Source: Alphaproteobacteria bacterium
Lineage (GTDB): Bacteria; Pseudomonadota; Alphaproteobacteria; ATCC43930; CGMCC-115725
Assembly: GCA_030041385.1 (NCBI GenBank)
Contig: JASHNY010000163.1
Location: 1-32,495 of the forward strand
Length of the DNA: 32,495 nt
Direction: 5' to 3'
The position numbers and the translations under genes were made by a program. Under the pieces are notes generated by a model. The model saw only the letters and a program-made list of their open reading frames with translations, made no database searches and was not told the DNA's origin. Positions within the stretch are counted from its first letter, which is position 1; each line of letters opens with the position of its first letter. Positions 1 to 32,495 of this stretch are shown here, one piece after another.

Positions 1-330
1 CCCGCGGCTGTTGCCGGCGCCCCCGCCGATACGGCGGCCGCCGCCACGGCCGCCGCGCCGCCGCAAGTGACGATCCGGGCGTCTGCCGATTGCTGGATTC
101 AGGTTCGCGGCGCCGACAACAAGGTCGTCTTTTCCGGGGTGTTGAAAGCCGGCGAAGCCTATGATGTGCCGCGCCAGCCGGGTCTGTACCTGCGCACCGG
201 CAACGCCAGCGCGCTGCAAGTCTCGGTCGATGGCAAGCCGGTGCCGCCGCTCGACCGCGCCGGCAATTTCCTGCGCCATGTCGCGCTGGACCCGGCGGAA
301 TTGGCCGCAGGGCAGGCCGTCCACAACTGA
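1..330 (+). CDS. RodZ-like protein, C-terminal DUF4115 domain (5' end outside window)
   Basis: The reading frame is open from base 1 and ends at TGA 328-330, so only the last 109 residues are present. The visible part starts with an Ala/Pro-rich linker. A compact beta-rich domain follows, with the pattern ADCWIQVR, then VFSGVLKAGEAYDVP, then a glycine-rich end. This matches the periplasmic DUF4115 domain of RodZ-like helix-turn-helix proteins. Full-length family members have a cytoplasmic HTH, one membrane helix and this domain, and they link the cytoskeleton to cell-wall synthesis. A RodZ-like gene directly before ispG is a common alphaproteobacterial order, which supports the call. The HTH and membrane helix lie outside the window and cannot be checked. 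Confidence 0.75.
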   Translation, partial: PAAVAGAPADTAAAATAAAPPQVTIRASADCWIQVRGADNKVVFSGVLKAGEAYDVPRQPGLYLRTGNASALQVSVDGKPVPPLDRAGNFLRHVALDPAELAAGQAVHN

Positions 331-395
331 CCGCGACTTTTTTCCGACATCAAAGCGTTCTATAAGGCGAATGTCGATTTGCCCGAGGAGTACTG

Positions 396-1550
396 ATGAG
401 CGTCAGGCCCTATCGCGACATCCAGCGCCGCGTCTGCAGAAAGGTCTATGTCGGCAACGTGCCGGTCGGGGGCGACGCGCCGATCACCGTGCAGTCGATG
501 ACCAACACGGTGACCCATGACGTCAAGGCCACGGTCGAGCAGGTGCAGGCGCTGGAGCGCGCCGGCGCGGACATCGTCCGGGTGTCATGCCCCGACCAGG
601 AATCGGCGCTGGCGTTGAAGGATATCGTGCGCCAGGTGCGGGTGCCGATCGTCGCCGATATCCATTTCCACTACCGCCGCGCGATCGAGGCGGCCGAAAG
701 CGGCGCTGCCTGCCTGCGGATCAACCCCGGCAACATCGGCTCGGCCGAACGCGTGCGCGAGGTGATCAAGGCGGCGAAGGACCACAATTGCTCGATGCGC
801 ATCGGGGTCAACGCCGGCTCGCTCGAACGCGACCTGCTGGAGAAATACGGCGAGCCGTGCCCCGAGGCCATGGTCGAAAGCGCGCTCAACCATGCCAGGA
901 TCCTCGAAGACAACGATTTCTTCGAGTTCAAGATCTCGTGCAAGGCATCCGACGTGTTTCTCGCCGTCGCCGCCTACCAGCAGCTGGCCGAGGCCTGCGA
1001 TTATCCGCTGCACCTCGGCATCACCGAGGCCGGCGGCCTCAGGAGCGGCACGGTCAAATCATCGATCGGGCTCGGCATGCTGCTGTGGTCCGGGATCGGC
1101 GATACGATCCGTGTGTCATTGTCGGCCGACCCGGTGGAGGAGGTGAAGGTCGGGTACGACATGCTCAAATCGCTCGGGCTGCGGCGCCGAGGGGTGACCG
1201 TGATCTCCTGCCCGTCCTGCGCGCGCCAGCAATTCCCCGTCATCAAGACCGTCGAATTGCTTGAGGAGCGGCTTGCCCACATCACGACGCCGCTGACACT
1301 CTCGGTGATCGGCTGCGTCGTCAACGGCCCCGGCGAAGCGCGCGAAACCGACATCGGCTTTACCGGCGGCGGCAACAATACCCATCAGGTCTATTTGAGC
1401 GGGGTTACCGACCACCGGCTCAAAGACGCCAACATTGTCGACCACCTCGTCGAGCTGGTCGAAAAGAAGGCGGCGGAAATCGAGGCGGCGGAAATCGAGG
1501 CGGCGGAAATCGAGGCGGCGAACGCCGCGGTGCCGGAGCCGGCCCTATAA
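396..1550 (+). CDS. ispG: 4-hydroxy-3-methylbut-2-enyl diphosphate synthase (flavodoxin), IspG
   Basis: This is the penultimate enzyme of the MEP isoprenoid pathway. It converts MEcPP to HMBPP in the cytoplasm using a [4Fe-4S] cluster. The 384-residue protein has the N-terminal TIM-barrel sequence ([26 protein letters not shown]). The C-terminal iron-sulfur domain has C272 and C275 in CPSC, C307 in [10 protein letters not shown], and E314. These match the E. coli ligand spacing (C270, C273, C305, E312). The start is ATG 396, with GAGGAG at 385-390 five bases upstream. The gene follows the RodZ-like gene by 65 bp and may be cotranscribed with it. The C-terminus is odd: after the conserved fold a 15-bp unit is repeated three times (1471-1515), encoding AAEIE repeats, then a Pro/Ala tail. 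The stop codon interlocks with that of the convergent next gene. Confidence 0.96.
1471..1515 (+). repeat. Three perfect tandem copies of a 15-bp unit in the 3' end of ispG
   Basis: The unit CGGCGGAAATCGAGG occurs at 1471-1485, 1486-1500 and 1501-1515 without a mismatch, followed by a partial copy. The unit is a multiple of three, so each copy adds the residues Ala-Ala-Glu-Ile-Glu without breaking the ispG frame. The repeated segment would extend a charged helix beyond the catalytic fold. Copy number could vary by slippage or recombination. Confidence 0.9.
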
Positions 1551-2006
1551 GGCTGCGGCCGCCGCAGCCCGGTTGGCAACCGCCCGCGCCCGGCTTGCGG
1601 CCGCGGCGGCGCGCGTGACGATCGGGCGGGCGGGCCGCGGCGACGGGCTGGTCTCGGCCGCGGCTATCCAGTCGCGGCCGGCGTCGGCGCGGATCGTCGG
1701 AAACACGCGAACCTCGGCCGGGATCAGAAAACGCAGCGCCTTGACCGTCTGGCGCACCCAACTCACGTCGGTGACCAGCGCGACCCGCTCCCATTGCTGC
1801 AGGCGCAGCGGGGCGATATCGAGATCATCCCAGGCGGCTCCGGGGAAGCGGCATTCGAGCTCGTAGTAAAGACGCAATTTTTCGTGACGCTTGCGCGTCT
1901 GCCTGATCGCGGGCAGCAGCACCTTGGCGCACTCGCTGCTGGTGACCCGCCCGGTGGCGACAAAGGCGACGACGTTGTCCGGAAGCCCTTCGATGATCTC
2001 GATCAC
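1545..2006 (-). CDS. SpoIIAA-like (STAS-type) protein with Ala/Arg-rich tail
   Basis: A 153-residue protein starting at GTG 2006. GGGAGG lies at 2020-2015, eight bases upstream, and decides this start. Residues 1 to about 115 fit the SpoIIAA-like family: a start resembling [14 protein letters not shown], the [12 protein letters not shown] strand-helix, RLYYELE, and a [22 protein letters not shown] core, followed by a strand near VRVFP. Such small STAS-fold proteins are widespread in Proteobacteria, but their role is poorly defined. Residues from about 125 to the end are low-complexity Ala/Arg/Pro, unlike the usual short family tail. The gene converges on ispG, and the two stop codons overlap within 1545-1550. 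The function is inferred only as a possible binding or regulatory protein. Confidence 0.8.
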
Positions 2007-2049
2007 GGCGGGTGCCTCCCTTAGTCTCCCAGCGCCTCGTATCCTGTCT

Positions 2050-2106
2050 CGTAAAACCAAGGCCCGCCGGCACGAGGCCGGCGGGTTCTCGGTGGTTTTT
2101 TTGTTT
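2050..2106 (-). terminator. Intrinsic terminator downstream of the DcaP-like porin
   Basis: A perfect 9-bp stem (CCCGCCGGC 2063-2071, GCCGGCGGG 2077-2085) has a 5-base loop. A second outer pairing, AAAACCA with TGGTTTT, flanks it. On the minus strand it comes right after the porin stop at 2111 and is followed by TTGGTTTT. On the plus strand a longer T-rich run follows (2096-2107), so it could also act on plus-strand transcripts. It separates the porin from the SpoIIAA-like gene. Confidence 0.75.
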
Positions 2107-2110
2107 TTGC

Positions 2111-3640
2111 TTAGAACGCTACGTCGAACTTGCTGTCGATGACCTGCAGGTTGCCCGACGCCTTGCCGCCCGGCACGGCGGCGACGACCTGGCGATGCCC
2201 GTAGGTGTATTCGATGCCGACCGTGACGAACGACACCGGGTTCCACAGCAGGTTAAGATGGGCGGTTTCCAGCTCGCGGTTGGCGGTGCCCGATCCGGCC
2301 GAGCCGGCGATCAGCGTCGACGGGATGTCGTCGTGATTGTAGCCGGCGTTGATGTTGGACCGCAGGTTCGGCGCCCACCAATGCTGGTAGCCGATTTCGC
2401 CGCCGTACTCGACGATCGTCTCGGCCAGAACGTGCGCAGCGCTGGCGGCGCTGGTCGTCGTCGCGACGAAGTTGGTGGCGATGTCGGCGTTGGTGCTGCT
2501 GTTCAGATACGCGCCGATACCGTTGCCGCCGACGACATGGAAGATGATGTCATCCTTGGCCCAGCCCAGCCAGCCTGGCTTGACGTCGAAGCTGAACGCG
2601 CCGCCGTAGCCGAGGTAGGAACGGCTCAGATAGGCGCCGTCGGTCAGCTCCATGTTCGGCCGCAGCACGCCGGCGATGTCGAAATGGCCCCACGGCTGCG
2701 GCACGTAATAGGCCGCGGTCAGAGCCGGAACGTTCGCCTTGGTCGGGTTCGGCATGATCGCTTCCACGCCGGGTCCGGTCGAGACCGCGGCGCAACCGAC
2801 ACCGCAATCCGAGGAGATCAGGCCGTTCGGCGTCCAGGCCGAGGTTTCCGGCGTTTCGGCCGAGAACGACAGGGCGCCGCCGATTCCCCAGGCCAGCGGC
2901 ATCGTATAGCGGAGCTGAGGAACGCGGACCTTGCCGGGTTCGCCGACGTTGCCGCCGAAGTCGATCGTCTCGCCGTTGGCGTCGGCGTCTTCAAAGTTCG
3001 AGTTTGCCTGGCCGGCCAACCAACCGCCCAACGTGCCGTAAATGTACTTAACGCGGGGGATCAGGTTGTCGGAGATCATGGTAGGGCCGGTGCCGCCCGG
3101 CGCATAGCCGGTGGAACCCGCCCAGTCAAACGAGAAGAAGGTCCGCGCCTCGCCGAGCGGGGTCGGCGTGCGCGTCTCGATGATCAACTGCGACTGGCGC
3201 GGGCTCTGCGAGAAGATGCTGCTGGCGCGGGCCGTCGCGGTGCCGCTGAGCGGGATCGTCTGCACGAGGCCGTTGGCGCCCAGCGTCGTCGTCTGCGGGC
3301 TGGCGTTGGGGCTGCCGCCTTCCAGCTCGTAGTCGAAGATCTCGGTGATGTTGCCGCCGATGCGGATCGACGTATCGGTGCCCGGGATCAGAAACGACCG
3401 CGGGAAGCTGCCGCCCGTGGCCCCGGTCGTCGCCGCCGGATTGGGCGGACCGCCGGGATACATGCCTGCGGAGCTGGGCAACTGGGCGACCTGGTCGAGC
3501 TTTTGCTGGAGGAGTTGATTATTGGCGCGCAGGTCCGACAATTCGTCGGCCTTGGCGCTGGGCACCCCCGTCATCAGCGCGACCGCGGCCGCCATGCCGC
3601 CGAGCGCTGCTAAGGTGCCGATGGTCCGCTTCGTGGTCAT
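2111..3640 (-). CDS. DcaP-like outer-membrane porin
   Basis: This 509-residue protein is predicted to be exported and to form an outer-membrane beta-barrel. Residues 1-31 are a signal peptide ending SAKA. Next comes a short coiled-coil segment (DELSDLRANNQLLQQKLDQ), then a Pro/Gly linker. A long barrel region of alternating aromatic/polar strands follows and ends in a terminal Phe (SKFDVAF), as expected for BAM-inserted proteins. The coiled coil before the barrel is characteristic of the DcaP trimeric porins, which pass small anionic or dicarboxylate-type solutes. The substrate here is unknown. The start is ATG 3640, with GGGGGAG at 3649-3643. Longer frames upstream lack a binding site. The gene is divergent from a Crp/Fnr-family regulator across a long regulatory interval. 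Confidence 0.85.
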   Translation of the reverse strand: MTTKRTIGTLAALGGMAAAVALMTGVPSAKADELSDLRANNQLLQQKLDQVAQLPSSAGMYPGGPPNPAATTGATGGSFPRSFLIPGTDTSIRIGGNITEIFDYELEGGSPNASPQTTTLGANGLVQTIPLSGTATARASSIFSQSPRQSQLIIETRTPTPLGEARTFFSFDWAGSTGYAPGGTGPTMISDNLIPRVKYIYGTLGGWLAGQANSNFEDADANGETIDFGGNVGEPGKVRVPQLRYTMPLAWGIGGALSFSAETPETSAWTPNGLISSDCGVGCAAVSTGPGVEAIMPNPTKANVPALTAAYYVPQPWGHFDIAGVLRPNMELTDGAYLSRSYLGYGGAFSFDVKPGWLGWAKDDIIFHVVGGNGIGAYLNSSTNADIATNFVATTTSAASAAHVLAETIVEYGGEIGYQHWWAPNLRSNINAGYNHDDIPSTLIAGSAGSGTANRELETAHLNLLWNPVSFVTVGIEYTYGHRQVVAAVPGGKASGNLQVIDSKFDVAF

Positions 3641-4217
3641 TGCTCCCCCTTCCCTATTCAAGCCGGGACCACGGGAAAAACGCATCCCGTGTTCAACTCG
3701 GCCGTCGATACCTGGGACAGGGCGAGATTTCCTTGCACTAGATGATTCACTTAGATTTATGCGATGTATGAATGTCATAGTTTAAACATCGAAGCAGCAG
3801 CCGCTGCCCAGCCCGCCGGTCGATGCCTCCCTGAAACTTTGTAAATTTTTCAGATCGTTAGAGATGATCTGCTAAGCTCTCTGGTTGATTTTGCGTGATT
3901 GCGGGTGATCGTCTCCGATGGTTGGCCGCGTCCTAAACCCTGTCTTGGCGCGGCATTGTCGATTTTGATGCAGCCATTTTGCCAGACATGTTGCAATTTT
4001 GGCGCAGTCTTGTGCATTATCCTGCGTTCGGCGCTTCCGGGTGCTCGTCTCACCGGGAAATGATCAATAATTCCAGCGGATTGATTGTGTACTCAATGCA
4101 CTAAAGAATAAATCGAGCGGTCGAACACGCTGCGCGCCAGATGTGGAGCGACCGAATGCTGTAGATTGCCGCGCTCAATCACCCGGACCACATATAATCC
4201 GCAGCGCGTCTGGCGGT
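3641..4217. promoter_or_regulatory. Long divergent regulatory interval with several dyads, no gene seen
   Basis: There are about 660 bp between the porin start (3640) and the regulator start (4302), distinctly more AT-rich than the rest of the window. Dyads seen are: CACGGGA-N8-TCCCGTG at 3670-3691, in the porin leader; CAGATC-N9-GATCTG at 3851-3871; a 9-bp near-perfect hairpin at 4035-4059 (one mismatch, 7-base loop); and TTGA-N8-TCAA at 4081-4096. No convincing coding frame, tRNA or rho-independent terminator is present. The length and the dyads suggest control of the porin, and perhaps a small RNA, but nothing here proves either. Confidence 0.45.
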
Positions 4218-4246
4218 TTGACAGCGTTGAATAGGTTCGATAGGAT
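4218..4246 (+). promoter_or_regulatory. Sigma70-type promoter of the Crp/Fnr-family gene
   Basis: A consensus -35 TTGACA (4218-4223) is followed by exactly 17 bp and the -10 TAGGAT (4241-4246). Transcription would begin near 4253, giving a leader of about 50 bases before ATG 4302. Because the promoter lies inside the 5' extension of the open frame, it also argues that the longer upstream start near 4143 is not used. Confidence 0.65.
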
Positions 4247-4301
4247 ATCACCTCGTGGTAGCCTAGTTAATGAACAAACATATACTAGACAGGGGGAGGT
4301 G

Positions 4302-5069
4302 ATGGGACTGCCACTGCGCGCAGCGGGCTGCGCGGAGGCACAGCTCTCACTCAGGTTGGCGAGCTACGTTCCGCTATCGCAGGACGAACTGTCGATCCTG
4401 GGCGAAATCACCTCGACGACGCGCGCCGTCCGCCGGCGCCAGGATATCGTTACCGAGGGCAAGCAATACCGCGCGCTGTTCCTGGTCTTGGACGGCATTC
4501 TGATGCGCTACCGCATCTTGCGCGACGGTCGGCGGCAGATCGTCAATCTCGTGGTTCCGGGCGATTTCGCCGGTGTTCCCGGCTGCCTGTTCGACGGTGC
4601 GCTGTATTCGATCAAGGCTCTGACCGACGCCGAGGTCGCGACCGTGCCGCTGCCCCGGGTGCTGGCGCTGTTCGAGACGCATCCGCGCCTGGCGGCGAAA
4701 ATCTTCTGGTCGTTTTCGTGCGAGGCGGCGGTCTACGCCGAACACCTCATCGTCGTCGGACGGCGCACCGCACTCGAACGGGTTGCCCATTTCCTGCTCG
4801 AATTGCTGACCCGGCTGCAGGTGATCGGGCTGGCCGACGACTGCTCGTACCGCATCCCGCTGAGCCAGGAGATCATCGGCGACGCGCTGGGGCTGAGCCT
4901 GCCTTACGTCAACCGCGTGCTGCGGCAACTGGCGGAAGACGGGCTGGTGACGGTCAAGGAGCAGAAAGTCATCATCAACGACGTCGATGGGCTGTCGGCG
5001 CTCGCCGATTTCGAGCGCGGCTACCTGACGCCATTGTCGATCGCAGAGTTCATCGAGGGCGCCCGCTAG
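4302..5069 (+). CDS. Crp/Fnr-family transcriptional regulator
   Basis: A 255-residue protein. Residues 25-125 form a cyclic-nucleotide-binding-type beta roll (VTEGKQYRALFLVLDGILMRYR, VVPGDFAGVPG). A dimerisation helix follows near 130-170. A C-terminal Crp-type winged HTH lies at about 187-222 (IPLSQEIIGDALGLSLPYVN, then RVLRQLAEDGLV). The cysteine pattern of FNR is absent, so an FNR-type [4Fe-4S] oxygen sensor is unlikely. The effector is unknown. The start is placed at ATG 4302 because of AGGGGGAGG at 4291-4299 and the promoter at 4218-4246, although the spacing is only two bases. It is divergent from the DcaP-like porin and could regulate it. A GT2 gene follows 43 bp downstream. Confidence 0.88.
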   Translation: MGLPLRAAGCAEAQLSLRLASYVPLSQDELSILGEITSTTRAVRRRQDIVTEGKQYRALFLVLDGILMRYRILRDGRRQIVNLVVPGDFAGVPGCLFDGALYSIKALTDAEVATVPLPRVLALFETHPRLAAKIFWSFSCEAAVYAEHLIVVGRRTALERVAHFLLELLTRLQVIGLADDCSYRIPLSQEIIGDALGLSLPYVNRVLRQLAEDGLVTVKEQKVIINDVDGLSALADFERGYLTPLSIAEFIEGAR

Positions 5070-5112
5070 CCCACTAGCGTTTTGTCAACGATTGCGGCGC
5101 TAGCCTCGGCCC

Positions 5113-6291
5113 ATGAGCATCGCCGAGCTGCAACCGGCCGATCCTGTCCCGTCGCCGTATCGGGGGGCCGAGGAGGTGGCGCCGCTGCGGCCGGTTGCGG
5201 CCGAGCTGACCGTCGTCATCCCGACCCTCAACGAGCGCGACAACGTCCCGCTCCTGGTCGCCCGGCTCAACCGGGCGCTCGCCGGCACGGCATGGGAGGC
5301 GATCTTCGTCGACGACGATTCGCCCGACGGAACGGCCGATGCGGTACGGGCGCTCGCCCGGCAGCAGGCCAACATCCGCTGCATTCAGCGCATCGGGCGC
5401 CGCGGCCTGGCCTCGGCCTGCATCGAAGGCATCCTCGCCAGCGCGTCTCCCTACATTGCGGTGATGGACGGAGACCTGCAGCACGACGAAGCATTGCTGC
5501 CGGCGATGCTGGCAACGGCGAAGGGGCAACGGCTCGATCTCGTCGTCGCCAGCCGCCACGTCGGTTCGGGCGGCATCGGCGACTGGCAGAAATCGCGGGC
5601 CGCGATCAGCGGGTTTGCGACGCGCCTGGCGCACCGCGTGATCAAGGCCGATCTCAGCGACCCGATGAGCGGGTTTTTCCTGGTCGAGCGTTCGGCTTTC
5701 GACCGCGCCGTGCGGGCGATGTCGGGGCAAGGGTTCAAGATCCTGCTCGACCTGTTCGCCTCGTCGCCGCAGCCGCTCGCCTTCGCCGAACTTCCGCTGC
5801 AATTCCGCCGGCGCCTCCATGGCCAAAGCAAGCTCGACAGCATGGTCGCGTGGGAATACTTGATGCTGCTGCTGGAAAAGCTGACCGGTTCGGCGGTTCC
5901 GGCGCGCTTCCTGCTGTTTTCGCTGATCGGCGGCATCGGCCTTGCCGTCCACCTGTCGGTGCTGTGGGCGGGGGTGGCCGGGCTCGGCGCCGCTTTCCCG
6001 CTGGCGCAGGCGGTGGCGACGCTGTGCGCGATGACCGGCAATTTCCTGCTGAACAACCTGTTCACCTATCGCGATCGCCGCCGGCGCGGCCGGCGGCTGG
6101 TCAGCGGGCTGGCCTCGTTCTATGCGGTATGCGGCGCCGGGGCCGCGCTGAATGTCGCCATCGCCAGCCATCTCGCCGGCGCTCATTGCGCGTGGTGGCT
6201 GGCCGGGCTCGCCGGTGCGGCGGTCTCGGCGGTGTGGAACTACGCGATGTCGTCGAGCTTTACCTGGAGCGCCCGCCCGAGCGCCGCCTAG
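5113..6291 (+). CDS. GT2 glycosyltransferase fused to a GtrA-like membrane domain
   Basis: A 392-residue inner-membrane enzyme. Residues 31-245 are a family 2 glycosyltransferase of the dolichol/polyprenol-phosphate mannosyltransferase type: TVVIPTLNERDNV, VDDDSPDG (66-73), VMDGDLQHD (117-125), and QFRRRLHGQSKL near 230-241. Residues from about 264 to the end form a four-helix GtrA-like domain (ARFLLFSLIGGIGLAVH, then NFLLNNLFTYR). The family usually transfers a sugar from a nucleotide sugar to a polyprenyl phosphate, and the GtrA part is thought to help flip the product. The start ATG 5113 has no strong Shine-Dalgarno sequence. It follows the regulator by 43 bp and faces a GT87-like protein that could use a polyprenyl-sugar donor. 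That partnership is inferred. Confidence 0.88.
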   Translation: MSIAELQPADPVPSPYRGAEEVAPLRPVAAELTVVIPTLNERDNVPLLVARLNRALAGTAWEAIFVDDDSPDGTADAVRALARQQANIRCIQRIGRRGLASACIEGILASASPYIAVMDGDLQHDEALLPAMLATAKGQRLDLVVASRHVGSGGIGDWQKSRAAISGFATRLAHRVIKADLSDPMSGFFLVERSAFDRAVRAMSGQGFKILLDLFASSPQPLAFAELPLQFRRRLHGQSKLDSMVAWEYLMLLLEKLTGSAVPARFLLFSLIGGIGLAVHLSVLWAGVAGLGAAFPLAQAVATLCAMTGNFLLNNLFTYRDRRRRGRRLVSGLASFYAVCGAGAALNVAIASHLAGAHCAWWLAGLAGAAVSAVWNYAMSSSFTWSARPSAA

Positions 6292-6394
6292 CGTGGTGGA
6301 TTAGGCACTCGCCTGGTTTGGCGGCGGTCGTGTTGGCGAACGCCAAATCCAAAAAAACCACACTGGATTCACATAATTAATCGTGCGCTCTCAC

Positions 6395-6443
6395 ATCCGA
6401 AATTCCCTTTGAGCCTCACCCCGAGACAGGGCGAATTTCGGAT
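6395..6443. other. Long hairpin at the junction of two convergent genes
   Basis: ATCCGAAATTC (6395-6405) and GAATTTCGGAT (6433-6443) form a perfect 11-bp inverted repeat around a 27-base loop. The right arm lies inside the 3' end of the GT87-like gene and the left arm just beyond its stop. No U-run follows on either strand, so a simple intrinsic terminator is not supported. It may stabilise mRNA ends. A second inverted repeat, TTTGGCG / CGCCAAA, lies at 6317-6347 in the same gap. Confidence 0.5.
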
Positions 6444-7735
6444 TCGGCACACTCGGCGGCGCAATGCCGCGGGAGACCGCCTCCTGCCGGCTGCCATCCC
6501 AGCCCAGCCGCAGCCCGCCGCGCCACCAGGGCGAACACGGCGAACGCCGCCAGCGCCGTCACCGGCAGGTGCCATGCCGCGCCGAGATGGCGCGGGTCGA
6601 GCAGCAGCACAAACAGCCCGGCAAGCACGGTCTTCTCCCAGGCGGGCGCGGCGCCGTCACCGGTCTCGCGCACCAGCCAGGCAACCGCGACGGCCGCCAG
6701 CATCAGGTCGTAGAGCAGCGCCAGCGGCACCGCGACCAGCGTCGCCGCAGCCAGCGTCGCCGCCCGCAGCGGCAATGACAGGTTGCGGCGCCAGACGATG
6801 CCGACCAGCACGGCGGCCGCGACGCTCGCGGCGATCTGCACCGCATAGGCCAATGTCACGCCGCCGCCGATCAGGCGGATGGCGCCGAACGGGCTGGCAA
6901 AACCGGCGAACAGGATGCGCCCCGACTGGTACATCGCGGGTGCGGCGCCGATGGCGGCGAAATAGGCGCGCCAGGTTTCCGCCCCGAACAGCAGCAGCGA
7001 GGCGAAAACGAGGGCGGCAACCGTAACGCCGGCCGCGGCAAAGCAGCGCCAGCGGCCCGACACGGCCAGCGCCAGCGGCACCAGCAGGCCGAAATGCGGC
7101 TTGTAGCACAGCGCCCCGAACAACAGCCCCGCGGCGAGCGGGCGCCGGTCGACAAGCAGCGTCGCTGCCCCGAACAGCGCCGCGGTCAGGAACGCGTTCT
7201 GGCCGAGCCCGATCGTCCAGAACACCTCGGGGAAGGCGAGCAGGACCAGCAGCGCGGTGCCGCTCCTGTCATCGAGGATATGGCGGGCGACGGCCAGGTA
7301 GGCGAGGAGGGTCGCCGCGGCGAACGCGACGAAGGCGGCGAGATAGGGCAGGCGCGCCAACGCCGCGCACAGGATCAGGTAGACCGGTGGATAATAGAAG
7401 AACTGGTAGCCGATGCCCGGGGCGGTGACGCTCTGCTCGGCCGCGAAATGCGCCGCGATATTGTAGGCGAGCTGCGGCGTCCCGGCATTGGCGAGCCGGC
7501 CGGCGGCATAGAAGCTGACGAAATCGGTCGTGCACGGCTTGGCGAGCGGCACGATCCAGCCATGCGTGCCGGCGACGATGAAGGCGAAGCCGACGATCTC
7601 GAGCGCCAGCAATATTGCCGCGCACCGGCGCAGCATCCGGCGGTCGAGCCAGGCGCCGCTGCGCCATTCACTCAACCCGATACGTGCCGCGCCGGACAAT
7701 GCCCGGTTCTCTTCCGCCGCCATAACCGGCAACAT
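6416..7735 (-). CDS. GT87-type (DUF2029) membrane glycosyltransferase
   Basis: A 439-residue polytopic inner-membrane protein with about ten hydrophobic segments. The first periplasmic loop carries TDFVSFYAAGRLANAG and YQFFYYPPVYLI, the signature of the GT87 / DUF2029 family (PimE-like). In characterised members this loop holds the catalytic Asp, here in the TDF motif. Such enzymes take mannose or related sugars from polyprenyl-phosphate donors on the periplasmic side. Two starts are possible, 7735 and 7723 (ATG, five residues in), and neither has a clear ribosome site. The gene converges on the GT2-GtrA gene, whose product could make its lipid-linked donor. The final 40 residues after the last helix are polar and Cys-containing. 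The specific acceptor is unknown. Confidence 0.8.
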   Translation of the reverse strand: MLPVMAAEENRALSGAARIGLSEWRSGAWLDRRMLRRCAAILLALEIVGFAFIVAGTHGWIVPLAKPCTTDFVSFYAAGRLANAGTPQLAYNIAAHFAAEQSVTAPGIGYQFFYYPPVYLILCAALARLPYLAAFVAFAAATLLAYLAVARHILDDRSGTALLVLLAFPEVFWTIGLGQNAFLTAALFGAATLLVDRRPLAAGLLFGALCYKPHFGLLVPLALAVSGRWRCFAAAGVTVAALVFASLLLFGAETWRAYFAAIGAAPAMYQSGRILFAGFASPFGAIRLIGGGVTLAYAVQIAASVAAAVLVGIVWRRNLSLPLRAATLAAATLVAVPLALLYDLMLAAVAVAWLVRETGDGAAPAWEKTVLAGLFVLLLDPRHLGAAWHLPVTALAAFAVFALVARRAAAGLGWQPAGGGLPRHCAAECAESEIRPVSG

Positions 7736-7806
7736 AGGAAACGAGCGGTTAACGAAACCCTTCGCGGCACCTGGCGCGGCGGGTCAGCGGCCGTTGCTGC
7801 CGCGGC

Positions 7807-8760
7807 CTACACCTTCGCCAATATGCGCTCGCGGAAGCCGCGCATGGCGGTGATCACCGCATCGGGGTCCGGCCGCTCGAAATCGAAGTCGATGGCGGTG
7901 ACGCCGAGGTCGGCGAGCGCGTGAATGTCGCCGACGATATCGCCGTCGCTGCCCGAAAACAGCCGCCGCTCGCCGTCGGAGGCACGGGCCGGAACGGCCT
8001 CGCCGTAACGCTTGACGCGATAGGTCAGCGCTACCGCGCCGGGTGCGCGCCCGGCGGCCTCGGTCAACTGGCGCAGCCGTGCGATCCCCGCGCGGTATCG
8101 CGGCAGGCTGTCGAGCGGGTGCTGATTGTTCGTGCCGATCGGATACCAGGCGTCGCCCAGCCGAGACGCGCGGCGCAATGACGGGCCGCTTTCGCCCCCG
8201 ACCCAGATCGGCGGGTGCGGTTTCTGCACCGGTTTGGGATCGAGCACGAGCCCGTCGAAATGGACATAGCGCCCGTCGATCTGCGGCTTGGTTTCGGTCC
8301 ACAAGCGGCGGAACGCGGCGATGTATTCGTCGGTCACCGCGCCGCGCTCGGCAAACGGGGTCGTGACCACGGCATCGAATTCGGCCTTGAGCCAGCCCGC
8401 GCCGACGCCGACCGTAAGGCGACCGCCCGACAGAGTGTCGATCGTCGACAGCATCTTCGCGGCCAGCACCGCCGGCCGGTGAGGGACGACCAGCACGGCC
8501 AACACGAGGCGCAGCCGCGTCGTGATCCCGGCCAGAAAGGCCGCCAGGGTCAGCATCTCGTTGCGCTGGAGGCTGTCGAGCGAGTTGAACGCGCCCGATT
8601 CGGAATACGGATAGCCGGGTTCGCCTGCATCGGGCAGCACGATATGGTCGGTGACGGTCAGATAATCGTAGCCGAGCGCCTCGCCTTCGCGGGCGATCCG
8701 CGACGTCACCGCGGGGTCGGCGAGCGCGCCGGTGTTCGGCAGGTTGAACCCGAATTGCAT
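7807..8760 (-). CDS. LLM-class flavin/F420-dependent oxidoreductase
   Basis: A 317-residue luciferase-like monooxygenase-fold protein. Family features are the N-terminal FGFNLPNTG, YDYLTVTDHIVLP, the central KMLSTIDTLSGGRLTVGVGAGWL strand-turn and PPIWVGGESGPSLRRASRLGDAWYP. These resemble the subgroup usually named F420-dependent or LLM-class oxidoreductases. Whether it binds F420 or FMN cannot be told from sequence, and the substrate is unknown. The start is ATG 8760, with GGAGGG at 8770-8765 four bases upstream. A GTG at 8772 is possible but overlaps that ribosome site. It lies 71 bp from the GT87-like gene on the same strand and is divergent from a small membrane protein. Confidence 0.85.
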   Translation of the reverse strand: MQFGFNLPNTGALADPAVTSRIAREGEALGYDYLTVTDHIVLPDAGEPGYPYSESGAFNSLDSLQRNEMLTLAAFLAGITTRLRLVLAVLVVPHRPAVLAAKMLSTIDTLSGGRLTVGVGAGWLKAEFDAVVTTPFAERGAVTDEYIAAFRRLWTETKPQIDGRYVHFDGLVLDPKPVQKPHPPIWVGGESGPSLRRASRLGDAWYPIGTNNQHPLDSLPRYRAGIARLRQLTEAAGRAPGAVALTYRVKRYGEAVPARASDGERRLFSGSDGDIVGDIHALADLGVTAIDFDFERPDPDAVITAMRGFRERILAKV

Positions 8761-8837
8761 CAAACCCTCCACACATTTCCCGCTCGCTTCGGCCGCGCTA
8801 AGTTGGGGCGCGCCTTCCGGCCGCGGGAGGGCAAATT

Positions 8838-8885
8838 ATGCGGACCGGCCGGCGGCGGAAAGTGCCACGCGAATGGCGATCGTAA
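8838..8885 (+). CDS. Possible 15-residue leader peptide
   Basis: ATG 8838 has the best ribosome site in the neighbourhood, GGGAGG at 8825-8830 with seven bases of spacing. The frame encodes 15 residues rich in Arg/Lys and stops at TAA 8883-8885, eleven bases past the start of the 62-residue membrane protein in another frame. It may therefore be a translated leader that couples expression of the downstream gene. No homology is recognisable at this length. Confidence 0.3.
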   Translation: MRTGRRRKVPREWRS

Positions 8886-9061
8886 CCAGACAGCTCCTGT
8901 TCGGGATGAACGCGCTGACTCTCGTCGGCTTCATCGTCATGGGGATCGGCCTCAATCTGAGCCGTACGAGGCGGGTCCGGCCGGTGGTCGCGATCGCGTT
9001 GATGGGGGTTGGCACGGCGCTGGTTTTCGCCGGCATCTACACCCTGCCGCCGTCGATCTGA
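8873..9061 (+). CDS. Small two-helix membrane protein, unknown function
   Basis: I do not recognise a named family. The 62-residue product starts at ATG 8873. It has two hydrophobic segments (about residues 10-24 and 36-56) joined by a basic loop (SRTRRVRP), so both ends may lie on the same side of the inner membrane. The ribosome site directly upstream is weak. The strong site belongs to an overlapping short frame (8838-8885), which suggests coupled translation. It lies between the divergent LLM oxidoreductase and the convergent MOSC gene, eight bases from the latter's stop. Confidence 0.55.
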   Translation: MAIVTRQLLFGMNALTLVGFIVMGIGLNLSRTRRVRPVVAIALMGVGTALVFAGIYTLPPSI

Positions 9062-9069
9062 GGCGGCGC

Positions 9070-9612
9070 CTATACCGGTTCGAGCGCGTGGTGCGGCGCC
9101 GGCGGCAATTCCACCGTGACCTCGTCGCCGGGCCGGATCTTGCCGCCGGCGAGGACGATACCCATGATCCCGGCCTTGCGAACAAGGTTGCCGTCGGCGT
9201 CGCGGTCGAGGGTTGCCGCCATCAGCCCCGGCTGCAATCCGTTGAGCTGGCGGCACGGATTGCGCAATCCGGTCACTTCGACGATCGCGGCGGAGCCGAG
9301 ATGGAGCCGCGTTCCGGTCGGCAGGCCGAGCAGGTCGATGCCGCGAGTCGTCACGTTTTCGCCCATCTGCCCCGGCGCCAGCACGAAACCGGCGGCGCGC
9401 AATTCGTCGTGCAATTCGCCGTGGATCAGGTGAACCTGGCGCAGATTGGGCACGGTCGGATCCTTCGCCACCCGCGAGCGGTGCTTGACCGTGACGCCCT
9501 GATGCGCGTCGCCGTCGACGCCGAGCCCTGCGACGAGGGTGATGCTGCCTTCGTTCGGCTTCGCCATTGTGTGCGTCGGGCTGCGGCTGACCGCAGTCAC
9601 CACCCCAGTCAT
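9070..9612 (-). CDS. MOSC domain-containing protein
   Basis: A 180-residue protein consisting of one MOSC domain. Typical features are an N-terminal strand with MAKPNEGSITLVAGLGVDGDAH, a QVHLIHGE segment, GENVTTRGIDLLGLPTGTRLHLG, and a conserved Cys (C120) in TGLRNPCRQL. In the MOSC superfamily this Cys coordinates molybdenum cofactor or acts in sulfur transfer. Stand-alone proteins of this type often take part in detoxification or Moco-linked reactions, but the reaction here is not determined. The start is ATG 9612, with AGGAGA at 9626-9621. It lies just downstream of tRNA-Thr on the same strand. Confidence 0.87.
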   Translation of the reverse strand: MTGVVTAVSRSPTHTMAKPNEGSITLVAGLGVDGDAHQGVTVKHRSRVAKDPTVPNLRQVHLIHGELHDELRAAGFVLAPGQMGENVTTRGIDLLGLPTGTRLHLGSAAIVEVTGLRNPCRQLNGLQPGLMAATLDRDADGNLVRKAGIMGIVLAGGKIRPGDEVTVELPPAPHHALEPV

Positions 9613-9641
9613 CGGTCTCGTCTCCTGCGCCGCGCCAAGGA

Positions 9642-9716
9642 TGGTGCCCCGAGTCTGATTTGAACAGACGGCCTACCGCTTACGAAGCGGTTGCTCTACC
9701 GCTGAGCTATCGGGGC
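9642..9716 (-). tRNA. tRNA-Thr(CGU)
   Basis: On the minus strand the acceptor GCCCCGA pairs with TCGGGGC, followed by discriminator A and an encoded CCA (9644-9642). The D arm holds AGCTCAGCGGTAGAGC. The anticodon stem ACCGC/GCGGT encloses the loop TTCGTAA (9686-9680) with anticodon CGT, reading ACG (Thr). The T arm is GTCTG-TTCAAAT-CAGAC. The length is 75 nt with CCA and there is no long variable arm. It sits between hemY and the MOSC gene on the same strand. Confidence 0.95.
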
Positions 9717-9749
9717 GACACGATCCCGGCCTGCGGCGGCCTAATTAGC

Positions 9750-11126
9750 TCATTGTCGCCACCGCGCCAAGCCGCCCGGTGCGAGGAGGAGCGGGACCGG
9801 TTCGAGCGGCAGGCCTGGCATCGGCGCCGGCGCCGGCGCGCCGCCCCAGACGATTGTATCGAAGCTGCCGCAATGCGGGCATAGCGCGTGCCAGCCGGGG
9901 CTGTCGCCGCCGCAATTCGTACAGGCGTAGCGCCGGTCGGGCGGCGCGGCAATCGCCCGGTCCAGCCATTCGCGGGCGCGCGCCGGATCGCCGGGCTCGC
10001 TCTCTTCGAGCTGCGCCATCAATCGGCACAGTCGCTGCGGCGGTCCGGGCGGCGATGCCGCGGCGACGGCACTGGCGAGATGGCGGCGCGCTTCCCCCCA
10101 CAGCCGCGCGGCCATCGCCGCTTCCGCGACAAGGACCCGGCTCTCTTCGGCCTCGGGGTTGCACGCGGCCAGGCGCTGCGCTGCCTCGAACCGGGCAAGG
10201 GCCGAGCCGTTCTCGGACAGGCGGCCGTAGAGCCGGGCGAGTTCCGGGTGCGGCGCAACCTGCCAGCCCTCCTCGATGCGCCGGCGGGCGGCACGGCTCC
10301 GGCCCGAGGCGATCAGCAGCCGTGCCTCCTCGCACCAGGCCGCCGGGCGGTCGGGGGTCAGCGCCGATGCCTGCGCCGCCAATGTCGCGGCATAGCGCAA
10401 TTCGCCGCGCGTTTCGGCGGCGCGGGCGAGCTCGATCAGGATCGCGCTGCGGTGACGGCGCATCCGGTCCGGCGGGACGAGGTGGCGGCGCTCGGCATCG
10501 GCCAGCGTGTCGCGCGCCTCCTCCCACCGCGCCGCCCGCAATTGCAGCGTCAATACGGTCTCGACCGCCCAGGCGAGTTGCGGCCGCAGCCGGCGTGCGC
10601 GCTCGGCGAAATCGAGCGCCGCCGGGACATCGCCGGCGTGCATGGCCTCGGCGCAGAGACCGCGCAGCCCGAGCAGCTCCGTCTCCGGCCGTTCGAGCAT
10701 CGCGTTGAGGCTGCGACGCGCGGTCGCCCGGTCCCCGGCGAGCTGCGCTGCCTCGGCAGACAGCACCAGCGACGCCGGCATCCCATCGAGCAGCAGAACC
10801 GCGCGGCGCGCGGCGCGCTGCGCCTCGTCAGGGTCGCCGGCGGCGAGCGCCGCAAACCCGCCGCCGAGGGCCGTGAAGCCGGCGTTCCGGCGCCGTTCGC
10901 GGCGATGCCGGCGCCACCGTTGCGGGAGCCGGAACAGGCCCCGCGCCACACCGCCGGCCACGGCCAGGATCGCCAGCACGACCACCAAGGCGACGGCCAG
11001 CACCCCGACCGAGGTGTCGATCTGCCACCCCTGCCAGACGATGGCGACATGCCCCGGATGGTCGGCGACGAACGCCGCCGCCGCGACGAAGGCGGCGATC
11101 AGGATCAGCGCGAGCGGGCCGCGCAT
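9750..11126 (-). CDS. hemY: HemY-like TPR membrane protein with C-terminal zinc-ribbon motif
   Basis: A 458-residue protein with two N-terminal membrane helices (about residues 4-22 and 37-60, around DHPGHVAIVWQGWQIDTSVG), a basic cytoplasmic stretch and TPR-like helical repeats to about residue 390. This is the proteobacterial HemY family, encoded with late heme genes. Its exact role in porphyrin synthesis is unsettled, and it is not protoporphyrinogen oxidase. Residues 400-427 carry C402-x2-C405 and C416-x2-C419, a rubredoxin-like zinc ribbon resembling the end of LapB. A Pro-rich tail follows. ATG 11126 overlaps the stop of the mitofilin-like gene by one base (TGATG), indicating translational coupling in the hemD operon. 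The start was chosen by this overlap and by the membrane helix that begins at once. Confidence 0.85.
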   Translation of the reverse strand: MRGPLALILIAAFVAAAAFVADHPGHVAIVWQGWQIDTSVGVLAVALVVVLAILAVAGGVARGLFRLPQRWRRHRRERRRNAGFTALGGGFAALAAGDPDEAQRAARRAVLLLDGMPASLVLSAEAAQLAGDRATARRSLNAMLERPETELLGLRGLCAEAMHAGDVPAALDFAERARRLRPQLAWAVETVLTLQLRAARWEEARDTLADAERRHLVPPDRMRRHRSAILIELARAAETRGELRYAATLAAQASALTPDRPAAWCEEARLLIASGRSRAARRRIEEGWQVAPHPELARLYGRLSENGSALARFEAAQRLAACNPEAEESRVLVAEAAMAARLWGEARRHLASAVAAASPPGPPQRLCRLMAQLEESEPGDPARAREWLDRAIAAPPDRRYACTNCGGDSPGWHALCPHCGSFDTIVWGGAPAPAPMPGLPLEPVPLLLAPGGLARWRQ

Positions 11127-12130
11127 CAGCCGTGCGACGACGGGGTCGTGGCGGTCGTGCCGAGATGCGCCGCCAGCAGGGTCGAAAGCCTGCTCAGCGC
11201 GTCCTCGACCGCGAGCCGGGACTCGGCCAGTTGCAGCCACGGCTTGGCCGCGGCAGCGCTGGCGCCGGACAGCGGCTGCAAGGCCTCGACCGCGCCGGCG
11301 AGGTCGTTTTTTGCCATCGCCCGCTCGGCGGCGGCGACCGCGGTCTCCGCCGGGGTCTGCCCGGAGCCGTCGATGCGCCGGATCGTCACCAGGGACCGCA
11401 GCTGGGCCATGATCCGCCCGCGCCAGTCATTGGCGGCGGGCGGCGGCGTCGCCGTGGCGATATGGCCGGCCAGCGCGTGCAGCCGTTCCGCCAGCACCGC
11501 CCGGCTGGCGACGCCGCTCTTCGCCGGGCCGGCGAGCGGCGCGGCGGCGGCGGCGAGGTCGGGATGGCCGCGGACGAGCGCCGCCAGGGTGTCGTACTCG
11601 GCCGCAAACGGCCGCGCCATTTGCACCGCCTCGCCGATCTGCAACACGGTCAATGCCAGCGCCGCCTCGGCCGGATCGGTTTTCGGCAATGCCTGCAATG
11701 TCTTGTCGATCCCGTCAACGCGGGTGTTTAGGGCGCCGGCGGTCGCGGTCAACTGGGCGATCTGCTGGCGTATGCCGGACAGGTCGGTCGGCGGGGGTAC
11801 CGGCCGGGCTTCCAGCGCATGGAGGCGCGCGTCGAGCCCGGCCAACGCCGCGCGATCCGCTGCGGCCGCGCTGGCAACGTCCCGGCTCAGCGCGGTTTGC
11901 GCCGCCTGAAGCTGGGCGATGCGGGCGGCGAGATCGGGGCGTTGATGGCTGCGCGAGAACAGCGGCTCCAGCGCCGGGGCCCACAGCACCGCCGCGGCGA
12001 CGATGATGGCGATGACAACCGCCAGGCTCAGCGCCAGGACCCAGGCCGCGCGCCGTCGCCGCCGCACCGGCTCGGGCTGCGGCGTCGGCTCGGGCTGCGG
12101 CAATGTTTCGGCGTTGTCGGATTCGCTCAT
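11126..12130 (-). CDS. Mitofilin/Mic60-like inner-membrane protein
   Basis: A 334-residue protein with an acidic, proline-rich N-terminus, a basic cluster RRRRR and one membrane helix (about residues 29-51). A long Ala-rich coiled coil follows (about 60-140), then a helical C-terminal region with a mitofilin-type pattern. This is the layout of alphaproteobacterial Mic60, the ancestor of the mitochondrial cristae organiser, which is typically encoded between hemD and hemY. The coiled coil faces the periplasm and shapes or tethers the inner membrane. ATG 12130 overlaps the hemD stop (ATGA), and its own stop overlaps the hemY start. The family call rests on layout and gene order more than on residue motifs. 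Confidence 0.78.
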   Translation of the reverse strand: MSESDNAETLPQPEPTPQPEPVRRRRRAAWVLALSLAVVIAIIVAAAVLWAPALEPLFSRSHQRPDLAARIAQLQAAQTALSRDVASAAAADRAALAGLDARLHALEARPVPPPTDLSGIRQQIAQLTATAGALNTRVDGIDKTLQALPKTDPAEAALALTVLQIGEAVQMARPFAAEYDTLAALVRGHPDLAAAAAPLAGPAKSGVASRAVLAERLHALAGHIATATPPPAANDWRGRIMAQLRSLVTIRRIDGSGQTPAETAVAAAERAMAKNDLAGAVEALQPLSGASAAAAKPWLQLAESRLAVEDALSRLSTLLAAHLGTTATTPSSHG

Positions 12131-12888
12131 CGGATCGGGTCTGGCGGCACGGCGAGCAGGCGATCGACCTGGTCGAGCACGCCCTTCTGGCTCGGGCGCG
12201 CGGCGATTGCGCGCCCGCGGAAGGCGAGCCCGCCAAGCGCGGCATCGGCGGCAGGACTGATCGAGACTGCGGCGACCGTGGCAAGAGCGTCGGAAATCCC
12301 CGCGGCGTGGGTAAGCTCGGCGAAAATCGCCGCGGTGCGCGGCGAGAAGAACAGCGCCAGGTCGATCGCGCCGGCAGCCAACGCCGCCGCCGTCGCCGCG
12401 CTCAGCGACAAGACCGGCCGCGCCTCGTACAGCACCGCGCGGTCGACGGCAAAACCGGCCGCGCCCAGTTCGCCGGCAAGGTCGCCGGCCGCCGCCGTGC
12501 CGGCGGCATGCAATAGCGGGCCGGCCTCCGGCCGCAGTCGCCGCTCCACCAGGCGAACCAGATCGCCGACATCGCCGCCGGCGCTCTCGACCGTCGCATA
12601 GCCTTCCGCCCGGGCCAGCGCAGCGGTGGCGTCGCCGACCGCAAACAGCGGCACCGCCCGCTCGCCGCTCGTCCGCGCCAAGGCCCGCACGCCGTTCGCG
12701 CTGGTGCACAGGACGGCCTGGACCGCGCCGAGGTCGGGAACCGGCCCGTCGTGATAATGAATCTCGATCAGCGGCTCCACGATCGCGCCGATCCGGCGCA
12801 CCGCAAGCGCGGCGGCCAGTTCCGCCGCCTCCGCGCGCGGCCGGGTGACCAGCGCCTGAACCTCCTGTCGCAACGAAGTCGCCGCCAT
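12127..12888 (-). CDS. hemD: Uroporphyrinogen-III synthase
   Basis: A 253-residue cytoplasmic enzyme that cyclises hydroxymethylbilane to uroporphyrinogen III in heme, siroheme and B12 synthesis. The sequence has the weakly conserved HemD pattern: VTRPRAEAAELAAAL, VLCTSANGVRAL, VPLFAVGDATAALAR, a mid-domain LLHAAGTAAAGDLA, VDRAVLYEARP and DLALFFSPRTAAIFAEL. Length is normal. ATG 12888 has a modest purine-rich site (GAAGAAAG). It is the first gene of an overlapping trio with the Mic60-like gene and hemY. hemC, often adjacent in Alphaproteobacteria, is not in the window. The upstream neighbour is a divergent SIMPL-domain gene. Confidence 0.9.
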   Translation of the reverse strand: MAATSLRQEVQALVTRPRAEAAELAAALAVRRIGAIVEPLIEIHYHDGPVPDLGAVQAVLCTSANGVRALARTSGERAVPLFAVGDATAALARAEGYATVESAGGDVGDLVRLVERRLRPEAGPLLHAAGTAAAGDLAGELGAAGFAVDRAVLYEARPVLSLSAATAAALAAGAIDLALFFSPRTAAIFAELTHAAGISDALATVAAVSISPAADAALGGLAFRGRAIAARPSQKGVLDQVDRLLAVPPDPIR

Positions 12889-12897
12889 GGGCTTTCT

Positions 12898-12916
12898 TCG
12901 CCTAAGATCGCGCCGG
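12898..12916 (+). promoter_or_regulatory. Candidate promoter element in the hemD/SIMPL divergent gap
   Basis: TCGCCTAAGATCGCGCCGG is 17/19 identical to the element at 18057-18075, and both lie in short divergent gaps before a plus-strand gene. TAAGAT (12903-12908) could be a -10 hexamer, but no good -35 stands 16-18 bp upstream, so an activator or another factor may be needed. Confidence 0.4.
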
Positions 12917-12964
12917 ACACAAGCGGCGCCGGAGCGGCAGCGCGGTCGAACAAGGGTGGATGCA

Positions 12965-13666
12965 ATGCGGCGCTGGCTGGTTTCATCGGCTCTGGCCTTG
13001 CTGTCGGCCTGTCCCGCCTACGCTGCGCCGCCGGACGCGGCCGCGAGCGCGACCGTGCTGCATCTGACCCAATCCGCCGAGCGGCAGATCGCGCGCGACC
13101 AACTCCATGTCGACCTGCGGGCGGAGAAGCGGGATGCAGATCCGAAAACCGTCCAAGGTGCCATCAACCGCCGCATGGCAAAGGCATTGGCCCGGGCGCG
13201 GCAGGTGCGCGGGATCGGCATCGAGACCGGCGGCTACGCGGTCCACCGCGAAGGATCGCCGCCGAATCCGGGAGTATGGAGCGGCAGCCAGACGCTGTCC
13301 CTTAGCGGCACCGATGCCGAGGCGCTGTTGGACCTGGCCGGAGCGCTGCAGTCCGAAGGGCTGGTGATGTCGAATCTCGAATACGAGATTTCGCCCAAGG
13401 CGGTACGCGCCGCCGAAGAGGCGTTGACCGAGTCGGCGCTGTCGGCGCTGGCGCGGCGCGCGGCGGCGATCGCGCAGCAGCTTCACCTTTCGGTTCTGCG
13501 CTACCGCGACGTCACCGTCGGCAATGCCGAATCGGGCGGCGGGCCGATGCCGCGTTTCGCCGCGGCGCTGGCGGCGCCGATGCCGGCTCCGGTCGCGGCG
13601 CCGGGCGAGGCCACACTCCGCGTGACGGTGACGGCCGATATCGTGCTCGCGGCAAAGCAGCCATGA
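12965..13666 (+). CDS. Exported SIMPL-domain (DUF541) protein
   Basis: A 233-residue envelope protein with a signal sequence at residues 1-20 and one SIMPL domain. The domain shows TAERQIARDQLHVDL-type first strands, a central GYAVHREGSPPNPGVWSGSQTL, LSGTDAEALLDLAGALQSEGLVMSNLEYEISPK, and a final strand TLRVTVTADIVLA. The family occurs in periplasmic and surface proteins of uncertain role. Export may be by signal peptidase I (AYA|A) or II, because LSAC at residues 13-16 is an acceptable lipobox. ATG 12965 is preceded by AGGGTGGA. Its stop overlaps the start of thiE (ATGA), so the two are translationally coupled, an unexpected pairing. Confidence 0.82.
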   Translation: MRRWLVSSALALLSACPAYAAPPDAAASATVLHLTQSAERQIARDQLHVDLRAEKRDADPKTVQGAINRRMAKALARARQVRGIGIETGGYAVHREGSPPNPGVWSGSQTLSLSGTDAEALLDLAGALQSEGLVMSNLEYEISPKAVRAAEEALTESALSALARRAAAIAQQLHLSVLRYRDVTVGNAESGGGPMPRFAAALAAPMPAPVAAPGEATLRVTVTADIVLAAKQP

Positions 13667-14286
13667 CCCCCATCCACCTGCCGTCACCTCCTCTCCTGGT
13701 CATCTCGGACCGCGCGCAGGCGCGGCGGCCGCTACTCGAGATCGCCGGCGCCGCGTTTGCCGCGGGCTGCCGCTGGTTCAGCCTGCGCGAAAAGGATTTG
13801 CCGGCGGCCGAGCGCCGCGAGCTGCTGGCCGAACTGGTGGCGCTGGGACGCCGTTATCGGGCAGTCGTCGGGGTTCATGACGATATCGCCGCGGCGGCGG
13901 CGACCGGCGCCGGCGCAGTGCACCTGCCCGCGGGAAGCGATCCGGCGGTTGCGCGAGCCGCATTGCCGCAGGCGTTGATCGGGGTCTCGGCACACAGTAC
14001 CGGCGAGGCGTTTTCGGCGATCGCCGAGGGTGCCGACTATGCGACGCTGAGCCCGATTTTTCCGACCGACAGCAAGCCCGGCTATGGTCCCGCAATCGGG
14101 CTCGAGTACCTTTCTGTCCTGGCGGCCGTCGCGTCGGGGCCGATCGTCGCGCTGGGCGGGGTGTCGCCGGAGAATGCGGCGGACTGCCTTGCCGCCGGCG
14201 CCGCCGGCATCGCGGTGATGGGCGAGGTCATGCGGGCCGACGATCCGGCCGCGGTCGTGCGCGCGCTTATACGCGCCATCGCATAG
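13663..14286 (+). CDS. thiE: Thiamine phosphate synthase family protein (ThiE/TenI)
   Basis: A 207-residue TIM-barrel protein. Motifs are WFSLREKDLPAAERRELL, a VHLPAGSDP loop, LIGVSAHS, YATLSPIFPTDSKPGYGPAIGLEYL, and a phosphate-binding end, VALGGVSPENAADCLAAGAAGIAVMGEV. These match ThiE, which joins the thiazole phosphate and pyrimidine diphosphate to make thiamine phosphate. The SPIFPTDSKPGYG stretch and the short HLPAGSD loop also resemble the related TenI aminotransferase-type proteins, so catalysis is not certain. It overlaps the SIMPL gene by four bases and has no independent ribosome site. No other thi genes are in view. Confidence 0.82.
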   Translation: MTPIHLPSPPLLVISDRAQARRPLLEIAGAAFAAGCRWFSLREKDLPAAERRELLAELVALGRRYRAVVGVHDDIAAAAATGAGAVHLPAGSDPAVARAALPQALIGVSAHSTGEAFSAIAEGADYATLSPIFPTDSKPGYGPAIGLEYLSVLAAVASGPIVALGGVSPENAADCLAAGAAGIAVMGEVMRADDPAAVVRALIRAIA

Positions 14287-14292
14287 CACAGC

Positions 14293-14380
14293 CGTCGTTG
14301 CGAGGAGCGGAGCGACGCGGCAATCTCGCCCCGGCGGAGGCGCCCCCGATCGGGATTGCTTCGCTGCGCTCGCAATGACG
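14293..14380. repeat. Dispersed palindromic intergenic repeat
   Basis: The 88-bp element begins CGTCGTTGCGAG and ends CTCGCAATGACG, which are inverted copies with one mismatch. Inner arms CGGCAATC and GATTGCTTCG flank a GC-rich centre. This strongly resembles the dispersed palindromes with GATTGCTTCG and CTCGCAATGACG ends that I know from intergenic regions of Bradyrhizobium and other Alphaproteobacteria. It lies between thiE and the GMC gene. Its CAATGACG end supplies a spurious in-frame ATG (14375) for the downstream gene. Confidence 0.75.
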
Positions 14381-14398
14381 CGCGGAAAGGGCGAAGAC

Positions 14399-16009
14399 AT
14401 GGATGCGGATTATGTCGTGGTCGGAGCCGGTTCGGCGGGGTGTGTCGTCGCCAGCCGGCTCAGCGAAGACGGCGCCCGGGTCGTGCTGCTCGAAGCCGGG
14501 CCGCCCGACCGCGATCCGATGATCCACATCCCGGCCGGCGTATTGCGCGTTCTCAACAACGCGCGGATCAACTGGAACTACATGAGCGAAGGCGAGCCGG
14601 GCACCGCCGGCCGCTCATTGCAATGGCCGCGCGGCAAGACCCTGGGCGGCACCAGCTCGATCAACGGCATGCTCTATGTGCGCGGCAACCCGGCCGATTA
14701 CGACGGCTGGGCGCAGATGGGCTGCCGCGGCTGGACCTATGACGAGGTGCTGCCCTTTTTCCGCAAGTCGGAAACCTATCGCGGCGGCGGCGACCCGGAA
14801 TACCGCAACCGGGGCGGGCCGCTGATCGTCGAGGACTACCGCACGATCCTGCCGCTGACCCACCGCTTCGTCGAGGCGGCGCAGCAGGCCGGGTTTGCGC
14901 TGACCCCCGACTACAACGGCCGGACCCAGGAGGGGGTGGCCTATTCGCAGATGACGCGGCGCGGGCGCTGGCGCGGCTCGACCGCGCAGACCTTTCTGCG
15001 CCAGGCCCGCCACCGCAGCAATCTGCGCATCGAGACCGATGCGATCGCCACCCGGCTGCTGTTTGACGGCAGGCGCTGCACCGGGGTCGCCTATCGCCAG
15101 CGCGGGGCCGAGCGCCGGGAAATGGCGGCGCGCGAAGTGATCCTCTGCGGGGGCGCCGTCAACTCGCCGCACCTGCTGCAGATTTCCGGCATCGGCCCGG
15201 CGGCGCACCTGCAGGCGATCGGGGTCACCGTGGTGCACGACCTGCCCGGGGTCGGCGCCAATCTAAACGACCACTATGTCGTGCGGGTCAGCCACCGGGT
15301 GCGCGACGCGGTGACGATCAACGAATTGTCGCGCGGCGCGCGCCTCGCCCGGGAGGCGGTGCGCTTTGCCGCGATGGGCAACGGGGCGCTGACCTTCGGC
15401 GTCACCTCGGCGATGGTGTTCTGCCGCAGCCGCGATGGGCTTTCGAGCCCCGATTTGCAGCTCCTTTTCACCCCGGCCAGCTATGCCCAGGGCGTCTTTC
15501 GCCAATTGGAGCGCGAGCCGGGCATGACCGTTGCGGTCTGCCCGGTGCGGCCGGAGAGCCGCGGCACGATCATGGCGCAATCGCCGGACCCGCTGGCCTA
15601 CCCGGCGATCCGGCCCAACTATCTGTCGGCCCCCAACGATCTGCGGGTGCTGACCGCCGGCATCCACCATACCCGCCGGATCTTTTCGCAGGCCGCGATC
15701 GCCGCCTACAGCGTCGCCGAGACGGTGCCCGGCCCGGCGGTCGATACCGACGAGGAGTTCGGCGAGTTCGCCCGCCAGTTCGGCACCAACGTGTTCCACC
15801 CGGTCGGCACCTGCAAGATGGGCACCGACCCGATGGCGGTGGTCGACCCGCGGCTCAGGGTCCACGGCATCGACGGTTTGCGCGTCATCGACGCCTCGGT
15901 GATGCCGTGCGTCACCACCGGCAACACCAACGCGCCGACGATCATGATCGGCGAGAAGGGCGCGGCGATGATCCGCGAAGACGCCGAGAATGCGGCGCGG
16001 GCCGCCTGA
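14399..16009 (+). CDS. GMC-family FAD oxidoreductase (choline dehydrogenase-like)
   Basis: A 536-residue flavoenzyme. Residues 5-20 hold the Rossmann FAD motif VVVGAGSAGCVVASRL. GKTLGGTSSINGMLYVRG is the GMC signature 1, LCGGAVNSPHLLQISGIG is signature 2, and the C-terminal catalytic pair is H467 in FHPVGTCKMG and N511 in TGNTNAPT. GMC enzymes oxidise alcohols with FAD. Members of this length are often annotated choline or alcohol dehydrogenase, but the substrate cannot be assigned. The start is ATG 14399, with GGAAAGGG a few bases upstream. The ATG at 14375 belongs to the repeat. No betaine genes are nearby. An LprI-like gene follows closely. Confidence 0.92.
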   Translation: MDADYVVVGAGSAGCVVASRLSEDGARVVLLEAGPPDRDPMIHIPAGVLRVLNNARINWNYMSEGEPGTAGRSLQWPRGKTLGGTSSINGMLYVRGNPADYDGWAQMGCRGWTYDEVLPFFRKSETYRGGGDPEYRNRGGPLIVEDYRTILPLTHRFVEAAQQAGFALTPDYNGRTQEGVAYSQMTRRGRWRGSTAQTFLRQARHRSNLRIETDAIATRLLFDGRRCTGVAYRQRGAERREMAAREVILCGGAVNSPHLLQISGIGPAAHLQAIGVTVVHDLPGVGANLNDHYVVRVSHRVRDAVTINELSRGARLAREAVRFAAMGNGALTFGVTSAMVFCRSRDGLSSPDLQLLFTPASYAQGVFRQLEREPGMTVAVCPVRPESRGTIMAQSPDPLAYPAIRPNYLSAPNDLRVLTAGIHHTRRIFSQAAIAAYSVAETVPGPAVDTDEEFGEFARQFGTNVFHPVGTCKMGTDPMAVVDPRLRVHGIDGLRVIDASVMPCVTTGNTNAPTIMIGEKGAAMIREDAENAARAA

Positions 16010-16052
16010 ACGCGCGGGGCAGGCGATGCGGGGGCAGGCGAGGCGGGGGATC

Positions 16053-16457
16053 ATGCGCGCGGCCGCGGTCGCGGCCGTGGCGGGGCTGACCGTCTTGGCC
16101 TTGTCGCGGCCGGCCGCGGCACAACCGAACTGCCCGCAGCAGGACAACCAGTTGCAGCTAAACGAATGTTACGACAAATACTATCGCGCCCTCGATGCCG
16201 AGCTGAACGACGTCTACCGCAAGCTCGCCGCCAGGCTCGCCCATGACGCCGAAACCGGCGCGCTCTTGAAAAAAGCCGAACTGGCCTGGATCGCCTATCG
16301 CGACGACGAGTGCAAATTCGAGATCAACCAGAGCAAGGGCGGCAGCATCTACCCGATGGAATGGTCGAACTGCCTGGCCGACAAGACGGCCGTGCACATC
16401 AAGGTGCTGAAGCGGCAGCTCGACTGCCCGGAGGGCGATCCGACCTGCGTGCAGTGA
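16053..16457 (+). CDS. Exported LprI-like (DUF1311) protein
   Basis: A 134-residue periplasmic protein with a signal peptide (residues 1-23, ending AAAQ) and a DUF1311/LprI domain. The domain has NCPQQDNQLQLNECYDKYYRAL, then ELNDVYRKLAARL, then LLKKAELAWIAYRDDECKFE, and a Cys-rich end (CPEGDPTC). The family includes the Mycobacterium lysozyme inhibitor LprI, but most members have unknown roles. Six Cys in the mature part suggest disulfides. ATG 16053 follows GGCGGGGGATC. An ATG at 16026 is in frame but would give an over-long n-region. It lies 43 bp after the GMC gene. Confidence 0.83.
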   Translation: MRAAAVAAVAGLTVLALSRPAAAQPNCPQQDNQLQLNECYDKYYRALDAELNDVYRKLAARLAHDAETGALLKKAELAWIAYRDDECKFEINQSKGGSIYPMEWSNCLADKTAVHIKVLKRQLDCPEGDPTCVQ

Positions 16458-16573
16458 CCGGCTGCAGGATTTGCTGATTTTGCCTGTCCTTTTACGCTGC
16501 TCCAGAACGATCGACTACGCTCTTCTCCATTCCTGGATAACGCCCTGGATCAATATTGTTCCGGCTGCCCCGT

Positions 16574-17023
16574 TCACGCCGATGCCGGCACGCCGATCTG
16601 GGCGCGGGCGAGCGCGTCGGCGCGCTCGTTTTCGGGGTGGCCGGCATGGCCGCGCACCCAGTGCCAGGCGACCCGGTGCGACGCTGCGGCGAGGTCGAGG
16701 CGTTGCCACAGATCGATGTTTTTGACCGGTTTTTTGTCGGCGGTGCGCCAGCCGCGCGCCTTCCATGCCGGCAGCCAGCGCGTGATGCCGTCGCGCAGGT
16801 ATTGGCTGTCGGTGTAGAGGTTGACCCGGCAGGGGCGCTTCAGCGCTTCCAGCCCGGCGATCGCCGCCGTCATCTCCATGCGGTTGTTGGTGGTCATCGC
16901 CTCGCCGCCGACCAGCTCGCGCTCGGTGCCGCGATAGCGCAGGATCGCCGCCCAGCCGCCCGGCCCGGGGTTGCCGCGGCAGGCGCCGTCGGTGAAGATG
17001 TCGACCTCGGCCTCAGCCGCCAC
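16574..17023 (-). CDS. rnhA: Ribonuclease HI
   Basis: A 149-residue nuclease that cuts the RNA strand of RNA-DNA hybrids. All catalytic residues are present: D12 ([15 protein letters not shown]), E50 (NNRMEM), D72 (YTDSQYL), H126 ([14 protein letters not shown]) and D136. Their spacing is that of E. coli RNase HI (10, 48, 70, 134). The start is GTG 17023, lying within the last codons of thrB and overlapping it by 11 bp, so the two are cotranscribed and probably coupled. thrB-rnhA is a common alphaproteobacterial order. Downstream, 116 bp before the convergent LprI gene hold nothing recognisable. Confidence 0.95.
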
Positions 17024-17987
17024 CGGCGTCGATCCCGTACCATGAGGGGTCGGCGATGCCGCGGTGAAAGCGCAGCTTCTTCACGTATTCGAGCGGGTCT
17101 TTCGGCCGCACCAGCGCTCCCGCCGGCTGGTTGAGCCAGTCGTAGAGCCGGGTCAGCAGAAAGCGCAGCGCGCTGCCGCGGGCGAGGATCGGCAGCGCGG
17201 CAAGCTCGGCCGCGTCCAGCTTGCGCTCGGCGCGGTAATGGCCGACCAGCAGCCGCGCCTTGGTGACGTTGAAGCTGAGGTCGGGCTCGAAGCACCAGGC
17301 GTTGAGGCACACTGCGATGTCGTAGGCGAGAAAATCGGTACAGGCGAAATAGAAGTCGATCAGGCCGGAAAGCTCGTGATCGCGGAAGAACACGTTGTCG
17401 GGAAACAGATCGGCGTGAACGACCCCCTGCGGCAGGTCGCGCGGCCAGCTCGACTCGAACAAGGCAAGTTCCTCGCCAAGCTCGCCGCCAAGCCCGGGCA
17501 GGAACCCGTCGATGCGCCCGGCGCAGGCCTCGTAGAGCGGGCGCCAGCCGGCGACGCCGAGGTCGTTAGGCCGGGTCATCGCGAACGAGGCGCCGGCGCA
17601 GTGCAGCCGCGCCAGCGCGGCGCCGAGCGCGGCGCAGTGAAACGGCTCGATGCGCCGCGGCCACATGCCGTTGAGAAAGGTGACGATCGCCGCCGGTCGG
17701 CCGCACAATTCGCGCAGGGCCTCGCCGTCGCGGGCACGCACCGGTGTCGGGCAGGCGACGCCGTGATGCGCCAGATGGTCCATCAGGGCGATGAAAAACG
17801 GCAGATCGCCGCGCGCGACCCGCTTTTCGTAGAGGGTCAGGATGAAATTGCCCCGCTCGGTGGTGAGCAGGAAGTTGGAATTTTCGACCCCCTCGGCGAT
17901 GCCCTTGCACGACAGCACCTCGCCGATGTCGTAGAGGGCGATGAAGCCGCGCAGATCGTCATCGCCGATTTCGGTGTAGACCGCCAT
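17013..17987 (-). CDS. thrB: Homoserine kinase (aminoglycoside-phosphotransferase-like type)
   Basis: A 324-residue kinase that phosphorylates homoserine in threonine synthesis. It belongs to the APH/ChoK-fold ThrB of Alphaproteobacteria, not the GHMP fold. Features are [37 protein letters not shown], the nucleotide strand [10 protein letters not shown], the catalytic loop HADLFPDN (H191, D193, N198) and the metal-binding [11 protein letters not shown] 17987 is preceded by a G-run. A much longer upstream frame has no start signal and runs into the divergent CDGSH gene. It is followed by rnhA with an 11-bp overlap. Confidence 0.94.
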
Positions 17988-18038
17988 ACCCCCCCAACGC
18001 CTGCCGCAACGTCTCCGACCCGGTGTGCTCGACCCGGC

Positions 18039-18075
18039 TTGTGCGGCCGCCGCGCCTCGCCTAAAGTCGCGCCGG
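18039..18075 (+). promoter_or_regulatory. Candidate promoter of the CDGSH gene, with a shared 19-bp element
   Basis: TTGTGC (18039-18044), 17 bp and TAAAGT (18062-18067) form a plausible sigma70 promoter. The -10 lies inside TCGCCTAAAGTCGCGCCGG (18057-18075), nearly identical to 12898-12916. The CDGSH start is at 18144. Confidence 0.45.
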
Positions 18076-18143
18076 CCGAGGGGACGCCCGAAGGGCCGGC
18101 GAGATCCGCCGGACACTAGCAAGGGCGGGGGCAGGGACGAAAG

Positions 18144-18383
18144 ATGGCTGAACCGATCCCGGCGCAGAAGGCGCCGTACAACGTTACCGTTGAGGCGGGC
18201 AAGCGCTATTTCTGGTGCGCCTGCGGCCGCAGCGGCAACCAGCCATTCTGCGACGGCTCGCATGCGGGCACCGGCCTGACGCCGGTGCCGTATGTTGCGC
18301 AGCAGAGCGAGGAAGTGTGGTTCTGCGGTTGCAAGGCCACCGGCAGCAGGCCGTTCTGCGACGGAACCCACGAAACGCTCTGA
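18144..18383 (+). CDS. Double-CDGSH iron-sulfur protein
   Basis: A 79-residue protein made almost entirely of two CDGSH motifs. The first has ligands C25, C27, C36 and H40 (CAC...FCDGSH). The second has C61, C63, C72 and H76 (CGC...FCDGTH). Each C3H set is known to bind a redox-active, labile [2Fe-2S] cluster. The tandem form on one small chain resembles the bacterial mitoNEET type 2/3 proteins, proposed to transfer clusters or electrons. No membrane anchor is present, so it should be cytoplasmic. ATG 18144 has a weak site (GGGACGAAAG). A lipoprotein gene begins five bases after its stop. Confidence 0.93.
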   Translation: MAEPIPAQKAPYNVTVEAGKRYFWCACGRSGNQPFCDGSHAGTGLTPVPYVAQQSEEVWFCGCKATGSRPFCDGTHETL

Positions 18384-18387
18384 ACCC

Positions 18388-18960
18388 GTGACACCCGTAT
18401 TGCGCTTGTGCTCGCCGCGGTTGCCGCGGCGTCTCGCCGCGGCGGCGGCGCTGACCGCGGTTTTCGCGCTGGCCGGTTGCAGCTGGCTGCCATTCGGGAA
18501 AAAGGAGACTCCCGCAGTCGCCTGCCCGGCGGCGGCGGTGCTGCGCCCGCTCGCCAACACCGCCGTGTTCACCAAGCCCGATATGGCGGTGGTGCCGACC
18601 GATGTGATGTTCTACGGCATCCTCAGCGAGATCGACGCTCAGTGCGATGTCAGCGCCGGCACGCTGCACGCCGATCTCAACGTGATCATCGCCGCTCAGC
18701 GCGGCCCTGCGACCCAGGGCAATTCGGTCAACCTGCCGTATTTCATCGCGGTGCTCAGCCCCGACCAGACGATTCTCACCAAGAAATCGTTCAACGTGAC
18801 GGTCGCAATTCCGCAGGACGCAGTGCGCGGCGGCATTACCGACCACATCGAAGAGGCGATTCCCTTGGGCGGCCGCTCGCCCGGCACGCTCGAGATCGTC
18901 GCCGGCTTCCAGCAAACGCCGCAGGTCATCGACTTCTACAAGCATTTCCGCGGCCGCTGA
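18388..18960 (+). CDS. Putative lipoprotein of unknown function
   Basis: I do not recognise a named family. The 190-residue product starts at GTG 18388, five bases after the CDGSH stop. It has a basic n-region (RLPRR), a hydrophobic stretch and the lipobox LAGC with the modified Cys at position 31. The mature part has two further Cys (in AVACPAAAV and DAQCDVSAG). Alternating strands near YGILSEIDAQCDV, LHADLNVIIAAQRGP and KSFNVTVAIP suggest a beta-sandwich. TTG codons at several downstream positions are possible starts, but they would shorten the signal. It is likely cotranscribed with the CDGSH gene. Confidence 0.7.
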   Translation: MTPVLRLCSPRLPRRLAAAAALTAVFALAGCSWLPFGKKETPAVACPAAAVLRPLANTAVFTKPDMAVVPTDVMFYGILSEIDAQCDVSAGTLHADLNVIIAAQRGPATQGNSVNLPYFIAVLSPDQTILTKKSFNVTVAIPQDAVRGGITDHIEEAIPLGGRSPGTLEIVAGFQQTPQVIDFYKHFRGR

Positions 18961-19040
18961 ACCGGGCGCCGGCACGGAACGGCGGGTAGAGCGGGCGAAA
19001 AGCAAAGGCTCAGCCGTGCCGCACGGCGGGAGAAGCCGAT

Positions 19041-19085
19041 GTCCATGGGTTCTGGGCTCATGGCTTCGCTGCGCCCCGGAATGAC
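19041..19085. repeat. Candidate dispersed intergenic repeat
   Basis: The stretch reading CCATGGGTTCTGGGCTCATGG and then GCTTCGCTGCGCCCCGGAATGAC resembles the scattered intergenic elements (with a TCATTCCGGGGC-like end) seen in Bradyrhizobium and relatives. Only one copy is in the window, so the call rests on recall of the motif. Confidence 0.4.
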
Positions 19086-19138
19086 ACCCCCTCAGCGGTC
19101 TCAGCCCGAATTTTCAAAACGGGACACTACTGAACGGC

Positions 19139-19167
19139 TTGGCCGTTTCCCGGGGCGGTGCTAAACA
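19139..19167 (+). promoter_or_regulatory. Weak candidate promoter of the gcv operon
   Basis: TTGGCC (19139-19144), 17 bp and TAAACA (19162-19167) stand at the right distance from the riboswitch, which begins near 19191. Each hexamer matches consensus at only three positions. The -35 overlaps a small hairpin, AACGGC-TTG-GCCGTT (19133-19147). Confidence 0.3.
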
Positions 19168-19190
19168 GGGCGTGCCGTATCCCCGTCCGC

Positions 19191-19390
19191 AGGAGAGATC
19201 GCGCCAAGGCGCGGCGCCGAAGGAGCAACCGCCCCGGAAACTCTCAGGCGAAAGGACTGCAGGCGGAAGGGCGCTCTGGAAAGCGGCGGGCGGATCGGTG
19301 ATCCGCGCGCTCACCGAAGGAGTAAGCCGCACCCGAATCGGCCGGTTCGGCCGGGGGCGGTGAATCTCTCAGGGTCACCGACAGAGGGGG
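19191..19390 (+). ncRNA. Tandem glycine riboswitch (gcvT type)
   Basis: Two glycine aptamers lie in tandem. Aptamer I (about 19191-19262) starts AGGAGAGATC and has CGCCGAAGGAGCAACC and AACTCTCAGGCGAAAGGAC. Aptamer II (about 19274-19390) has CTCTGGAAAGCGG, a long variable arm, CACCGAAGGAGTAAGCC, GGTGAATCTCTCAGGGTCACC and the closing CAGAGGGG. These are the hallmark conserved strings of the class. It sits directly before gcvT, so glycine binding should turn on glycine-cleavage genes. No U-tract terminator is seen between it and gcvT. A possible Shine-Dalgarno-sequestering stem lies at 19391-19430. Confidence 0.95.
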
Positions 19391-19430
19391 CATCTCCTGG
19401 ACGCATCGCGCGTCCGCGTGATTGGAGGTG
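19391..19430 (+). promoter_or_regulatory. Putative riboswitch expression platform sequestering the gcvT ribosome site
   Basis: CATCTCC (19391-19397) can pair with the gcvT Shine-Dalgarno GGAGGTG (19424-19430) over seven bp, including one G-U. Between them sits a perfect hairpin, GGACGC-ATCGC-GCGTCC (19399-19415). CATCTCC immediately follows the last stem of aptamer II, and part of it can alternatively pair with GAGG of that stem. This suggests control of translation initiation. It is an inference from base pairing only. Confidence 0.5.
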
Positions 19431-19435
19431 CGCCC

Positions 19436-20554
19436 GTGACCCTTGCCGACGGCGCGGCGCCGCTGAGCCGAACTCCGCTCCACGCGCTGCACCTCGCGCG
19501 CGGTGCGCGCATGGTGGCCTTCGCCGGCTACGAGATGCCGGTGCAGTACCCGCCCGGCATCATCGCCGAGCACCTCCACACCCGCACCCAGGCCGGTTTG
19601 TTCGACGTCTCGCACATGGGGCAGTTGCGCCTCATTGGCCAGGACGCCGCGGCGATGCTCGAGCGGCTGGTGCCCGGCGATGTCCGCGGGTTGGCGCCGG
19701 GGCGCATGCGCTACACCCTGCTGCTCAACGACAAAGGCGGCATCATCGACGATCTGATGGTGACGCGGGTCGAAGACGGGCTTTTTCTCGTCGTCAACGC
19801 GGCGTGCAAGGATACCGACACCGCCCATCTGCGCACCGAGCTGGAGCCCTTCGTCACGGTTGACGCGTGCGACGGCCAGGCGCTGCTGGCCCTGCAAGGG
19901 CCGGCGGCGGCCGCGGTGCTGGCGCGGTTCTGCCCCGGCATCGACCGCATTCCGTTCATGAGCGCGGCGACGGGGTCGTTTGACGGCCGGCCGTGCCAGG
20001 TGACGCGCTCGGGCTATACCGGCGAGGACGGGTTCGAGATTTCGCTGGCCGCGGCGGACGCCACCGCCATTGCCGAGCGCCTCTTGGCCGAGCCGGAGGT
20101 GGCGCCGATCGGCCTCGGCGCGCGCGACACGCTGCGGCTCGAAGCCGGGCTCTGCCTTTACGGCCACGACATCGACACGACCACCAATCCGGTCGAGGCC
20201 GGCCTTGCCTGGGCAATCGGCGCCCGGCGCCGCGCGAACGGCGGATTTCCCGGCGCCGCCACGATCGTGGCCGAGCTGGGTGCGGGACCGCGGCGGCGGC
20301 GCGTCGGCATCCAGCCCGAGGGCCGCGCCCCGGCACGCGAAGGTACGGTCATCACCGATCCGGCCGGCGCCCCGATCGGCCGGGTGACGAGCGGCGGGTT
20401 CGGCCCCTCGGTCGGCGGCCCGATTGCGATGGGCTATGTCGGCAGCCAATTCGCCGCGCCCGGCACCGCGTGCGCGCTGGTCGTGCGGGACCAGCCGCGG
20501 CCGGCGCGGGTGGTGCCGTTGCCATTCGTCCCGCACCGGTATTACCGCGGCTGA
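19436..20554 (+). CDS. gcvT: Glycine cleavage system T protein (aminomethyltransferase)
   Basis: A 372-residue folate enzyme that takes the aminomethyl group from lipoyl-GcvH, releases ammonia and forms methylene-THF. Motifs are [83 protein letters not shown] and [17 protein letters not shown]. The start is GTG 19436, because GGAGGTG at 19424-19430 stands five bases upstream. The in-frame GTG 19418 has no such site and lies in the leader. First gene of gcvT-H-PA-PB and under the glycine riboswitch. Confidence 0.96.
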
Positions 20555-20566
20555 GGAGCATGTTCG

Positions 20567-20944
20567 ATGAGCTTGCTGCGCTTCACCAAAGACCACGAAT
20601 GGATCCGGCAGGAAGGCGATACCGCCGTGATCGGCATCACCGACTATGCCCAGGAGCAGCTCGGCGACGTCGTCTATGTCGAACTGCCCGAGCTTGGCCG
20701 CCAGGTGGAGCGGGGCGGCGAGGCGGCAGTCGTCGAATCGGCCAAGGCGGCGAGCGAGGTCTATGCCCCGGTCGCGGGCGAGGTGGTCGCGGTCAACGAT
20801 GCGATCGCCGCCGATCCCGCCACCGTCAATACCGACCCGATGGGCAACGGCTGGTTCATCAAATTGCGCCTCGCCGAGCCGGCCCAGCTCGACGGGCTGA
20901 TGGACGAGGCGGCCTACCGGAAGTTCATCGCGGAGCTGAAGTGA
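20567..20944 (+). CDS. gcvH: Glycine cleavage system H protein
   Basis: A 125-residue lipoyl carrier protein that shuttles the aminomethyl intermediate between the P, T and L proteins. It has the family start [29 protein letters not shown], and the lipoylation site K60 in [14 protein letters not shown], then EVVAVNDAI and GWFIKLR. Length is normal. ATG 20567 follows gcvT by 12 bp, with GAGGAG at 20552-20557. Its TGA overlaps the gcvPA ATG (TGATG), so translation is coupled. Confidence 0.97.
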
Positions 20945-22290
20945 TGCGCTACCTGCCGCTGACCGCCCGCGACCGCGGCGACATGCTGGCCGCGATCGGC
21001 GTGCCGTCGATCGATGCGCTGTTCGCCGACGTGCCGGCGGCGGCGCGGCGCGACGGCCTCGTCGACCTGCCGCGGGCGATGGGAGAACTCGAGGTCGAGC
21101 GCCGCATCGCCGCGATGGCGGCGAAGAACACGGCGGCCGGCTCGGTGCCGTTTTTCCTCGGCGGCGGCGCCTATCGCCATCACGTGCCGGCTGCGGTCGA
21201 TCACCTGATCCAGCGCGGCGAGTTCCTGACCTCGTACACGCCCTACCAGCCGGAAGTGGCGCAGGGCACGTTGCAGGCGCTGTTCGAGTTCCAGACCCAG
21301 GTGGCGTTGCTGACCGGGATGGAGGTGGCCAACGCCTCGCTCTATGACGGCGCCACCGCCTGCGCCGAGGCGGTGGCGATGGCGCGGCGGGTGACGCGCC
21401 GCGACCGCGCGATCCTCTCCGGCGGCCTGCATCCGCATTACCGCGAGGTGTGCCAGACCTACGGCGGCTTTGCCGGTACCGGGCCGGTGCTGATGCCGCC
21501 GGTCCCCGGCGGCGGCGAAGACCTCGCCAGGCTGATCGACCGCGACACCGCCTGCGTCGTCGTGCAGAACCCCGATTTCTTCGGCGGTTTGCACGATTAC
21601 TCCGCGCTCGCCGATTCCTGCCACGCCGCCGGCGCCCTTTTGGTCGTGATCGTCGCCGAGGTCGTGTCGCTCGGCCTCGTCAAGCCGCCCGGCGAGATGG
21701 GGGCCGACATCGTCGCCGCCGAGGGGCAATCCTTCGGCAATGCGCTCAATTTCGGCGGCCCGCATCTCGGGCTGTTCGCCACCCGCGACCGCTATGTGCG
21801 GCAGATGCCGGGGCGGCTCGCCGGCCAGACCGCCGACGCCGACGGGCGGCGCGGCTGGGTGTTGACGCTGTCGACGCGCGAGCAGCACATCCGCCGCGAA
21901 AAGGCGACCAGCAACATCTGCACCAATTCCGGGCTGTGCGCGCTCGCCTTCACGATCCATCTCGCCCTGCTCGGCGAAGCGGGGCTCACGCGTCTCGCGC
22001 GCCTCAACCACGAGGCTGCGATCAAGACCGCGGATCGGCTCGCCGCGGTGCCGGGGGTGACAGTGCTCACCGGCAGTTTCTTCAACGAGTTCACGGTCCA
22101 GTTGCCGCGTGCGGCCGGGCCGGTCGTCGATAAGCTCGCCGCGCGCGGCGTCCTTGCCGGCATCCCGCTGAGCCGGCTCTATCCCGGCGAGGCCGGTCTT
22201 GCCGATCTGCTCTTGGTGGCGGCGACCGAAACCGTGACCGACGACGACATCGACCGGCTTGCCGCGGGGCTGACGGAGGGATTGCGATGA
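20944..22290 (+). CDS. gcvPA: Glycine decarboxylase P protein, subunit 1
   Basis: The 448-residue N-terminal half of the split glycine decarboxylase. It has the family start MRYLPLT and the fold-type I sequence [73 protein letters not shown], trimmed here to key words: [26 protein letters not shown] and [18 protein letters not shown]. It lacks the PLP lysine, which resides in subunit 2. Together the two make the PLP enzyme that decarboxylates glycine onto lipoyl-GcvH. ATG 20944 overlaps the gcvH stop, and its own stop overlaps gcvPB (ATGA). Confidence 0.96.
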
Positions 22291-23846
22291 CCGGCTGGAG
22301 CCAGGCCCTCGGCGCGCATCCTGGCGCGGCGGCGGGCGCCGCCGAGACCGTCAGCGGCAATCGCGGCCTGCAGATCGAGGAGAAATTGCTGTTCGAGCAG
22401 GATTCGCCCGGCCATTGCGGCGTCGATCTGCCCGAACCGGCAGGTCTCGCCCCGCGGCTCGGCGGGACCGAACGCAAAGGCCCGATCGGCCTCCCCGGGC
22501 TCAGCGAGCCGCAGATCGTGCGTCATTTCACCCGCCTGTCGCAGAAGAACTACGCGATCGACAGTGGCATCTATCCGCTCGGCTCGTGCACGATGAAGCA
22601 CAATCCCCGGCTCAACGAGAAACTGGCGCGGCTGCCCGGCTTTGCCGATCTGCACCCGCTGCAGCCGCCGGCGACGGTCGCGGGCGCGCTCGAACTGGTC
22701 GACACCTTGGCGCACTGGCTGAAGACGTTGACCGGCATGCCGGCGATGGCGCTGTCGCCGGCAGCCGGGGCGCACGGCGAATTGTGCGGCATGATGACGA
22801 TCCGCGCCGCGCTGACCGCGCGCGGCGACCCGCGCCGCCGCATCCTGGTGCCGGAATCGGCGCACGGCACCAACCCGGCGACCGCGGCGACCTGCGGCTA
22901 TGCGATCGACAACATCCCCAACAATGCACGCGGCCGGGTCGATCTCGCCGCGCTCAAGGCCGAGCTCGGCGGCGATGTTGCCGCGCTGATGCTGACCAAC
23001 CCGAACACCTGCGGGCTGTTCGAGGACGAGATCCTCGACATCGCCGCGGCGGTGCACAGCGCCGGTGCGTTCTTCTATTGCGACGGCGCCAATTTCAACG
23101 CGATCGTCGGCCGGGTGCGGCCGGGCGATCTCGGCATCGATGCGCTGCATCTCAATCTGCACAAGACGTTTTCGACCCCTCACGGCGGCGGCGGCCCGGG
23201 CAGCGGCCCGGTCGCCCTGGCGGCCGAACTGGCGCCGTTTGCGCCGCTGCCCTGGCTGGTTCACGACCACGGCGGATTGCGGCTTGTCGAGCACCGCGAT
23301 GGCGAGGCGGCGCAGTCGATCGGCCGGCTCAAAGGGTTCCACGGCCAGATCGGCATGTTCGTGCGGGCGCTCGCCTACATGATGAGCCACGGCGCCGACG
23401 GGCTCAAACAGGCCGCCGAGGACGCGGTGCTCAACGCCAACTATCTGCGGGTGCGGCTGGAGGGGGCGCTGAGCCTTTCCTATCCGGGCCCGTGCATGCA
23501 CGAGGTACTGTTCGACGATCGCTTCCTGAAGGACACGGGGGCAACCACGCTCGATTTCGCCAAGGCGCTGATCGACGAGGGCTTTCACCCGATGACGATG
23601 TATTTCCCGCTGATCGTGCACGGCGCATTGCTGATCGAGCCGACCGAAAGCGAGAGCAAGGCCTCGCTCGACCAGTTTGCCGATACGGTGCTGGCGCTGG
23701 CGGCACGCGCCCGCGGCGGCGATGCGACATCGTTTCACGCCGCGCCGCGGCTCGCTCCGCGCCGCCGCCTCGACGAGACGACGGCGGCGCGCAAGCCGGT
23801 GCTGCGCTGGCGCCCGGAGCCGGCGCAGCGCGAGGCCGCGGAATAG
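22287..23846 (+). CDS. gcvPB: Glycine decarboxylase P protein, subunit 2 (PLP-bearing)
   Basis: The 519-residue catalytic half of glycine decarboxylase. The PLP lysine is K293 in [17 protein letters not shown]. Other features are [36 protein letters not shown]-like [27 protein letters not shown] and [23 protein letters not shown]-type text near the end. The last 30 residues are Arg/Ala-rich and extend a little past the usual end. It overlaps gcvPA by four bases. Two-gene P proteins occur in part of the Alphaproteobacteria, while many relatives use a single-chain GcvP. No clear terminator follows. gcvL (dihydrolipoyl dehydrogenase) is not in the window. Confidence 0.96.
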
Positions 23847-23879
23847 ATTGCACACTTATACTTCGCTAATTGTTTCCTA

Positions 23880-23907
23880 TTGACGGCGCCAAACCGCAAA
23901 ATATGCT
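23880..23907 (+). promoter_or_regulatory. Candidate promoter of the peroxiredoxin gene
   Basis: TTGACG (23880-23885), 16 bp and TATGCT (23902-23907) form a fair sigma70 promoter about 100 bp before the peroxiredoxin ATG (24008). The surrounding 23847-23920 is locally AT-rich. No OxyR-type motif was recognised. Confidence 0.45.
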
Positions 23908-24007
23908 GCGCCGTGTTCCGGCTTGTGCCGACCAGCGGCCGGAGTCATTTTGTATTCGAGTCGCGGCGGGCTCTCGGCAACCGGCCCGCCATTGAAGGGA
24001 GAGGAGC

Positions 24008-24667
24008 ATGTCGCTGCGAATCAACGATGAAGCGCCCAATTTCACGATCGAAACCACACAGGGCACGATCAATTTCCACGACTGGATCGGAAACGGCTGG
24101 GCGATCCTTTTCTCGCACCCGAAAGACTTCACCCCGGTCTGCACCACCGAGCTCGGCTACATGGCCGGGCTGAAGCCCGAATTCGACAAGCGCAGCTGCA
24201 AGATCATCGGGCTCAGCGTCGACCCGGTCGGCGATCATACCCGCTGGCAGAAGGACATTGAGGAGACCCAGGGCCACAAGGTGACCTATCCGCTGATCGG
24301 CGACAGCGAGCTGACGGTCGCCAAGCTTTACGACATGCTGCCCGCCGATGCCGGCAGCACGTCGCAGGGCCGCACCCCCGCCCTCAACGCCACCGTGCGC
24401 TCGGTGTTCGTGATCGGCCCGGACAAGAAGATCAAGGCGATGCTGACCTATCCGATGAGCACCGGACGGAATTTCGACGAGGTATTGCGCATCCTCGATT
24501 CGGTCCAGCTCACCGCCAAGCATCCGCTGTCGACGCCGGTCAACTGGAAGCAGGGTGAGCCGGTCATCCCCGCGGCGGCGCTGTCCGACGACGAGGTGAA
24601 GGCGAAATACCCGGCCGGGTTCCGCGTCGTGAAGCCGTATCTGCGCTACGTCGACCAGCCGAAATAG
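24008..24667 (+). CDS. 1-Cys peroxiredoxin (Prx6 type)
   Basis: A 219-residue thiol peroxidase that reduces hydrogen peroxide and organic peroxides. The active-site motif HPKDFTPVCTTELG places the peroxidatic Cys at 45. The WAILFSHP lead, the Prx6-type insertion GLSVDPVGDHTRWQKDIEE, TVRSVFVIGPDKKIK and the C-terminal dimer extension PVNWKQGEPVIP are all present. The only other Cys is C63 in KRSCKII, so a classic resolving Cys is missing, consistent with 1-Cys enzymes. The start is ATG 24008, with GAGAGGAGC close upstream. It faces the pterin dehydratase gene convergently. Confidence 0.94.
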   Translation: MSLRINDEAPNFTIETTQGTINFHDWIGNGWAILFSHPKDFTPVCTTELGYMAGLKPEFDKRSCKIIGLSVDPVGDHTRWQKDIEETQGHKVTYPLIGDSELTVAKLYDMLPADAGSTSQGRTPALNATVRSVFVIGPDKKIKAMLTYPMSTGRNFDEVLRILDSVQLTAKHPLSTPVNWKQGEPVIPAAALSDDEVKAKYPAGFRVVKPYLRYVDQPK

Positions 24668-24691
24668 GCGAGGGGCCGACTCCTCCTCGCC
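24667..24691. terminator. Possible shared hairpin between convergent genes
   Basis: GGCGAGG (24667-24673) pairs with CCTCGCC (24685-24691), a 7-bp GC stem with an 11-base loop. It fills the 25-bp gap between the peroxiredoxin stop and the pterin dehydratase stop. No U-run follows on either strand, so it is at best a weak or factor-assisted terminator. Confidence 0.35.
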
Positions 24692-24692
24692 G

Positions 24693-25010
24693 TCAAGGCC
24701 CCGGCGCGCGGCGGTCGCGCAACGGCGCCAACTCGTCGATCGCCTCGGCGAGGCGGACGTCGCGCTCGCTGAGGCCTTCGACATCGTGGGTCGACAGGAT
24801 GATCTCCACCCGGTTGTAGACATTGAAAATCTCCGGGTGGTGATCGTGTTTCTCGGCGAGCAACGCGATCCGCGACAGGAACCCCCAGGCCTCGGAAAAA
24901 TCGCTGAAATGGTAGGTTTTGCGGATCGCGTCGCGATCCTCGACCTCGCTCCAGCCGTGCAGTCCCTGCAATGCCGCGTGGCGTGCCGCCCCGACGAGCC
25001 GTTCGACCAT
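24693..25010 (-). CDS. 4a-hydroxytetrahydrobiopterin dehydratase (PCD)
   Basis: A 105-residue pterin-4a-carbinolamine dehydratase-fold protein. The catalytic motif EKHDHHPE places H57 and H58, with H75 in [14 protein letters not shown]. This reproduces the spacing of the three catalytic His in known PCD (H61, H62, H79). The [16 protein letters not shown] helix is also typical. The enzyme recycles oxidised pterin cofactor made by aromatic amino acid hydroxylases. No phenylalanine hydroxylase gene lies in the window, and bacterial PCDs may also serve pterin cofactors of molybdenum enzymes. ATG 25010 follows GGGAGG with good spacing. It is the last gene of the minus-strand run that starts with the iron locus. 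Confidence 0.92.
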
Positions 25011-25063
25011 GCCGTCCTCCCTCGCCTGCAATGATGACGAAGTGGCCGGCCCGGGGCGCCGGG

Positions 25064-25690
25064 TCAAGCCGGAAAGCGGCCGGGAACGCCTGAGCCTCTA
25101 TCCCCGACCAGCGCGGCGGCGACGCGGCGGCGCAATTCGGGCAACAACTCGTCGCCGAACCACGGGTTGGCGCGCTCCCACGCGGTGGTGCGCCAGCTCG
25201 GGTGCGGCAATACGAAAAACTCCGGCAGAAACGCCCGCCAGCGGGCGATAGCCGCGCCCATCGACCGGCCGCGCGACGCGGCGGCGAGGTAGTAGCGGAT
25301 CGCGTAATTTCCGACCAACAGGGTCAGCGCCGCCGGGGCGAAATGCGGCCGCAGCACGGGGTGCCACAAGGGCGCGCATTCGGGCCGGGGCGGCAGGTCG
25401 CCGCCATTCGCGTCGCGGCCGGGATAGCAGAACGCCATCCCGACGACGGCCACCTGCGTCTCGTCGTAAAAGGTGCTGCGGTCGATCCCTAGCCACAGCC
25501 GCAGGCGGTCGCCGCTGCGGTCGTTGAACGAGAGCCCGGTCTCGTGCACCCGGGTTCCCGGAGCCTGGCTGACGATCAGCAGGCGTGCCGAGGGCCGGCC
25601 GCGAACGATCGGATTCGGCCCCAGCGGCAGGTATGGCGCGCATTTCGTGCACGCCCTGATCCGCACCAGCAGCTCGTCGAAGTCGTCCAT
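25064..25690 (-). CDS. Uracil-DNA glycosylase family protein, likely iron-sulfur type
   Basis: A 208-residue UDG-superfamily protein. C14 and C17 (ACTKC) with C88 and C105 (CYPG...PEC) give the C-x2-C ... C-x16-C pattern that binds a [4Fe-4S] cluster in family 4/5 UDGs. The N-terminal positions are identical to the thermophilic enzymes. The first active-site motif is [18 protein letters not shown], in place of GEAPG..E, and the second is LPHPSWR. The family removes uracil from DNA, but the changed first motif leaves substrate and activity open. The start is ATG 25690, with GGAGG ten bases upstream. It follows the DyP peroxidase by 43 bp on the same strand and may be cotranscribed with it. Confidence 0.83.
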
Positions 25691-25733
25691 CGCCGCGCTG
25701 CCTCCGTCGCCGCGCCGCGCCCCATCGCTGGGA

Positions 25734-27098
25734 CTACGTGTTGTCGAACAGGCGCTGGCCGACGAACTCGCCCTCCGCCATGCCGCCGGGGCAGGCGAAC
25801 ACTCCGCTGCCGACATGAGTGACGAACTGGTTCATCATGTCGAACTTCGCCATTCTCTCGAAAATCTTGATGAACCCGTTTCGCGGGTCGCGCTGGTAGC
25901 ACAGAAAGAACAGGCCGGCATCGTATTCCATCCCCTGCCGCCACGGCGGCCAGCGCTCGGCGGTGAAATCGACGCCGTCATTGTACGAATAGGGCCGGCG
26001 CAGGATTTGCGCGCCGCCATTGTTCGCCGCGGCGGCGAGGCGGACGTGCGAGTTCTGCGGGATCAGCAGGTTTCCGTTCTTGTCGGTCGCCTTCAGATCG
26101 ACCGGGTCGGTCTCGTTCTTCATGCCGAGCGGGGCGCCGGACGCCTTGTGCCGGCCGAACGTCTGTTCCTGAAACGCGACATTCATCCGGTCCCAGTGTT
26201 CGATGGCGATGCGGATGCGCCGGGCGATGAGGTAGCTGCCGCCGCGCATCCAATCCGGCCCCTCGGCGCCGACCCAGACGACCTTGTCCATCGCCTGGGG
26301 GTCGGTGATGGACGGGTTGACCGTGCCATCGCGGAACCCCATCAGGTTGCGCGCCCGCTGTCCCGGCCCGAAATTGGGCATGAAGCCGGTCTGCGCCCAG
26401 CGCACCTGCGCCACGCCATAGGCCATCCGCGCCAATTGCCGCACACAGTGAAACGCGACCTGCGGGTCGTCGGCGCAAGCCTGCACCGACAAATCGCCGC
26501 CGGTATGCGACGGCACCAGCTGGTCGCCGGCAAAGCGCGGCAGGTCGACGAGCGCCTCCGGCCGCCTCTGCGCGATGCCGTAGCGGTCCTTGCCGTCCTT
26601 GACGAACAGCCCGGGACCGAAACCGAAGGTCACGGTCAGACGCGAGGGCGGCAGCCCGGTGGCTTCCCCGGTGTCGGGCATCGCCACGGTGGTGTGCGTC
26701 GGCGCCGTGGCGCTGGCGGTCGTGGTGGTCGTGCTGGTGTCGTAGGAATAGGTCAGCTCAGTCTCGTCGAACGGCTTGATCGGCAGGCCGCGGGCCATGC
26801 GGCCGGCCGCCTCGGTCCAGCCGCGCAACACGCCGACCACGTCGTCGCGCTTCGTGGTGGTCAGGTCGAAAGCGGCGAAATAGGTGCTGCTTTGCGACGG
26901 CGTGGCAATGCCGCCCTGGTGCGGCCCCCAGAACGGCTCCAGCCCGCCGGCGCCGCCCGCCTCTGCCATGTCTTCGGTCTTTGCCAGTGCGGCCGGATCG
27001 GCGCCGGGCGCGAGCGCCGCTCCGGCGACGGCGACAAGCCCGGCCGTTCCGGTCAGGAAGCCGCGGCGGGTCGCGCCGCCACGCCCGTTTGCCGTCAT
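25734..27098 (-). CDS. efeB: Tat-exported DyP-type peroxidase (EfeB-like)
   Basis: A 454-residue heme peroxidase exported folded. Residues 10-30 hold the Tat signal TRRGFLTGTAGLVAVAG. The DyP signature GFRDGT is at 254-259 (catalytic D257), the proximal heme ligand is H351 in NSHVRLA, and the distal Arg is near 367-368 (ILRRPYSY). Also present are FGFGPGLF and NGGAQILRR, typical of EfeB. In EfeUOB, EfeB acts in the periplasm in ferrous iron oxidation or heme iron release. A Thr/Ser-rich insertion (residues about 119-139) is unusual. ATG 27098 overlaps the NHL gene stop (ATGA), so it is coupled to it. It belongs to the iron locus. Confidence 0.93.
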   Translation of the reverse strand: MTANGRGGATRRGFLTGTAGLVAVAGAALAPGADPAALAKTEDMAEAGGAGGLEPFWGPHQGGIATPSQSSTYFAAFDLTTTKRDDVVGVLRGWTEAAGRMARGLPIKPFDETELTYSYDTSTTTTTASATAPTHTTVAMPDTGEATGLPPSRLTVTFGFGPGLFVKDGKDRYGIAQRRPEALVDLPRFAGDQLVPSHTGGDLSVQACADDPQVAFHCVRQLARMAYGVAQVRWAQTGFMPNFGPGQRARNLMGFRDGTVNPSITDPQAMDKVVWVGAEGPDWMRGGSYLIARRIRIAIEHWDRMNVAFQEQTFGRHKASGAPLGMKNETDPVDLKATDKNGNLLIPQNSHVRLAAAANNGGAQILRRPYSYNDGVDFTAERWPPWRQGMEYDAGLFFLCYQRDPRNGFIKIFERMAKFDMMNQFVTHVGSGVFACPGGMAEGEFVGQRLFDNT

Positions 27099-28261
27099 CT
27101 GACTGCTTCCACCAGCGTGTTCACGTCGTCTTCGACGTAATAGAAGCCGTTGCCGTCGGGCGCCATCGCGATACCGAACAGGTCGCCGTTACCCGGCGGC
27201 GATTGCGCCTGGTTGGCGTCGATCCATTGCGCATAAATCTGCTTTCCGGTCGCCGGGTTGACCTCGACGAGCTGCCCGTTCTTGGCGTTGCAGGACAGCA
27301 GGTGGCCCTCCTGGGTCATCGCCAGGGCCAGCGGCCGCTGCAACAGCCCGTCCTGGGTGACGACGCGGCCGGTTCCGGCGCTGTCGGTGCGCGTGGGTGC
27401 GTCGGCGATGGCGACGATGCGGTTGCCGATCGCGTCCGCGACATAGAGCGTGCCGTCGCTCGCCAGGGCAAGACCGGTCGGGCCGATCAGAAAGGCGTCC
27501 TTGTCGGCGCGCGCGCCGAAGCCGCTGGCGATCACGGTCTGGTTGGCGATGACCGGCGGCTGGCCCGGCGGGATCGATAATGAGATGCGCAATACGGTCG
27601 CCTTGTTGACGATGACGGGATCGCCGGTCTTCGCATCCGTCACCGTGGGAGCGGGAACATCGAACCCGGCCATGGTGATGAACAATGTCGCGGTGTTGCC
27701 GTTGTCGATCGTCGCCATGTCCCACGGCCCATCGATGTTGGGGCCGGTCCAGGTTGCGACCAATTCGCCGTTGGGGTTGAACACCAGCAGGCAGCCCCGC
27801 CCCAGCGTGGCGGTGGTGCCGTCGGTGCTCGGAGTGCTGCCGACGATGACCCAGCCGCTCTTCAGCATCGTCATCGCCGTGGTCAAGCCGACGCCGCCCG
27901 GGCATTGCGCCAGGTGCTGCGACAGTTTCGCGAACAGCGTCGTCTTCTTGGTGGTCGGGTTGTAACTGACGATCGTGGTGCCGGTGCCCTGAAGGTTGGA
28001 GGCGTTGTTGAAGTTGTCGACCAGCACGTCGCCCTGCCGGATCTTGCCGGCCGAAACCGGAGCCACGACCACCGCATAGGGGTTGAGGTCGCCGTTATCG
28101 GTCACCGTCGAGGTCACCGTGACGTGCCGGTGGATCGTCTCGAGCAGGCCCTGTGGTGCTGCCGCCAGCACCGGCGGGGCAGACACCAGCGCGGCGACCA
28201 GCAACCCACCGGCGATGCCGATGGTGAACCGAGATACTGCCTGGATGTCCTGGACCGTCAC
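27095..28261 (-). CDS. Exported NHL-repeat beta-propeller protein
   Basis: A 388-residue secreted protein of unknown function. Residues 1-33 form a signal peptide (hydrophobic TIGIAGGLLVAALV, cleavage after VLA). The mature part has propeller blades such as GPTGLALASDGTLYVADAIGNRIVAI, RPLALAMTQEGHLLSC and DLFGIAMAPDGNGFYYVED, i.e. NHL/SMP-30-like repeats. Two starts compete: GTG 28261, which gives a normal signal peptide, and ATG 28357, which adds 32 residues and carries GGAG upstream. I prefer 28261 because a Fur-like palindrome (28282-28298) lies between them. It is coupled to the DyP peroxidase by an ATGA overlap and follows the porin. In the iron locus it could bind substrate or scaffold the peroxidase, which is inference. 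Confidence 0.75.
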   Translation of the reverse strand: MTVQDIQAVSRFTIGIAGGLLVAALVSAPPVLAAAPQGLLETIHRHVTVTSTVTDNGDLNPYAVVVAPVSAGKIRQGDVLVDNFNNASNLQGTGTTIVSYNPTTKKTTLFAKLSQHLAQCPGGVGLTTAMTMLKSGWVIVGSTPSTDGTTATLGRGCLLVFNPNGELVATWTGPNIDGPWDMATIDNGNTATLFITMAGFDVPAPTVTDAKTGDPVIVNKATVLRISLSIPPGQPPVIANQTVIASGFGARADKDAFLIGPTGLALASDGTLYVADAIGNRIVAIADAPTRTDSAGTGRVVTQDGLLQRPLALAMTQEGHLLSCNAKNGQLVEVNPATGKQIYAQWIDANQAQSPPGNGDLFGIAMAPDGNGFYYVEDDVNTLVEAVR

Positions 28262-28281
28262 TGCTGCCCCGTTCTCTCTAT

Positions 28282-28298
28282 GCGAATAGGTCGCATTC
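28282..28298 (-). promoter_or_regulatory. Fur-like box before the NHL gene
   Basis: The plus-strand 17-mer GCGAATAGGTCGCATTC matches the porin box GCGAATCATTCGCATTC at 14 of 17 positions and keeps the dyad ATGCGA-N5-TCGCAT (28280-28296). It stands 20 bp before GTG 28261. A TTGACG (28327-28322) with CCTAAT 15 bp away is a poor but possible promoter. The box implies a second transcription start inside the locus. Confidence 0.5.
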
Positions 28299-28369
28299 AC
28301 ATTAGGATTGCTCATCCATCCCGTCAAGCCGGGGACACCGCGATTGCGTGTCTGCATCCTCGCTCTCCG

Positions 28370-29866
28370 TCAAAAGGTGATGTTGGTGCGCACGCCGAGC
28401 ACCAGTTCATTGGCGACCCGTGCGGTGCCGTTCGCATTGGCGATCCCGCCGCCGGGGTTGAACACGTATTGCAGGTCAGGTTGAAGCTGCAGCCACGATG
28501 TGGCTGCGTACTGGTAGGTCGCCTCGATATAGGTCTCGCCGCCCCGCACCGGGGTAAAGGCGCCGGTGTAGAATTGGCTGTCGCGGTCGAGCCCGGCGAC
28601 GCGCGGGCTGACCCGAACATAGCCCATGGCGAGACCCAACGTATCGCTGTCGCGCCCGGGCAGCGGCGCTTTCAGGTTGACGCCGGCGTTGAGGCCGAAA
28701 TCGAGCAAATTGCGGTTGGTTTCAGGGGTCCCCATGATGCGGGTGAAGAGGCTCAGGGTGTGGCCGGGATCGTCGGAGTCCTGCCACACCGTCTGGTCGG
28801 CGACGGCATAGAGGCTGTAATCGCCGCTGTGCTGCTGGGGAATGCCGGTGCTGGCGGGGTTGGCGAGCGACAGCCCGGTATTGTCGAAGCGCTGGTCGGC
28901 AAAGCTTTCGCTGTCGTACCAGAAGCCGATCTTATAGGTGCCCGGCAGGACCGCGGACTGCCCCGGATAGGTCATGCCGCCCGTCGACGGAAAGGAAAAC
29001 TGCAACTCCGCGATCGCCAGCGTGCCGCCGTTGAGCGGAAAGCTGGTCCCCGACGGGTTTGTCTGCTGCGGGTCGCCGACCGTGGTAGGAGCCGGGTTGC
29101 CGTTGAACACGCCGGCCAAGACGGTCAGCGGCCCGCTCGGATGCGCCCGCAACCGCACCCCGAGTGCCGACAGCGGATAGGCCGGGCCGCCGCCGGGCAG
29201 ATCCAGCGACGGTACCGCCGGCCACCCGAAGGCGGTGTTGACGTACAGCGCCGCGTTCTGGCTGGTGATGAATTCCTGGTCGAGGCTTTGCTGGCCGATC
29301 TTCAGATCAACCCAGTCCCCGTCGAGAAATTTCTGGTCGTACCACAATTCCCACAGCCGGGTGGCGCGATCGGCCTCGATGCCGCTGGCGGTCTGCAGCG
29401 TCCCCAGATTTTCGACGCTCAAATTGCGGCCGTGGATTTGCAGCGCGCTGACGTCGAACGTGCCGCCATGCCAGCCGAAAGCGCGCTGGGTGTCGAGCTG
29501 CAATGTCGCCGTGGTCAACCCGTCATAAGTGAAGCCGGTGTGAAAGCCGCCGGTGACATTGCCCAGCACCTCGCTCGTTTCCTGCAACGTGAAGGTCATC
29601 CCGTACTCGCCGAGAAACGGGCGCAATCCCCACATGTTGCCGAGCAGCTGGCCGTTGACGCCGAGCCCGCTCAAAAAGCCCGAATTGTCGCTTGCCGGAG
29701 CGGCCGCCGGGCCGGGCTGAACCTGCTGCCCGGCCGGAGCCGATGGCTGCTGTGACTGTGCGAAGGCGGGGTGGCCGCTGCCGCACAGGAGCAATGCGGA
29801 GAGGCCCGCAACCGACCACGCCGCCCGCTTCGCTCTTGCCCGCGCCACCCGTTTTAATGTGCTCAT
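28370..29866 (-). CDS. OprB-family carbohydrate-type porin
   Basis: A 498-residue outer-membrane beta-barrel. Residues 1-36 are a signal peptide ending AFA. After a Pro/Gln-rich linker comes an OprB-like domain: GNMWGLRPFLGEYGMTFTLQETSEVLGNVTGG shape, YDGLTTATLQLDTQRAFGWHGGTFDVSALQIHG shape, then LWYDQKFLDGDWVDLKIGQQSLDQEF-like text and a terminal strand ending NITF with C-terminal Phe. OprB proteins pass sugars, but members occur beside FTR1 or metal genes with unknown cargo. The start is ATG 29866, with AGGGGA directly upstream. It lies between the FTR1 permease and the NHL gene and has its own Fur-like boxes, so iron-related transport is likely. Confidence 0.85.
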   Translation of the reverse strand: MSTLKRVARARAKRAAWSVAGLSALLLCGSGHPAFAQSQQPSAPAGQQVQPGPAAAPASDNSGFLSGLGVNGQLLGNMWGLRPFLGEYGMTFTLQETSEVLGNVTGGFHTGFTYDGLTTATLQLDTQRAFGWHGGTFDVSALQIHGRNLSVENLGTLQTASGIEADRATRLWELWYDQKFLDGDWVDLKIGQQSLDQEFITSQNAALYVNTAFGWPAVPSLDLPGGGPAYPLSALGVRLRAHPSGPLTVLAGVFNGNPAPTTVGDPQQTNPSGTSFPLNGGTLAIAELQFSFPSTGGMTYPGQSAVLPGTYKIGFWYDSESFADQRFDNTGLSLANPASTGIPQQHSGDYSLYAVADQTVWQDSDDPGHTLSLFTRIMGTPETNRNLLDFGLNAGVNLKAPLPGRDSDTLGLAMGYVRVSPRVAGLDRDSQFYTGAFTPVRGGETYIEATYQYAATSWLQLQPDLQYVFNPGGGIANANGTARVANELVLGVRTNITF

Positions 29867-29889
29867 GTCCCCTTCCATCGGATAATAAC

Positions 29890-29928
29890 AATAATCATTC
29901 GCATTCGTTGAGCGAATCATTCGCATTC
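29890..29928 (-). promoter_or_regulatory. Tandem Fur-like boxes before the porin
   Basis: GCGAATCATTCGC (29912-29924) is a perfect 13-bp palindrome. AATAATCATTCGC (29890-29902) repeats its right half. The 14-mer AATCATTCGCATTC occurs at 29893-29906 and 29915-29928, a direct repeat with a 22-bp period, about two helical turns. AATAATCATT also resembles the enterobacterial Fur core. TAGAAT (29930-29925, minus strand) could be the -10, overlapping the box. Fur or a Fur-like regulator is the natural candidate. Confidence 0.7.
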
Positions 29929-29949
29929 TAGTCTGGGCGGGGTGCAAGC

Positions 29950-30786
29950 TTAGTCTGCGGCGGCGGGGGCGGCAGCGACCGGCCGGCGCCCGCCGAACAG
30001 CCGCATCAGCGCCACGATAACGACGATCGTCGCCGCGTAGACGACAAGCTGGGCGCCGGAGGGCCGGTCGGTATAGCCGATCAGCGTGTGCAGCAGGCGC
30101 CCGACCAGGCTGCTGTCAGACAAGAGCCAGGACGTATTCCACACCGGTGCGGTCAGCACCTCGGCGTCTCCGGCCTGCTGGACGAAGTCGATCGCCTGCG
30201 CCGCGAGCCCCGCGGCGAGCAGCGTGATCAGACCCGAGGTCGCGGCAAACAGCCGACTCGCCGGGATCGTCAGCAGGCCGAAATACATCGCCGCGGTCAC
30301 CCCGACACCGCCGGCGAGGCCGAGAGCGCCGCCGGTCAGCATCGCCGCGCCGGAGAGCCCGCCGGCCGTGGCGATGCCGTAAAGGAACAGCACGACTTCC
30401 GATCCTTCCCGCAATACGGCGACGCCGACCACCACCGACAAGGCGATCAACGGACGCTGCCCGGCTGCGATTTCGGCCCCCATTGCCCGCATCTGCTGCG
30501 CCATCGCGCGGCCGTGGCTGGCCATCCACACGTTGTGCCAGGTCAGCATGACGACCGCGAGGATCAGGATCGAGGCGTTGAAAAACTCCTGCCCGGAGCC
30601 CTGGAACAGCGCTGCAAGCTGACCGGCAAAGCCGGCCACGAGGCAGGCTCCGGCGACCCCGCCGGCGACCCCGTAGCCGACCCACCGGCCGCGGCCCGGC
30701 ACCCCTTTCGACGCGGCCAGCACGATGCCGACGATCAGTCCCGCCTCGATGACTTCGCGAAAGACGATCAGCAGCGTTGCGAGCAT
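29950..30786 (-). CDS. efeU: FTR1-family high-affinity iron permease (EfeU-like)
   Basis: A 278-residue inner-membrane protein with seven hydrophobic segments. Both iron-path motifs REXXE are present: R10-E-V-I-E14 in helix 1 and R126-E-G-S-E130 in helix 4. In the FTR1/EfeU family these carry ferric iron across the membrane after periplasmic oxidation. A periplasmic loop near 205-235 precedes the last helix. ATG 30786 begins thirteen bases after the cupredoxin stop, so the two are probably cotranscribed. The downstream porin, propeller and DyP peroxidase complete a locus resembling EfeUOB without a visible M75 EfeO. Confidence 0.93.
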   Translation of the reverse strand: MLATLLIVFREVIEAGLIVGIVLAASKGVPGRGRWVGYGVAGGVAGACLVAGFAGQLAALFQGSGQEFFNASILILAVVMLTWHNVWMASHGRAMAQQMRAMGAEIAAGQRPLIALSVVVGVAVLREGSEVVLFLYGIATAGGLSGAAMLTGGALGLAGGVGVTAAMYFGLLTIPASRLFAATSGLITLLAAGLAAQAIDFVQQAGDAEVLTAPVWNTSWLLSDSSLVGRLLHTLIGYTDRPSGAQLVVYAATIVVIVALMRLFGGRRPVAAAPAAAD

Positions 30787-30799
30787 CGGACCGCGCCCT

Positions 30800-31162
30800 C
30801 TACTCCGAGATCACGACGCCCTTGGCCGTGGCCGAATGATATTCGCCCATGAACGGGTAGCGGCCGGGGTTGAGCGGGCGCAGGTGCACGGTGCCGTGCG
30901 TGCGGCCGGCGATGACCTTCTCGACCTTCAGCGCCGAGGAATCGAATTCCTCTGCCGTCGCATCCTTGTTGGTGATCGTCAGGGTCACCGGCTTGTTGGC
31001 CGGAACGTGGATCTCGGACGGGGTGAAGCGGTGGTTGTGGATCGTGACCGGGATGTTGGTCTGCGCATCCGCCCGGGCGGGAAGGCCGCACAGCCCGCCG
31101 ACCAGCAGCAAGAGGATGGGGAGGGCGACCCGCTGGGGCCGGTCAAGCAATTTGCTGATCAT
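30800..31162 (-). CDS. Periplasmic cupredoxin (EfeO N-domain-like)
   Basis: A 120-residue exported protein. A signal peptide (about residues 1-33, LLLLVGGLCGLPARADA) precedes one cupredoxin domain: IPVTIHNHRFTPSEIHVPANKPVTLTITN, then AEEFDSSALKVEKVI and the end PGRYPFMGEYHSATAKGVV. The blue-copper Cys is absent. Candidate metal ligands are His in IHNHRF, Glu in AEEFDS, Met in FMGEYH and its His. This is the pattern of the EfeO/FtrB-type cupredoxins, which bind Cu or Fe for ferrous oxidation or delivery to FTR1. The M75 domain normally fused in EfeO is missing. It is the first gene of the iron locus, behind the promoter at 31254-31225. Confidence 0.87.
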   Translation of the reverse strand: MISKLLDRPQRVALPILLLLVGGLCGLPARADAQTNIPVTIHNHRFTPSEIHVPANKPVTLTITNKDATAEEFDSSALKVEKVIAGRTHGTVHLRPLNPGRYPFMGEYHSATAKGVVISE

Positions 31163-31455
31163 GGGCTGCTTCTTTCGACACCGTTGACAACACGAGATCT
31201 TTGCCGCCGAAACCGGCAGCGCGCCTTATAGGCTCATATGCAATTGCAAGTCAATCGCAGGTCAGCCATGCTGTTTCGGCAATGCCCGCGATAGGGCGCG
31301 AGTTTTCCGCGCCGCCGGCACCCGCAGCGGGCGGGCAATCGCCGGCAATCCTCGCGGAAATGCGTCAAAACCGTTGCCGGGGCGGGACGGGCGGTAGATG
31401 CTTGCCGATCGATCGCGCCCGCGCGGATGGGGTGCGGCAAAAGGGAGCACGACCC
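31163..31455. other. Divergent intergenic region, otherwise empty
   Basis: The 293 bp between the cupredoxin and dioxygenase starts hold the promoter/operator at 31225-31254. No further coding frame or RNA was recognised. A GC-rich stretch (31310-31400) precedes the plus-strand gene with no clear promoter. Confidence 0.5.
31225..31254 (-). promoter_or_regulatory. Promoter of the iron locus with an internal palindromic operator
   Basis: On the minus strand TTGACT (31254-31249), 18 bp and TATAAG (31230-31225) form a strong sigma70 promoter. The start would be near 31218 and the leader about 55 bases to ATG 31162. The spacer contains the perfect palindrome TGCAATTGCA (31248-31239), well placed for a repressor to exclude RNA polymerase. 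It differs from the GCGAAT boxes, so the regulator could be Fur, Irr or a relative. Confidence 0.65.
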
Positions 31456-31845
31456 ATGAGCGATGCGTCCAAGGCTTCTCCGCAGATCTACGGCTATCAC
31501 GCGCATGTGTATTACGACGCCGAAACGCTGCCGGCGGCCGAGCGGCTGCGCGCCGGGCTGGCCGCTTCGTTCCCGGTCGAGCTGGGGGCATTCAGCGGAG
31601 CCGAGGTCGGGCCGCATCCGGTGCCGCAGTTCCAGATCATCTTCACCAAGGCGCAGTTCCAGGATGTCGTGCCGTGGCTGATGGTCAACCGCGAAGGGCT
31701 CGATATCTTGATCCATCCGCTGACCGACGACATGGTCGACGACCACTCGGTCTATGCCTTGTGGCTAGGCGCGCCGATCGCGCTGAAGCTCCATACGATG
31801 CAGCGCCGCGGCTACCGCGACGCACTGTTGCCGAAAGCGGCCTGA
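31456..31845 (+). CDS. DOPA 4,5-dioxygenase family protein
   Basis: A 129-residue small metalloenzyme-fold protein. It has the signature YGYHAHVYYD near residues 12-21, a central GPHPVPQFQIIFTK, and IHPLTDDMVDDHSVYALWLG near 92-112. The conserved His in these motifs are the presumed Fe(II) ligands. Characterised relatives open the catechol ring of DOPA between carbons 4 and 5, but bacterial members have untested substrates. The start is ATG 31456, with AAGGGAG upstream. An upstream in-frame extension into the intergenic region has no ribosome site. A crotonase-fold gene follows 21 bp later in the same reading frame. Confidence 0.87.
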   Translation: MSDASKASPQIYGYHAHVYYDAETLPAAERLRAGLAASFPVELGAFSGAEVGPHPVPQFQIIFTKAQFQDVVPWLMVNREGLDILIHPLTDDMVDDHSVYALWLGAPIALKLHTMQRRGYRDALLPKAA

Positions 31846-31866
31846 CGCAGCGGCGGGGATTTCGCC

Positions 31867-32495
31867 TTGGCCATCGACTACCAAAAGCGCGACGGCGTCG
31901 CCTACATCACGCTCAACAATCCCGACAAGGCGAACATCCTCGACAAGAAGACCTCGGATGAGATCTCGGCGGCGTGGATCGATTTGTGGGAGGACCGGCG
32001 GGTCCGCTGCGCGATCCTGACCGGCGCGGGCGAGCGGCATTTCTGCGGCGGCCACAACCTGGCGCCGCGCCCCGGCGTCACCGAGGAGGAGCGCGAGTAC
32101 CTGCGCACGCAGCGCATCTTCTGGCCGCTCGCGGGCACCGTGCACGGCCAGAAGACCGGGGTCGACGGGCGCATGGGCGACCATTACCCGCGGGTGTGGA
32201 AGCCGGTCATCGCCGCGGTCAACGGCTGGGCCGCCGGGGCCGGGCTCTACATCCTCCTGTCCTCGACCGATATCCGCATCGCCAGCCGCGAGCACGCGCG
32301 CTTCAAATTCGCATTGACGACCCAGGGCTGGCTCGGCCACGGACCGGGCGCGACCTTGCTGTTGAAGCAATTGCGCTACATCGACGCGATGAAGATGCTG
32401 CTGACCGACGATCCGGTCGACGCCGACGAGGCCTTGCGCATCGGCCTCGTCAACGAGGTCGTGCCGCACGCCGAATTGATGGCGCGGGCCGAGGC
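31867..32495 (+). CDS. Crotonase-fold (enoyl-CoA hydratase/isomerase family) protein, 3' end outside window
   Basis: The frame is open to the end of the window, giving 209 residues. Crotonase features are YITLNNPDKANILD, CAILTGAGERHFCGGHNL (oxyanion-hole region), KPVIAAVNGWAAGAG, and the late ALRIGLVNEVVPHAEL. The two catalytic glutamates of hydratases are missing: the GGGCE position reads GAGLY and the FGQPE position reads FKFAL. It is therefore probably not a true enoyl-CoA hydratase. The only upstream start in frame is TTG 31867. The previous gene's TGA stands in the same frame 24 bases before, and the first in-frame ATG is near 32172, inside the domain. An insertion (about residues 75-110) with REYLRTQRIFWPL precedes the core. 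Confidence 0.82.
   Translation, partial: MAIDYQKRDGVAYITLNNPDKANILDKKTSDEISAAWIDLWEDRRVRCAILTGAGERHFCGGHNLAPRPGVTEEEREYLRTQRIFWPLAGTVHGQKTGVDGRMGDHYPRVWKPVIAAVNGWAAGAGLYILLSSTDIRIASREHARFKFALTTQGWLGHGPGATLLLKQLRYIDAMKMLLTDDPVDADEALRIGLVNEVVPHAELMARAE

Follow-up and report, generated by a model that had tools for sequence, protein, structure and literature searches.

The locus analyzed here raises the question of what an exported propeller, a DyP peroxidase and an outer-membrane porin do beside the cupredoxin and FTR1 iron permease of a soil alphaproteobacterium. The sequence-only reading of this DNA had suggested that the five genes form one self-contained, FTR1-based iron route with its own pore and without EfeO. 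We examined the locus within the window (the whole 32.5 kb stretch of DNA that was analyzed), together with the genome to which it belongs and the corresponding loci of relatives.

The five genes and their predicted products

The five genes lie in a row on the minus strand, and both the ORFs and the Pfam profiles confirmed that they are real members of the families first named (Table 1).

Table 1. Features of the locus, in order of position within the window.
Feature	Position	Strand	Basis
Tat-exported EfeB-type DyP haem peroxidase/deferrochelatase, 454 aa	25734..27098	-	Dyp_perox N + C; TIGR01412
Exported NHL/SGL-like propeller, 420 aa as called, start may be later	27095..28357	-	Pfam; AlphaFold model
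Fur-box-like site near the propeller start, 16.1 bits, may lie in coding frame	28282..28300	-	matrix from other loci
OprB-family outer-membrane porin	28370..29866	-	Pfam OprB 304.6 bits; start corrected
Fur-box-like site 2, FTR1-OprB gap, overlapping 19.9- and 16.4-bit matches	29884..29908	-	matrix from other loci
Fur-box-like site 1, FTR1-OprB gap, 16.8 bits	29912..29930	-	matrix from other loci
FTR1 family inner-membrane iron permease, 278 aa	29950..30786	-	Pfam FTR1 (PF03239)
Exported cupredoxin, FtrB/EfeO-N type, 120 aa	30800..31162	-	Pfam Cupredoxin_1; PDB 8vuk
Fur-box-like site before the cupredoxin-FTR1 unit, 14.1 bits	31240..31258	-	matrix from other loci

First, the cupredoxin (Cupredoxin_1, E = 4.3e-27) has as its closest PDB entry 8vuk (E = 9.2e-11), described in excerpts of PMC11966278 as FtrB of Brucella, and keeps H44, E72, E81 and H109, all four of which are present in 11/11 homologues. 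The adjoining FTR1 protein (E = 2.5e-33) has both RExxE motifs, as do 7/7 linked homologues, and is the sole FTR1 match in the window's genome; against the NCBI EfeU equivalog model it scores 130.8 bits, far under the cut-off of 255. The FtrB-like cupredoxin next to FTR1 recalls the FtrABCD system of Brucella and Bordetella. Unlike that system, the five genes gave no profile match to P19 (FtrA) or the polyferredoxin (FtrD), and a porin, a propeller and a DyP are added.

Second, the porin (OprB, E = 1.6e-90; PDB 4gey/4gf4, Porin B, E = 1.3e-25) is alone in the genome in matching OprB, which supports the earlier suggestion of a dedicated outer-membrane pore. Its start is probably ATG 29866, preceded by GGAAGGGG, a ribosome site read directly in the sequence, rather than TTG 29947.

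Third, the DyP gene, which overlaps the propeller gene by 4 bases, encodes a protein that narrowly passes the NCBI EfeB model TIGR01412 (433.2 bits; cut-off 428) and matches PDB 7pkx (E = 4.8e-98). Its haem site is intact, with H351 and R367 present in 73/73 and D257 in 71/73 aligned homologues, and a loose Tat pattern was found in 73/76 homologues. M75 (PF09375), the domain of EfeO, had no match anywhere in the window's genome (98.46% complete), so that the earlier claim of its absence is borne out; FeoB likewise had no match in this genome.

Finally, the propeller passes the Pfam cut-offs for both SGL (27.8 bits; cut-off 26.3) and NHL (22.2; cut-off 20). A six-bladed propeller fold is supported by its AlphaFold model (pLDDT 83.5, pTM 0.81), for which the 50 structural matches listed, including SGL-like and NHL propellers, have Z values of 26.5 to 29.0. 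The top match is the RPA3624 propeller lactonase (8djf; Z 29.0, 269 residues superposed at an rmsd of 2.5); numerous other propellers score within 2 to 3 Z of it. The catalytic metal ligands of SGL/SMP-30 lactonases are Glu, Asn, Asn and Asp. Two of these four positions could be aligned with the genome's own SGL proteins as reference, the other two falling outside the alignment, and here Asn corresponds to Thr294 and Asp to Leu343, both invariant across 79 aligned propellers. With these residues at metal-ligand positions, a canonical lactonase is not favoured.

A conserved OprB-NHL-DyP cassette with variable importers

To define what is conserved, neighbours were located by tblastn with the window's proteins in 80 of 318 propeller relatives, the best matches to the query, some of them closely related to each other. 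Among these loci, OprB lies upstream of the propeller in 72/74 with enough flank, DyP lies downstream in 69/71, and both flank it in 63 of the 65 whose sequence extends far enough in each direction. When 398 genomes were sampled evenly across the phylum, three carriers besides the window's own were identified, all with the complete block; the three genes stand side by side also in distantly related bacteria. The conserved set is thus OprB-NHL-DyP, and FTR1 is optional. The three proteins also co-vary across 69 loci (Mantel r 0.57 to 0.73, shuffled maximum 0.22), with a contribution from shared species history; for propeller and DyP the value is 0.67. Three distant propeller homologues (L122, L038 and L039; ~34 to 38% identity) have no OprB or DyP neighbour, the L038 record spanning only 3.2 kb, and were left out of the cassette counts. 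Judged by titles and abstract openings, none of the papers listed in a literature search describes this gene set. Several of the host records are, by title, from bog or palsa samples.

The refutation test set beforehand asked whether the porin and propeller genes neighbour FTR1 and DyP elsewhere: the link to DyP stood, and that to FTR1 did not, as FTR1 lies inside the fetched flank in 7/80 loci. This bears directly on the view that the five products form a variant EfeUOB/Ftr system, a single FTR1 route in which the porin is the entry and the propeller an EfeO substitute. In its favour, cupredoxin and FTR1 adjoin the cassette in the window as in several relatives, and all 14 genomes of the window's family with a close propeller have an FTR1 match. 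Against it, in addition to the flank counts, no FTR1 match was found in 9 of the 18 isolate genomes with the cassette, FTR1-cupredoxin pairs occur in family genomes without the propeller, predicted Fur boxes separate FTR1 from OprB, and a HitABC-like importer takes the place of FTR1 in several loci. We therefore consider a self-contained FTR1 route unlikely. It should be noted that FeoB_C is present in 9/9 of the isolates without an FTR1 match, and that the 6 of 18 isolates without FeoB_C all have FTR1.

HitABC-like importers were found beside the cassette in 4/80 loci, in both Paraburkholderia/Caballeronia plasmid loci probed and in 2/3 phylum-sample loci, and one further record is annotated 'iron ABC transporter'. 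They follow the cassette in Andreprevotia, in a Pseudomonas and in some relatives of Burkholderia. The HitA-like importer comes directly after OprB-NHL-DyP in the loci L110, L116, L118, L120, L121 and L170, as it does in two genomes of another class; in L117 it comes ahead of the cassette. The binding protein of L118 has the ferric-binding HitA as its closest PDB entry (E = 1.7e-76). None of the three ABC proteins of L118 passed an NCBIfam model, and by E-value the nearest were models for phosphonate, sulfate or molybdate; a ferric assignment of this importer type therefore rests on the PDB match and the annotation of one record. No such HitABC/FbpABC importer adjoins the cassette in the window's locus. 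Classical Hit/Fbp operons are not known to include an OprB-NHL-DyP cassette.

Neighbours beyond this core are otherwise mixed. Of the 39 full-length loci, 4 have FTR1 and 4 a HitABC-like importer within ~7 kb, and 31 have neither. Pfam tallies, based on crude gene calls for 48/76 downstream and 47/64 upstream genes in loci of at least 8 kb, included FTR1, cupredoxin, TonB receptors, ferritin-like proteins and one Nramp, with cupredoxins and TonB receptors each at 5/47 upstream; no other recurrent fourth gene appeared among the 25 commonest of 78 downstream and 54 upstream Pfam families.

Predicted Fur boxes and apparent iron control

The description of the five genes as an iron locus is supported by Fur-box matches. 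A Fur matrix was built without the window from 72 cassette upstream regions, relatives in the window's family included. All five sites of at least 10 bits in the window fall inside the locus, most of them in the FTR1-OprB gap, which also holds the best match of the window (19.9 bits). Since 100 shuffles of the window gave a mean of 0.15 sites of at least 14 bits, and at most one per shuffle, this is more than chance. When the matrix was scored on the same 72 regions on which it was trained, 8/72 lacked any site of 10 bits and 12/72 any site of 12 bits. The classical Fur consensus, the one test wholly free of training overlap, was matched at 14 or more of 19 positions in 24/72 upstream regions, compared with 2/568 same-locus control windows and 2/360 shuffles. 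Iron control of the locus through predicted Fur boxes is thus well supported at the sequence level.

Because the FTR1-OprB gap holds strong matches, we infer that the locus comprises two iron-regulated units and not one simple five-gene operon. A single operon as the general arrangement was rejected on these matches and on the separable FTR1-cupredoxin pair.

Possible function and relation to known iron systems

Our analysis suggests that OprB-NHL-DyP is probably a Fur-repressed module that acquires iron at the outer membrane and in the periplasm and feeds exchangeable inner-membrane permeases. For its members we infer the following individual roles. Under iron starvation, the OprB-family porin would give an iron source TonB-independent passage into the periplasm. 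There, the propeller would replace EfeO/FepA as fixed partner of the EfeB-type DyP, which would free iron from haem or another ligand, and the freed iron would be imported by FTR1 and cupredoxin here, by HitABC in Burkholderia relatives and by FeoB where neither is known. Since the permeases found with the cassette are ferric and probably also ferrous, DyP is unlikely to act in one fixed redox role. That the propeller stands in EfeO's place is plausible; its co-variation with DyP fits this idea without proving it.

An alternative is that the genes form an oxidative-stress or aromatic-degrading set, in which DyP destroys peroxide or phenolics let in by the porin and Fur control ties the set only to iron status or peroxide defence. 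DyP enzymes are known to oxidise dyes and phenolics, OprB porins, classically sugar porins, are otherwise nutrient porins, and the bog or palsa origin of several host records would agree with such a set. Iron importers, however, adjoin the cassette in several lineages, with cupredoxins and TonB receptors also nearby, and a haem enzyme made under iron starvation would be odd unless it served iron supply; this explanation appears rather improbable. Still less probable is uptake of an iron-chelating lactone or ester that the propeller, as a lactonase, would open in the periplasm: the RPA3624 match and the Fur-box matches agree with it, but the metal-site Asn and Asp align with invariant Thr294 and Leu343, and a fold by itself shows no function.

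The iron-acquisition module shares with EfeUOB of E. coli and FepABC of S. aureus a Tat-exported EfeB-type DyP, here beside an FTR1 permease, and those systems are often iron-regulated too. It differs from them in the missing M75/EfeO match of the window's genome, in the porin and propeller that accompany DyP, and in an FTR1 that is optional and in places gives way to a HitABC-like importer. Haem iron use by S. aureus FepB requires its own FepA partner, according to excerpts of PMC3577903, which gives a DyP with a dedicated partner a precedent. The Acidithiobacillus FeoP, as presented in parts of PMC2631029, is likewise an OprB-family porin with a predicted Fur box, located beside feoABC in 2/3 species described; FeoPABC is, in contrast, a ferrous FeoB system, and those parts mention no DyP or propeller. 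A further OprB-domain porin tied to iron is the cyanobacterial SLH/OprB protein Slr1908, reported in portions of PMC8707739 to matter for cellular iron content; it differs in having an SLH domain, and those portions do not mention a DyP or propeller linked to it.

More tentatively, it is possible, if doubtful, that the cassette supports permease- and TonB-independent iron scavenging in soil proteobacteria: haem or small phenolic or humic complexes of iron would enter through the porin, and DyP and propeller, as a dedicated pair, would strip the iron by ligand oxidation or deferrochelation and pass it to FTR1, Hit or Feo. In that case, the propeller would represent a new, EfeO-unrelated class of DyP partner.

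OprB-NHL-DyP points to an apparently undescribed means of iron collection. In the window's genome, M75/EfeO is missing, an unrelated propeller stands beside DyP, and this pair is locked to an outer-membrane pore; across carriers of the cassette, the permease can vary or be encoded at another site. With an exchangeable permease and a DyP that would work without EfeO, the job of DyP would be separable from that of FTR1 and hence testable, and the cassette occurs in culturable isolates, Dyella, Sapientia and Novosphingobium among them. PMC9174327 places a role as peroxidase alongside the removal of iron from haem for EfeB-type DyPs, and calls the role of EfeO/M unclear; with the function of these enzymes in iron uptake unsettled, the cassette offers a natural test system. 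If the proposed module is correct, these proteobacteria would have a dedicated pore for iron entry, in line with the prediction for FeoP and with what is reported of the cyanobacterial OprB-domain porin cited above.

Genes of the locus

The five consecutive minus-strand genes proposed by the sequence-only reading are present, and their family assignments were upheld by Pfam and NCBIfam (see table). The DyP peroxidase narrowly passed the EfeB equivalog model TIGR01412 (433.2 bits; cut-off 428), the FTR1 permease fell far short of the NCBI EfeU model (130.8 bits; cut-off 255), and the solved structure closest to the cupredoxin is 8vuk, presented in the source as FtrB of Brucella (PMC11966278). 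Since GGAAGGGG precedes the second start codon listed for the OprB frame, and this ATG lies downstream of the Fur-box matches, it is very likely the true start of the porin.

Features of the window
Feature	Position	Strand	Basis
Cupredoxin, exported, 120 aa	31162-30800	minus	Pfam/NCBIfam
FTR1 permease, 278 aa	30786-29950	minus	Pfam/NCBIfam
OprB porin	mechanical start TTG 29947; likely start ATG 29866	minus	Pfam/NCBIfam; sequence read directly
Propeller, 420 aa	28357-27095	minus	Pfam/NCBIfam
DyP, 454 aa	27098-25734	minus	Pfam/NCBIfam
Glycine-cleavage genes	about 19400-23850		by eye
tRNA-Cys (gca), probably a false positive, within a frame resembling glycine-cleavage T protein	19860-19946	plus	ARAGORN; frame by eye
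Putative exported outer-membrane protein	2111-3778	minus	by eye

The DyP carries a loose Tat pattern in 73/76 homologues. Its catalytic residues are intact: the His and Arg that form the haem site in this family are present in 73/73 aligned homologues, and the Asp in 71/73. Both RExxE motifs of FTR1 are found in all seven linked homologues. The propeller model (pLDDT 83.5, pTM 0.81) is confident except for its poor first 45 residues, and its best structural match is the lactonase RPA3624 (Z 29.0, rmsd 2.5, 269 residues); many other propellers score nearly as well. The two alignable metal-ligand positions are occupied by Thr294 and Leu343, invariant in 79 aligned propellers, which makes a classical SGL active site unlikely. 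The near-invariant cysteines 152 and 189 suggest a disulfide.

A compact OprB-NHL-DyP module

Genome contigs were scanned with a propeller alignment, which identified 318 relatives, the best 80 of which were retained; neighbours were judged with the proteins of the window as probes, and counts were limited to loci with enough flanking sequence. Among these best 80 of 318, OprB lies upstream of the propeller in 72/74 loci and DyP downstream in 69/71, and both flank it in 63/65, confirming that porin and propeller adjoin DyP in other genomes as well. The exceptions lack OprB (L072, L111) or DyP (L040, L111). By title, the 80 come from alpha-, beta- and gammaproteobacteria and from some metagenome bins assigned, perhaps wrongly, to other phyla. 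Of 398 genomes sampled evenly from the phylum, four carry the propeller, the window's own among them, and the other three all have OprB-NHL-DyP. The module is thus rare and compact, with a patchy distribution. Of the three proteins, the propeller varies least over 69 loci (mean identity 67%, compared with 62% for DyP and 59% for OprB). The distance matrices of the three are correlated (r 0.57 to 0.73; shuffled maximum 0.22), and shared species history accounts for part of this.

Contigs whose titles name Planctomycetota, Mycobacteriaceae, Spirochaetia or Omnitrophota hold four cassettes (L048, L062, L090, L101) and one propeller alone (L111), with identities of 62 to 68%, a result of either transfer or mis-binning. 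A second DyP gene is found close to the cassette at L057:2191-3459 and at L084:8083-11790, followed in the latter by cupredoxin and FTR1. At L167:5495-13440, from another family of the same class, the cassette adjoins genes resembling, by eye, those for glycine cleavage, as in the window.

Regions upstream of 72 cassettes (from the 83 loci L040-L122, the others having no OprB or being too short) were scanned with the classical 19-base Fur consensus. At least 14/19 matches were found in 24/72 regions, compared with 2/568 same-length windows of the same loci and 2/360 shuffles, and at least 15/19 in 10/72, compared with 0/568 and 1/360. A matrix refined on the same 72 regions, and therefore partly circular, gave at least 12 bits in 60/72 regions versus 5/426 controls, with 8/72 under 10 bits. 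The window was left out of its training, which included relatives from the window's family. Five sites of at least 10 bits occur in the window, all within the locus (29884 and 29890, which overlap, 29912, 28282 and 31240), and 100 shuffles gave a mean of 0.15 sites of at least 14 bits. As three matches lie in the FTR1-OprB gap and one before the cupredoxin, the locus may comprise two Fur-controlled units.

Permeases associated with the cassette

The proposal that the five genes form one FTR1 route was not supported across relatives. FTR1 was found inside the fetched flank in 7/80 loci (best 80 of 318) and 4/39 full-length loci, and the cupredoxin in 17/80 and 6/39, respectively; in six loci (L046, L051, L059, L066, L077, L119) the cupredoxin gene precedes OprB in divergent orientation. 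Nine of 18 named cassette-bearing isolates have no FTR1 match; all nine carry FeoB_C, and all six isolates without FeoB_C carry FTR1. With the window's genome included, three genomes have both, seven FTR1 only, nine FeoB only and none neither (Fisher p 0.003), a complementarity that may simply reflect the need of every cell for some permease. This table over 19 genomes shows that the cassette is not bound to FTR1.

A three-gene ABC importer adjoins the cassette in L110 (Pseudomonas), L116 (Burkholderia), L118 (Andreprevotia) and the two plasmid loci of Paraburkholderia/Caballeronia that were probed (L120, L121); in L117, from a bin titled Azospirillaceae, it lies on the other side of the cassette. 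The order OprB-NHL-DyP-FbpA-FbpB-FbpC occurs in 2/3 phylum-sample loci, both from outside the window's class, and a deposited Paraburkholderia record annotates the same order as a carbohydrate porin, a hypothetical protein, efeB, and the binding protein, permease and ATPase of an iron ABC transporter. The PDB entry nearest to the L118 binding protein is the ferric-binding HitA (E 1.7e-76); none of the three L118 ABC proteins scored above an NCBIfam cut-off, and their nearest models concern other substrates. The remaining 31/39 full-length loci have neither FTR1 nor such an importer in the flank. An Nramp metal transporter after DyP (L112:9735-11009) is a possible further partner. TonB-dependent receptors are encoded immediately before the cassette, in opposite orientation, at L042:2409-5138 and L049:1989-4502, and such receptors make up 5/47 of the upstream neighbours scanned.

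The window's genome (98.46% complete) yielded one FTR1 and one OprB match, so the only ones found both sit at the locus; it also holds one close propeller and a weak 29% match elsewhere, and no FeoB_C match. M75 had no match in this genome either, in line with the absence of EfeO's M75 domain noted for the locus. In the window's family, where many genomes are incomplete, FTR1 matched in 14/14 genomes with a close propeller versus 17/25 without, and M75 in 5/39, two of them among the 14 and there on contigs other than the cassette's. Some family genomes that lack the propeller also have FTR1-cupredoxin pairs. In comparison genome G015, where no propeller relative was found, an OprB that shares 54% identity with the cassette porin is divergent beside FTR1-cupredoxin (L164:6993-9915), which links this porin independently to FTR1.

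Relation to known systems and proposed iron release

With no M75 match, the locus is no member of EfeUOB; as to FtrABCD, the missing partners noted earlier stand for the five genes, which include neither FtrA nor FtrD. Its parts may nevertheless work like those of both systems. The nearest precedents for the pore are FeoP of Acidithiobacillus, a porin of the OprB family that has a Fur box and is encoded next to feoABC (PMC2631029), and cyanobacterial Slr1908 (PMC8707739). Among the open-access papers listed, titles and abstract openings gave no description of this gene set, which may be published elsewhere.

The cassette accompanies a ferric-type ABC importer in some genomes and probably the ferrous FeoB in others, so a DyP that frees iron from its ligand is a better fit than one that sets the redox state of the metal. 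In Staphylococcus aureus, use of haem iron by the DyP FepB is reported to require its own EfeO-like partner FepA (PMC3577903), and by this analogy a dedicated DyP partner is a reasonable role for the propeller. Gene order, Fur-box matches, intact catalytic residues and the importers beside some copies are seen directly in the sequences; what the porin carries, what the DyP acts on, its interaction with the propeller and the connection to FeoB are inferred. We propose that low iron would lift Fur repression, that the OprB-family porin would provide the entry route through the outer membrane, and that DyP, with the propeller as fixed partner, would free iron from the incoming source; this iron would then be imported by FTR1 and the cupredoxin in the window's bacterium, and by HitABC or FeoB elsewhere.
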